Shown in pieces: positions 1 through 64,000 of a DNA stretch of 64,000 nucleotides (positions within the stretch are counted from its first letter, which is position 1; each line of letters starts with the position of its first letter). Where the stretch lies: positions 1,984,001 through 2,048,000 of the forward strand of contig JAKFAO010000003.1 of NCBI GenBank assembly GCA_021527695.1, read 5' to 3'. The translations under genes were made by a program, and so were the position numbers. The notes under the pieces are model-generated. The model saw only the letters and a program-made list of their open reading frames with translations, had not been told where the DNA came from and made no database searches. This stretch comes from Naematelia aurantialba. Its lineage: Eukaryota; Basidiomycota; Tremellomycetes; Tremellales; Naemateliaceae.

Positions 1-1466
1 TGGATGCACTCTCGGTGCATCTGGGGCCTAACCGTAAGGTCTTGGCGTACCTCGACGATATCTTTATCCTCTCGACAGACGACAAGGCCCTGGGCGACAC
101 CAAACGCTTCCTCGCAGACTACCGGACCACCCTCCAGCTTAACCCCAACAAGTGCAAGATGGTCAATTTCGAGGAAATATCCGAGAATGGTTTTCAGCTC
201 CTGGGCACAACCATTGGAGGCCAAGCGGCGAGGACTGCTTTTCTTCGACGAGCTATCGGCGGAGCTAAGCAGAAAATCTCTCATCTATCATCCCTGGACC
301 ACCAGTCTGCCCTCCTCCTCCTACGCAAGTGCATCTCCGCCGACCTACGACACTTGCAACGCTCCCTTCGGACGGACGACATCCGAGAAGAGTGGGACCC
401 ATTAGACCTAGCGCTATGGGAGGAGGTCAAGAGGATAAGGGGCAGGCCAGATATAGAGGGAGCAGAGGGAATAGAGGATGACTGCATTGGACGGGATGCT
501 GCATCCCTCCCAGCGCGGTTTGGGGGGTTAGATCTGCTCTCCCACAGGGATGTCTCACCTCATGCCCGAGCGGCGGCCGAAGAGACCGCCGACCAAGTTG
601 TCGACGATATTTTCGGTACCAAGCATTCAACCGAGGAGAGAGTATCCCGCTCGCAAGCAGAACGCTGCCGCGAGATGTGGGAGCAGCAGCGCCGTGAGTT
701 GATGAGGAAGGTGGATAGCGTTCGGGCGGTAGCGGTCTTGGAGAATGCGTCGGTGATTGGACGAAAGTGGCTCAACACAATCCCCTTCTTTCACCCACTT
801 CGCCTCAGCGACGCAGCCATCTCCACGGGACTCGCCCACCGAACACTTGCCAGAGCGCACCGACCTGTATGTAAGTGCGGTACGCCGGCAGAATTCCTTC
901 ACGAGGAGGTCTGCACAAGGATCGGTTTGACGGCCCGACACAACAACGTCCGAGACATTATCGCCGCCTCGCTCCGCAAGATACCGTCTACCGAGGTTAT
1001 CACGGAGCCCAGGACATCTGAGGGTCTAAGGCGAAACGACATCGGGCTGCGAGGGCCGGGCCGCATAGGGCGGCGGAACATCGACTACGACCTGAAAATC
1101 TACTCTCCCAACTCGACGTTTGCATTCCAACGGGTCGGTCCTCCCGTGCGGCTACCCCATGGTGCCGACCCCATCGAGTACTTCTCGGCCCATTGCGAGC
1201 ACTGGATGGCGCGAGTGGAGAGCAGAACGGACAAGAACAAGCCCGAGTCGCGCGTGGACTTCAAGCCTTTGGTGTTCACTTCCGGAGGCCTGATGGCCCG
1301 CGACACGGCAAAGGAGATCAGGTCGTGGATGGAGTTGGACAGAAGGGATATGTCGCGGATGATGGAGGCCATCAGCGTTGCTCTGCTGATGTCTAGGGCC
1401 CGGAACCGAGGGGCCTGCCTCCTTTTGAATGACGACGGGAGAGACGATTTGGACGATAACGCTTAA
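1..1466 (+). CDS. Reverse transcriptase C-terminal part, element copy 1 (5' partial)
   Basis: The frame is open from the window edge and encodes the RT catalytic C motif (YLDD near base 50), the thumb region and the C-terminal tail of the element protein. The tail has a C-x-C-x7-H-x3-C zinc-knuckle-like motif (around 870-915). It is followed by an R-N-D-I...D-x-D-L-K block (around 1030-1100) that fits the restriction-like endonuclease of R2/CRE-type retrotransposons. The protein is identical or nearly so to the C-terminal part of copy 2. It appears incomplete only because the window starts inside it. The stop at 1464-1466 overlaps the start of the next copy's ORF by 38 nt in another frame. 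Confidence 0.85.
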   Translation, partial: DALSVHLGPNRKVLAYLDDIFILSTDDKALGDTKRFLADYRTTLQLNPNKCKMVNFEEISENGFQLLGTTIGGQAARTAFLRRAIGGAKQKISHLSSLDHQSALLLLRKCISADLRHLQRSLRTDDIREEWDPLDLALWEEVKRIRGRPDIEGAEGIEDDCIGRDAASLPARFGGLDLLSHRDVSPHARAAAEETADQVVDDIFGTKHSTEERVSRSQAERCREMWEQQRRELMRKVDSVRAVAVLENASVIGRKWLNTIPFFHPLRLSDAAISTGLAHRTLARAHRPVCKCGTPAEFLHEEVCTRIGLTARHNNVRDIIAASLRKIPSTEVITEPRTSEGLRRNDIGLRGPGRIGRRNIDYDLKIYSPNSTFAFQRVGPPVRLPHGADPIEYFSAHCEHWMARVESRTDKNKPESRVDFKPLVFTSGGLMARDTAKEIRSWMELDRRDMSRMMEAISVALLMSRARNRGACLLLNDDGRDDLDDNA

Positions 1467-1693
1467 TGACTCACATGATCTTACAACCTTCACGTTGTTT
1501 TTATGGCCAGTTGTATATACAGACAGCATCCAGACCGAACTATACAGAAACATGCATCCCACTACTGTACTGACCTACGGGTCTATCTTCTTACGAGATT
1601 TTTCTGAGTCCGCGTCGCCTCTACAGCTTGCTGCAAGCGCTCGCACGATGTCGTCGGCACCGCACTATCGCCCTCCGATGTCAGGATACCCTC
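1..1693 (+). mobile_element. Non-LTR retrotransposon, copy 1 (5' part outside the window)
   Basis: This is the 3' part of an element that repeats at 3536-5228 with a period of exactly 3535 bp. By eye I count only six base differences over the shared ~1.69 kb, all in the last ~700 bp. The shared sequence stops at about 1693/5228, which I take as the element's 3' terminus. There is no poly(A) tail and no visible target-site duplication. The tail after the RT stop codon (1467-1693) is about 227 bp. Head-to-tail arrangement and near identity indicate recent amplification. Tandem, telomere-associated elements of this type (Cnl1, CRE clade) are known in Cryptococcus; assignment of this copy to that group is inference. 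Confidence 0.85.
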
Positions 1694-4600
1694 TTTTTGA
1701 ATCTCACAGCGACAAGACAGAACAGACATCGACATCAAAGCGAGGACGCCGACCAGGGCAGGAGAAGGAGAAGCCCGATACCGTGAGGCTTGTCAAGGGC
1801 CTCGGGGAGGTGGTCAACCCATCCTCCAGAGTCAACTTCGACGCGGTGGAGCGTCTTTTGGCGCCGCCATCGCCTACCGAATCCTGCCAGTCCTCCGATG
1901 CCGACCTACCAGATCCCTCTCCCTCCTCAAGCTCGCGAGATGCTCAAGCGACGGGCTCCCAGACGACTGAAGCGCACGCGACGACGACGACTACGGCACT
2001 CCTGTCGACGGGGAAACGACCACGATCGCCCACCGCCTCAGCATCTTCATCCACGAAACCCTCCCAATCCTTCTCCCCTTCTGATCCTTCTCGCTCCAAG
2101 TCGTTGACCGCTGCCAACAAAACCACTCAGAATTCAGCACGGCGATTTGGAGTTCCTCTTGATGTGAATTCTTCATCTCTTTCATCATCACGACCCCTAT
2201 CCTCTACTCCCACAACTCATTCCTCACGCGACGATCCTCCATACAAGAGGAGCCGAAACGACGCGCCCACGCTCAAATTTAAACCAAACAAACCGAACCG
2301 ACCCTCCCCTCCAGATGCCTCCCCCATCCGTTCACTTCCCCAGACTCGAGACGATACGGCCACTCAGCGTAGGGTCGACCATCGACCCCTGCCCCGGATT
2401 CCTCAATCCCTCACCCAAGCCCCCCTCCAGTCCACCCACGATCGCTTTCTTGCTCTGGCCCGTTTACCTGGCCGCCGGAAGCCTTTCCAGAAAAACGTCG
2501 ACAAGCCCTTCAGAGATGCTGCCGCACGAGCCGCAGACGCGTATCTGAAGGACCCTTCGGACGCAAACCTCCTTTTGTTCCTCGAGTTGCCCAAACGATG
2601 GCTCACACCCGCCCTGCAAGACCGCCAGCACCCGGCACGATGGCGTTTAGAGAAATTCATGAAGGAGGAACTGGAATGGCCCGAAGTACGCCCAGCAGAC
2701 AAGGCAGCGAAACGCGACAAGGTACACGACACAACGAAGCTCGTGGAGTTGGGCCGTCTGGGCACAGGCTGCCGGGTCCTCACCGAGGACACGGTAGTTG
2801 CGGATATCACTGATGAGACCGTGGCAGCTCTAGTGTCCAAGCACCCTCCCGGACCCACCCTTCCATTCGGTCTTGCGACTGGACCGGTTCCCGGTAGGGC
2901 GCCAACTAAAGACGATGTCCTCCGGGCCCTGCAAACGTTCGACCCGGACACGTCTCCCGGCATCAGCGGCTGGACAGCACGCATGCTGAACATCGTCATC
3001 GAGTCTCCGACAGTCCTCGAGTTTCTCACCATCCTGACGGCCAGTATCTTTGCGGGTACAGCCCCAGGGAAGGAGATGCTCTGTTCATCCCGCTTGACTC
3101 CGCTCGGCAAGCCCGACGGTGGCATTCGGCCGGTGGCTGTGGGGGAGGTGATGTATCGCCTGGCTATGAAGGCAATCTTGGAGAAAGCGCTCGACGGCAA
3201 GAAACCCCTGCTCCCATATCAATTGGGAGTAAAGACCAAAGGGGGTGTTGAACCCGTTGTGAGGGCAGTGGAGAGAGCGATGGATGGCACGTTGGACCAG
3301 GACTACACGCACCTCGTGTCCCTGGACGCCAGCAATGCCTTCAATGCTATCGACCGCAAGGTGGTCAGTCAAGCTGTGCACAAGTTCCTGCCTGGACTCT
3401 TCCGATGTGCCAGGTGGGCCTACCAGCTTGAATCGGATTTGGTGGTGGGCGACCGCGTCATCAGGTCACGCCAGGGCGTCCGACAGGGCGATCCTCTGGC
3501 GCCTCTACTGTTCTCGTTGGGCCTACGGCCAGCCTTGGATGCACTCTCGGTGCATCTGGGGCCTAACCGTAAGGTCTTGGCGTACCTCGACGATATCTTT
3601 ATCCTCTCGACAGACGACAAGGCCCTGGGCGACACCAAACGCTTCCTCGCAGACTACCGGACCACCCTCCAGCTTAACCCCAACAAGTGCAAGATGGTCA
3701 ATTTCGAGGAAATATCCGAGAATGGTTTTCAGCTCCTGGGCACAACCATTGGAGGCCAAGCGGCGAGGACTGCTTTTCTTCGACGAGCTATCGGCGGAGC
3801 TAAGCAGAAAATCTCTCATCTATCATCCCTGGACCACCAGTCTGCCCTCCTCCTCCTACGCAAGTGCATCTCCGCCGACCTACGACACTTGCAACGCTCC
3901 CTTCGGACGGACGACATCCGAGAAGAGTGGGACCCATTAGACCTAGCGCTATGGGAGGAGGTCAAGAGGATAAGGGGCAGGCCAGATATAGAGGGAGCAG
4001 AGGGAATAGAGGATGACTGCATTGGACGGGATGCTGCATCCCTCCCAGCGCGGTTTGGGGGGTTAGATCTGCTCTCCCACAGGGATGTCTCACCTCATGC
4101 CCGAGCGGCGGCCGAAGAGACCGCCGACCAAGTTGTCGACGATATTTTCGGTACCAAGCATTCAACCGAGGAGAGAGTATCCCGCTCGCAAGCAGAACGC
4201 TGCCGCGAGATGTGGGAGCAGCAGCGCCGTGAGTTGATGAGGAAGGTGGATAGCGTTCGGGCGGTAGCGGTCTTGGAGAATGCGTCGGTGATTGGACGAA
4301 AGTGGCTCAACACAATCCCCTTCTTTCACCCACTTCGCCTCAGCGACGCAGCCATCTCCACGGGACTCGCCCACCGAACACTTGCCAGAGCGCACCGACC
4401 TGTATGTAAGTGCGGTACGCCGGCAGAATTCCTTCACGAGGAGGTCTGCACAAGGATCGGTTTGACGGCCCGACACAACAACGTCCGAGACATTATCGCC
4501 GCCTCGCTCCGCAAGATACCGTCTACCGAGGTTATCACGGAGCCCAGGACATCTGAGGGTTTAAGGCGAAACGACATCGGGCTGCGAGGGCCGGGCCGCA

Positions 4601-5001
4601 TAGGGCGGCGGAACATCGACTACGACCTGAAAATCTACTCTCCCAACTCGACGTTTGCATTCCAACGGGTCGGTCCTCCCGTGCGGCTACCCCACGGTGC
4701 CGACCCCATCGAGTACTTCTCGGCCCATTGTGAGCACTGGATGGCGCGAGTGGAGAGCAGAACGGACAAGAACAAGCCCGAGTCGCGCGTGGACTTCAAG
4801 CCTTTGGTGTTCACTTCCGGAGGCCTGATGGCCCGCGACACGGCAAAGGAGATCAGGTCGTGGATGGAGTTGGACAGAAGGGATATGTCGCGGATGATGG
4901 AGGCCATCAGCGTTGCTCTGCTGATGTCTAGGGCCCGGAACCGAGGGGCCTGCCTCCTTTTGAATGACGACGGGAGAGACGATTTGGACGATAACGCTTA
5001 A
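1429..5001 (+). CDS. Non-LTR retrotransposon polyprotein: reverse transcriptase plus putative restriction-like endonuclease
   Basis: The ORF is 1190 aa. The N-terminal ~330 residues are Ser/Pro/Thr-rich and disordered, followed by a charged helical region. The RT core shows motif A (LDASNAFNAI, around 3320), motif B (RQGDPLAPLLFS, around 3480) and motif C (YLDD, around 3585). The C-terminus carries the C-x-C-x7-H-x3-C motif and an R-N-D...D-x-D-L-K block typical of elements using a restriction-like endonuclease. No apurinic-type endonuclease domain is seen. This fits the CRE/R2-like lineage, which primes cDNA synthesis on nicked target DNA. The first ATG (1429) and two later ones (1648, 1678) all lie in the 3' end of copy 1. 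No in-frame ATG occurs in copy 2 before about 2659. The frame is intact, so the element may be active. Confidence 0.88.
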   Translation: MTTGETIWTITLNDSHDLTTFTLFLWPVVYTDSIQTELYRNMHPTTVLTYGSIFLRDFSESASPLQLAASARTMSSAPHYRPPMSGYPLFESHSDKTEQTSTSKRGRRPGQEKEKPDTVRLVKGLGEVVNPSSRVNFDAVERLLAPPSPTESCQSSDADLPDPSPSSSSRDAQATGSQTTEAHATTTTTALLSTGKRPRSPTASASSSTKPSQSFSPSDPSRSKSLTAANKTTQNSARRFGVPLDVNSSSLSSSRPLSSTPTTHSSRDDPPYKRSRNDAPTLKFKPNKPNRPSPPDASPIRSLPQTRDDTATQRRVDHRPLPRIPQSLTQAPLQSTHDRFLALARLPGRRKPFQKNVDKPFRDAAARAADAYLKDPSDANLLLFLELPKRWLTPALQDRQHPARWRLEKFMKEELEWPEVRPADKAAKRDKVHDTTKLVELGRLGTGCRVLTEDTVVADITDETVAALVSKHPPGPTLPFGLATGPVPGRAPTKDDVLRALQTFDPDTSPGISGWTARMLNIVIESPTVLEFLTILTASIFAGTAPGKEMLCSSRLTPLGKPDGGIRPVAVGEVMYRLAMKAILEKALDGKKPLLPYQLGVKTKGGVEPVVRAVERAMDGTLDQDYTHLVSLDASNAFNAIDRKVVSQAVHKFLPGLFRCARWAYQLESDLVVGDRVIRSRQGVRQGDPLAPLLFSLGLRPALDALSVHLGPNRKVLAYLDDIFILSTDDKALGDTKRFLADYRTTLQLNPNKCKMVNFEEISENGFQLLGTTIGGQAARTAFLRRAIGGAKQKISHLSSLDHQSALLLLRKCISADLRHLQRSLRTDDIREEWDPLDLALWEEVKRIRGRPDIEGAEGIEDDCIGRDAASLPARFGGLDLLSHRDVSPHARAAAEETADQVVDDIFGTKHSTEERVSRSQAERCREMWEQQRRELMRKVDSVRAVAVLENASVIGRKWLNTIPFFHPLRLSDAAISTGLAHRTLARAHRPVCKCGTPAEFLHEEVCTRIGLTARHNNVRDIIAASLRKIPSTEVITEPRTSEGLRRNDIGLRGPGRIGRRNIDYDLKIYSPNSTFAFQRVGPPVRLPHGADPIEYFSAHCEHWMARVESRTDKNKPESRVDFKPLVFTSGGLMARDTAKEIRSWMELDRRDMSRMMEAISVALLMSRARNRGACLLLNDDGRDDLDDNA

Positions 5002-5228
5002 TGACTCACATGATCTTACAACCTTCACGTTGTTTCTATGGCCAGTTGTATATACAGACAGCATCCAGACCGAACTATACAGAAACATGCATCCCACTAC
5101 TGTAGTGACCTACGGGTCAATCTTCTTACGAGATTTTTCTGAGTCCGCGTCGCCTCTACAGCTTGCTGCAAGCGCTCGCACGATGTCGTCGGCACCGCAC
5201 TATCGCCCTCCGATGTCAGGATACCCTC
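1694..5228 (+). mobile_element. Non-LTR retrotransposon, copy 2 (complete 3535-bp unit)
   Basis: One full period of the tandem array. I place its boundaries where similarity between the two tails stops: after 1693 in copy 1 and after 5228 in copy 2, both ending in the bases ggataccct. With these limits the unit directly abuts copy 1. It has no 5' UTR of its own before the open frame and no in-frame ATG until about 2659. An alternative is that 5002-5228 includes the start of a truncated third unit. Downstream of 5228 the sequence changes to unrelated bases and then to degenerate inverted fragments of the same family. Confidence 0.75.
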
Positions 5229-5278
5229 AATTGTTTTTTTTGCGGCAGAGTAGCGTGTCCAGCGACAGCAGCGGGGAG

Positions 5279-6003
5279 GATCAAGTGCCGTAGGTCACCG
5301 TAGATGCATTTGCGGAGGAGGGCAGACTGGTGGTCTAGGGATGATAGATGGGAGATTTTCTGCTTGGCTCCGCCGATCGCTCGCCGAAAGGCAGTCTTCG
5401 CAGCTTGCATAGAGGACACCGTCTTTACTTGTGGCCCTACCGGGGACCGGTCCAGTCGCAAGACCGAATGGAAGGGTGGGCGATGCATGGTACTGGATAC
5501 TTCGGTCTGAATGTTGTATATACACCTGGCCATCAGACCAACGTGAAAGTCGTAAGATCATGCGAGTCATTAAGCGTTATTGTCCAAATCCAAATCATCT
5601 CTTCCAGCATCATTCAAAAGGAGGCAGGCCCCTCGGTTCTGGGCCCTAGACATCAGCCGAGAGATGCTGATGGCCTCCATCATCCACGACATGACACACC
5701 GCCCGACCACCTACACCACCTCCCCGAGCTTGCCGGATCCTACCAAGCTCATTATGCCTACACAACTGTCGATCAAGTCACAAGAACCCGAGCACTTCGC
5801 TCAACTCGAGTAAACGACAGCTTTCCACTCGTCTTTCATTAGCTTGAGGTCAATCAAGGACGGGTCGTAACAGGGACGCAGTGTCCCGTCCAATGCAGTC
5901 ATCCCCTATTCCCTCTGCTCCCTCTATATTTGGCCTGCCCCTTATCCCCTTGACCTCCTCCCATAGCGCTAGGTCTAGTGGGTCCCCCTCTTCTCGGATG
6001 TTT
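5279..6003 (-). mobile_element. Inverted, reshuffled remnants of the same retrotransposon
   Basis: Four blocks match the reverse complement of the element with clear but imperfect identity. About 5279-5398 corresponds to element bases about 3770-3892. About 5420-5490 corresponds to about 2850-2935. About 5503-5690 corresponds to about 4885-5070, including the ORF stop and 3' UTR. About 5881-6003 corresponds to about 3915-4040. Their order differs from the element, and 5690-5880 is unrelated to it as far as I can see. All frames are broken. The divergence is much greater than between copies 1 and 2, so these are older insertions or rearrangement products. Bases 5229-5278 are of unknown origin. 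Confidence 0.8.
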
Positions 6004-6222
6004 GTTGCACCTGATCAGCGAAATGGCGAGGCCGCAGCTTCGACTCGGGACAGACTGCCAGTGTTGTAGCTCGTTGAAAAATCAGAGCTGAATGACTCGT
6101 CATACATTTGGTTCCGTCCAGCCACTAGCACTTCCTTTTCGTCTACGGATCGTTAAACGTTGCAGCAGGAGACTCGAACAATGCAGGCATAGGCTCTTGG
6201 ACAGACAAGCAACCATCACACC

Positions 6223-8635
6223 ATGGCGCAAGAGTTCCCGACCGTCAATGTCAAGGCGCTCAAGGTCGCAGAGCTCAAGGACGAGCTGGAAAAGCGCGGT
6301 CTCGAAACCAAGGGCCTCAAGAAGGATGTGCGTCGAGTCTTGGACTCGGACTGTTTGGAGGGCTACATCTTCCTCATCCTCCACTCCAGCTCTCTCTCAG
6401 CTCCTCCCTCTCTCCTCAGTTGCGACTCTGGGGAGAGCGCCGGGTCCTGGAAGGTATTGTTCGTTGACGTGTGAGGGGATGTATGGTGTTGGTCCCCCAT
6501 GGGCGAGGAAGGGTATTTGTTGCTGGTCTAGGTGTGAAGAGGAATGTTTGGTGTTGCTGGTCGATTTCTGAAGAAGAACGTTTGGTGGCGTGGGCTGATG
6601 CGTGGTGTAGCTCGCGGACAGGCTGCAAAAGGCGCAAGATCTCCAGCTTGGAGGTGGGACGGAACTCGCTCCTCCAACCGAAGAGACTGCGGACCTAGCT
6701 GTTCCACCTAAAGAATTCAGCACCACGGCGAATACTGCAGCCACCTCTGAGGACCCTCTCGCTGCCGCCGAGAACCCCGCCCCTTCCGCCGACCAACCTG
6801 CACTCCCCGCCGAGAACACTTCCATTCCCACCGAGAACACTCTCGTTACCGCCGACCAACCTGCAGTTCCCGCCGAGAAACCTTCTCCAGCTGCCGCTCC
6901 CGACACTCCCACCGGTTCGGACCGCAATGGCGTCGGCCACTCAATGGTGGAAGGCGCCGCCGAGGCCGCAGCAGAGATACACGACCGCGCCACGGCCGCT
7001 GTCAACGCCGACGCACAGGCGGTATCCGCGCAGCCTCAGGCGCTTGATGCAGAGGTTGCGAGGGTGGTTGCGGTCGAAGAAGCAAAGGCCGCATTGTCGC
7101 CCACTCCCCCACCTGCGAGGTCGCTCTCGCCTGTACCTGCCAGCGCATCGCCGTTGCCATCCACGGCTTTGCGACCGGCCCCCGTAACGTCGCAACCGCC
7201 ATCCACCACGTCGCAGCCGCCACCCACCACAACGTCGCAGCCCGAGCCCGCCATCACGTCGCGGAAACGATCCCTCTCCCCCGAAACAGAGGACCGCGAC
7301 GCTGAGGCCGACACCAACACTCGTATCGAGCCGTCGAAGCGACCAAAACCAAACGACCACGTCAACACAGCCCGCCCCAACTTGAACGCAAACGCAAAAG
7401 CGTTACCCCTTCCCTCGTCGTTATCGCACCTCTTGCATCCGCCGACCAGAGCGCTGTATATCTCAAACCTGCGGCGGCCCCTTCTCATCCCCACACTGCA
7501 CGAACACCTCTTCCCAGACCACGTGCCCACCTCCTCAGGCGAGACCTACCTCCCCCCTCCTCACGCGCCGTTCTCGTCCGCTTCGCATCCCGGCCTCTGG
7601 CTGTCCGGCGTCAAAGACCACGCATATGCCGTATTCGATGTCCTGTCTGATGCCATTGACGCGGCCGAGCGCGTCGAGGGAAAAGTATGGCCGGAAGATT
7701 CTGGCTCCAAGCTGCACGTCGAGTTTGTCCCCGAGGACAAGGTGCTGGCGCTTGTCGATCGCGAGGAGCTTGCTTGGTCGCAGGGCAGGCAGAAGTTAGT
7801 CCTGAAAATCTCGAAGACCGGCGGGGCCGGGGGCGACCAGGATGCATTCCAGTTTGAGCTCGAAGGCGGAGGTGGTCTCGGTGCGCGGCCCGTACCGGGC
7901 GCTCGACCATTGCCGGGTCCTATTAACGGCTCGGGAGGCCGAGGAGCTGGATTGTCAGCGTCTGGAGCGGGAATGGCGTCAGTGTCGGGCGCTGGACCAG
8001 GACCGGGACTTGGGGTGGGAGTGGGACAGGGAGCCGGGGCGACCAGGTCCGCTCCTCCACCGAATGCCCCATCCGGTCCGTCGGCAGGAGTCAGTATCCG
8101 CGGCCGCGCTGTGCCTCCTCCGGCGGGCTTGCGCGACCCGCCTCCCCACAGATCGGGGGACAGTTATCGCCCGGCCCAGGCAAGCGGGGACAGCTACCGC
8201 CCGTCAGACCGTTCCGACCGGCCCTCGTTTCCCGCCAACGGCAATGGGGGTAACAACAGGACCGGGAGTGACAGTGGGAACGGGAACGGCAACAGCAGCG
8301 CCAGTTTTGGCGGTGTGAACCCGCAGAGGGCGGCGCTGATAGCTGGGAACGAAAGGGGTCCGCCGAGAGGGTTTGCGAATGGCTCCGGTGGTGGCGGCTA
8401 CGGTGGTGGCGGCCCTCGTGGTGACGGCTACGGTGGTGGCGGCTATAGCGGCGGTGGCTATAATGGTAGAGGCGGTGGTGGTGGTGGTGGTGGCAGCTAT
8501 GGCGGTAGAGGTAGTGGAGGTGGAGACGGGCGAGATCAAGGCTGGGCAGCCAGGAGCGGGCGTCAAGTCGGACTAAAGAGGACCAAGACGGGACCGAGTT
8601 TGTCGTGGCGCGAAGGGCCGGGAGCCCGTGCGTGA
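6223..8635 (+). CDS. SAP-domain, acinus-like RNA-binding protein
   Basis: Model: exon 6223-6327, intron, exon 6611-8635; the intron joins in phase 0 and restores the SAP helix. Residues 8-45 form a SAP motif (LKVAELKDELEKRGLETKG), which binds DNA or RNA. A long Ala/Pro/Glu-rich linker follows. Around 7440-7800 is an RRM-like fold beginning ALYISNLRRPLL and containing KDHAYAVFDVLSDAIDA, close in order to the RRM of acinus, a splicing-linked ASAP complex subunit. The C-terminus is Gly/Arg-rich (RGG-like, 8380-8560). The protein is probably nuclear and involved in mRNA processing. I could not recognise the RNPS1/SAP18-binding motif of acinus, so a more general SAP/RRM protein is possible. Confidence 0.75.
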
Positions 8636-9091
8636 ACCACGCGGGATAGGTACAGCGACACGAGATAGGTATGGAGTGTGGTTGTGGTGGCGTGTGCAGA
8701 TCAACAGCGATCGGAAGAAACAATGGATATGCGGTACGATGTGTCTGTTTACGACATCGGAGATACAGAAGGATATGCGGTACGATGTGCATGTCTACAA
8801 TATCCAGAAGACACATGGATGGATATGCAGTTCGTTCGTATATCCAGAGTAGTGCACAATGCCTATGCAGTCGTGTAGTGCGCCGCGTGGGACGCCCATG
8901 TCTTCACTGTCAGGCTCGGGCATGATGATCGTGTGGCGATTATGCAATTTGTCGGTGCGTATATTCGTACGCGTGTACGTCCTCTCGGTGTCGTGTCGGC
9001 GTCGGTGTTAATGTTGGTGTCGGTGTTGATGCCGGCGTCTGAGTAGGCATGGAAATCCACGAAACACATGCAGCAACTCCCAACGGGTCCA
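8636..9091. repeat. Gap between convergent genes with a ~50-bp imperfect direct repeat
   Basis: About 8723-8850 holds two good and one partial copy of a unit beginning ggatatgcggtacgatgtg. The rest (to 9091) has runs of GTGTCGG-type sequence and no supported gene. It separates the convergent 3' ends of the SAP-domain gene and the lipase gene, so it probably contains both transcript ends. Confidence 0.6.
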
Positions 9092-10961
9092 TTAATCTCC
9101 GCTCTCGTGCTCATGCTCGTGCTCGTGCTCGTCCTTGTTGCCATTACCATTCGCCCCTTTGCCACCCCCCGACCCCGCCAAAACATGAACCACCACCTCC
9201 CCCCGTTTCCCCTCGATATGCCCGTCTTTCCCCCTCTGGAACTCGCCGCCATCTGCCACTTTACCGCTCACCAGTGGCGATTCGGCGAGTCTGTCCTGCA
9301 AGAACGCGTGTGAGATGTCGTGGATCACAGTGAGGAGCGCTAAAGCTGTTCCGGGGCCGGTGGGGTTGAAGAGCGGGAAGTCGGAGAAAGACTGGTCTGC
9401 GCGGTGTTAGTGGATTGCCTGGGCCGGGACGTGAAAGATATGAGGACAGGGAGGTTGATTCGAAGTTGAAGCGTGCAGCACTTGAGGATTTTTGGGCCTC
9501 GAAGTGCAGGTGAACACGCGGGATTTCCTCTCTCGAGGATCGGTACGGAGGAGTGAAAGAGGGGGGGATAATTCTGGTCGGAGACGATCATGAAGGAAAT
9601 TCGGGACGCAAACTCACGGCTCCCGCCGAGGACAGTGAGCAAACTGGCATCTGCCTCCTCTGCCTGACACAGCTTGAGCAACCGGCGGAAATGGGTACCC
9701 CATTCTGTAAACCCCGGGGCGTTAATCACCAGTATCGGCGGCAGGCTCTGTGGATTCCACGCCGCGGTAGGAACGGGTATCGGCTCGAGCCACGGATCCA
9801 GCGCGATAGCCCGTTTGCAAGGCAGGGGGGTGTATCCGTCCGGAGGGGGTGTTTGCACCACTTGCAACTACAGGTGGATCAGGTTGTCTCGCGCAATTGA
9901 CATGAGGTCGAGAGTGAGAAGACGTACGACTGCACCGCCTCCGAATGAATGCCCACTGAGGCTTAGGTCGTCGAGATCCACGGCGTCGCGGAAGGACTGC
10001 AACCATTCCACCTTTTTCTCTTCATCCAAACCAGCGACTGAAGCTTCCCTCTCGCCAGAGCCCAGCAAGTCTCGGAAAGACAGGTACGTCTCGTATGTCT
10101 CCCTCAGGCGAAAATCCAGCTGCAGCGTCCTGAACCCTTCAAGCGACGGTTTGCTCTCGCCACCCCATCTGGATGGAATCCATCAGCTTGAGGACTCGTC
10201 AAGCCGAGAAACACAAAGGCTCGACGCACTCGAGGTCAGGGTACTTGACGTAGCTCAGTATGCGCTCTTCGCCGTGCCGTTCTGGTTTCAGCACGACGGC
10301 TGGTCCCGAGCCGTCGCGGTGCTCGATGGCCAAGACAACGTATCCCTGTGAGGCAATGGCGGAGCAGTACTGGCTGTATGTGTTGCGAGTCCCGGCGAGC
10401 CCGTGGGAAAAGATGACGACTGGGTATTTCTCTGACGGCGGAGGAACCAGAGGTGCGTTGAGGTATGCGGGGAACTGAGCGCCTTGCTTCAGCTAAATGG
10501 CATTCGAGCTACGTGGCCCTCACCTTCATATATCCGACGCCGACTTGGAGACCCCTGACTGACAGTGCGACATTGCGTCAGCCGTTATCGCTGTAGAGGA
10601 GCAAGATGGCTATTGGAGAATGGGACACGGAAGACTCACAGAGCCATTTCAGGCCCTTCTTTCCCAAGAACCGCTCGTAGCCAGTGACTACCGCTCCTAC
10701 TGGCTCAGGAAGCCAGCCGAGCCTACCCTCGCCTCCCCACCACGACGCCTTTCCCGGACTTGCAGGGTAATACACCGCATAGCCTACCTGCTGCAGATCG
10801 AACAGTGGCTGGCCAGCGAGGGTCGGTGATGCGCTCGTGTGGGGTATCGATGGTGCTGCACAGACATGTGCATATCCTATTGCTTTGTGTGGGCCCGGTG
10901 TAGCATTTGGCAAACAGAGTGAGAGCAGGGGTGAGACAGACATTGCGCCGAGGTTGAACAT
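9092..10961 (-). CDS. PAF-acetylhydrolase-like phospholipase/esterase
   Basis: The spliced minus-strand model has about six exons. Exon 1 is 10639-10961, followed by a small exon of 36 nt near 10524-10559. The serine-hydrolase triad of the platelet-activating-factor acetylhydrolase family is visible: the nucleophile in GHSFGG (around 9940-9960), the Asp in ALDPWLEP (around 9790-9815), and the His in HQSFSDFPLF (around 9370-9400). An oxyanion-hole segment reads VIFSHGLAGTRNTYS (around 10400-10440). The family hydrolyses short acyl groups from phospholipids. The tail ends in a low-complexity Glu-His repeat before the stop. The N-terminus lacks a clear signal peptide. The exon junction after GHSFGG is the least certain. 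It shares a 374-bp promoter region with the HbrB gene. Confidence 0.88.
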
Positions 10962-11335
10962 GATGGCGACAAGTCTAGAGAAATCTATGATCTATGCGAA
11001 CAAGCAAGACGATCCTTTGTGGGCCGCCCACCGCTTTTCCCCTTTCTGTATGCAGCAAATCGTCTGAGTCTGAAGCCGTCTAGGATCTAGTTGTGCCCAA
11101 GATGCGTGTCCATGCCATCTGCAGCAACAAAGAAAGAGACAGACGAGACGTTACATTGCTGAGATGACTGGGATGTCACCTCGCCGGTCATCGGTCAGAG
11201 ATCTGGTCACGTGACTTGACGGCGACGAGCACCATTGATTCGAGTGCATGTATGTTGTCTGTTGTCTAAGTGTTCTGTCTCTTGTCTCGTGTCTAGTCTG
11301 CACTTCTCTCGCAGACGAGCCCAAGAGGCAGGAGA
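10962..11335. promoter_or_regulatory. Divergent promoter between the lipase and HbrB genes, with a GTCACGTGAC palindrome
   Basis: The start codons are 374 bp apart. The perfect palindrome GTCACGTGAC lies at 11206-11215, about 120 bp from the HbrB start. CACGTG cores of this kind are bound in fungi by bHLH factors such as Cbf1. The same 10-mer followed by TTG occurs in the divergent promoter at 23581. Function is inferred from sequence only. Confidence 0.45.
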
Positions 11336-13502
11336 ATGTCCTCTCGCTCTAGCAACCTGCGTCGTCCGCCTGCAAATCTGACGATCAGACCGCCGTCACC
11401 CTCCGCCATCCCTCCGTCCACGGGCACGCCGACGACCGCATCCTCCATCTACGGGGGCCACATCTCGTCGCCTCGTCGCGCGGCTCTGCCGCCGAGCCCC
11501 ACCTACTCCCACTACTCGGCGTCGACCCTTCCCGTCGCGTACGATGAGCGGGAGCGCGGCGGAAGAGGCAGTTTTGACTATGCGCCGCCCGTGCCGCGCA
11601 AGGACGACAAGCGGCTGCCGCTGCCTCTGGCGTCTTTTGGCCATGCCAGGCTGCCCGCGAGTCCCAGTAGACGCGGAGGCGAGAAAGGCGGCTGGGCAGG
11701 AGCGTACGATAACAAGCTGGTTCGTCGTCGTCTCACTGCGTGTGCTTGTATGCAGCATGCAGCATGCGGCTCAGCGGCGGTTGTTGCTTGGATGTGATGG
11801 TCGGCGCTGGGGTGTGGTCTGACGGTGGTGCAGGTCTCGTCGACACTCTCGCATCTGCCACCCCTTCCTCCGCTCTCGCCGACCCCCACAGGCAGCTCCC
11901 AGCATGCCGTCTCGCACGTGCCTTCTTCCAGCCATCTCCACGCCCCAAGCGCCTTAGCACTCGGAGCTCATTCGTCCTCGTCCCGCCCGTCCATGCCAGC
12001 ACCGTCTTCGGCCGGGCTAGTCTTGCTGCCAGACGGCACGGCTCTGCCTACAGAGCCCGAGCGGATCACCACGGAAGGAGCGGGCCGGAGCGTCCTGGAG
12101 ACGCTGGTTCATTCCAGTCCCAGCAGCCCGTGGAGCTTGTTGACGGTGCATGTGCTGCCTCTGTTTGCTGGCGGGCCGCTCAAGACCCCAATAGAGGACC
12201 TCAAGTCAGTTTATGTTTCTTTCACTTTGACCACGTATCGTAATCGGGGTTGGGCGCTGATAAGATGCCAGCCAATTATGCCATAATCACATTATAGGAA
12301 CGAGTCAGCGAGCTCAGCCGTCTCGAATCGTCGCCGTCCTCACATCTGATCTGCGCGACTTTATCGTCTCGGGCATGTTGACCCTGAAAGCAAAATTCGA
12401 GACGCTGGAAGAGGCAAAGGTCGTGTCCCGTGCAGCAGAAGTCTGGAGCTTCTTCTGGGCGCAAATCCTACCGGTGCGCGTTCCTCCACCCACCTCATCC
12501 GAGCCGGGAACTCATAGGAGCCGTAGTATCTCGAAGGCGTCTTTTTGCCATTCGCTCAGGTCCGCGACCTGCCTTCTGCATCGCACAGCACGCTATCCTC
12601 GTCGACCACTTCGATCCCTACCTCGACTCTGGGCATACCCGTTCGCCACCTGCTTCTCTCCGGCTTCCTCCTCCACATCCTCCTTCCACTACTGCCTCGC
12701 CTGCTCCCGCTCATCGCCGGGCCCCCGACCTCGCAGTCGCAGCAGAACCTGCCTGCACTCGCATCCTTCAATCCGCCGGACCTGCAGCGGATCCTGCAAA
12801 TGTCGCTGGTCCTCTCGACCCAAGCCAAGTACTCTGCGTTCTTCCCGCTGCGCGATGCGGCAGACAACCAGCGGCGGGACCACGAAGTGCGTGAAAACGT
12901 GGAAGCCCTAGGCAAGGCAGTACGGTGGAGGATGAGCATGGCCTCTCGGCGGCAAGCGGACGTGCGTGCCGGCGCTAGTCTGGGCGAACAGTGGTCCGGA
13001 GCTGGCGCGGGCTCGGCGGACACGCACGGTCCGGGCCAAAGGAGAGCGCGGACGCCGGGTGACCCGCTGCAGCGCGTGTCGAGCATGTCCAACGGCGGGC
13101 GGTACAGGCGGCGGGGGTGGCGCGCCTCGTCCAACTACGCCCACGAGTGGGGCCAGCCGCCAGAACCCGATCCCAGCGGCGGCGCGCTGCCGCGCCGCCA
13201 AAACTCGGACTTTATACAGGTTCCCGAAAGTCGGTGGGGCCGGCCGCGAGCAGACGACGAGGATGACGACGACCTCACGCCAGGCCAGAGCTTCTATCCG
13301 CCTTTGTCAGCGCGGTCGGGCGATATGTCGTATCCCGGCGGGTCAGGATACGGAGGATATGCAGGCACGTTTAGCTCGACGATCACGGGCGGGTCGATGG
13401 CGCCTAGCACCCTCACCGCTGGCACTGTTAGGGGCAGTGGGCCGGCAGAGTACACGGGGTTGGGGCACGGACAGGGGCATGACGCAGCGGCGGCAACGGC
13501 AG

Positions 13503-13533
<31 letters not shown>

Positions 13534-13753
13534 AGGGATGGGGATGGGGATGGGGACGAACACAGGAATAGGAATGGGGATAGGCATCGGAATGGGCTTT
13601 GGAATGGGAGCGGGACATGGCGAGGGCGAGAGGACGCCGATGGCGCAAGATGCCTACGGGACCAGACGACCCATGCGCTCAGAGTCGAGCGGGAGCAGCG
13701 AGGTGACTCCTGTCGCGCCGGACCTGCGGCGGCAGGCCGCCGTGACGCGGTGA
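11336..13753 (+). CDS. HbrB/Bit61-family TORC2 subunit
   Basis: Model: 11336-11719, 11834-12204, 12305-12473, 12527-13753, all junctions in frame. The first ~190 residues are Ser/Pro-rich. The HbrB domain starts at ITTEGAGRSVLETLVHSS and includes WSLLTVHVLPLFAGGP, KFETLEEAKVVSRAAEVWSF and FWAQILPYLEGVFLPF, the hallmark of the Bit61/PRR5 family. These proteins bind Rictor/Avo3 in TOR complex 2 at the plasma membrane and influence polarity and the actin cytoskeleton. The remaining ~280 residues are disordered and end in an Ala-Thr then Gly-Met repeat encoded by a hexanucleotide microsatellite (about 13490-13620). The 99-nt intron 2 uses an acceptor chosen to keep the conserved EDLN motif, so that boundary is inferred. 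Confidence 0.88.
13490..13620 (+). repeat. Hexanucleotide microsatellite inside the HbrB coding sequence
   Basis: (GGCAAC)n passes into (GGGATG)n-like units, encoding alternating Ala-Thr and then Gly-Met/Gly-Ile. It stays in frame and probably varies in length between strains. Confidence 0.8.
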
Positions 13754-14317
13754 GCTCGGTGCGGCTCTCTGCCGCAGCGGTGAGACTGGCGGCGGGCCCT
13801 CTAGTGTGGCGTAGCCTGTATCGCTATTGTAGCCTCTAGTTGGGTGTAGCCTCTCGTGTGGGTACTGGCTCTATTTGCGTGTAGCCTTGCCTGTGGAGCC
13901 TCAGCCTCTACGACAGGGGCACAGACAGCACAGGGACAGGGACAGGAGGGAGGCGATAGGGGCGGGTGATCTCCGTAATTCGGGATCGATCTATACGAAG
14001 CTCATGCTGGAACTGGATCACTGAACGCTCAAATCGGCACAGGCGACAACCGACTAGATGAAGATCACCGATCCTGCACACCACGGTCACGAAGACCACC
14101 AGTCTCTGTAGTCTATAGTTACATGGGCTACATGTGCTCTGCGTGCATGTAGAGCCCATCGGCATTTTGTACCGTAGCACTTCCGCTCGGCACTACGCAC
14201 TTGTGTTGATGGGGATCGCAGCGGAGCCGGGGCTCGCGGCCTGGGCTACTCGTTCTCGTTCTCCGGCTCGGCTACTCGTCGTTTTCTGGCTGTGCTACTC
14301 GTCGTCCTCTGGCTATG
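13754..14317. other. Convergent intergenic region between HbrB and Bet3
   Basis: No coding region is supported here. 13800-13890 contains several imperfect GTGTAGCCT-containing repeats, and 14284-14317 holds copies of a 23-bp repeat that starts in the last Bet3 codons. Transcript ends of both genes are expected here. Confidence 0.5.
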
Positions 14318-14345
14318 CTACTCGTCGTTCTCTGGCTGCTCCTCT
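14282..14345. repeat. 23-bp repeat, three copies, across the Bet3 stop codon
   Basis: Units of the form ctactcgtcgttctctggct occur three times. On the minus strand each carries the end of the coding sequence (…ENDE-stop), so the stop codon has been copied twice into the 3' UTR. Confidence 0.75.
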
Positions 14346-15955
14346 TCCAGTATCCGCACAAGCCGGACATACAGCTCGGTCGTGTCGTCGCCTCTGAGCG
14401 TATCTGACAAGAACCGCGCCTCGACCTGCATCTGGATCTGGTCCAGTCAGCTTCACCTGGGCTCTGCCTTGCCCCGCTCCTTTCCAGGTTCAGGTTGCAG
14501 CTGCAGGTCTTGAAAAAGATGACTAACCATCTCCAGTGCCCCTCGGATAACCCCACACAAGACGTTCGAGAACCACAGCCCGCCCTCGCGGGCATCCCGG
14601 GGCAGCTCTGCAAATTCGGCCAACGGGTTCTCGTCGAGTGTGAGCACGAATTCCGAGGGCGTAGGGAGGGCGAAGGCGGGTGGCTGTGCGGCCGCGGCGG
14701 GGTCGGGGGCCGTGGACGCCGAGGGCGAGGGCGAGGGGTAGGAGATGGCCGGGGTTATATTGAGAAAGGTCTTGAATGCTACCTGGTGGCCGGAACGCGA
14801 TCAGGGACGATCGGAGGTCACGATAAAGGTAGAGGTAGAGGTGGGGGCCGGGCCAAGCCGATAATGGTGTTGATGTTGAGGCGATAGCGGAGTGCAGGCG
14901 AATGGATTGAACAGAGAATGGGTAGGCGTGAACAGATGGGGATGATAGGGGGAAGGAAGTTGAAGAAACACAAACACAGATAGGTGATGCCATAACACAC
15001 AGATGGACCCAGTCAGCACGTGCCGCCAGACGACGTCGCGGACGACGTACTTTCGAGACCACCTCGGCGGTCTCGGCGAACGTCGAACAGCGCTGCAGCC
15101 CCGTCCGCGCCAAAAAGTCCTCGATCAGCCGCGTGCCGATGTTGTAGCCCCTAAGCGCTCAGCACTCGCTCGAGTCCCATGCGAGGTGTGAAGGCGCGAC
15201 ACAAAGGGCGAGATGTGCGACATGGGATAGCAAGAGTGCCAGTTCCAGTGCCAGTTCTAGTTCCAGTGCCACTTCTAGTTCTAGTTCCAGTCACAGGCCA
15301 GTGCCAGTTCTAGTCCTGGTACGAGTCCGATGCAGCGACGTTGCCAGCTCTGACTCGAGGTGGGACAAAGGAGACAGACCGACGCCATCTCTACGGGATG
15401 GGATGCAGATATTTAGGGATACGAGGAGATAGAGCGAGAAGATCACGAGAGTGACTTGTACGCACATCTTGTCGAGCTGTTTGTTGACCTCTGCATAGTC
15501 CTCATAGTCCTGACCCGTCAGCATGACTCTCACCGTCGAGGCCATACTCCCGTCTCCCAGGTCGAAGGTACCATTTGGGGATGTCGAGAGCAGGGGTTGT
15601 CAGACTGGTCGAGGTGGGATACACGCGGGACGTAGGGAGATCACTTACCTTGATGAGCTGCACCACCAGAGCCCCGTACGTCAACGTAAACAGCTCTGCA
15701 TTCTGGCCCACCATCAGCTCCTAGCGTCCTAGCATCCATCTCATAGCATAGCTAGCTCCTAGCACTCCAGCTCATAGCCATGGCTCTATGAGCCCAGGCG
15801 AAAAGGCAAAAGTTGGGGAGAGCAAAGTACGCACGACCTTGTCGGTCCGTTTCCATACGTCGTCCTGCGGTTGTCAGCTGGATTCGCGTAGAGCGGCTCT
15901 GTGCAGATGAGCAACGCACGCCTATGGCCTTGTACTGCTTTGAGCCGCTTGACAT
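14318..15955 (-). CDS. BET3: TRAPP complex subunit Bet3 (TRAPPC3)
   Basis: Seven exons, all in frame: 15920-15955, 15835-15864, 15649-15702, 15466-15509, 15051-15150, 14528-14782, 14318-14437, giving 212 aa. The sequence follows the family closely: [60 protein letters not shown], then [34 protein letters not shown] and [20 protein letters not shown]. Bet3 is a core subunit of the TRAPP tethering complexes, guanine exchange factors for Ypt1/Rab1 in ER-to-Golgi traffic. The Cys in RTGLQRC sits where the conserved palmitoylated Cys lies in the family. An extra Ala/Pro-rich loop of ~30 residues follows FLNITP. Two of the coding exons are only 30 and 36 nt long. Confidence 0.95.
15230..15320. repeat. 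Imperfect minisatellite in a Bet3 intron
   Basis: Repeats of CAGTTCTAGTTCCAGTGC-like units lie within the 315-bp intron between exons 4 and 5 of the Bet3 gene (15151-15465), the longest intron of that gene. Confidence 0.7.
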
Positions 15956-17690
15956 GTCGAACACCAATTGCCTTGGCTGGGCACGATGAGAGTTCTACCT
16001 GTCGACACACTGCAGTCGCGTGAAGAGGAACGAATTGCTTCCGTGGACTCTGTTGCACGGACTCCAAGCAGAGGATGCATACACCGTCGTCTGCTTGGGC
16101 AGCTGCCACAACGACATGGAGAGCGCAGAGAAGTGGGGCTGGTGTAGGTGCGCTGTATAGTCTCTGCATTCTGGGAGAAAGCTGGACCTCACAGTCTGAA
16201 GTCACAGTCAAAGTCTACTTTGGCAAGGTGGAGAGCCGCCACTACAGGCAGAGACGAGTAGCTCGCTCTCGATGCACGCAGTGATACAGAAGCATTCAGG
16301 CGTTGCACAAGTCCATGGAAGGGAATGACGAGGGCGTCTGTCAACCCTTACCTCAGGCGCAGGGGCTTGGACTTCAAGGCGGCTGCGGTGCAGACTTGAT
16401 CCCCCTCCCGTTGAGGCTAGATACCATGCTCAAGTGCCACCTCACATCGCCAAGAGTTACTTTGGAGCGGAGACCACACTGTCAACTTGTCTACTGGGTA
16501 ACGTAGCCCATGTATAACCTGGCGCAATCTTGATGATACTTGTAGCCGTGATGGACTGACACGACAAGAAATGATACCGTTTGCGCCGCATCCAAGAAGT
16601 ATCCCAGTTCCCCATATAATGTCGCAGGAGATCAGAGGTACCTATCGAAGAGTCGGTGTTGTATGTACTTCAACTAAACAGTATTGAGAATTACAGCTCC
16701 AGAGCGGCTAACGCAACGGAGTTCAGAGGTACCGGTGGTCTGTCGAGTATTGAGGCTTGGTTGATCTTGTCAAATCCCATCTTCTCAGCCATCGCTGATG
16801 GGGATGGATCAGCGAGTGTGAATCACATGAGCAGGATGGTGACGGGATAGCCCATCAGCAGAGCGCGAGAGATGACCTCACCTTGCAGTTGCGCAGAGGT
16901 ATGATAGGGACGCCATCCACGTCCGCTAGGCACAGCAGCTTGGTTACGCACCCGAGTGTTGAGCATTTATAGTGTTCCAAGAGCTTGCGCATCTATGGAA
17001 GCTTCGGCTCGCAGGCGAACCACCAAGGCGTTACCGGGAGACCTCTCAGGTATGGCAAATAGTCTCGCGATCGACGAGCACATCGCCGATGGGTATCTAG
17101 TCTTGTTCAGCATCCAGTCAACTTCATCTCATACCAGCACACCTGTGTACTCGCCGATATGGCAAAGAGGCAGAGGCTGCATGCGTAAGATAGATACACT
17201 TTGCCGACCCGCGACGACACTGTGATACAGTTCTCGCCACGGAGAGGATGATATTCTCGACTGACCGGTCAAATCCGCCCGACGGACCAGCTACCTCGTC
17301 TGAGTTGCGGCTTTCCATGCATGTCTGACTCAGAGTGATGCATCCAGGCTCTTTACTAACTTCTCCAGGAGCGCTGAGACTCTGCTGAGGCCGGGCGACT
17401 GGGCGGAGGCGCCGAGAGGTCGACAGACGAGATAAAAGACAGAGCGGGAGCGCCGACCCACCAGCGCGGTCATGGCCGGTCTATTTGCAGTTGACATGTG
17501 CTTGCTCGAGAGCATTGACATGCCTGCCAGACGACCAGGTTGGGGGTCGTAGCCATACAGGAGTGTTGCACCTCGACGACGTGCAGACAGCAGACAGCAT
17601 TGATACTGCCTGCTCCCTCACCGGACTCTCACTTTCCACACCTACCTACCGTCCTCGTTCTCTTCCCCAACTACTCGATATCCCTACGCC
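15956..17690. other. 1.7-kb stretch without a recognised gene
   Basis: It lies between the divergent starts of Bet3 and the aminopeptidase. All ORFs are under ~145 codons, lack family motifs, and do not splice into anything I recognise on either strand. Base composition is closer to neutral than in the neighbouring genes. The ~250 bp next to each start codon probably serve as promoters. The remainder may hold a non-coding transcript or a decayed gene; I see no tRNA or rRNA signature. Confidence 0.5.
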
Positions 17691-20642
17691 ATGTCGATGT
17701 ACAAGTACCTTGATGCCGACGCCCAGCAGAAGGAGGCGGAGATGGTGCAGCGATTGAGAGCTCTGCAGTCTGAGATCGCCGATGCAAAGGTGGATTGGTA
17801 GTACGTCAGAGCTGCTATGCACCCCCCCCTCTTGGGCGACGCTGATCCGATCCAGCTTGGTCCCTTCTGAAGACGAGCATCAGGTCCGTTGCCATTGCGC
17901 CTGTTCCAGGCCCATTTCAGCTGGGCAAGAGCTGATCAGGCCAGTCCGAGGAGATTGGTGCTTCCGACGAACGACGTAGCTATATCTCCGGGTAAGCCAG
18001 CTGCCAGAACGCCATGATAGGCATGGGCTGCATTGACTACAACTGACCTTGGCAGATTCCACGGGTCTGCCGGGACCGCCCTCGTCCCTGCCTCTACCTC
18101 GACCTCTGCTCTCCTGTTTGTGGACTCGCGATACTGGGTCGCAGCGGAGCAGCAGGTGCCCAAGGTCGGCTGGAAGGTCGTTCGCGTGGGCTCCAATGGA
18201 GGTGCAGGACCCGTTGCAGTAGTTGGCGGTTGGACGTCCTGGGTGGCCAATGTATGTGCTCTGCAGACTGCCGCCTCTTCGCGACACTGGTCTGACGAGG
18301 TCAGGACGCGCCTGACGGCACACGAATCGGTGTGGATCCGAAACTCATATCGCTTGGTACGCTCTCTCCACTCTGACGATGCTAGCTGAACGAGCGCAGG
18401 CGTGGTCAACGCGCTTGAGCCTCAGCTGTCCTCATCGACCACCACACTCGTCCCTATCAACGACAACCTCGTCGACAAGACATACAGTGCCCCCAGCCGG
18501 TCTCTCGCTCCGCTTGTGCCTCATCCGATCGAGTTCTCCGGAGAGGACACGGCGTCCAAGATCAGGCGCACCCGCAACGCCCTCTCATCGAGCTTGAAAC
18601 GCAGTACATGGATCTATCTCCTGCCTACACTTCCAGCCATCGCCTGGCTGCTTAACCACCGATGTCCTGAAGACATCCCCTTTTGCCCCGTCGCATATGC
18701 GTACCTCGCGTTGACGGCCGACGAGTGCGTGGTGTTTGTCGACGAGCGCAAGGTCGTCAACGAGGAGTTGAAGAGCTCGTGGAAGGCCGCCGGCGTCCAG
18801 GTGCGGGGATACGGCGTCAGCGAGGTCCAGAAGTATGTCAAGGAGAAGACCCTGGCCCTGCGTCACCTCGACGGAGAGAAGAGCGAGGTCAAGGTGTTGG
18901 CTCCGAGGGAATGCAGTTGGGCGTTGGCCAAGGCTTGCGAGCCGGTACGTCCTTGGCACCTGTTGGATCCCTTGTAGTGTTGATGTGTTAGGCGGCGATC
19001 GAGGTCATCGGCTGTCCCGTCGAGACTCTCAAAGGTGTCAAGAACGCAACCGAGCAACAGGGCTACCGCAACGCTTACCTACGCGACGGGCGTGCGATGG
19101 TGCGTGAATCTCTATCTCTCGAAAGATGTTATCGAGGGGAAAGTTGAAGATGGTGTAGGTCCGATGGATGGCTTGGCTCGACAACAAGATGATGAAAGAG
19201 GGGCGACCGGTGGGCGAGTGGGGTGCGGCGCAGGCGCTGGCTCGCTTCAGGCGGCAGGAGCAGTACTTCGCGTGAGTGATTGGCAGGAAGAGCTGAACGA
19301 GCCGCTGAGTTCGAGGAGAGGCCTCGCGTACAATGATATTTCTGGGTCAGGACCGAATGCCGGTACGCATCGTCTGCGTCCGAGTCGACCCGCTGACGAG
19401 TCCAGCTCTACCGCATTACGCTCCGCAGCCCGACACGGAACAGGTCATCGACCCAGAGGCTACCTATGTCATGTGAGTGTCTTGTTTGAGGGGTAAGTGC
19501 GGTACTAAGCAGCAATAGCGACTCGGGTGGCCAGTACCTAGGTAGGTCCTCGCCGTCACCAATCCCCGCTGTCACAAACCTCCACTGTCAAATCTCCGCC
19601 GTCACAGATCTCCGCTGTCAATGTCATCGACAAGGCAGCTAACTGATGCAGACGCCACGATCGACACGACGCGGACGCTGTATATGGGTAAATCGCCCAG
19701 CGACGATGTCAAGCGCGCATACACGAGGGTCTTGCAGGGCCATATCGCCGTAGCATCCGCCACCTTCCCCGGGCAGTCGGCAAGTATGGACTGGTTCAAC
19801 ATGCTCGCGAGAGAGCCGCTCTACAAGTAGGTGGCCTGACGTGCCGGGCGTGCCGGGCGCAACTGCCTCGCACGTGTCGCCTGCTTCGCCTGCAGACGCT
19901 GATACAGAGTAGGGACGGACTGGACTTTGGCCATGGTCTGGGCCACGGGGTCGGCACGTACTCTGCCGTACATGAATGTGAGTCGCCTGCGCCGATGGGC
20001 TTTACCGAGAGGGGTTGAGGTTGGGATTTCGAGGGTGACCGCTGGTGTAGACCCAAACTTTTCCGTCAAGGGCGTCGCGTTTGAGCCGGGGCATATTCTG
20101 ACGGTCGAGCCTGGGTTTTACAAGGAAGGCGACTTTGGGGTGCGCATCGAATCGGTGTACATCTGCAAGCGTGTGCACGTGAGTGTCAGACTGGAGAGCG
20201 GACGGCACGCGTGGAGGTTGTGAGAGGGGGCTGATGTTCTAGACGATGTACGAGTTTGGCGGAGACAGGTGGCTGGGCTGGGAACGGGTCACCCAGGTGA
20301 GTGTTGTCGTCGGTGGTGGTGCTGGTGCTGGTGGTGCTGGTGCTGGTGGTGGTGCTGGTGCTGGTGCTGGTGCCGGTGCTTGTTGTTTGTGCTTGCTGCT
20401 TGCCGTTCGGCGCACTCGGCGGCGACTCGCCTCACTCAACTGACCCTCAGGTCCCAATCGCGACCAACATGCTCGACTGGTCGCTCATGTCGAAAGAAGA
20501 GATCCGGTGGGTCAACACGCACAACGGCGATGTCCGACAAGTGCTGCTGCCGCTTCTCCAGGACGACAAGGACAAGGAGGCGCGGGACTGGCTGAAGAGA
20601 GTGACCAAGGCGAAGATTGTCTGGCCCTGGATGGGCAAGTAG
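17691..20642 (+). CDS. Xaa-Pro aminopeptidase (aminopeptidase P, M24B family)
   Basis: Spliced from about a dozen exons; the start at 17691 gives MSMYKYLDADAQQKEAEM. The N-terminal creatinase-like domain reads LVPSEDEHQSEEIGASDERR, SYISGFHGSAGTALV and DSRYWVAAEQQVP. The pita-bread catalytic domain shows all five metal ligands: Asp in DSGGQY (around 19510), Asp in DATIDTTRT (around 19660), His in HGLGHGVG (around 19935), Glu in VEPGFYKEG (around 20110) and Glu in GVRIES (around 20140). These enzymes remove an N-terminal residue preceding proline, using two Mn or Zn ions, usually in the cytosol. No signal peptide is evident. The usual DGTTD motif is DATID here, keeping both Asp residues. Length and domain order match eukaryotic APP1. 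Several introns contain short tandem repeats. Confidence 0.92.
19560..19622. repeat. Short tandem repeat in an aminopeptidase intron
   Basis: About four imperfect units of CCGCTGTCACAAATCT type lie between the exons encoding DSGGQYL and DATIDTTRT. Confidence 0.6.
20306..20392. repeat. GGTGCT hexanucleotide microsatellite in an aminopeptidase intron
   Basis: A run of GGTGCTGGTGGTGCTGGTGC-like sequence fills most of the last intron. It lies before the exon starting VPIATNMLDW. Confidence 0.8.
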
Positions 20643-21009
20643 GCCGACTCTGGGAAGACTCGTTGGAAGACTCGTTGGAAGACTCGTTGGAAGAGAGTGA
20701 CCAAGGCGAAGATGCGTGGCTGTTGATCGCGAATGGGGGACTCGTGGATGTGGATGGGCAAGTATGGTGTACTCGTTGGATGTGGATGGGCAAGCACGGC
20801 GTGGTACTCGCTGGCTTTTCAACTTTGTTACTTCAGGAGGGTTGTTACGAGGGACACTCTGAGATGCATGCATGAATACTGAAACTGGTACATGGTACTG
20901 AGTATGGCCGCGCAAGTAACGCAACCCAATCACCATCCGTCACACCGAGACCAACGAAAACAATCCCCAGTCGCCAAACACCAAAGCCGCAACTACAAAA
21001 CCAAGCAAT
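20643..21009. repeat. 3' flank of the aminopeptidase gene with duplicated coding tail
   Basis: Just after the stop, about three copies of a 13-bp unit (gactcgttggaag) occur at about 20654-20693. They are followed by a second copy of the final-exon string gagtgaccaaggcgaagat (20696 onward; original near 20600) and further gtggatgggcaag copies. No frame continues through. The rest, to the LRR gene stop, has no supported gene. Confidence 0.65.
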
Positions 21010-23512
21010 TCACCATCCCCCCACACCGAGGCCGCTATCGTTCGTCGTGGGCTTTGCAAACACAGCCTTCAGATCCACGCCCCCGCCGCGGCCACTTGGC
21101 GGGTACTCGGCAGCCGGCGGCTCGCTTTTCCTATTCTTGCCTCGGCGACGATTCGGGTCGGTGCTCGTGCTCGTGCTCGTGCTCGTGCTCTCGGATCCGG
21201 GTCTGGCCACCTCGATGACGCGCACCACGGCAGTCTCGGTCTTGCCTTTGCTCGACCGGGCGAGTATCGACGGGTCCGCCGTTGCGCTGGTTGAGCCGGA
21301 GCCGAAACCGGAGCCGACACGCGACGCAGCGGCGCCAGTGGCAGTGGCCGTGGTAGTAGTCGTGGTCGTGGTAGTGGTAGGGGTAGCGCCAGCTCTAATG
21401 TTCGGGACGGTGCCGGCGGCGGCAGTGGTGGCAGCTCGGGGGGCAGCAGCCAGCGACGACGATCCGGCACGAGCTCCGTCGTGGTCTCTGTCCTTGGCTC
21501 TTTCGCTGGCTCTGTCCTTGGCTCTATCATTGCCTCTGTCCTTGGCTTTCGAGCTGGTAAGCGGCGTCTTGCGGTACTTGTCCGGCTGAATGATGAGCAC
21601 CGGCGCGCTCTCGCTTGGCGAAGCCTGCCGATGTTTCAATTTCCGTCCTGCCTTGTCTGTCCTGATCTTGCCCTGCGAAATGTCTGGTTTCGCTCGTTTG
21701 GCAGGACGTTCCGACGTATCCTCTCCCGCCATCTCACCCCTATCTTCGCCCTTACCCACTCCTGCTCCCACTCCCACTCCTCTCACTCCTACGCTCTCTT
21801 CGCCTGCTGCATTCTTCTCGGCCTTGCGCTTCTTCCCGGCTGTGACGGTGCCACTGGCACTATGAGCATTCCGCCGATTCCCGGGCTCTTCCGCAACAGA
21901 TACAGGACCAGAACCAGCATCGCCAGTCGCTTCGACGCCCGCCTCTGCACCTTGGCCCCAGGACCGCATCTTGCCACCGCCGACATTCGCGCCCGTAGGC
22001 TGCATCTTCCTCGCTCTCCTCTCCCTGGCTTTCCGCTCCTCTTTGCTCTCCTGCACTAGGCCCTTTCGTTTCCGCTCCTTCACCCGCTTGGTATCGATGA
22101 TCTGGAGGTTGGGCAGCTCCACCGACGCCTGGAGCAAGTCGAGGTAGTCGGGGTGGGTGATGCCCAGTGGGTTGGAATGGAGCGACAGCGACCTCAGGTG
22201 CGGCCATGAGGTTTTGTGTTTGTGTTTCGAGCTGGGATTTGTGGTCTGGAGCTTCCTTGCCAGACCGAAGATCGGTGCTGCCGCTTCGAAAGAGAGGGAA
22301 CAGTTGCCCAAGTCGAGCACCTCGAGCCCGTCGCCCAGCTTCCGTGCCGCCGCCGACGACGTGGACGGACCAGCCTCGGCCTCGTCATGGTCGTGGGTGT
22401 GCGCGGCCCTGATCGCAAGGGCTGTAGACATGTCTCCCGTGCCCCAGGAAACGATGTGCGGCGGGAGCGATGTCAGTTGCGGAAGGTTGTTCATCTTGAC
22501 GTCGCGGAGGAGTGGGAGGGCCGAGAGGTCAGGGAGTGATTGAACCGTCAGGCGGGGGCAGTGCGAGAATGTGAGTTTGGAGAGTTGGTATAGGGTTGAT
22601 AGAGCTCGAGGGACGGCGACAAGGTTTGCCGAGTGCGATATGACTATGGCACAATCAGCACGAGTCCAATACCCCCGGGTGGCTGGAGTGTGGTGTTAGG
22701 AAATCGTATGATACGATGAGATAGGTTATATTGAGCATTATATCAAAACAGGAGTTACAAGTGTAGAAAGTGAGGATCAACGCACTGAGAGAGTTGAGTT
22801 CTGTCCAGTTGGCCATGACTTGCGGGTCTAGCTCGGTCCAATCATTGCCCATCGCCACGACTGCCTTGAGCTTCTTCAGCGCTCCAAGCTCCTTGGGAAG
22901 CGACCCCAGTCCACAACGGCTGATATTGAGGACTTCCAGATGTCAGCTACTCTCCTGCTATGTCCCCACTGCAGAACGATCTCGGGGCAGGGGACGGGGA
23001 TCTCTATATGAAATCCGGTGTGGACACGGGTGATGGGGGGACAGACACGCACCAGCAAGATCTTGCAATGTCCCAATGGCATCCCATCCTGACTCGATCG
23101 GGCAGTCAGCCACGCTGAGCCAAGTCACGCCCGTTCCCCGGAGCCATGAAACGTCCGTCACCCCGCTCCCACTCAGGTCGACCCGCCGAACATTTGCCAG
23201 CACCTCCCGACCCGGCGGGATGGGGAACGGTTCTTGTGCGTAATGGAGGGCCGCAGCGGTCCGCACCGCTTTGGCGACGTACAGGCTCGGATCTTTCGAC
23301 TGTGCTTCCCGGGGCGGTTTTGGCTCGCGGTGCGGGCGGCCGTGAGGGGGGAGAGGTTTCTTCGGTCGATCGTTGAATGAGTGCGGGCGGTTGTGAGGCG
23401 TCGACGAGGGGCCAGCAGGGTTCGGTGTGTGGATGCCAGCTGTCGCTGTCGCTGCTGCTGGCCTCTCAGCCTTGCCCGACCGCTTGCGGCTCCTCGCAGC
23501 TCCTCTGTCCAT
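21010..23512 (-). CDS. Leucine-rich-repeat protein with basic, low-complexity tail
   Basis: Four exons: about 23053-23512, ~22796-22939, and two joined near 22630, ending at 21010. The start is the ATG at 23512 (MDRGAARSRKRSG), because the longer frame begins with GTG. After a basic N-terminus, LRR-type segments appear: VRRVDLSGSGVTDVSWLRG, VLNISRCGLGSLPKELGALK, WTELNSL, LSTLYQLSKLTFSHCPRL, LEVLDLGNCSLSF and LRSLSLHSNPLG. The last ~280 residues are charged (KRVKERKRKG, KKRKAEK) and contain Ala/Thr and Ser/Thr runs. LRRs mediate protein binding, and the basic tail suggests nuclear or nucleolar location. I do not recognise an exact orthologue. It is transcribed divergently from bL9m, 231 bp apart. 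Confidence 0.75.
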
Positions 23513-23743
23513 GTTTCTGACCTGCTGCACAGACAGTGTGAGATGCCAAAATCATCGACTGCAAAAGACAACATTTCCAAGTCACGTGACTTGCAGCGGG
23601 CCGAAAGTGAAAGCGCAGACGTCGCACCAAAGTCGATACTCGTCTTGACATTGTTCAAGGTCTCTTCTCCCTGCAAGAGTCGCTCAAGCTGGCCAAGCGG
23701 AGGAGAGAGAGAGAGAGAGAGAGTCGCCGAGGCATCAGACAAC
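23513..23743. promoter_or_regulatory. Divergent promoter LRR gene / bL9m with GTCACGTGAC
   Basis: The palindrome GTCACGTGAC is at 23581-23590, followed by TTG, identical over 13 bases to the site in the lipase/HbrB promoter. A GA dinucleotide run (about 23703-23722) lies just upstream of the bL9m start. Binding by a Cbf1/bHLH factor is inferred. Confidence 0.5.
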
Positions 23744-24737
23744 ATGCTCGCATCCACTTCACGGGCTGCGTTTTGGCAGTCGGCGGCACAGATCCAATCC
23801 TGTTCCTTTTCGGTGAGTATCCCGTTTCGTGTCGACTCGTTCAGTGTGCTGTCTGCCCCAAGTTATGATAGACTGATGGGTGCATGCAGACGACCGCAAG
23901 ATGCTCGGCCAAGCGTAGAGTTCTAGTAGAGCTTTTGGAGGATGTCCCCAGACTAGGCAAGAAATGTCAGTACTACTTTCTCACGAGTCGGGGAGGCTAG
24001 CCGGATGGCGCCATGCACTTGATAGGCCAATGCCAGCCAGATTATATGTACAGATGGGATGCTGACCCTGTTCTAGTCGACAAGGAGATGGTCAAGCCTG
24101 GATTTGCACGATACTGCCTCGTGCCGCTGCGGAAAGCGCGACTGGTTGCTGCCTCGCCGATCCAGAAATACCGTCGTGAGACACTGGGCGATCGGATCCG
24201 GGTATGTCGTTTCCCCGCCCCTGCTCATCTGCCTGTTGCATCCACGACTACGACTCGTCATGAACAGGTTGTGGTGTGCTGACCTCGATCCAGGGGCCGC
24301 ATCGCACCGTTCCGTTCTGGGACGTCGAGGATGATCCAGAGCGAGACCCGTCTCTCCTGATTCCTGCGCAGCGCAAGCCCAAGAAGAACCTGCGAGAAGA
24401 AAGAACCCGGGCGCAGGAACACGAGGCGCGTGTCTCTCTCCTGCTCGCGCAGGTGCCCCCGTCTATCGAGTTTGCGCTGCGCACGATCGCGCCCAACGAT
24501 CCGGCCGTGCACGGGTCCGTGACGCTTAGCGACGTGGCTGAGCGCCTTATGGTGAACCACGAGCTCCGACCCGCTGATGTACGTATTTTCTGGGCGGACG
24601 AGACGCGTGAATCCGACGCACGTATCAAGGAGCTGGGCGTTTGGAAGGCTGTGGTGGAGCAGAAGGGAGGGGCCGAACAAAAGAGGATGATCGATGTCCG
24701 TGTGGTCAGGCTCCAGGAAACGCAGCCTGTTGTCTGA
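23744..24737 (+). CDS. MRPL50: Mitochondrial large-subunit ribosomal protein bL9m
   Basis: Exons 23744-23812, 23890-23965, 24077-24201, 24294-24737, all in frame, giving about 237 aa. The first ~25 residues are a mitochondrial-type presequence (MLASTSRAAFWQSAAQ). Then comes the L9 signature RRVLVELLEDVPRLGKK followed by VKPGFARYCLVPLRKA, the RNA-binding N-domain of bacterial L9. The C-terminal part (FALRTIAPNDPAVHGSVTLS and following) resembles the L9 C-domain region. It is expected to act in the mitochondrial ribosome. The gene symbol follows the yeast bL9m protein. Confidence 0.9.
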
Positions 24738-24960
24738 TCGCGTGCGGTCAGTTGCATGCATGGGTGTTGCATCATAGGTGTTGCGTCCAGCTCGCCGTCT
24801 GTATCCTGCGTCGTTTGTATCTCGTAGCAAGCGGCCTTGAATCGACGCAACGCAATGTGAATGTACGGAGGCAACCTCCACCAGCGACTGGTGCAAAAAA
24901 GTTGCCAGAGCTGCGTTCAAGCAGTCGAACTCCGCCTCTTCGTCTGCTGTCGACGGTACG

Positions 24961-27289
24961 ATGCGCATCTCGCTGCGCACGCTCCAGCGGGCCGCCGGTG
25001 CTGCGGCTGGCGCTGGACCCTCTGCGCACGCATTCAGCTCACACAACCACGCGACCTACGCCATCGGTCTGTCGTACGCCTCCAAGTCTTCGCCTCCATT
25101 CGTGAGCCCCGACACCAAGCCGGCGCGGTACGGCTTTGCGCGGCAAAAGACACCCATCGGCCGGTGGGTGGACTATGCGCTCTCGCAGCCTGCGGGGCGG
25201 GGGGTATTGAGTGGCGCCGAACCGGGTGGGTGGAGCGACGAGGTGAGGGCGGAGGTTGAGCGGTGGGGTGCCGGAGAGGACTTTTTCTGCGTGGTCGATC
25301 GGCAACGGACGGTGAGTCTCGGCTCCGCGGGTCTGGAGTGGCTGGGAATGGAGTGGAAGCTGGAATGAGGAGAAGAGAGGCTCGGAGACGCGGGCAGGGA
25401 AGACGAGCGGCCAGGGACAGAAGCAAAGAGCTGATGTAACGTTGCAGGACGAGACGGTCGCCGACGCAATACAGAACCAACACCTTCACCTGGCACTGTC
25501 AGACGGCGTCGGCGGCTGGGGCGACACGGTCGACCCGTCCCTCTTCTCCCAGTCACTGATGTACCACTACGCCCTGTCGGCTGCCGAGTCGTCCGCCCGC
25601 ACGCCGGTGGAGAACCTCAAGCGGGCTTACGAGGGCGTGGTGAAGGACGAGGGGGTGCCTGCTGGCGGGGGCACGGCGGTTGGCGTCAGGCTCGGCTCGG
25701 ATGGGAGGTTGGTTGGTGTCAAGTGAGTCGGGTGTTCTATCCATCAGGCTTGATGCGTAGAGCGTCTCTCTTGCTCTCTCGCTCTGTCGACCAAGTCGCC
25801 GTCGCCGTCGCCGTCGCCGCGTCCTCGGTCTGACCTGTTGCCTGTTGTCCTGTCTCGGCTCATGCTGCTCCTTGTCTGTGCCCTTGCCCTTGCCCTCGCC
25901 CTCGCCCTTGCCCTCGCCCTCGCCCTTACCCGTGCCCTTGCCGTTGTACTTGCCCGTGCGCGTGCTCCTCCCCTTGCTCTCGCTCGGATGATTCACCCAT
26001 ACCTGCCTCTAACACTACACCACCTCCACTCCACGAAACGCCAGCCTGGTTCAGGAACTTGCACTCACGCTGACATCCACAGTATGGGAGACTCGGGCTG
26101 CCTCGTCATGCGTGACAAGGCGATACTGTATGAAACGCCAGCCATGACGCATTACTTCAATTGCCCTGTAGGCCCATCTCCTACCCATCCACCACCCCCA
26201 ATGGTCTGTGTCGCTGGGTCTCTTCAGCCCAGCGGCTTCTATCGTGATCGGCGGCCTCTATCGTGACAAACGGCCTGTTATGACCAACGGCTTCTGTCAT
26301 GACTGCAGTCTTGGTCCGCCGACACCTTGCTGATATATCGCAGTACCAGCTATCCAAGATCCCACCATCGATGGCTTCGGGCGGGGTCATCACCGACTCG
26401 CTGGACGATTCGCGCTCGCACCTCAAGTTCTCGCTCGACCTCTCTCCAGGCGACGTGATCGTGCTTTACGTACGTTGTTCCTCTTACAAAGCCACCCCAG
26501 GCTTTCCAAGCCGCCCTTGCCACCTCGGACTTCCAAGCCATCCCCAGACCTCCAAGCCACCTCTGGCGTTCTCCCAAGTCCGCCCTCTCCGCCTCGCGGA
26601 CAGTAGACCCTTACCTGAACAACCTCAGGCAATCTCGGCAACGCCCCATTCTCTTTCTGCTCCGTTCTGCTCCGTCCTGCTTGTATGCTAATGCCGCTGA
26701 TACGACCAGACCGACGGCTTATCCGACAACGTCCCGACCCCGCACCTCGCCGCGCTCTTGGCCCAAATCGACGCGCTCCTCACACACCCGTCCAACGCCC
26801 ACCTCACCCTCGTGGACAGGCAACGAGAGCGTGCACGCCTGTTCGCGGATGTTCTGGTGGGGTATGGGCGGATGGCCATGGCCCGCACAGGAGAGGAGAC
26901 GGGCAAGGCAGGGTGGAAGACGCCGTTTCAGCTCGAAGCAGCGAAGCATGGGTATGATTATAGAGGCGGCAAGGTTGATGAGTGAGTCCGCCTTGCGCTT
27001 GCGCCTTGCACCATACACCTTATACACACATGTCACCCGCCACCTGCCACCTGCCACCTGCCACCTGCCACCTGCCACCTACCACCTGCCACCTGCCACC
27101 TGCCACCTGCCACCTGCCACCTGCCATCTTGCAACTCCACCCCCTACCCTGTTCGATCGTCAGTCCTGGAAGGCAGGGCACATCGACCGTCGGAAGCAAG
27201 ACCACGAGACTGTCAATGGAGAGCTGACGACATGCAGTATCACGGTCGTCACTGCGGTCGTGGGAGAACGGTACCCCGAGGATGATTGA
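24961..27289 (+). CDS. PTC7: PTC7-type PP2C protein phosphatase (mitochondrial)
   Basis: Exons 24961-25311, 25448-25722, 26083-26167, 26344-26469, 26710-26981, 27238-27289, all junctions in frame. The start gives an Arg-rich presequence (MRISLRTLQRAAGAAAGAG), consistent with mitochondrial import. PP2C metal-binding motifs are present: SDGVGGWGD, NMGDSGCLV, YTDGLSDNV and VDDITVVTAVV. The family removes Ser/Thr phosphates with Mn/Mg, and yeast Ptc7 acts on coenzyme Q biosynthesis (Coq7). The short spacing of domains and the WGD after DGVGG are typical of the PTC7/azr1 branch. Introns 2 and 5 contain hexamer and heptamer repeats. Confidence 0.93.
25795..25985. repeat. Hexanucleotide repeats in PTC7 intron 2
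   Basis: First a short (GTCGCC)n run, then a longer (CTTGCC/CTCGCC)n run at about 25878-25950, both inside the 360-bp intron 25723-26082. Confidence 0.8.
27040..27123. repeat. CCACCTG heptanucleotide, about 12 units, in PTC7 intron 5
   Basis: Nearly perfect 7-bp units with a single variant (CCACCTA at the sixth position) within intron 26982-27237. This is not a CRISPR array: there are no spacers. Confidence 0.9.
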
Positions 27290-27519
27290 GCAGTCCGGCG
27301 CCGATTGGCTCTCTTCTCGCATCTGCCACAGCCATCTCAACACCAATTAGAGTCGTATAGACTCTCTGCATGCACCTGAATGGGGCGACACCGGCGAGGT
27401 CGCCTCGCGCCGAGCTGGAGAGCACCATATCCATCAATGCACAAAACATGCCGAGCCCAAGCACAATTATCCAATATGCTAACTCAATGTCCCGTATCCC
27501 GCAGTCTGTCCTGCTCTCA

Positions 27520-30037
27520 CTACGGCGTCGGAACGACGTCGCGCCTATCTGGCCCAATCGCCTGAGGATCAGTGCCGGCACACAGCTAAGCTGATTAGCG
27601 GCAGCAGCAACCACGGTGCTCTGGCGACTCACTGCGAGCCAGTCCTGGGGCCGGTCAAACTCCCGCACCGCGTCGGGCTGGACCACGACAGCGGCCATTT
27701 TGCCCACGGCCAAGTGCCATGCGATGTGGCAGTGGAGGGCCCAGGCGCCGGGCGTATCAGTGACCAGCCGCAGGACTGCCCAACTTGTGATTGGGAGCTG
27801 GAGGGTGTCGCGGCGGAGGGGGTTGGTGGTGTTGACCTGAACTCCATCCAGGCTGGTGATGTTGCCAGTCCCCCGAGCGACGATGTAGAAGTACCGACCG
27901 TGCAGGTGCACCGGATGGGGTATCATGACGTCGAGGTTGTTGAAGATGATGTCGCCCGCACCGAGGCTTGCAAACGTCGCGCTGTAGACGTTGCTGGCAT
28001 TGAGTGGGACACCGTCCTGGATCTGCGCTGTCAGGGGATAGTTGATCTGGTCTTCATACGAGACGCTGTTGATGCCCTGGTCCTCGTCAACGCCGGCACA
28101 CAGGGGCTGATGCGCGACTTGCGAAGCCGCGAAACGAGACGCCGTCGACGCCAACAAACGTGCCCACCATGCTGTTCATGACGTGCGTGTCTGTGACCTC
28201 TGTCGGTGCATCCTCCGCCACGCGCGGGCTGCCGTTGACATCAGCACACGCGGGACCGCGTACCTACGTGAGCGGGTAATGCTGGTCCAGGTCGTCGCAC
28301 GCTGCGAAAGTGAGCGGATCGACAAGGTCGGGCCTAGCGTCAGCGTCAGCGTGTCCCGCAACGCCAACGCCTCTTACCAGGGTTGGCTGTCCGCCGACCC
28401 GCCGCCTGGAAAGGTGCCATCCGCATCCACGTACTGCACGATCGCTGTCATTGTACTCGTCTTGTTGGTATTCAGGCATTCTGGGCATCAGCCCCCGATC
28501 CACAGTCGCCACATACTCGAGGCGGCTGTCGCCCGCAGGGTGAACTCGTCTCCTGGCTTGCCCTGGTCGGTGGTGACCACGAGTGAGTAGCGTTGTCCGC
28601 AGCCTATCCCGACATCGTGCAGGTCCTTCGGCCCGTACACGGCTGTGTCGTCGGCTTCGATCACCTCGAGCGAATGGTTGTCCAGAGACAGCCGCAACGT
28701 GGCTGCAGTGAGCACGCGTATAGTTGTCAGACCTACCGTCGGCGCCGGAGTTGACCACGCGAAAGCGGATCTTCTTGCCCACTGGTACTTGGATGACGGG
28801 CAGAGCCGGGGTGGTGCAGTTGGAGCCTGCGGGTGCCGCTGAGCAATTGGTGCGTCCGACCCCGTTGATGAGGACGGCGTCCAGCGCGGGTGCTCCAGGA
28901 ATCTCCATATCGTCAATACTGTACGACTCGTATCGCCACATACCCCCTTGTAGCCCCCTGGCGTTCTGAGCGCCTCGGCTATGACATCTGAGAGATCGTG
29001 TCTTTGCAACCCACATCAGCCCTAGTGGCCATGTACCAGATTAAGATGCGAGCCTACTCCCAGTCTTGTACGTATACGATCCTGTCCTCGTCATAGTCCC
29101 TGCCGCGTTGAAGCGGGTCGTTGGGCGAATGCACCACCAGGCTACGGTCAGCTACTGGCTTCGTGACGCACGTACGCGCCACTCAGCCCATCCGCCAGCG
29201 TGGCGCCGTAGTGCGAGTGATACCAGTACGTCCCGTACTGGCCCCTGATGGTGAACTCGTATGTGAACGTGCCGCCATTCGCCTGGACAGGACACTACCA
29301 TCTCGTCAACGCGTTCAACGACCGTCTCAACATGTGCCTCGAAGCGACTTGCCTGTGAAAATCCTGGCACACCGTCCATCCACTGAGACCCGTTTTGGTG
29401 AATCCCGTGCCAATCTGCGCCTCAGCGGGGCATTGTGAACAGTGATGGGAGGTACGAAGTGTTTGCCCCGTGTTCAGGTTGTTGGTCAGGTGCACCACGA
29501 TCCGGTCCCCTTCGTTTGCTTCTATGAGTGGGCCTGTGGATTCAGCTGGTTTTCCCAAGACAGACGTACCGGGGAACTGCCCGTTGACAGTCAAGAGTGG
29601 TCGGGCGAAGCCGTCGGGGGCTAAGATCAGCGATGCTTGCCCAAGCACGAGCGTACCACCAGCAACAGTCCTGTGGCGCATGAGCTCGAGCGGAAGCGGT
29701 TGCGCCTGAAGACTGCACGAGGCTCACGTCAAATTCCAGTAGTACTCCCTCGTAGTCTGGACAGGATATCAGTCGATGCACCCATACCTCGGCTGGGTAC
29801 GCACAGGGACATTGGTGATCTCAAAGTTCTCTGAAAGCGTGAAGACCGCAGGGTCCGTGACCACCCAGACGTCTGGTAGGGTTGGCTGTGCGGCCGAAAG
29901 CTGGCTCGGGGACGTCGCACCGCTGAGGACGTTCAGCAGCCAGAGGCTTCGCAGTAGCCAGACGGAGTGTCTCACCTTGGGGTGGCTGAAGCCAGTATTG
30001 CCAAGGCGCTTGCGAGCAAAACGAGAGGCTGTATCAT
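27520..30037 (-). CDS. Secreted laccase-like multicopper oxidase
   Basis: Spliced from about 14 exons. The start at 30037 gives a signal peptide (MIQPLVLLASALAILASATP). Cupredoxin motifs in order: FARPLLTVNGQFPGPLIEAN, then copper ligands HWHGIHQNG (around 29400), YWYHSHYGATLADGL (around 29200), HPVHLHGRYFYIV (around 27900) and HCHIAWH (around 27715). The end, DWLALCAG, is typical. The four His-containing motifs of the type 1 and trinuclear copper sites are complete, so an active oxidase is expected, acting on phenols or metal ions outside the cell. After HCHIAWHLAVG the residues are Lys-Met rather than the usual Leu/Phe/Met at the axial position. Several introns are very short (36-41 nt), and one (29295-29352) has GC-AG ends. 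Exon limits near 28100-28270 and 29640-29760 are uncertain. Confidence 0.85.
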
Positions 30038-30661
30038 TCCTGTACCTCCGGCTCAGCGTCTCTTCAAAGGGGGGGGGAGCGCAAGAGGCTGCTTTACCTG
30101 CAACGGAGCAGCCGGCGCACTGAAACTGCCAGGAGTAGGACCGGGTGCGGGTGGTTAGCGAGGGAAGTCGTATCCCAAGTTGACTGGTGTATTCGTTGAC
30201 AGCGCAGCTGTTATAGTCGGACACAATCTGGAGAGCGCCAGGAAGACGGTCTCGCTAGGCTGTCTAGCAAGCTAGCGAGGCTGCGATGTGCAGGCGACTC
30301 GAAAGGTGTCTCTGTTTGCGTTGCGAGGTTTGACATTGTAAAGGAGTCACCGGAAGGAGTCTTGACATTTGCCACCGCACGGACCTGGGCGGCCTCTTGC
30401 CTCTCTGTCTGCGAGTACGCCTGGCGATCTCAGGATGTACCGCTGAGGGCACGCCTGGCGATTTCAGGTATGTACCGTTGTTGGAGAGACGTAGAGCTAT
30501 GCCGCATCGTGTCACTCTGTTGTGCATACTCCCCAAGTGAGCGTGTATCCGTCGACTTGTGTACACTACACAAAGCCATCTCCGTCCCTTGATCCTCGCC
30601 GCCGCGACCGCGATGCCCTAGTCCCCATGCTTGTCGCCGGTCCATCGCAGCCGCCTCGGCG
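30038..30661. other. Upstream region of the multicopper oxidase
   Basis: No supported gene. It should contain the oxidase promoter and 5' UTR. Small imperfect repeats (for example ctggcgatctcagg/ctggcgatttcagg around 30420-30475) are present. Confidence 0.4.
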
Positions 30662-31002
30662 TCACACAGCTATAGGTTTCAGCCGCACCAAGGAGCAAGC
30701 CGTCCAGCTCTTACATTCTGTCAGGCATCGTGCTGCTGGATCAACGACGGCCGCCATCTTCCCTTGAGGGAGGCGCCAACCGAATGGCAGTGCAGTGGCC
30801 AAATCAGCACTCAGTGACCAGGCCTCGCCAGTGACCAGCTCAAGCAAGTAAGTATTCTCCATGAGTTTGCCAAGCCCATAAGCTCATGAAGGAACCCCAG
30901 TACCGCTTGTATCTCTATGGTATTCCGCCTCGATGGGCGGTCCACCACATCGAATGCATTCGCGCATGCATTCCAGTTAGATACTCTCCATATCCCGTCC
31001 AC
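30662..31002 (-). pseudogene. Decayed C-terminal fragment of a second multicopper oxidase
   Basis: On the minus strand, fragments line up with the C-terminus of the adjacent oxidase but with frameshifts and an insertion. DVVDRPSRRNTIEIQ matches the region reading NPLRRDTLQLP. LELVTGEAW matches LRLVTDTPGAW. A CAC-TGC-CAT run matches HCH, and LPQGKMAAVVDPAA matches LAVGKMAAVVVQPDA, followed by a SWTACS segment in place of DWLALC. The first half of the gene was not found. It lies about 0.6 kb upstream of the intact gene in the same orientation, suggesting a tandem duplication in which one copy decayed. Confidence 0.55.
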
Positions 31003-31115
31003 TCCACCTCACTTTGATGCATCGTTCACTTCCCGTTATTCCCTGTACCGGTTAATCTGCAACCTTCCACCTATACAGGATCAGCACGTTCGACATCGCG
31101 CACAGACTTCAAGAC

Positions 31116-32441
31116 TCACTTCAAATGCGCCTCGTAAAACTTCAAAATCTACACATGTAGTCAGCGAAGACTGCGACGAAGAGCGCCATGCTCGGCTGAC
31201 CTTTTGAGGACAGCGCTTGTATGCCACTTCTGTGCTTTGCCCTACGCGTTCCCCGCCAGTCCTGTACCACGCAATCAGGGTAGGGAGATTGTTTGACAGA
31301 TTACAAGAGAGTGTGGAGGCAGAGATGGCGAGAACGGACGGCTGCATCAGCGACATTGTCCTTTGAATGGAGGTATGGTGCACATACATGGTCATGTAGA
31401 CGATGAGGCCGTCGGTGGTTCTCTCTATCGTATCCACGCTCTGCACCAGCTCCTCCCAGTCTCGCACATCCTCGTACTTGTCCATTGAATCGACGTGTGT
31501 TGCCCCGAACTCCGGAATATCGTCCTCATCATCGTCATCTTCGACCTTTGTGGCTCGGGTCGACCCTCTGCTTGCCTTGCCGCGCCGAGTGCCATTTGAG
31601 GCCTTGGCGGCCTTTGACGGTTTCGATGGTTGAGGGGTCGCCGAGCGCCGTCCGCGCTTGGCCGTTTGTTTCAAGTTGGTCTTGGGCCGTGTGTTCCAGT
31701 ATGCGCTGACGACGTCTTGAGCGTGCTCGCTGGGCTTGTCAGCGTTGCTCGCAAACACAAGGATGCAAGGCGTGAAGCGCGGGATGCGAGAAGCATTGAC
31801 ACGAGTCTACAGTACCAATGGAGACATTATGACGAGGAGACGACAGGGAAGATTGATGAGACAAACAATATGGCCGTGACGAAGGTCGCCGTGACAAGGA
31901 GAATCGTCCTGACAAGGAGCATTGCGCACTCACACATGCTCCTGAGGTTCCCACGTATTATGTTCTGGCCCATACCCCTTCCAAGAGACGAGATCTGCGC
32001 GACTCGTCAGATGATTCTCTCCGTCTCTAGCGTCAATGGCAACTCACAGGTGAATTTCCCCTGCGATAGTCAGCTAACGTGCTCAGTATGTTGATCGTTC
32101 ACGCCGTCCGACAAGACCACGGAGAAAGGCCCGGACAAGGACGAGGACCACGACAGGGACATTGACAACGACAACGACAACGACAACGTGAACGGCAACG
32201 ACAAATACAAGCACAAGAAGTCCCAGCCCAGGTAGAGCCCGAGTCGACTCACATGAACGTTCTTGTGGTCCAAGATCGTCTCGACCTCAAACTCCCCTTC
32301 CCCATCCTCCGCCTCCTCCTCTTCCTCTTCCTCCTCCTCCCCTTCTGCTGCGTCTCCCGTCGCCTCGTCCGGCTTCACCTGGTCCTCGTCTAGCGCATCG
32401 ACGTCGATCGGCTCGCTCGACGCGGCCTTTCCTCCTGCCAT
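31116..32441 (-). CDS. HP1-like heterochromatin protein (chromo and chromoshadow domains)
   Basis: Exons 32253-32441, 32048-32060 (13 nt), 31934-31994, 31747-31388, 31261-31201, 31148-31116, all in frame, about 238 aa. An acidic N-terminus (Glu run) precedes the chromodomain: FEVETILDHKNVHGKFTYLV, SWKGYGPEHNTWEPQEHV, then AQDVVSAYW. A basic hinge (KTNLKQTAKRGRRS) follows. The C-terminal chromoshadow domain reads DWEELVQSVDTIERTTDGLI, VYMTMTGGERVGQSTEVAYK and ends KILKFYEAHLK. HP1/Swi6 proteins read methylated H3K9 and dimerise through the shadow domain to form heterochromatin. The start is the only in-frame ATG found; the frame stays open upstream to 32717 without ATG, so an additional 5' exon is possible. 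Confidence 0.88.
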
Positions 32442-32953
32442 CGTTGCTCCGTCTGCTTCTGCGTCTGCTTCTACGTCTGCTTCTGCGTCTGCTTCTGGGT
32501 CTTCCGCTACGTTCACCTCGGCGTCTTCCTTGTCCTTCGGATCTGCCGTCTCCCCTTCAGCCGTCGCCTTTACTGTCGCCGGTGTCGCGTCTGCGAGGCC
32601 CGCGTCGGTAGGGCCGGCTGGGGCGTGTTTCGCGGGCAGCGACGGGATCAGCCGCGATAACGTGCCGAGGATTGACCGAGGCGGTTTCGCGCTGCGTGTT
32701 GCTGCCGAGTCGGACACTTTGGCCGCGGTTCTTCCCCTACAGAGCAGATACGAGGTGATGCAGCGTCACGCGTCCTGGTGGATTCCCAGCTGGGGATGCA
32801 ACGACGACAACAGACGAAAGAAAGCAGCCAAGTGGTCGCGACTGGCTCTGCCGTGTTCTTTATTTAGGTGCACCGTTATTACATACGCGAACCCTAGTGG
32901 CGGCAACCCTGGCGGCGACGACGCACGGACCCATGGTGCGCCAGGCCGTCGCC
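32442..32953. other. Upstream region of the HP1-like gene
   Basis: The minus-strand frame of the HP1-like protein remains open to 32717, encoding an Ala/Glu/Asp-rich stretch (ADAEADVEADAEAD), but has no ATG on this strand. A possible 3' splice site (ctctgtag) lies near 32740. The remaining bases to 32953 are the 3' flank of the BYE1-like gene. Confidence 0.45.
32859..32864 (-). terminator. Possible poly(A) signal AATAAA of the BYE1-like gene
   Basis: An AATAAA on the minus strand lies about 90 bp after the stop codon at 32954, a sensible position for a 3' UTR end. Confidence 0.4.
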
Positions 32954-35900
32954 TCAACGCCCACGACCTCGGGATCCCCAGCCACTATCTCGCTGCTTCT
33001 GAAAGTCTCTCCCTCGTCCTCCACCGCCTCCTCCTCGACGATCAGGCGATCGCTCGCGCTCATTCCCTCTTCGCCGTGGTGGACCATCAAATCGCTCCCC
33101 ACGGGCTTCGAACGAGTCGTGTCGGCGGTGCTGGGGCGCGTACCCATGGGCGTCCGGGTACGGCGCGGGTCTGGATTGGGGTGGAGACTGACCATAAGGA
33201 GGGTACCCAGGCTGTGGGAACCCGCTGGTCGGGTAGGCTGGGACCGGAAACGGCGGGGGCGGGGGCGGGGGCGGCTGAACAAGCGGCGTGGTGCCTCCCT
33301 GAGCCGCAGGGGATGCAGAGCCCGCTAATGCAGATTGCAGAGCCGCAGGATTCAGACTCGCCATCAACGCCTGCAGCTTCTCGTTCGGCAGCACAGGCTG
33401 GGACTGCGCCTGCAGCTGCGGATGAGGAGGAGGAGGAAGAGGAGGCGGGACAGCCGTCGAAGGGCTTTGGGTCGCTGGGGCCGGTGCAACCTCGCGGTTC
33501 GCAATGAAGACGCCGAGAAGGATCGACTCGGGACGTTCGGCAGGCAAAGTATATCCGTCGATGAGGTCGGTAAAGTCGGGTGAAGGGTCCGACGGCCGCA
33601 TGGGGACGAGATACAGTTCTTTCGCAGCGCCAGGCGGGACGGACGCACTGTTCTGCCCGTAGGGCAAGTACAGCGCGTGCCGGCTGAATGTCAGCGAACA
33701 GCACAGGCAGGTGGACCTACTCTCTACTGAGATGGAATTCCACCAGATGCTCCCATCGAGCCCGTTGTTCCTCCGAGGCATCGGCAGCGAGGGAAAACGC
33801 GACGGTGATCAGTTCCTTGGCTGGGCTCAGCCGACTCTCCGATAAGAACTTGAGCGAGCTCTTGATCGGAACACGGCCGGTGATGTCGACTGTCGCGTGC
33901 GGGAGCAGGACATTCCAGAGCGGCTCGGGGAAGCGGGCAGACGCTAGACGGGCGCCCATCTTCGGGGTGACGGGCGATGGGTCGGCAGGGTTGTTGATCT
34001 ACCACTCAGCATGTGTCTAGCACACAAGGAACACTCACGCCACCGGACCACACGACACGCTTGGCCAAGAACAGGTCCATCTCCTTTGGTGGAGGAGCCG
34101 GCTCCGGCTCAACCTCCTTGTCCATCTCCATCTCCATTTCCGTCTCGTCTGGCTCCTGCTCAACGATGATGTCGCTCAAATCCAGTGCAGACTGGTCCCC
34201 CGTCCCAAAGTCAAGCTCCTCGGCGTCTATCTTCGCAGGCCCTGTCCACGCTGAAGTGAGACTGAACGACTGCCTGATCGCGGGTGATGGAGGCACATCT
34301 ATCGAAGGCGTCCGCCGAGGCCCAGGAGCAAACGACGACAAGACGTCTGCAGCTGTATTATCATGCTCATCGTGCATCTGCGCTGATACCGACGCAGACG
34401 GACTCCTCATGGATGCCTCCCGCGTAGGTGTCTCGGGCACATCACTCTTTTCAGGCGTCGCAGCGACTATCGACTCGCGCCTCGCTGCCTCCTCTTGTCG
34501 TTGCAAAGAAGCAAGCTCCTTTTCCCGGCTATCCTCGACCTTCTCAAATCCATCCCGTACAAAGCGAATACCCGAGACCTCTTCCTTTGATTTGACAGTC
34601 TGTTCCAGCACCGCCTGCTGCGCGCGTCGGATCTCCTCGAGCCGTTCTGCCGACGCCAGGTCAGAAGGAGTGAGAGTGGCGATTTGGCCCGGCGACAAGG
34701 TTCGCGAGAGGATGGATTCTCGCAGATCTGAGCGAGCTCTCGGTAGAGATGAATGGAGCAGGTTGAATTGGGTCCTGCATGTCAGCCGAGTTACGTCTTA
34801 AGCTCACTTGTATCGACCTCCAGCAGAGTCTTTTCCAGCTACGACGTCCTTGAACGCCGCCCATATGCCCGCTTCTATATCGGCCCCGTAATGTGCAGCC
34901 TCTTCTTCCGTCATGCGCTCTCCGAACAGTTCCTTGGTTACCTCGCTCATTTTCTTCTGGACATGAATGCGCGCAGGTAGAAGCTCCAGGCCAGTCGAGG
35001 CGCGCTTGACCGTCGGCTTCCTGTCCGTCGCAAGGGGCCTTTGCACAGAAGAGCTGGCACGAGCCCGTTTCTGCGCTGGGCGCTTGAAAGATCCTTCAGA
35101 CGGAGGCGGCCGATCTTCGTCAGACGAAGCAGACTCGATAGCTGCATCTGATGCATCGTCGTCTGATGATGAGCGAGAAGAGCCCGACGGAGCCGGTGAC
35201 GAAAGTGTGGGTTTAGCAGCCTGACCTGTCAGCGCTCATCTCCTTGGTGACATACTTTTGGCTTTGGGGTCTTGCGTCTGGCAGTAGTACCTTCCTCGCC
35301 TGGAGGGGGGGAAGGTGAGGCAAATGTGGCGATGTCGAAGGTGTCTAGTTGGGACGTCAGCGCGAACAGGGGCGTTCCCACACGCAGAACCTGCACAATG
35401 CGCAGCGACGGAAGGGGACCAGGTGGGGAGGTTCGTTGACAGGTCTGCGTGAAGCGGATAGTGGCATGTACACAAGTTCCACTGCACGCATAACAGGGAG
35501 GAGTAGTATGCTGCACTGCGGTGTGCACGACCCAGACCACCGCATACTGCCAGTTACAGTACAGTGCACGGACGCATCCCACCTGATCTGTGCAGTACAG
35601 ACTGGCATACGATACTTGGGAGAGTCAAAGACTACATACACCAGACCCCGCCCGCCCGCCGATTGCGACCTATCAGAATAGATGGAGGACTTACGAGTGG
35701 ATGTGTGGCCGGTAGCGGTTTCGCATCCCGGACAAATGTAGGTATCTGCAAGAAAGGTTGTGTCAGCCCAGAGCATGTTGAGCGTCAAGGCAGTCGCGGC
35801 GATCCAGTAACCCGAGGTCTCCGGTGCTCGTAGGTCCGGACCTTTGGGGGGGAGGGAGTTCCAGCAGTGGCAGCTCCAGCTGAAGCAGTGGTCCCGGGAA

Positions 35901-36942
35901 GAGAGAACGCAGAGAGGAAAAGCAGAGGAGGGGGGATGAGGGGAAATCGAGTGGAGTTGTTGAAGTGAGGACGAGAGAAGAGAGAGAGAACGTACGTAGG
36001 CGCTCGGCTTCGTCTTCGTCGAGGTTGACGCAATCAAAGTGGAACCTTTGTCGAGGTCAGAAAGGACATCAAGGGAGCTGGTGTTCTACGAAGGCTGAAA
36101 AGGAGTGGAAGAGTTGGCTGAACTTTGTGTGTTTCAAAAATACCAGAGGCGAAGTGGACTGGGGTGCGGACGGGAATACGCGGCGAGAAGTGGATTGATT
36201 AGGCGTTGTGCAGGAGTAAGGAGTACGAGATAGTACGGAAGGACGTAATGAATGAGGGAGAGGTGGTAGGGTGGTAGGGTGGAGGGTGTAGGAGGGTAGA
36301 GTGGTAACGAGTTATCGAGGTAATGAGAGGAGGAAGGAGGGATTCAGGCCAGAAGAGGAGAGAAGCTAAGGAGGCAAGCAGGACATACCAATCACCACAC
36401 TCTCCACACTCAATCATGGCCCGGCCGTCCTCTCCATCCGACTTGCAGATACACCACACCGTCGCCTTCCGCGCCTTTCTGTCCCTCTTCTTCCCTCCAT
36501 CTTTGCTCTTTCCATCCCTGCCTTTTCTATCTTTGCCCCTCCCATCTTTGCCTTTCCCATCTTTACCCTTGCCGCCCCCCGCCGCTGCCCCGGCCTTCCC
36601 CCCGGCCGTCTTGCTGCTCGTCTTCTTGCTTGCGGATTTACCGCGTTCGCGTGTCTTTGCGCCGGAATTGGCCGCTGCCTTACTACTCTCACCAACCCCC
36701 CGACCACCATCCGCATCTGCATCCGCCTCCGCCACTGCCTCTGCCTCTGCCTCCGCTGCTGCTGCTGCCTCTGCCTCCGCAGCAGCCGCCGCCGCCGCCC
36801 GCTGTCGGGCAAGCGCCAGTGCCCGCTCGGTGTCTTCCTGTTCTTGCAATCTCTGCGACTTGACCCTCGCGCGACCAGAAGTCCGCGTGCCCTGTGCTGC
36901 GGGTGCGCGAGTAGGCGCTGGATCGACCGTGGTGTCTGACAT
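32954..36942 (-). CDS. BYE1: BYE1-like transcription regulator: PHD finger, TFIIS central domain, SPOC domain
   Basis: The start is the ATG at 36942 (MSDTTVDPAPTRAP). An Ala/Glu coil and Lys-Gly-Asp repeats are followed by a complete C4HC3 PHD finger across introns: CICKSDGEDGRAMIECGECG, DWFHFDCVNLDEDEAERL and DTYICPGC. The TFIIS middle domain spans about 35050-34600 (ARIHVQKKMSEVTKELFGER, then FNLLHSSLPRARSDLRESIL, LSPGQIATLTPSDLASAERL). The SPOC domain starts at KRVVWSGG and continues WNVLLPHATVDITGRVP, KELITVAF and ELYLVPMRPS. The tail is Pro-rich and ends in an Arg-Gly-Gly segment. This order is that of Bye1/PHF3, which bind RNA polymerase II and chromatin during elongation. One intron near 36240-36300 contains GGTAGGGT repeats. 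Confidence 0.88.
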
Positions 36943-37451
36943 TGTCCTCTCTTCCCAGTCGTGTCGCGACGGACTACGAGCGCAACTGCTGGATCAGTCA
37001 ATGCCGATATCCAGTCCAGCAACTCAGTTTGTGTAAGCCGAAGCAAATGTCCACGTATTTTTTCTGCAACACAATTTGATAAATATGCTTCCGCGACTGC
37101 CTCCAAGCTGTCAACAACGCGAACAAAGAGGCCGACGAGACAAGCCAGTTAATCTACCGCCGTTGAGGCGTATGCATCTACCAATGTATGTCGTTATATC
37201 CGTATGCTAGGTGATATCACAATGTCGTCGCTGGTGAATGCGGGTATATAATGCTGGTTGAACGTGCTCTGGGCGAGCATCCCTCGATGCAGATATCTTC
37301 TCCACGCCATCCTGCTCCAGAATCCAAAACACAACCTACTCACATCCCCTCGTAATCACATCCCCTCGTAATCACATCCCCTGGTGATTCTCTTCCAAAC
37401 TCCCCGAGCGAAAGCTCGGAAAGAGAAGACACATCCTACGCACACCGTGCA
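36943..37451. repeat. Intergenic region with a 17-bp repeat near the C1-THF synthase 3' end
   Basis: Three copies of a unit like aatcacatcccctcgt lie at about 37338-37388, in the 3' flank of the C1-THF synthase gene. The remainder is the promoter of the BYE1-like gene; no gene was recognised. Confidence 0.55.
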
Positions 37452-40400
37452 CTAAAACAACCCCTCGATGTCTCCCGTCTCGGGGTTGAGATCGATATCG
37501 TAAAAGCCCGGACGCGTAGTCAGGCCCGGCATGGTGCTCATATCCCCAACCAGCGGGTACACAAAGCTCGCGCCCGCCGACAGCCTGACGTTTCGGATGG
37601 GCAACGTGAATCCAGTCGGGACGCCCTTCTTGCTCGGGTCGTCGGAGAGCGATAGCGCAGTCTTGGCCATACAGATTGGCAAGCCGCCATATCCCTGTCG
37701 TTCATATCGCTCGACTTCGGCCTGTGCCTCTGGTGACAGCTCGATCCCATCTGCTCCATACATCTCTTTCGCGATGATGGTCATTTTGTCCATAAGAGGC
37801 TGGTTCAGATCGTACAGGAATCGGAACTGCGACGGCTCCTTGCAAGCGTCGATCACTGCCTCGGCGAGCTCCACAGCTCCAGCGCCACCCTTGGCCCAGT
37901 GATTCGCCGGCACGGCGTAGTCCGCACCAACGCCGAGAGCGTACTTCTGCACAAGGGCCATCTCGGCCTCTGTATCGTTGCTAAACATCAGCACAGACGG
38001 TGTTTCGCCACTCACGAAAACTTGTTGATGGCAACAATGACCTTGAGCCCGAACTTTTTGGCGTTTTGGATGTGCTTGCCCAAGTTTGCACAGCCAGCTT
38101 CCAGGAGTTCCAGGTTTTCTTTCGTGTAGACCGCATCGAGCGGCTTGCCAGGAGTGACAGCCGGTCCACCGCCGTGCATCTTGAGTGCCCGGATCGTGGC
38201 TACCAGGACAACGGCGTTCGGCTTGAGACCCGACACCCTCGTCTTGATGTTGCAGAACTTCTCCATACCGATGTCTGCGCCGAAGCCAGCTTCTGTGATA
38301 ACATATCCGTTGCGGCTCTCGTCGTCGCCCTCCTCGATGCCGGCAAGCTTGAGTGCAATACGGTCGGCAATGATCGACGAGTTGCCATGAGCAATGTTGG
38401 CGAAAGGCCCGGCGTGCACAAACACTGGCGTACCCTCGAGCGTCTGCATGAGAGTCGGCTTGATGGCGTCTTTCATGAGAACAGCCATGGCGCCGGCACA
38501 ACCAATGTCCTCGGCGGTGATCGGGTCGCCCTTCTTGGACGAAGCAACGACCATGCGGCCAAGTCGAGCACGCATATCGGCAACATCCTTCGAGAGCGCC
38601 AATACGGCCATAACCTCCGATGCGACGGCAATGTCAAACGCGGTCTTGCGGGTCAGACCCTTCTCGGTAGGCGCCTCGCCAATCGTGATCGAACGGAGAT
38701 ATCTGTCGTTCGTGTCCAGGACTCGGTTCCAGGTGAGCGTCGCCGGATCGATATCAAGCCGAGCGAACCTCGCCGCTTCTTCCTCGGTAAGCGCATTGGC
38801 ATCCGTCTTGTCGATGCCGAGTTTCTTGAGTCGCGCCAGCATCGGCTTGGCAAATGTTCTCACCCCCTTTTTGGCAGGAACGAGACGGCTGAACAGAGCC
38901 TTGTCCGACTGAGTGGCCTCATGGAACATTCGCGCATCGATCGCAGCCGCGAGCAGATTGTTTGCCGCAGTAACAGCATGGATATCGCCAGTCAAGTGCA
39001 AGTTGAATTCCGTCATGGGAATGACCTGGGAGTATCCGCCACCTGCGGCACCTCCCTTGACACCGAATGTAGGGCCCTGGGAGGGCTGACGCACACAAGC
39101 AATGGCAGTCTTGTGCAGGTGAGCGCCGAGTGCCTGAGCGAGACCGATGGTGGTGGTCGACTTGCCCTCTCCGAGCGGTGTCGGAGTGATACCAGCCACC
39201 ACGATGTACTTGCCGTCCTGCCGTTCAGAGAGACGCTGCAGAACCGAAAGCTCGATCTTGGCCTTGTAACGCCCGTAGCTCTCAATTTCATCCGGCTGCA
39301 CACCCATCTCCTCGGCAATGGTGACCACCGGCTTAGGCGTCTGTGCAACGGCGATTTCAATGTCGCTTGGAACGTTGTCTAGGAGGTCGAGCGTAAGACG
39401 AGTGATCTTGCGGTTTCGGGAGACCTCGAAAGAGTGCTTCGCTGCTCGGAACGTATTGTTCATGAGCATCGCGACCGTCATGGGTCCCACACCACCGGGA
39501 ACAGGAGTGATGTAGCTGGCGACTTGAGAGGCCGACGCAAAGTCGACATCTCCCACAAGGCGCTGTCCTGACTTTTTGGAAGCGTCGGGGATGTAGTTGG
39601 TTCCGACGTCAATGACAATTGCGCCAGGCTTGAGCCAGTCGCCCTTGACAAACTCGGCCTGACCAATAGCAGCAACGACGACGTCGGCGGTCTGCAGGAT
39701 GGTCTGCAAGTTTTTGGTGCGCGAGTGGCATTGGGTGACTGTGGCGTCCTTCTTTCGCAACAGCGCGCAGACGGGGGTGCCGACGATGTCCGATCGACCG
39801 AGTACGACGACGTTGGCGCCACACAGGTCGAATCCAGTCGCCTCGATCAGCTTGATCACGCCAGCCGGAGTGCAGGGCGTGAAGTACGGCTCGGCGATGC
39901 GCGAGTTGAGCAGGCCAATGTTCTCGGGGTGAAAGCCGTCAACATCCTTGTTGACAGCGACAGAATCGACCACTCGCTTCTCGGCTTCCTTGTCAGCTCC
40001 CTCGAGCGGTAGCTGCACGAGGATACCCGACACTCTCTCGTCGGCATTCGCCTTGCGGACGGCCTCGAGGACTTTTTGGACACCAGCGCCAGCGTGCGCG
40101 CCAGACTCGGCATCAGACGGTACCTGGATATGTTCGACGGTCATACCGCTCTCCTCTGCGGCCTTGAGCTTCATCCGGATATAAGTGGACGAGGCTGGGC
40201 TAGATCCGAGCTGAAGGATCACGAGATGAGGGGCCTTGAAAGTCCGGTTGGCAGATTGCAGCGACGCAATGCTCTTTGAGATGGATTCCCGAATTCCCCT
40301 ACTTTGATCAGCTCTTGTGCAGGAAGCGCAGGAGATTCTCACTTGGCAATGGCAGTGCCATCGATGATGCGCGCCTGACCCACTGGGGGTTCTTCAACAG

Positions 40401-40605
40401 CCGCCATCTTGGCTAGTGCAGTCGCTCTGGTCGAGGTGGAGAAAGATTGAAACGTCGAGCCGACTTGGAGATTGCTGCTGCTGCTGGTGCTGCTGTTGAC
40501 AGAGAGTGTCAAGCTGGCTCGTCCGATACGTCCAGATCCGCACCCGTTTGCAAGTCTTGCTTTGACCAGACGGTGAGCAGGACCAAGACGAAGGACAATG
40601 CGCAT
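37452..40605 (-). CDS. ADE3/MIS1: Trifunctional C1-tetrahydrofolate synthase
   Basis: Exons 40343-40605, 38016-40298, 37452-37980, in frame, about 1024 aa from the first ATG or 958 aa from the second (40407). The N-terminal half is methylenetetrahydrofolate dehydrogenase/cyclohydrolase: [36 protein letters not shown] and [17 protein letters not shown]. The C-terminal half is formate-THF ligase: [20 protein letters not shown] and [20 protein letters not shown]. It interconverts formyl-, methenyl- and methylene-THF for purine, thymidylate and formyl-Met supply. The extension between the two ATGs is Arg/Ser-rich ([20 protein letters not shown] ... FSTSTRA), like a mitochondrial presequence. The second intron is only 35 nt. 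The 5' UTR is pyrimidine-rich. Confidence 0.95.
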
Positions 40606-40796
40606 GAGAGAGTTGAGAAGGAGAAGAAAGGGGAAAGGGGAAGGAAGGAATATTATAAGGGGGGAAGCACACCGGGGGAAAGAAAGGGATTGGAAAACAA
40701 AATCTGTGAAATTTGGGACAGCGATCGGCGATCGCCGCCTGTCCACCTGATAATAATCTGGTTATCGATAGCAAAAGGTATACTATGTGCGGGGTA

Positions 40797-42773
40797 TTAT
40801 GACTTGTTCTTCTCATCCCCGACAGGTGGCTCGCCAGTCACCTTGTCCTCCTCTCCATCTAGCTCAGCCGTCTCCGGCGCCGCTCCAGAGACATCTACAA
40901 ACCCCCATCTACGCGTCAAGCTCCCCTGCATCAACCCGAAGAACACCGCCATGACCGTCGAGCTCATGATGATGACATTATACGGCATCGAAAAGTCTGG
41001 CGTGGGGACATCCAGCAGGATTCGAGACGTATAGATATGCTGCCTCCCGGATTTTCGGGGATCAGTCTCGCCATAGTGACGTTGTAGATCCTGTTCGGAT
41101 GAGCTCTCAGAGTCGAGGTCGAGGAGAGTCAAGACTCCGGATGGTATCTCCACGCCGCGTTCGGCGTCTGGTCGATGCTCCGTATATTTGATGGTGAGCT
41201 TCGTGAACGGGATGGAGAGGAGGAGCGTTGACCGCGCAGGTAGGGTGAGTGACAGGTGAATGGATGTGGTAGAGGATTTAGGTGGGGAAGACGGATGATA
41301 TGCAAGTCTGTCGAGGAGATCACCTGTAGAATGTAAGCTGTGATTGACGATTGCATTGCGTCACGACTGACTCCGATCGATATCTTCGCCCACTATAGCC
41401 AGCCTCATCTCGCTCATCCATCCTTTGACCCACCACGGCCAGATCTCACTGTAGATCGCGCGACGGCGATGGTTACCGTTGTTGGTGATCCGTATCGAAA
41501 AGGTCCCTTCGGAAGCATACGCTGATGTCACCGTCTTGGATATACTGATCAGGGGAGGTTCTATGGTGCGCGCTGCGTGTCTCAATGAGAGGTCATGAGT
41601 AGCCGGAGCGCTTACGATACGCAAAAGTGCCTTCGCCATGCCAATAGAACTTGACGTCCTTGCCCGCCATCCCCTCTGTCAAGTCCCATTCCACCACCTC
41701 TTGCCATCTCCCATCAATCCACATGCCTTGTGTTCTTCCCGCTTCGCGGTCCATCATCAACCAACGTCGGTTATCACCGTACACCGAGGGCTTGATGACC
41801 CTCAGAACCGAGCTACTTGCTTCGGGGAACGATTGGGGGAGATTCTGCTTGAACAGACTGTTAATGGAAAATGCTCGGCTTCCTCCTCGCTCCGGTACCA
41901 GATCGACGACTCCCTCCCACCATCCCCGCCAGCGACCTTGTGAGGTAATATCCGATGGGTCGGGCATGATCACCTCTATCCCCTCGGATTTGAAGCCCCA
42001 CGAGAAGACATTACCGGGATGTGCGAGTAGTGTGGAGATACCGGACAAGCCCTTCGAGGGGAGCAGGGAAAGAAAGGGGGTCAGGTTCTCGGTGCATAGG
42101 TGTAGGAAAGGGTGTAGAATCAGATAGTGAGTGATATCTGCTGTCAGGGGGAAGTTACAACGAGCACTCACGGGTAGTATTGCTTCTATATGGAGGATAG
42201 ATACCGCCAAACGTCTTGACCGTCTCACCGTCATCGGTAGGGCCGAGTCCGGCACAAAAGAGGCCTCCTAATGCATGGGTCGCTGCGGTCCATGAATCGC
42301 GTGTCCTGACAAGTTCAGCTTTAAATTCGCCTGTGTATGTGTCGACACACCGTTGAGAGTCCTCTCCTCTTAACCATCCTCTCACTTCTCCTCCGCCACC
42401 TCCTGACTCGTAGTGCAGTGGTCCACTCTCTCCTGATCTTGCCTGATCCCACCGTCCAGCCACAAACGAGATGGACAGCTCGGAGACATTGTTGTACTCG
42501 AGGGGAAGAATGAGAGAAGGCGGTGTCAGAGAATGATGTGATTGTGCTACAGAGTCAGCTGGAGGATAGATTTGGCGGAACGAGAAGCTGACGAAATGGC
42601 GTCGACCGCGAACGAGGCGAGTTGAAGAAGGTCGTGAATTCGAATAGAACGGACAGCTTGCCATCAGGCAGTGGATGCAGTGTCAGGCTCTCATGGAATG
42701 TGTCGGATGAAGCGGCCACCACAGACAGCACAGGTGCAAGCACGAGAGCTGCCAATGAGCCAAGACCCAGCAT
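40797..42773 (-). CDS. GPI16: GPI transamidase subunit GPI16/PIG-T
   Basis: The start at 42773 gives a signal peptide (MLGLGSLAALVLAPVLSVVA). Then FHESLTLHPLPDGKLSVLFE, LPLEYNNVSELSISFVAGRW, TAATHALGGLFCAGLGPTDD and further SINSLFKQNLPQSFPE and WWVKGWMSEMRLAIVGED follow the PIG-T order. The C-terminal region has a single membrane segment (MPYNVIIMSSTVMAVFFGLM) and a short cytosolic tail ending DEKNKS. GPI16 is an ER subunit of the complex that attaches GPI anchors; its conserved Cys (FCAG region) forms a disulfide with the catalytic GPI8 subunit. About five introns are needed. It is divergent from CCT4, 261 bp apart. Confidence 0.9.
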
Positions 42774-43034
42774 GCTACACGGGCATTCAGCGAGGATACG
42801 AGCTGCGAGTCTGTAAAAGAGAATCAAACAGAGCAGAGAGACGTACAAAGACGTGAACCACCTCCACCTGCTGAATATCCTGCCCGTCAATTTCTTGTAT
42901 TTCTCCCATTTCTATATGGGCTGGTGCGCGTCGCGAATGCTTCAGCGAACTTCTACAAAGCTCATCAAAGCAGCCAGCGGACAGACTCTGTCGTCTCTAG
43001 TCTCTCAGCCCGACAGAACGGGAAGCCGAGCATC

Positions 43035-45191
43035 ATGGCGAGCGTAGTGCCAGCACCAGGACAGAACATGTCCGATGGCCACTTCTCAGACAAGGTCAGT
43101 ATCGACTTTTTTTTCATGGAATCCGAGCTTTGGGCTGACCAAGGCGCAGGGGAAGCCGACCGAAGTCAGACTGTCAAATATGAACGCTGCCAAGGGTAAG
43201 CTCCCTGCTTCCTGACGAAATCCAAGCTGACGGTGTACAGCGGTGTCTGATGCTGTCCGTACGAGTCTGGGCCCGAAAGGCATGGACAAAATGGTTGGTC
43301 ATGGACAGGAATGTCTTCGAAATGAGCTGATCTGCTGTGAAGATACAGACGTCAACGGGAGAGGTGGTTATTACCAATGACGGTGCGACGATTCTGAAGC
43401 ACATGGCAGTCCTGCATCCCGCAGCACGCATGGTGGGTGACGAAGCCCTGGAGGGAGACGTAGGAGCTGACTAGTGCAGCTTGTCGAGCTCTCGCAAGCT
43501 CAGGATATCGAGGCAGGGGACGGAACGACTAGTGTGGTGGTTCTGGCTGGAAGCTTGTTGTCTGCAGCAGAGAAGCTGTTATCGCAGGGTACGCCTGAAT
43601 CAAGCGATAGGATAGTGTCCCGAATCGAGGCTGACGGGAAGGTATAGGTATCCACCCCACGACAATTGCGCATTCATTCCAGCGGGCAGCTAGCAAGGCA
43701 GTCGAGTTTTTGGAGGAGCTGAGCACCCCTGTTGATCTGAACGATCGGGAAAGTCTCTTGCGTGCAGCTGGAACGTCGCTCAACTCAAAAGTCTGTCCTA
43801 GTCTTTCATGAAACCGTGGACTCACCGCTGACTGGCCCAGGTTGTATCCCAATATTCCTCTACCCTCGCTCCTATTGCTGTCTCTGCCGTGACACGCCTC
43901 GTCACATCAACATCGTCCAACGTCGACCTACGAGATATCCGGATCGTAAAGAAAGTAGGCGGGACCATCGAGGATACAGAGCTCGTCGAGGGCTTGGCAT
44001 TGAACCAGCCGGTCATGGTCAATGCCGGAGGACCGACTCGGATTGAGAAGGCCAAGATTGGCTTGATCCAGTTCCAGCTCAGCAGTCCAAAGCCAGATGT
44101 GAGCACCACGGCATGCTGTCTGTCACCATCACGCTGACAAGTGCAGATGGACAACCAGATTGTCGTGAACGATTACCGGCAGATGGACAAGATCCTCAAG
44201 GAGGAGCGGCAATACCTGCTCAACCTTTGCAAGCGGATCAAGAAGACTGGCTGCAACGTCCTGCTGATCCAGAAATCGATTTTGCGGGATGCCGTCACCG
44301 ATCTCTCGCTGCATTTCCTGGCCAAGTTGAAGATCATGGTCATCAAGGATATTGAGCGGGACGAGATTGATTTCATCGCGAAGTCTACAGGTGCCAAGCC
44401 TGTGGCGGATATCGAGGCGTTTTCAGAGGACAAGCTTGGATACGCAGAGCTGGTTGAGGAGTCGAGCTCGAGCGGGGCAAAGGTGGTCAAGGTCACTGGG
44501 GTCAAGAACCCTGGTAAGACGGTCAGCGTGGTCTGCACGGGTGCAAACGCTTTGGTTCTGGAGGAGAGCGAGAGGAGTCTCCACGACGCGCTTTGTGTCG
44601 TTAGGTGTCTGGTGAAGAAGAGGTGAGCGCGCACTTCCTGCTTGTGGTTTACTGCTTGCTCCTCCCTGCTTCCTGCGTACTGCTTGCTGCTCCCCGCGTA
44701 TGAGCAACAGCGTCCGGCATCGCTGACCGATGCAGGGCATTGATCGCAGGTGGCGGCGCACCTGAGATTCACGTGTCGCGGCTGCTCACACAATATGCTC
44801 AAACCCTCAAGGGCAAAGAGGCATACTGCTTCCAGGCATTTGCAGAGGCACTAGAGATCATACCTACGACGCTTGCCGAGAACGCGGGCTTGAATCCTAT
44901 TGCGATTGTTACCGAGTTGCGCAACAAACATGCCCTGGGCGAGCGTATGGCAGGCATCAATGTGAAAAAGGTCAGCTTACGATGGAGCACACTGGTGAAG
45001 CTGACGTTGCAGGGAATCATCTCAAACATCTTGGAAGAGAATGTGGTGCAGCCGCTGCTGGTGTCGACATCTGCGTTGGAGCTCGCTACCGAGACGGTGG
45101 CGCTGATCCTCCGCATCGATGACATTCAGGTGAGTACAGTGTGTCGGGTGTCGAGAGCTTCGTTGCTGACCTGGGGCAGTTTACAAGATGA
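43035..45191 (+). CDS. CCT4: Chaperonin TRiC/CCT subunit delta
   Basis: About a dozen exons; the first are 43035-43094, 43150-43195 and 43241 onward. Motifs: [52 protein letters not shown], the ATP-binding [15 protein letters not shown], and [17 protein letters not shown] near the C-terminus. These are group II chaperonin signatures, and [18 protein letters not shown] with the overall order matches the delta subunit. The end is placed after a small last exon (45180-45191) giving RIDDIQFTR, similar to the family's short C-terminus. It folds actin, tubulin and WD proteins in the cytosol. Length (about 530 aa) is normal. Confidence 0.93.
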
Positions 45192-45357
45192 TGGATGCAA
45201 TGCATATGATACAGACCACAGATGTAGTTGCTGCTAATGGGATTCACCGCAGCGTTGAGTCGGTTCTGATTCGATTGACCGTAGACCCGGACTCGCCGTG
45301 ACTGGGATTGACCAAAACGTCACTCGCCGCTGACGGGATGGCCATGCAGTGGGCAAA

Positions 45358-47312
45358 TCAGCAGACCCGATTCTGCACTGGATGACCGTCAAGGAGATCT
45401 GCGAGCTGGTCGATGGCCTGCACGCAGACATCGATCTGTGCCTCCAGCGTGCTCCCACCGCTGATCTCGTCAGCTCCTCCACGGAGGTTGAAAAAACGAC
45501 GATGTGACTGACATGTGCGGCGTTGCAATGAAGTTCTCCAGATCAAGCAGCCCGTTGGCCGTCTTCCGACTGACAGGCTCTTGGGCAAACACGTCGCTCG
45601 CGGCGCCCATCAGCCTCTCGCCGGCACAGAGCATGTCGTACAGCGCCTGCTCGTCGACAACTGCCCCTCGACTCATGTTCACAAGGATGGAGCCGGGCTT
45701 CATCATGCCCAATTCGGGGGCTGAGATAAGTCGCCGCGTGGTCTCTGTCAGAGGACAGTGGAGAGTCAATACGTCGATGTGGGGTAACATGCCGGCAAGG
45801 GAGGAGTGGCGGGTGTGTGGGAGGGCGCCAGAGGGGTCGTGGGTCGTCCATCGCGTGGGCGGGGTGGTGGGCGAGTAGACGTGGATGGTGCACGAGAATG
45901 CGTGCTGGGGTGTCAGGCGTGTCAGCAGTGTCACGTGTCAGCAGTGTCGGCGAGGTGCTGCAGCGAGCGTTGAGCGGCGGCGGTCGAAATACTCGCCCCT
46001 TGCGATTTCGCAATAGTGGTGGCAAAGACGCTAGTGATCGCCGAGAGGGCGATCCTGGCCAGCGCAGGGAAAAATGGACAACGGCAAGCAAGGCAAGACG
46101 TACATGGAAGATCTCGGCAGCGCACCGTGCGGTCGCGCCCATCCCAACCATACCAATGGCCTTGCCCCTCAGGCTCCGGCCAAGCACGTCCAAGGACCTC
46201 AGGGTCTGGCCGGCACGTAGGCGGCGGTCGAGCTCTGGTACGCGGCGGAGCAGGGCCAGGGCGAGGGCGACGGTGAGTTCCGATACGGCGTGGGCGTTGG
46301 ACCCCGGGCAGTCTGTGGGTCAGCTGCCGTTCCCAGGTAGGGCTTGGATGGGCGGTCGGGTAGGGGGTTGGGGGTTAGTATGGGTTTGTTTTGGAGTGGT
46401 GTAGGTTGACCAAAGGAGAAAAAGGCAAGGAACCGAGGTAAGGGTATTGACGATTTCCATTTGCCGGGGTAGGCAGGGGAGCTGATGTGGCTGGCGAGGC
46501 TGTCCGAGCACGCGAGCTGTCGGTACGGGAGACTCACTGAGCACGGCAACGTGTCGCTCGAGACACGTGGGCAGATGGATCGAATCGTACCCCACCCCGA
46601 CGACCGAGATGGCCAAGAGCTTCGGGGCGTGAAGTAGCATTTCGCTTGGGAGCGCGTTGGCTCGGTTCACTGGGCGTCGGTATGATCAGTACTAGTCGTT
46701 TCCTTGGATTGCAGGTGCAGCTAGGCAGGCAGGAAGGCAGGCAGGCAGGCAGGAAGACAAACAAGCTCGCAAGCAAGCAAGCAGGCAGGAAGGCAGACAA
46801 ACAAGCACGCAAGCAAGCACGCAGGCAGATGTAGGCAGAGACGCACGGATACCATCCGCAACCTCGAGTCCTGGTCCCAACTCGACGTCCTGGCCCACCA
46901 CGAGCACCTTGCCGAAGCGCGATCGCGCATATTCGAGCGCAAGCGGGTGCACCGGCGTGGGAAGGAGGACGGCCGCCTGTCGGGCAGGGACGCGCGGGTC
47001 CGGCAGCGGTGTTGGAGGTGTCGGTGGTGTTGGCGGTGTCGGCGGTGTCAGTGGGGAGTTGAATAGAGCCAATGACGGGTCAGGCAGAGTCAGTGGCAGG
47101 TCGGATTGAGTCAGTTGGTCAGTGGGTGAGAAACGGATGGTTGGGGTCAGTTGTAAAGCTTTAGAGTGGTTCCAGGGACACAGTTGTTGTGGTTGGTGAG
47201 GTAGGAGCGGTAGGTGCGGTAGAGTCTGGTGGGTGGGCAGGAGGGGCGGGAGCGCTTGCGGTAGGGAGTTGCGGATGTCCACTGGGGTCGGGGCGAGCGA
47301 CGGCAGTGACAT
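45358..47312 (-). CDS. D-isomer-specific 2-hydroxyacid dehydrogenase
   Basis: The start at 47312 gives MSLPSLAPTPVDIRN. The NAD-binding and catalytic motifs are present across introns: VVGVGYDSIHLPTCLER, SELTVALALALLRRVPELDR, the Rossmann loop GMVGMGATARCAAEIFHA, DVLTLHCPLTETTRRLI, the catalytic Arg in LVNMSRGAVVDE, Glu in SDVFAQEPV and His in FIATPH. The family reduces 2-ketoacids, for example glyoxylate, hydroxypyruvate or phosphohydroxypyruvate; substrate cannot be told from sequence. The N-terminal part has a Pro-Thr repeat (PTPPTPPTP, 46995-47060) encoded by a 9-bp repeat. The C-terminal splice (around 45485) is less certain. Confidence 0.85.
46720..46832. repeat. Tetranucleotide repeat (CAGG/CAAG) in an intron of the hydroxyacid dehydrogenase
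   Basis: A run of gcaggcaggaaggcaggcag and aagcaagcaagcaggcagg type lies between exons of the dehydrogenase. Confidence 0.8.
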
Positions 47313-47643
47313 GGTCAAAGTGGTCAGTGGTCGGTGGTGAGTGGCAAGTGGGGGTGGCAAATCGTCACTCGTCGGCGGACAGGATCAGCCGCCAGCAGTC
47401 CGCAGTCAGCACTCAGCGGTGAGTATGAGTATGGAGTTGTATGGGTTGTATGGGTTGGATGGACAAGAACGAGACACCGTGGATGGACAAAACAAAACAG
47501 TGGGTGGACAGCGAGCGAGACGTGTGAGGACGAACGGATGGCAAGGGAGGAGGGACAAGTGGCGAAAACACCTCGAGGACGGGAAGAAATACCACATCGT
47601 GTCGCCGTCTTTCTGCGATACCAGTGACACTTGGAAGGCTTAT

Positions 47644-47679
47644 CTGTCCATCTGTCCATCTGTCCATCTGTCCATCTGT
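47644..47679. repeat. CTGTCCAT, 4.5 units
   Basis: Perfect 8-bp tandem repeat. Confidence 0.9.
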
Positions 47680-47744
47680 GGCCTTATCACTGAAGGCGTG
47701 CTTATCGCAGCTGAGGCATGCGGTTATCGAGCTCGTCTTTGGTG

Positions 47745-47915
47745 TTGTCGCAGCTCCTTCGTGGAATCGCAACCATCCGTGTTATCAGAGCTCGTCCGTG
47801 TTATCGCAGCATCCGCGTTATCGCAGCTCGTCCGTCGTGTTATCGCAGCTCGTCCTTGGTGGTATCGCAGCTCGTCCGTGTTATCATAGCTCGTCCATGT
47901 CTTGTCGCACGAGAA
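47745..47915. repeat. 19-23-bp minisatellite, about 8 units
   Basis: Units contain the core tatcgcagctcgtccgtgt, with small length changes between copies. Confidence 0.8.
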
Positions 47916-48070
47916 CGGAAGGACGGAATTCAGAGTCTCTGCCTCTGCATATCGATCCGCGTCTGCCGAATTAGCGGCCTGGGAGCCTACCTGTGTGGGA
48001 TCCGGGAATTGCAAGAGAACGCACTCGAACCCACACCGATTGTCCCGACTCTGACCACCCCACTCGGATC

Positions 48071-48140
48071 ACCCGACTCTGAATGCCCGACTGTGGGTGC
48101 CCGACTGTGGGTACCCGACTCTGGGCGCCCGACTCTGGGT
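48071..48140. repeat. 14-bp minisatellite, 5 units
   Basis: Five contiguous units of the form gcccgactctgggt, exactly 70 bp, with point differences between units. Confidence 0.9.
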
Positions 48141-48390
48141 GCGCGTCTCTGCTAGCACCGCCGGGTCGTCTTTTCTTCCAGCCGGTAGAACTACCTCGTC
48201 TGACAATGACCACGGATAATTCCAAAGGACAAATGACAAAGGAGGAACAACGTACAACCGCATTCGCCGCTGTTATCTCTCCTCGCACAAGGAGGTTACG
48301 GCTGCGGTCCCACTTTGGTCGTTATCTTTCCGTCGTTCGGGAGGTCGGACGGTATCAAGGATCCAGGATCGGAAGGTAAAAGAAGGCAGA

Positions 48391-48474
48391 CGATATGAGA
48401 CGATACGAGACGGCACGAGGCGATACGAGACGATACGAGGCGATACGAGACGATACGAGGCGATACGAGACGGC
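48391..48474. repeat. 10-bp minisatellite, 8 units with a 20-bp higher-order pattern
   Basis: Units cgatacgaga and cgatacgagg mostly alternate, giving a strict 10-bp phase close to the DNA helical turn. Confidence 0.9.
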
Positions 48475-48815
48475 AGTATCTGGTAAGCGCTGAGGCTCGG
48501 TGTCATGGAATGACAACCCTTCGCCGTCTTTGGTACAGGCTAGTATATAACCAGATTCAGCCTGAGTCGGCAGGTTGAATATGAGCCTTTTGAGCCAAGC
48601 CATTGTATTGTACTGGTTAGCACTGCTGTGACACTCGGATAGACACTCTTAAACCTGCTCCACGCCCACATCACACCGCAACTACCACACGGCCACTCCT
48701 TACATGACACATACAGATAGCTGTAGATGTATATGGAATTCCATACCCACGTGCCCCCACCCATCAGCCATACGCTCCACATTCCTTCGTCACGCATACC
48801 AGCCCTGTCTGTCAG

Positions 48816-50016
48816 CTACCGCCAGCGACACGTGCAGCTCACGCCATATCCCCCCATGCCCCCACGGCCATACAGCAACATCTGGCTTCCGGGCAAGTTG
48901 TTGATCCCCATTCCGCCGCCAATGCCCCCCATCATGCCCATGCCGACACCGTACGCGTCGGGTGCTGATTGTCGAAACGCATGTTCCACGCTGCCGTCGT
49001 CCGACGCCAAGTCCACAGTCGGCGCCAGTCGGCCCGTCCAGAATTTAGCATTCACGGCGCGCGCGCGGCGGTCGAGTTTCCATGTCATGTAGCGATTTTT
49101 CATGGTTTGCCACGCGGTGGGGTGGAGACGGCGACGATGGGCACGGGATGATGGCGACGAAGAGCGAGGCAGGGACAGTGGGTCAGGTGGTTCGTCTTGA
49201 ATGAGGTGAAAGCTCACCGGTGAGCGTCCGGATAATCATCGACGAAATTGGCAGCAGGAGGCGCCTGGTCCTTCATGTCAGCGCCGCCCCATCGTCCAAG
49301 CAAGAAGCGCACACCGTATCCAAGTGTAGGGTCCATCACCCTAGTCCCTAGTCAGCGAGCCATTTCTCGAGATAAGCCTCACATTCCGTAATTGCCGTAT
49401 CCGCCGCTGGGAGAAGCATCAGTCACCCCTGTACTCCTTCACGCCGCTTCCGAGTCGTGGCTCAGCGGCACATACCCGTATGGACTATAACCGCCCATGC
49501 CGAGCATGCTTTGAATTTGATTCAGCTCTGTCGAGCATTTAAGAGACTACACATACCCTCCGGGGGGATACCGTGGCATCTGGCCAGCGTCAGTAAGGGA
49601 CCAACGGGTCACACAGAACTTACCCCATACGCGCCGATCATTGAAGGGTACATCCCCATCGCACCGGGATACATACCGATGCCTCCCATACCCATACCCC
49701 CCATACCCATTCCTCCCATCCCTACTCCGCCCATGCCCAGCATTCCAGGATACATGCCGCCCATACCTGCACCGTAGAATGTCTATATGACCGAATGAGA
49801 GCGGGGGATTCGAGCAAAAATGGGAAGGAGAAATAGCAGAGGATAGATTGGAAGACGGTGAGAGTAGGGAAGTTGAGGGAGAAGAGAAGGCAGAGAGAAG
49901 GCAGAGAGTGACGGCAATGTAGAGGAGGGTGGATGATTCATCAGCGATGAAGCACGTCCGTCAATAGGGCGATGCTTGAATGGGACACTTGCCATCTTAT
50001 AGGTAGAGCGCGACAA
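48816..50016 (-). CDS. Gly/Met/Tyr-rich protein of unknown function (5' end uncertain)
   Basis: A chain of short minus-strand exons splices in frame. One reads TFYGAGMGGMYPGMLGMGG with further GMGG repeats (around 49640-49785). Then come MPRYPPGG, MLGMGGYSPYG, GGYGNYGM, and a unique stretch DPTLGYGVRFLLGRWGGADM followed by KDQAPPAANFVDDYPDAH (around 49225-49325). The last exon (48816 to about 49003) reads VEHAFRQSAPDAYGVGMG and ends with CTCRWR. The consistent phase of five junctions supports a real gene. I do not recognise the family. An upstream exon ending STYKM would need a GC-AG intron (gcaagt, near 49985); the true start codon was not found. Confidence 0.5.
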
Positions 50017-50881
50017 CTATGAAGAGGAATATTAGCCAACGACGGCACGTTACTCCCGGAAGGTGTCGGAAATGTTGTATCTGACTGCTTGACCTAGTGT
50101 TTGGGAGGCGAGGAATCCTCTCCTCTCACGTCGTAAAGAATTGGCCTCAACCACGGAGTTGTAGGTCAGTTCCCTGCCCTGTCCTGTTATTAAGATACGA
50201 GGCGAGATTTGGAGCTGCGAAATATGGCTAAGAGGTAGAGGGATAACAGGGGAAGAAGTGATTAGCAAGAGGACACGCCGCACTTGATGGCTGTCTTATG
50301 CTCTGAAGCTCTGGCCACCGCCACTCGTCTCGTGATGGCGAGTAAGCGAAGTGACGAGGTGTCGAAGGGCTGAGTGTGTGAGTGATTGTGTGTGTATAAA
50401 TAAGAAGCTGTCAGTTGTCCCGTGGTCGTCGCCATGTCCCTCGTCGTCGCTACAAAGGAAGCCATGCCCATTGTCACTCTGCTCTGACCGCCTGCAAAGG
50501 GGGAATCGGATGATTGATGAGTGGCGAATCATGCTCCAGGTGTCTTGTCGAGCTCCGCCAGGCTGACATCACAGAAATCTGATGATTGGCGTCGAGAGTA
50601 TGCATACATTGTTGAGTCCAATGTCCGAGTAGCCCGCAGGCAGCAGCAACTCGACACAGAAACATGCATGGCCGTCTTGCACCGCTGAATCCTCGTTGTC
50701 ACACGCCCATCCCGCCAAAGTCAACTTTCCCACGGTTGCCTTTGCTGCCATTCCCATTCCGACCCCCCCCTTGCGGCGCCGTTGAAACACCGCCTCTCCA
50801 CAAGTTTTGGTTCTTCACCACACCTTGGCATCCGCACTCGACTCACCTGGCTCTCGACATTCCCCACCTCTCTAAAGAGCC
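50017..50881. promoter_or_regulatory. Divergent intergenic region upstream of the PIL1-family gene
   Basis: No confident gene. A TATAAATA box-like sequence lies at about 50395-50402 on the + strand, preceded by a TG-rich run. 50050-50280 on the minus strand contains a frame reading LTYNSVVEANSLR and LGQAVRYNISDTFRE that could be a 5' exon of the Gly/Met-rich gene, but no connecting start was found. Confidence 0.35.
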
Positions 50882-53156
50882 ATGACGCTCCGGAACACGT
50901 CTGGAAAGTTCTCCCTCGGGTCGTTTGGGCGCAAAGTGAGCGGTCCGGACGGTCCCGTCTCGCCCTCTCGTACAGGGGGCAACGGGTACCACGACGACGA
51001 TGCTGGCGTGTCCCCCAGTCGCGATGGCTCGAGCACGGGGTTCTCTGGCTTGGGAGGCAAGCTGGGAAAGAGCATCGCACACCAGAGTCTGCTGCCCGTG
51101 CTGGGCAACAAGGATATGCGGCTGCTCCAGGAGTAAGTGCTGTGCCTTCTGTGGACTCGCGGGTGTGCCTTCTGTGGACCCGCGGTCGCAACATGCACAG
51201 CAGCGAGCGCGGCTGACGAGACAAGTGTCATCACCAGCGAGAAGGGGGCCTTGGTCATGACTGAGAAGCTCGCTATCGGTGAGCTGAACCATCTCTTCGT
51301 TGCCCAAGCTCATCCCGTAGACACACAGAAAGCAGCCGCAGCCCTTCCGCCGTACGGAGCACAGGAAGGGCCGGACCTGCAGGACGTGCTCACGCACTCG
51401 TCGACCCTGCTCAGCCACCTCTCTACCGCTCTGACAGTCTTCACCACGCACCAGTCCAACATGCGTGCATGCTACAAGCGCATCCGCGAGCGCGAAGAGA
51501 CGCTCGACGAACTGCGCCGACGGCGGCGGCATACCGGCTCGAAAGCCGAGAACGCCGAGCGCAAGCTCGCCAAGATGGGTCCCGAGAACAAGGGACTGCC
51601 CCAGCAGACAGAGCTGCTCGAGAAGCTGCGGATCGAGATGCGACAGGTACGTCGCCCGCGCCTGCGTCGTTCCAGACCGGTCAACTGATGTTGCAGATGG
51701 ATACGGATATCGTGAACGAAGAGTCCAAGCTCGGCGACTTTAAGCGGCAGTATGTTGTGTCCCGCAAGCACGTCCAGTCAGGCTGACAGGACAGAACGGT
51801 GAAAGAAGCGCTGTCGCTCAAGTTTGGCGGACTGGAGGAGCTGGGCGAGAAGATGTGCATCATTGGGGAACTCGGCAAATTGCTGCTGGAGGAGATCCCG
51901 CTGGAAGAGACCCCGCCTGGCTACGGCCGCGCACCGTACTACGGGTACGAAAAGACTGAGAACGCAGTGGCAGAGGCTACAAAATGCGTAAGCCCCAATA
52001 TCCCGTCCACGCGGTTCGTGATCGTGCAGCTGACGACGACCAGCTCGCGACGGTTCAGTTCCACGCTGCGTCCAATGCACCGAAAGCACCAGCGCTCGCT
52101 CCGCACACGCCTGCAGGCGCATTGACGGCGCCCTCGTTCCCGACTGACGAGCGGCGCATTTCTGCTGCTGAGGACTACGCCCACTTGCCCGGCAACATTG
52201 CCAGCCCGCCTGACGTCAAGGGTAAAAGCCGCGACTACTCTTACGACGACTCGAATGCTTATGGAGGGTTTGGCGGGGAGCGCAACGCGACCAACGGGCA
52301 TCATGTTGTCTGGCAGGGCCCGACGGACGACGCTCTCGCTGCTGATAGCGAGTCGTCGGCGCAGGCGTACGAGTACGAGCAGCAACAGGCGCTGGTTGCT
52401 GAAGAGGCGGCGTGGCGCGAACAGCACCAGGCTGGACCAGACGGAGGTGTTTCGCAGGACACGCCCGGATCCGTGGGGGAGCGGGAGAACTTGAAATCGC
52501 CTTGGGAGCCCCTGCATGTCCGACGCAGCCGATCGCCCGAAGTCCCGTCTCAGCCTCATGCGCATCCAGTGGCTGCAGGGGCTGCTTTGGGTGCACCTAT
52601 ACCCGCGCTCGCGCCCGAGGAGAACGGACAGAACGGGCACATGGCCCGAGACGCCTCTCTCGCTCCGGACCACATTGCGCTACCTCCTCCACCGATGACA
52701 TTCGGCTCCACGGGCCCGTCTCCTACGCCCGGCGCCGAGGGGTTCTATACTCCTCTCGAGGGAACATCACCTGTGGCCGGGGCGACAGGCGCAGAGCGCC
52801 TCCCCGCGCCGCCCGCCTTCCCCGTCTCGTCCATCTCGTCGATCCCGACTGTGCCTGTCGGCGGCAAGATCTCGGCTGCCGCGTTTCGCAGAGCGGCAAA
52901 ACCGCGCGCCTCGATCGAGCCGGAGGACACAAGCGGCGGCAGCAGCAGCGTGGGGAGCGCAGGAGGGGCCGGCTTGCGCCGGCTGCCGGTGCCGCCTCTA
53001 GGAGGGGCGAGGTCGGATACCCCCATCGAGGCGGGGTTCCCATTACCAGGCAGCCCGAGTGGGGCAAGTGAGGAGCAGAGTCACTTTGCGGATGCGCTAG
53101 GGGACGCAGAGGCACCGGTGTATGCGCAGCAGAGGGAGGCCGAGTCGCTCCGGTAG
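50882..53156 (+). CDS. PIL1: PIL1/LSP1-family eisosome core protein
   Basis: The start ATG at 50882 gives MTLRNTSGKFSLGSFGRK, the conserved N-terminal segment of the family. Then RLLQDVITSEKGALVMTEKL, LGKLLLEEIPLEETPPG and GYEKTENAVAEATKC follow the BAR-domain helices, across four introns. Pil1-type proteins polymerise on the plasma membrane at furrow-like eisosomes using a positively charged BAR surface. The C-terminal ~370 residues are disordered and Ser/Pro/Gly-rich, much longer than in yeast Pil1. A second paralogue is common in fungi, so the precise name is by family only. It contains many SP/TP sites suitable for phosphorylation. Confidence 0.88.
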
Positions 53157-53758
53157 GCAGAGACGCTTCGGTAGCGGTGGTGTGGTAGCCGTCGGGTGTG
53201 GCAATGGTGGCGTGGTAGCCATCAGGTGTGGCAGTGGTGGTGTGGTAGCCGTCAGTGGCAGTGGTGGTAGTAGTAGTAGTAGTAGTGGTGGTGATGGTAG
53301 TCCTCAGTTGCGGTAGTCGTCAGGGGTGGTGGTCGTCAGGTGTGGTCAGTACGAGCTGACAGTGATCGGCACGGTTGTAATGCTAGTCTGTGGTGGCGGA
53401 GCACGGGAGGGGCGGTTTGATATTCCGTGTGTTATAGTTGGATCTGAGATATCATGCTCAATGCAGTAAGCTATCGTCTTGCCGTCTCTTCTGTGTTTCG
53501 GTCGCTTCAGTAGTTGGTCAGTGGTACACGAGCTGTCGCCCGATGGCCAAGTGACGATGACGGATGACAACGACGCGTGCGATTAATGCCGAAGTGGCAG
53601 ATGGCGTGAGCGATGCAAGACTCTGGCAAGTGTCAAGTGTCAAGTGTTAAATGAACAGTAAGAATATCGACAGGGAAACATGGTTCCCGTGGTATTCACT
53701 TCCCGTGAGATTCACTTGTCGAACGAGTAACAAGCGATGGCATTGCAGAGTACGGCAT
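53157..53758. repeat. Convergent 3' region with ~33-bp GTGGTAGCC repeat and GTA run
   Basis: About 53165-53260 holds three imperfect units of ggtgtggtagccgtcaggtg type, followed by a GTA trinucleotide run at about 53262-53285. The remainder to 53758 has no recognised gene. Confidence 0.65.
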
Positions 53759-55476
53759 CTAGCGCCACGTGTCCTTGTCCCCATTCTCTCGTGCGCCTTC
53801 GTGTATGCGCGTACGGCCTACATTCGCGCCTGGTGCATCACGATCGTCTTGATCGAGTTGGTCTTGATTTGGTTGGTCGCCTGGACGCGTCAGCTCAGCT
53901 CCTCTTCTCTTTTCTCTTCTCTTCCCCTGTCCGCCCGCATCCTGTCTGTAGTCTGACGGCGGACAGTCAAACCCTGCCTCTAACCGTGCCTCTTGGTTCC
54001 AAATACTGCGTCCACCGGACACGACGACGCGACTCACCTCCTGCCAGCTGATATCCGCATTCCCATTCTTGTAATCCCAGATCTTCTTGTACAGCACCCC
54101 GCCCCCAGCCGCCTGCAGCACCCACCCGACGCTGGCGAGCGCGCCGAACACCCCCGCGAGGATATGCCCCTGCGAGAACATGGAGATGGTGTTGATGAGT
54201 CCGGCCGAGCCGGTGGCTGCGAGGTGTGAGCTGAGCGTACGTGTTTCGGCTGCACTCACATGGGATACCGATGACCATGTATGCCGAGAACAGCAGGTGG
54301 AACCCTGCGAACAAGAAGTATGCGTCTGCAGCAAGTCAGCGCGATGTCTGACCTCGGACAGACGCATAGACGCATCTCGGGCAGATACCATGGACGACAA
54401 CTCGAAACAGATACCATGGACAACTCGGACAGACACCAAGGACGACACCTCGGGCAGACACCAAGGACGACGACTCGGACAGACACCATGGACGACACCT
54501 CGGACAGACACCAATGAAGGAGAGCAGTTGTGGAGACAAAGTCTACTATGCCAGGACGTTTGAACTCACAAAAGAAAAAGGCCATCGCCTTGCCCTCGGT
54601 CTTGCGCAGCCCGAGGTAGATTGGGCGGTACCAAAGGATGAACGAGGCGATCGAGATGAAGAGGAGGTATCCGCCCGCCGCGCCGGTATCCGCTCTGTAG
54701 GCGTCAGCACAGGGGGCGAGTTGGCTTGTGGTGGCTGTCGCAAAACAGGAGAGTATGGCGGCACTCACCCGCCCTCGGAAGCGCCTGCGACGAGTAGAAA
54801 GATCGCGCCTAGCAGATTGACCAAGAGCGTCACGAGCAGTGCCAGCCATTGGATGTACAGCAGTTTTGCCGTCTGCTGGTGCAGGTCCGGCAGAGTCGAG
54901 ATGTCGTGGTGCAGAAACGGGAAGACTGCGAGTATCAGCGCTCTACCCGGCTCCATTCCGCCGTGCTCCAGCTCGAGCCTCTATCCAGCTCCTCTCCATT
55001 CTGCTCCTGCTCGAGCCTCTTTTCAGTTCCATTCCTCCGCTCTTGCTTGATGCAGTCAAGCTGGCATGTCGCAGCAATCCAAGGCAGGATGGTGTGCAAG
55101 AATATCACGCACAAGGTGGCCAGTTGTTCTGGTAGATCCCCACAGCATTCTCTCTGGCCCGCAACTCGGCCTCACGCTCATTCAATCGCCGCTCGCGCTC
55201 GTCAAACTCTGCCTGCTTGGCGGGGTCCAGCCCTCCTGCCTGGCCATACGGGCTCGCGCCGTACGTGTACCCTCCAGTAGTCGGCTTTGAAGACGGACCC
55301 GACTCGAGGTCGTTTAGCGAATCGACCGAGGAGAATGGGTTTGCATTCGAGTCGTACCCCTGCGCAGGGAGCGTGGCCGTAGACGAGGTGGGCGGATCGC
55401 TGAAAGGGTCGTGGGAAGCTGCTGGCGTTAGCTACAAGGTCTGGAGGCTTGGTCACACCGCTGTGTACTGACCCAT
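53759..55476 (-). CDS. Secretory carrier-associated membrane protein (SCAMP)
   Basis: The start at 55476 lies at an exon with only four coding bases (ATGG) before an intron; the next exon gives MASHDPFSDPPTSSTATLPA. An NPF motif (SNANPFSS) and a charged coiled segment (ERERRLNEREAELRAREDAV) precede the SCAMP core. Four membrane segments are visible, including YIQWLALLVTLLVNLLGAIF, GGYLLFISIASFILWYRPIY, FLFAGFHLLFSAYMVIGIP and ILAGVFGALASVGWVLQAAG. SCAMPs cycle through post-Golgi and endosomal membranes. The tail after GNADISWQE is placed by a weak splice to a charged ~85-residue end (stop at 53759); an earlier end is possible. One intron holds a 28-bp minisatellite. Confidence 0.82.
54350..54520. 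repeat. ~28-bp minisatellite in a SCAMP intron, about 6 units
   Basis: Units such as ctcggacagacaccaaggac alternate with variants (gggcag, atggac). The array lies between exons encoding KAMAFFF and the following membrane helix. Confidence 0.85.
54955..55025. repeat. Direct repeat in a SCAMP intron or exon edge
   Basis: Two imperfect copies of a block containing gctcgagcctct with ccagctcctctccattctgc are present. Confidence 0.5.
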
Positions 55477-55752
55477 GATGTTCTCAGAAGGCGGCAGCTC
55501 GCTGCCCTAGTGCTGTTCGAGCGTTCCCTTCTGTTCTCTTGGAGCCAGGTGTGAATGAGCTGCGAGATGTTGTTTTAGCTCTGCGGAACATGGACAGCAT
55601 TACTCGACGCGGTGGCGCGCCGACGGAATCAAACATATCAATGCCACGTGTGACATGACCGTTCACCCTCTCTGTGTCTGCAGCAAGCAACAACTCGACA
55701 ACGACAGCGGCTCAGTCCCTCGACCCCCTCGCACACTCCACCCAGCACTTAT
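55477..55752. promoter_or_regulatory. Divergent promoter SCAMP / F-box gene
   Basis: The start codons are 276 bp apart. A CACGTG core (gccacgtgtgac) lies near 55646. Function is inferred. Confidence 0.35.
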
Positions 55753-58700
55753 ATGCCCACCGAATCCCAACTCCGTGACACCAATCGACCGTACAGCCCA
55801 ACTCAAAGCGTCACTAGTGTCCACGCCGACGCAGCCCAGCATGATCTCGACGACCTCCATCTCGAACCGCCTTCTTCCCTTGCCAATCCGCGGCCGGGAA
55901 AGAAGTCGCCCCGTCTGTCAGCAAAGAAGGTGACCAAGCCACCCAAGGGCAAGTGGAAGCGCCTACGCGTGCCGGAAATCAACAATGGCGGATGGTCAGT
56001 CTCTTTCCTGACCCCCCAGTTCCTCCCATCGTTCCATTGCTGCAGTTCGCACGTGTGAGAGTGAACGAAGTGAAAGAGGACTGACAGCAACAGCTACCTC
56101 TTGGACTTGCCGGAGGACGTTTTGCAGGCGTTGCTGAGCAGACTTCCGCCTCGCGCGCTAAAAGCCCTGTCTGCAACATGCAAGCTCCTGCACCACGAGC
56201 TGCAAAGCGAGACGATATGGAGGCACAGCTATGTCAATCGTTTCTTCTACTACGGCGCAGCGCGCATCGACGCCGTCAAGCGCGAAGTCGAGGTGCTCGT
56301 CCAGCCCTGCCGTGGTAGTGGCAGCGGGAGTAATGGCGGGCATAGCTGGCGCCGTGAAGCGCTGACCAGGGAGAGCATGATCGAGTACGTCGCCCTCTAG
56401 AAACTCGACGCCCAACGGATTGAGCACGCTGACAGGCTCCGCGCAGGCGATGGCTCGATTCCAAGTCTACCATGATCACTCATCATCCGCCCGTCGGCCG
56501 CATTGACGCTCTATCGCTCGCGTACCCACCTTACCTTACTTCTGGGCCGAAGAAGCTCGTCGTTGGCAAGACCCACCAGACGCCTGCGCCACCGACGCCA
56601 GTCGCCCCTCCAGCAGTCGAGAGTCCGGGCGCATCTTCTGGGCCTCCTGCCACCCCGACGGTCAAGATGACCCATCGGCAGAAGTACGAAGCGCTCCTGG
56701 CGGCGACAACCAGACCTCCACCCTACATACTCAGTGCTGGCCTCGCTACATCTGGCGTCGTCCGCAGCGACCCAATCAGCGGCAAGGTGTCAAAAGGGTT
56801 CTGGGGCCCGTTCAATAATGGTTAGCTAGACCTGTGGCTGCTAGTGCTGATGCCACCAGCCAACTTCCACCTTCGACCCGCAGCGGACGTCGCGACTGTC
56901 ACCACCTCCATCCATCTCCCCTCCAGGGCTCAGACACATGCCTTGTGGGGCTTGAGTAACGGTCTCTGCGTTCATACCACCATGATCAACAAGCCGCATA
57001 TGACCCATGGCGGCCGTGCGTCCTCTGTGAACGTGGCATGCGACTCTGTCGACGCACACGAGGCACCCATCTCAGAGATCTGGGCTCCCAGTGGAGAGAT
57101 CGGCCGATGGGTGACAGCAGGGCAAGATGGCCATGTCAAATATTGGAAGTATACTGCACCGGTGACTGCGCCAAAGCCAGGCAAGAAGAGCCCAGGAGTC
57201 GAGTCGGTGCCGGGGCGGATTGATTGTTTGTTCACATCGGAGACTGCTATACCATTTGCGAACCGCTCAGACGCCGTTAAGCGGCGGCAGAATGGCGCAC
57301 CGGACCCTATCATCCTCGCTCGGTGCGATATGGTTCACGACGTGGTTTGTGGGGTGACTGTCGATGGGGATCTGCGCGTCTGGCTAGATATCACTGGCCG
57401 GGTGCCTAGGGAAGTGAGAATCGACGTCGGTTCGGAAGAGGAGGAAGGCGGAGTCACCACACTGGAACTGGATGTCCGGAACGGTCTTGCGTCGATACTC
57501 GTTCATCATCGGCGCAGTCCCCACTTTACGCGCTGGAAAATCGACTTGACAACCGCGGCAATCAGCCACACTTTGTACACCACGACTCACGGCTCGGCTC
57601 TGTCCATCGTCCAAGCGCACCTTTACTCGGCAGTGGCGATTTCGCAACCTGCACAACCTATCTCGCTTTTATCGCCTGGGGCGTCGGCGGGCACCCCTCC
57701 ACCGCTGACGCTTGGTCTTGACGATTCGCGGTACGGCCGATTTGTGGTGGCCGGAGATGTGGATGGTGTGGCTTGGATCTGGCCATGGGACAGCCATGCA
57801 ACATCTGGCTCTGCAACTATTGAGCCAATGAGGGCGTGGCAGGCGACGAGTCGCGGCATTACCGCTTTGGAGTACCACTGTGGCTTGGTTGCTGTCGCGT
57901 CGTATGTCTCCTAACTGTCTCACGTGGCTTTGCTGCATTGCACATCTTACCTCGGAGCTAATCAGACAGGTACGACGGGACGATGAAGGTCTTTGACCCA
58001 CTCCCGTCTCCTCCGGAACTTGTCCGGACGTTTCACACAAGCATGTTTTCGCGGCTCTCGCCGGCTGAGCAAGCTACCGCGGCCAGCGGCGAGAGCAATG
58101 CGAAGAACTACACGCCGAACCAAATTCTGCTAGAGGAGGATTTGGTCGTAGCGAGCGTGGGGCACAAGGTCGTGGCTTGGCGGGCGGGGTTGGCGAAGGG
58201 GAGAGATAGAGGTTCGCAGACGGGCAAGGGGCTGTCAAGTGGGGATAGAAGGAGAAGCGGGCCCGGGAGGTCCGATGCCAAGGGAGAAGCACGGCTGGGT
58301 GAGTACTGGTATGGATGCTCGTGCCCTTTGCTGTCTGCTTTTGACTTTTCCGCGAAGCTTGGCCATTTCCGTACTTTCTACTGTCCTAACCTGTCCATTC
58401 CGTATTGCCTTGTATCCTCACCTTGTCATGCGCCGTGCGCCTCCCGTGTCCGCTTCCAACTTGTTACTCCACTCGTTACTGCCTGCCTCAGCTTGTGCCT
58501 GTAAGCAGCGAGCAGCACTGATCACGACAGATGTGCGCAAGCTGCATGCCGAAGCAGCAGACGACCACGACGAGCTATTTGCCCCGCATACGCCGAGCCG
58601 GACGGAGCGGCAGCAGCTGGCGGCAATGGACCAGCTCGGTCTGGAGGATGGGGATGATGCGCTGCAGTATGCGCTTATGATTTCGATGGAGCAGGCGCAG

Positions 58701-59060
58701 GGCCAGCCGAGTATAGAGAGGCGGCGCGCGTCGTCAGGGATCGCTCGCGGGTTGGCGGTCGGTGCGGGTGGGGCACCGGTGGGAATCGGGACAGGTCCTG
58801 ATGACGAGGAGGGTGTTGGTGTTGATAATGGTGTTGGTGTTGGTGCTGAAGATGGTGTTGGTGACGGTGGCGTCGGTGTTGACGGTGGCGTCGGTGGTGA
58901 TGAGGATAGCGCCGGTGTTGATGATGAGGATGGCGTCGACGATGATGGCGTCGAGGAAGCGATTCGTGCCGTCGAGGCGTTCAAGCGGCGCGAGGCGGAT
59001 GAGCTGGAAGCTGCGATGGAGCTGATCCAGCGGTCTGAGAGGCAGGCCGGGGGAGGTTAG
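55753..59060 (+). CDS. F-box / WD40 / UIM protein (Ufo1/Pof10-like)
   Basis: The start at 55753 gives MPTESQLRDTNRPYSPTQSV. An F-box follows the first intron: LLDLPEDVLQALLSRLPPRA then LKALSATCKLLHHELQSETI. WD40-type segments then include GRWVTAGQDGHVKYWKY, VVCGVTVDGDLRVWLD, FVVAGDVDGVAWIWPWDS and ASYDGTMKVFDPLP, enough for a propeller. Near the C-terminus, DDALQYALMISMEQAQ matches a ubiquitin-interacting motif. F-box proteins recruit substrates to SCF ubiquitin ligases. The combination of F-box, WD repeats and C-terminal UIM is that of yeast Ufo1 and fission yeast Pof10. A Gly/Val/Asp-rich repeat (58800-58960) lies after the UIM. About five introns. Confidence 0.85.
58800..58965 (+). repeat. 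Coding GTTGGTGTTGATG-type repeat in the F-box protein
   Basis: Imperfect 6-12-bp units encode a Gly-Val-Asp rich tract between the UIM and the C-terminal helix. Confidence 0.75.
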
Positions 59061-59523
59061 AGCTGCGACTAGCTTGCATGGGAGTCCTAGATCCGGCGAT
59101 GACTCGAGTCGGTGCATAACAACGAATAAATGGATTTGCGCGTCCGGGACGCTGGTGGTGCCGGAGTCCGTACGGTCGCTGCCGCTATATCTGCACCTGG
59201 GAGCGCCTGTACGCCTGTACCGTGAACAATGAGATGTTTGACGATACCGTCAACAACGATGCCGTGAACAGAATTGTGGAACAATACCGTGTTTTATATC
59301 GCGGCTGTACCGACGTGGAGCAGCATGGGTAGCGTGCAAAAGCAGTGCGAGAGCTGGCCTGTTTCGTGCTGTGAGTGACACCGTGCATAGGTGACAGCGA
59401 CAGCCAGTGACGTGACGTGACAGTGAAGTGACAGTGACAGTGAAGTGACAGTGACAGTAAGTGACAGAGACAGTGACGTGACAATCAAGTAACCGTCGCA
59501 GTCGCAGTAGTAACAAATATGCA
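59061..59523. repeat. Convergent 3' region with GTGACA repeats
   Basis: About 59380-59480 is a (GTGACA)n / AAGTGACAGTGACAGT array between the convergent F-box and GatB genes. A CGTGAACAATGA/CGTGAACAGAAT-type repeat lies at 59220-59290. No gene. Confidence 0.7.
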
Positions 59524-62500
59524 TCACTGGCGAGCCAGCATGCCCAGCAACACCTCCCTGGCGCGCTTTGCGTCTGCGCGCCCCTTGGACACAGCCATGA
59601 CCTCGCCAATCAGCCGCGCTACGACGCTGACCTTGCCCGCCCTCACCGCGTCTGCCGCCGACGGCACCGCCTCGATCGCGACGCGACACCACGTCTCCAG
59701 GTCTGCTGGCGTGGGCGGCTGCAGGCCGAGCTCGGATAAGAGCTGGGCGAGCGTCGGCGTCGGTGTCGGCGTCGATGTCGGTGTCGGTGTTGGCGTCGGC
59801 GTCGATGTCGGGCGCCGAGTGTGCGGATGTGGGTGGAGGGCGGTGATGTGTGCGAGTAGGGTCTTGGCCGTGCTCCCTGTCGAGTGTCAGCGCCGCCGCC
59901 CTGCATCGAAGCTGTCGGAAGAGGTAGGACAAGCTGCGAGCTGGATCGGCTTTCGTCGGACGGCAAACGTCAAGCGTCCACGTCCACATCCACGTCCACG
60001 CCAAAGAAGCACGCCCGGTCAATTGGGGTTCTCGACGCAGCAGAAAGCGGAAACACTGGACCACGCCATCCAAGCACCATTCGACCCGACCTACCTGACA
60101 CGGAGCCGTCCTCCACGCCCAGCGCAATCTCCCGCATAAGTGGCGCCGGGACGACCTGCGGCGACCACACCTTGCCGAGCTTGTACAGCCCGCCCAGGGT
60201 GTCGTGTACGATCCTGCAGCTCGTCAGCGGGCCGAACTGAGTGGGGGGCAGTTCGTGGCGAGGTTCGAGACATAGGATACCTGGACGGGTGCGGGACATC
60301 AATGCCGAGGGAAGGATGTCACCGCCGAGGGAAGGACGTCACCGCCGGGGGAAGGGTGTCACCGTCCGAGAGACAAAGGGATGGAGACCAAAGGGAGATG
60401 GCAGACAACACACAAGTTGAGCACTCGCCGCGCAAGACTCGGGCTGCTGGACCCCGCTAGCACTTCTTCAAAGTACGCGGCTCCAGCGGCGTGAAAGTCG
60501 TCTAGCGCAATCAGCGTGTCGAGCTCTTTCCGTGCCAGGTTGTGGGTGGACCGTAATCGCGCGCTGGTCTCCCACGGCATCTCGGGCAGCGAGGCGCAGA
60601 GCCGCTCCAGGTATGCCTGGAGACGTTAGTTATGACCAGAGGACAGGCACGGGACGGGTGTCGGGGCAGGGACGAGTATAGGGACAGGAGAGGGACACAG
60701 GACAGGAACGACAGATACACATTACGGAGACTAGTCGACGACAAGTCACTCGAGGGAGAAACGGAAGCAACAAAGAATCGAGGAAGAGATACCATAAAGC
60801 AGAGGAACACAACAGATCCAGGCAGGAACACCACATAACGGAGCGGAACCGCAACATGCAGCAGCAGAAACGCACCGGCGCAATGACCAGAGCCGGCAAG
60901 TTGCTATCGGGCATGTACCGATAGTCCTCGGCATCCTCTTTCGTTCTCAGCGCATACGTCTGCCCGGTTATCTCGTTCATCCCTCGTGTCTCGCGTTTCA
61001 GCGGCACAGAGCTGGTCGTGTAATGTGCAATGTGGCGTTTCCGCTCGCATTCTGAGATTGTCAGCCCCGACCAGCCCCGACCAGTTGCCGTCAGTCAACG
61101 ACGAAGATGACATGAAATGAATAAATGTAGGACGCTCGGCGGGAAAGAGAGGCGCATGATGGGTCACTCCAAAGCACATGATGGGGCTACTCCAACAGCA
61201 CCGGTGAATACTCCAGACCGCTCATGGAGATTTCAACCACAACGAGAGACTCCAAAACACGATCGGATACCGAAGAGGTCAGAGCGGACTGACCAATGGC
61301 CTGCTGTAAGAACCTGACCGAGTTGAGGTTCTTGATCTCGCATCGAGTCCCGAATGGCTCGCCCGTGCGGTTGACGGACACGTTTGCGTCGACACGCAGG
61401 TTTCCCTGTCGCCCGATCAGTTTGTAACGCCACGACGACTTGTTTCAACGCCGCGATGACCAGTCCATGTGACAAGCACGACGACCAGATCGTGTGACCG
61501 AACACGCCGCGACCCACCTTTTCCATATCGCCGTCGCCACTCCCGAGCCGCCGTAGTAGAGCTTGCATCTTGCGTACAAATGCCCCTGCCTCTTCTGCAG
61601 ACCTGTCTTTGTTAGTCGTGTTAGAGATCGGAGCAAGGAGAGGATGTAGAGCTAGTACAAGGGCAAGTAGAAGTGGAACAAGTAACATAAGTGGAACAGG
61701 TCGAATGAGTGGACAAGTCGAATGAGTCGACCAAGTGGACAAGTCGAACAAGTGGAATTGTGGAGGTGCAACCCACCTCATATCGGGATCCGTGACAATC
61801 TCCATCAGACCCGTCCCCGCGCGATTGAGATCCACAAGCCGGTCTCCTCCCACCTGCTGGCTCTTGGCCGTATCCTGTCTCCATCAGCGCTACACGATGC
61901 AAACAGGACGGCACTCGCCTGCTCGATCTGGAGCTGCTGGATCCCCACTTTCAGACTCCGCGATGCCCCGTATTCTCCAGCCGAGAGCGAGAGGGTCCCT
62001 GCACGTGCTATTGGATCTGCTGGATTCAGCTGCGCCCATTGCCGATAAGGTGGGGGGAGTGATCCAGGACACAGATCCATCCGCCACATTCCGATAAGGT
62101 GGGTGCGTGATCCAGGACACAGATCCAAGGGCCACCACATGGCAGATAAGGTGGGAATGTGATCCGATGACGAGCCAAAAGACGAGCCAGAAGGCGATCC
62201 GCAGCAGGAGACGCGAGGAGCAACATACTGTAGTGTTGTGTAATCTGGTAGGATGCCGGGATATCATGGTAAAAGTAGTGTTTCCGGTCGAATGTCGACC
62301 GCGGGTTCTACCGGCTCAGCCACACACTCAGACGCCAGGCCCAAGACGACAGACATACGATCGTGCATTGCAGCACGAGGGCCGTGAGAATCGACAGACG
62401 CACCGCCCCTAGATCGAGCACCTGCAGCGTCACCCTCGACCTCGACCTCGGCGAGTTTTGTCACCACGGCGGACATACAGGAAGCGCGCCAGGAAAGGCG

Positions 62501-62814
62501 GCATCGAACAGCGCGACATGCGTGTTCACCGCTGCATTGTACGACAGCTTTGCATCTGATCTCCCCAGATTAGCTCTTCTGGCCACCTTCGACGGGGGAG
62601 GCAGCGCACCCGAAAAGAGTTTACGTCTCGTGCGTAGTTGGGCGTGAATCTCCAGCCCGATCACCGTCTCCCAGCCGTCCTCTGCTGCACCCGTGCTCGC
62701 GGTCTGACCCGCAGCTGCGGCCGTAGCCGTGGCATATCCCCGCTGCTGGGCCGCTCCGTGACATGCTCTGCACAGTCTGCCGGCTGCTGCTGCTCGAGCA
62801 TTCCACCTGGACAT
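59524..62814 (-). CDS. GatB (PET112): Mitochondrial glutamyl-tRNA(Gln) amidotransferase subunit B
   Basis: The start at 62814 gives an Arg/Ala-rich presequence ([20 protein letters not shown]). Motifs of GatB in order: [100 protein letters not shown], and a C-terminal YqeY-like segment ending [15 protein letters not shown]. The GatCAB complex converts Glu-tRNA(Gln) to Gln-tRNA(Gln) in mitochondria. The C-terminal part carries a Thr-Pro repeat ([15 protein letters not shown]) from a hexamer repeat at 59755-59815. Many introns, several containing minisatellites (60304-60363, 61650-61760, 62042-62150), make exon limits approximate. Confidence 0.9.
60304..60363. repeat. 20-bp minisatellite, 3 units, within GatB
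   Basis: Three contiguous units of gccgagggaaggatgtcacc with few changes, in an intron of GatB. Confidence 0.9.
61650..61762. repeat. Imperfect AAGTGGAACAAGTCGAATG repeat in a GatB intron
   Basis: Units of about 9-26 bp (gtggaacaagt, gtcgaatgagt, gtggacaagt) fill the intron before the exon encoding [10 protein letters not shown]. Confidence 0.7.
62042..62150. repeat. ~49-bp direct repeat in a GatB intron
   Basis: Two full units and one partial unit share gataaggtggg and gtgatccaggacacagatcc. Confidence 0.8.
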
Positions 62815-63264
62815 GGGAGCGATGCGACTTCCGCCGTGTTGCGGTCTCGTAGTTGGTGTGCTCCGGAGGGGAGGAACATGAAACGACAATGCCCGACACA
62901 CGTGCATGCCACGTGCCATCTCCGTGACTCCCGGGTCATCCGCCAATTAGCGTTATCGCCACGTTCCGACTTGTCCCGCGATATGAATCCTAAATCTTGG
63001 GCCACGCGGTTAATGGAGCTGCAAGGGGAATTCTTTTGGTTGCTCTTGTCCCTCTGGTCGAGTAAACATCTGTCGAGCTTGGGACCGTCGTGCTCTCATC
63101 TCTCTTCCCCCTACTCTCCCCGACTCCCGCTGCCATCTGCAGCTCATACGCATTTATTGTCCCGCTGCGGGGAGATCCCCCCCCCCCCAAAGGAAAGAAT
63201 AGAAAGACAGAAAACCGGGGGCCGAGCGGAAGGAAAGCAAGGGAAGGAAGGAAAGAAAGAAAGA
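62815..63264. promoter_or_regulatory. Divergent promoter GatB / alcohol dehydrogenase
   Basis: No gene. A polypurine tract (about 63185-63262, gaaaggaaagaa-type) directly precedes the first dehydrogenase ATG, and a run of C bases lies at about 63180-63188. A CACGTG core (gccacgtgcc) is at about 62910, ~95 bp upstream of GatB. Confidence 0.4.
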
Positions 63265-64000
63265 ATGATTCGCGGTATCTGCCGAGGTCCCGTGGCGTTT
63301 GCACCGAGTTTAACCGCCTCGGCGCCGTCGAGAAGCTACCACGTCGCCCTCGTCGCCCCTCGTCTTTCCTATCCATATAAGTATCACCACCCAGGGTGTG
63401 TCTCTCACCGTCATCCTACCACCTACTACTACTACAACCACAACCACACAACCACCACCACAACCAAAAGACTCTTTTCCTCCACCACCCCTAGAATGTC
63501 CGTGCTCGCCAACGAAGTCATCCCCAAGACCCAAACCGCAGCAGTCATCCCCGCCCCGGGGGCCGACCTCGAAGTCCGTACCTCGCACCCCGTCAGACAG
63601 CCATCCGAACTCAAGCCAGGCGAATGTCTCGTCAAGATCTCGCACACGGGCGTATGCCACACCGACCTGCACGCAAAGTCGGGCGACTGGCCCGTCAAGC
63701 CCACCCACCCGCTTATCGGCGGTCATGAAGGCGTCGGCATCATCGTCGCCATCGGTGATCACACGGTCGGATCCCCCGTCAAGCTCGGCGACCGTGTCGG
63801 CATCAAGTGGCTGGCAAACAGCTGTCTCGACTGCGAGTTCTGCCGCCGCGGCTTTGAGATGAGTGCGTAGTTGATTCTACTAGATTGGCATTCCATGGGA
63901 TCCACTCCACGTGTGCTCCACTCCACCCATTCTGATTCTCTTCAACTGTCCTATACCTGAACCGGCGCTAACCCTCCTCTCAGACTGCCCCAGCTGCAAG
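63265..64000 (+). CDS. Zinc-dependent alcohol dehydrogenase (3' end outside the window)
   Basis: Exon 63265-63862, intron, then exon from 63984 continuing past the window edge. The second ATG (63496) starts the family's normal N-terminus (MSVLANEVIPKTQ). The catalytic-zinc motif CHTDLHAKSGDWP, the conserved HPLIGGHEGVG and the structural-zinc loop start (CLDCEFCRRGFEMNCPSCK) identify a yeast ADH1-type enzyme that interconverts ethanol and acetaldehyde. The 77-residue extension from the first ATG is basic and has Tyr/His/Thr-rich runs; it could be a mitochondrial presequence (as in ADH3) or a 5' UTR read as coding. Confidence 0.9.

Follow-up and report, generated by a model that had tools for sequence, protein, structure and literature searches.

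A U2 snRNA gene followed by two retrotransposon copies

The window, a 64,000-nt stretch of DNA from the Tremellomycete fungus Naematelia aurantialba, begins inside one retrotransposon copy (copy A, C9:1982159-1985693 in contig coordinates) and continues head-to-tail into a second (copy B, C9:1985694-1989228; window 1694-5228). The original prediction of a 3535-bp repeat unit, with tails that cease to match at 1693 and 5228, was confirmed, and the two copies are 99.7% identical, with nine differences between them. Immediately before copy A we found a complete U2 snRNA gene (98.3 bits over positions 1-192 of the Rfam model), whose end lies 1.8 kb to the left of the window; it leads directly into the element, and is the single U2 match above the Rfam cut-off in the whole assembly. 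One conserved protein has 88% identity to Kwoniella and 87% to Cryptococcus proteins, which fits a Tremellomycete.

The 129 bp preceding each body, in A as in B, are U2 snRNA sequence. U2 nt 63-191 recurs exactly after copy A and with 2 changes in 129 positions after copy B, giving the order U2(1-191), A, U2(63-191), B, U2(63-191) and flank, about 178 kb from the contig end. Because the window begins inside copy A, the U2 identity of the upstream 129 bp was hidden from a reading of the window alone, and no Rfam match reaches gathering score anywhere in the window. The features are listed in Table 1.

Table 1. Features of the U2 locus, in window coordinates
Feature	Position	Strand	Remark
Complete U2 gene (C9:1981968-1982158) and remainder of copy A	left of window
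Copy A ORF, 3' part (end of RT fingers/palm, thumb, endonuclease)	1..1466	+
Copy A 3' UTR	1467..1564	+	from stop codon 1464-1466 to U2 repeat
Tail A, copy of U2 snRNA nt 63-191	1565..1693	+	identical to the repeat within the U2 gene (BLAST 129/129); weak Rfam U2 match, 27.0 bits
Copy B candidate start codon 1	1648..1650	+	U2 nt 146
Copy B candidate start codon 2	1678..1680	+	U2 nt 176
Copy B coding sequence (RT and restriction-like endonuclease)	1648..5001	+	1117 aa, in frame to stop codon 4999-5001
Copy B body	1694..5099	+	3406 bp
Copy B 3' UTR	5002..5099	+
Tail B, copy of U2 nt 63-191	5100..5228	+	2 differences
Presumed original U2 3' flank	5229..5273	.	judged from its position next to the final U2 repeat
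Scrambled, inverted relics of the same retrotransposon family	5274..6001	-	pieces 83-94% identical, no U2 sequence

The element encodes an R2-like reverse transcriptase and a C-terminal endonuclease

A reverse transcriptase (RT) was recognised in the element protein by Pfam, and R2 was the best sequence match in the PDB. Foldseek matches 1-7 to the predicted structure were likewise all R2, with R2 chains alignable up to model residue 1105-1111, and the RT is of the R2/LINE kind. The C-terminal region carries a CCHC motif, an RHD/N motif and a PD-(D/E)xK-like endonuclease, and residues C920, C922, H930, C934, R942, H943, E965, D976 and D993 were invariant among the 39 rows of our alignment. The spacing of these motifs departs from the published CRE pattern; a motif pattern of our own matched this element but only 43 of 120 relatives among those listed. 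We saw no N-terminal zinc fingers, and there is one cysteine in the first 330 residues. The 1117-aa frame is intact in both copies, which differ in it by four silent and two replacement changes, the latter at residues 397 and 552. In an RT tree built without SLACS and CRE rows, the element grouped beside a Cryptococcus neoformans protein (P0020) whose identity with Cnl1 is not established. The element is best read as a restriction-like-endonuclease (RLE; R2/CRE-type) non-LTR retrotransposon.

Insertion would leave the U2 gene complete

The 3' junction of the element with U2 lies at nt 62/63, and the 129-bp repeat flanks each body on both sides, as a target-site duplication would. Such duplications are characteristic of the CRE clade (PMC3636483). 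We propose that the U2 gene is the target of this site-specific element. The bottom strand would be nicked between U2 nt 62 and 63, with the nick priming reverse transcription of the element RNA, and the top strand would be cut 129 bp further on, just beyond the U2 3' end; both cut sites are deduced from the junctions together with the general mechanism of target-primed reverse transcription. Because the cuts would lie 129 bp apart, all the remaining U2 sequence, the final two thirds of the gene, would be duplicated, so that a full U2 gene would stand to the left of every insertion, open to renewed targeting. Copy B probably inserted before copy A, since the repeat within U2 itself equals tail A while tail B differs from it at 2 of 129 positions, as expected for that order. 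We regard insertion targeted to U2 with a 129-bp target-site duplication as very probable.

The only early start codons lie in U2

The reading frame is open from 1429 to 5001 and, as had been predicted, crosses the junction without a stop. Counted from 1648, methionines occur at residues 1, 11 and then 338 (window 1648, 1678 and 2659) in both copies, with no in-frame ATG in body codons 16-337; the predicted lack of an in-frame ATG in copy B from the junction (1693/1694) to 2659 therefore holds for copy A as well. Both early AUGs (U2 nt 146 and 176) belong to the U2 3' domain. The ATG at 1429 lies within the 3' coding region of copy A in a different frame and is not required. The early ATGs had originally been assigned to the 3' part of the upstream copy: they are indeed upstream of the body, but 1648 and 1678 fall in the duplicate of U2 nt 63-191 and not in the 3' end of the element. 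Likewise, a start codon from outside the body fits the lack of any body ATG before residue 338, but its supply by the upstream retrotransposon copy is not supported. As the frame is open from within U2 and the only early AUGs are in U2, the start codon would come from the snRNA gene that serves as target, and not from the adjacent copy.

In P0001, a related protein from a 3615-bp contig of another assembly, the N-terminal peptide is identical to the U2-encoded one at 9 of 12 positions, with Met at the corresponding residues 1 and 11 and a further Met at residue 22. The N-terminus of the next relative, P0002, has no U2-like peptide. In the five related copies of the genome studied here whose junction could be used, the first in-frame ATG lies 703-1534 nt inside the element. 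GC content by codon position was 58.7/57.8/58.1% over codons 16-337, which is no coding signal, and 62.3/45.8/68.7% over the RT-endonuclease part. The P0001 peptide and the related copies speak for a U2 start; the further Met of P0001, the P0002 N-terminus and the GC pattern of codons 16-337 speak against it.

The element would itself carry neither leader nor start codon, its frame passing from U2 into the body, and its mRNA would most likely be a read-through RNA from the U2 promoter. We somewhat favour translation from a U2 AUG. The explanation as a whole, namely a site-specific RLE non-LTR retrotransposon at U2 nt 62/63 with a 129-bp duplication and a start from a U2 AUG, appears likely to us. 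More tentatively, and at slightly less than even chances, two linked devices may operate on a single-copy essential RNA gene: a 129-bp cleavage offset that keeps U2 whole and re-targetable, and loss of the element's leader and start codon, with the snRNA gene giving promoter, mRNA 5' end and initiator AUG. If so, a single sequence would act as spliceosomal RNA and at the same time open a coding sequence, and expression of the element would be set by the failure rate of U2 3'-end processing.

Alternative explanations

Insertion might have occurred as proposed with the U2 AUGs unused, the body being translated from a non-AUG codon, by an R2-like internal cap-independent mechanism, or from a spliced 5' exon. 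There are in-frame GTG codons at positions 46 and 55, and R2, whose RNA is released by cleavage of a co-transcript, is thought to rely on cap-independent translation (PMC12203849). Correct U2 3' processing would also remove the AUG from the message, which counts against a U2 start. However, the frame remains open over the U2 junction in both copies, P0001 shares the peptide and its two methionines, and an Rfam search for a ribozyme at the element 5' end (1400-2100) returned only U2 (27.0 bits) and a frameshift-site match with an E-value of 8.4. We consider unused AUGs rather unlikely. Truncation of the 5' end is common among non-LTR elements, and a single truncated insertion beside U2 could later have been duplicated when the 129-bp repeats crossed over unequally, in which case the open frame into U2 would be chance and the true element longer. 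The near identity of A and B and the leader and longer N-termini of relatives would fit. Against this, the body of P0001, judged from its peptide, joins U2 at the same point and in the same frame, and the frame has been kept in both copies despite their silent and replacement differences; we think such an origin improbable.

A nearly equal, low probability attaches to the U2 3' domain being the element's own 3' tail, whose RNA would pair with the target and direct insertion exactly to the U2 gene end with little or no duplication. This predicts the identical final arrangement, and the tail is present in both units. Weakly opposed to it, tail A matches the target repeat and not tail B, the genome's only other tail, although the two changes may be later. 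A relic 3' end (window 5482-5692) stops about 6 bases short of the U2 part, and U2 gave no significant match in the relic region; this evidence is also weakened, by the rearrangement of the relics. The original prediction had instead drawn on the Drosophila telomere element HeT-A, with the 3' end of the adjacent copy donating promoter and start codon. The frame does cross from the 3' region of copy A into copy B, but the tail they share is U2 sequence of the host. We rejected this reading since both ATGs, again in U2, also precede the body of copy A, which has no intact copy ahead of it, only the U2 gene; together with the distance from the contig end, this makes it very improbable. A telomeric array of the MoTeR/Cnl1 kind, suggested by the protein type, was rejected for that distance and for the U2 junction.

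Relation to known elements

HeT-A shares the head-to-tail array and 5' functions from outside the element; here, however, a host target gene would supply them, RT and endonuclease are encoded, and the locus lies away from any chromosome end. R9 of the rotifer Adineta vaga, also an RLE element, has an exceptionally long target-site duplication of about 126 bp, but in multi-copy rDNA rather than an apparently single-copy gene. R2 shares an expression model of co-transcription with the host gene and no promoter of its own, but it targets 28S and has an HDV-like ribozyme, whereas the target here is U2, not the 28S rDNA of R2 and R9, and no ribozyme was found in the region searched. CRE-type elements (SLACS, CRE1/2, CZAR and the fungal Cnl1, MoTeR1 and FoTeRs) have in common with ours an RT with a C-terminal CCHC, RHD-or-N and RLE region and target duplications, and their targets are small RNA genes or telomeres; our element differs in its U2 target and missing leader, and the RT tree gives it no firm place in the CRE clade.

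Utopia elements, RLE non-LTR retrotransposons that occupy U2 snRNA genes (Kojima and Jurka, 2015; PMC4640811), likewise have RT and endonuclease in one ORF and at times stand in tandem. They join U2 at nt 38/39 (PMC4640811) rather than 62/63, make no duplication or one of 20 bp rather than 129 bp, and disrupt U2 in hosts with multi-copy U2, whereas here U2 is left complete and one gene was found. Table 1 of that paper contains no fungus. Keno, as described there (PMC4640811), shares the U2 target gene, but its endonuclease is apurinic-like and its site is that of Utopia, where our element has a C-terminal RLE and a different site. Within the titles and abstracts of open-licence PMC literature we recognised no fungal element that targets U2, no long duplication made by a U2 element, and no case of a start codon contributed by the target.

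The usual view is that target-specific retrotransposons owe their persistence to the multi-copy genes they target. That several families persist in about ten U2 genes was a surprise to the Utopia authors (PMC4640811). In our assembly the only U2 gene found is the target and yet is complete; a long duplication that rebuilds the gene would be a concrete solution to persistence. Comparably, prokaryotic elements that integrate into a tRNA gene restore it. Should translation begin at the U2 AUG, the start codon of a mobile element would come from a non-coding RNA gene, and one could test directly how U2 3'-end formation and retrotransposon expression are linked. Gene-sparing site-specific insertion may also interest developers of R2-type enzymes.

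An RT fragment near U4 on contig C11 was considered as a sign of a second snRNA target and rejected, being degenerate and on the opposite strand. At the loci of relatives (L032-L035), cmscan found no 5S, even at an E-value of 0.1. Their 5S target was assigned by BLAST comparison with two intact 5S genes in this genome, and the duplication at these 5S copies is far shorter than the 129 bp at U2.

Organization of the U2 locus

Copies A (left) and B (right) of the RLE (restriction-like-endonuclease) non-LTR retrotransposon repeat a unit of 3535 bp and differ at 9 positions. The window spans C9:1984001-2048000 in a genome of 21.0 Mb and 15 contigs, which was searched with Rfam model RF00004 (gathering score 46). 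Among the 45 of 155 candidates scored, a U2 gene left of the window was the sole match above the cut-off; the remaining two of the three matches, at 27.0 and 25.2 bits, fell on the tails of A and B. This gene with 4 further bases, 191 nt in all, was compared by BLAST with the surrounding 40 kb and matched in three places: once in full (nt 1-191, 100%) and twice over nt 63-191 alone, namely at window 1565-1693 (100%) and at 5100-5228 (98.4%). We therefore read the array as a full U2 (nt 1-191), the body of A, a U2 piece (nt 63-191), the body of B, a second such piece and then the flank, with a body of 3406 bp.

The original prediction had correctly described a head-to-tail unit of this length whose copy B has no in-frame ATG until about 2659, as the coordinates of both copies and the methionines at residues 1, 11 and 338 bear out. 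It misread the start-codon donor as the upstream copy: the tail corresponds to duplicated U2 nt 63-191, and positions 1693 and 5228, provisionally taken for the ends of the element, mark on these matches the ends of duplicated U2 sequence. Our conclusion is an RLE retrotransposon that is specific for U2 and probably spares the gene through a duplication of 129 bp. Immediately past copy B, on the minus strand (window 5274-6001), lie scrambled inverted pieces of the same family, 83-94% identical, which are older relics at the U2 locus.

Features of the U2 locus and related insertions in the same genome (C1-C15, contigs)
Feature	Coordinates	Strand	Remarks
U2 spliceosomal RNA gene, complete	C9:1981968-1982154		left of window; Rfam RF00004, 98.3 bits, model 1-192
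Copy A	C9:1982159-1985693
Copy B	C9:1985694-1989228 (window 1694-5228)
C1-tetrahydrofolate synthase	window 38015-40174	minus	conserved protein, 88% identical to Kwoniella and 87% to Cryptococcus proteins, which makes the host a Tremellomycete
L032, related retrotransposon in 5S rRNA gene	C1:1904628-1908679
L033, related retrotransposon in 5S rRNA gene	C8:1615090-1619164
L034/L035, related retrotransposons in 5S rRNA gene	C14:511342-519966
L037/L038, related family, head-to-tail pair	C15:1060655-1069490		in (ACTTTT)n microsatellite

Proposed mechanism and order of insertion

The anatomy, the reading frames and the single U2 locus of the assembly are established. In the mechanism we propose, the element would nick U2 at nt 62/63 and make a second cut 129 bp further, and the U2 gene would be preserved at every insertion. 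The U2 promoter would drive a read-through RNA, and translation would begin at a U2 AUG. The scheme contains a conflict: correct U2 3' processing removes this AUG, which could then serve translation only on RNA that has escaped processing. Should this start be wrong, the next candidate would be R2-like cap-independent initiation of the kind treated in PMC12203849.

If the two copies entered one U2 gene in succession, the gene's own repeat should equal tail A and tail B should have diverged. The repeat is identical to tail A at all 129 bases, and tail B has 2 private differences. B would have inserted first, leaving a right-hand duplicate that drifts freely while U2 itself is under constraint; A would have inserted later, bringing a fresh duplicate. 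The fit to this order, B then A, is suggestive only; mutation at a later time could also produce this pattern, as could gene conversion or unequal crossing-over. We also keep as a rival that the element RNA itself carries the U2 tail, which would yield identical anatomy.

Source of the start codon

In the 1117-aa frame from window 1648, the first three Met are residues 1, 11 and 338 (window 1648, 1678 and 2659); there is no in-frame ATG from residue 16, the first body codon, to 337. Copy A has this frame open from a point 133 nt upstream of its body, and the sole AUGs before residue 338 are the two at U2 nt 146 and 176. Residues 16-337 are probably translated, because all 322 codons are open (the other two forward frames contain 5 and 6 stops) and short motifs recur in related proteins: those near residues 58-72 and 165-175 in P0001, which comes from another assembly, and the first also in P0002. 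GC content by codon position counts against translation, at 58.7, 57.8 and 58.1%, which is no coding signal; in the reverse transcriptase-endonuclease part this signal is strong (62.3, 45.8 and 68.7%).

As a genome control we ran seven related copies, with C3, C13 and the shorter relatives outside the set. Five of the seven had a 5' junction that could be used: C1, C8, the first C14 element and the C15 pair, whose junctions are estimated; for the second C14 element and C4 no junction was set. In these five the first in-frame ATG lies 703 nt (C1), 735 nt (C8), 1534 nt (first C14) and 932 and 922 nt (C15) inside the element; that of U2 copy A lies 46 nt upstream of the body. Judged from these sequences, the U2 family does not have, as these relatives do, its first ATG inside the element, and its start codon is probably borrowed.

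P0001 begins MSPATHYGPPMS and the U2 element MSSAPHYRPPMS, with 9 of 12 residues identical. Identity is 10/15 across the U2-derived stretch and 65/182 (36%) across residues 16-240. The other 119 listed relatives, compared over their first 150 residues, match the 12-residue U2-encoded peptide at 6/12 at best, and P0001 elsewhere at 4/12. Translated in this frame, the conserved loop in the Rfam U2 consensus gives A-x-H-Y by our reading, the same in both proteins. From the peptide match and this reading, an identical U2-to-element fusion in the same frame therefore seems to exist in a second assembly, as judged from the protein. P0001 has further Met at 22 and 57, possible alternative starts, and P0002 starts without a U2-like peptide.

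The encoded protein and known elements

Pfam placed a reverse transcriptase at residues 488-701 (E 3.6e-18), and the top PDB match by sequence was an R2 protein (E 5.3e-7). The predicted structure has a mean pLDDT of 78.6; up to about residue 240 it shows disorder broken by one short helix (64-71), and the remainder is well predicted. With this model, R2 chains took the first seven Foldseek ranks; VIA-align put LINE-1 ORF2p chains slightly above R2 by Z (24.4 vs 22.9 for the best R2), and its six listed R2 rows aligned 652-705 residues, reaching model residue 1105-1111. When the U2 element was aligned with 38 relatives out of the 120 listed, residues of the CCHC, RHD/N and endonuclease motifs were listed as invariant. 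Motif spacing deviates from the CRE pattern as quoted in PMC12857005, whose RPD reads RND here; the pattern written for this analysis matches the U2 element but just 43 of the 120 listed relatives.

By its architecture and duplication, the U2 element would work like a CRE/R2-type element. Its long duplication resembles that of R9, whose target-site duplication is said to be long. Utopia is a known RLE family in U2; as described in PMC4640811, it inserts at nt 38/39 with no duplication or one of 20 bp, U2 is disrupted and multi-copy, and the Utopia table there names no fungus. Insertion site and duplication both differ from those of the U2 element, so we did not class it as Utopia.

Relatives

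Protein searches (7984 candidates scored) gave 146 matches, 120 of them listed, among which P0001 (60%) and P0002 (58%) were closest, both across residues 360-1117. A quick tree was built from 47 rows: residues 360-1117 of copy B, nine relatives from the same genome and 37 of the 120 listed proteins. In it the U2 element paired with P0001 (SH-aLRT 95), then P0002 (100), and the three adjoined a branch containing the Cryptococcus neoformans protein P0020 (LQV05_002423). By eye, this predicted protein has a second copy of part of the endonuclease region.

BLAST with two intact 5S rRNA genes of the same genome found 5S pieces flanking the copies on C1, C8 and C14, the last being two related elements head-to-tail within a single 5S gene. 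The overlap between the two 5S halves around an insertion amounts to 7 bases at C1 and 0-1 at C8; a 129-bp duplication is therefore no habit of the group.

Elsewhere, a related element on C13 (L040/L041, 1559258-1570017) is interrupted by an LTR retrotransposon. The two LTRs of the latter, 412 bp each and identical, are at 1560098-1560509 and 1567519-1567930, and a 98% copy of this LTR lies at C14:518507-518922. A reverse transcriptase fragment on C11 (L043, 239701-239898 and 240111-240266), 73% identical to that of the U2 element, lies 213 bp from a U4 snRNA gene on the opposite strand.
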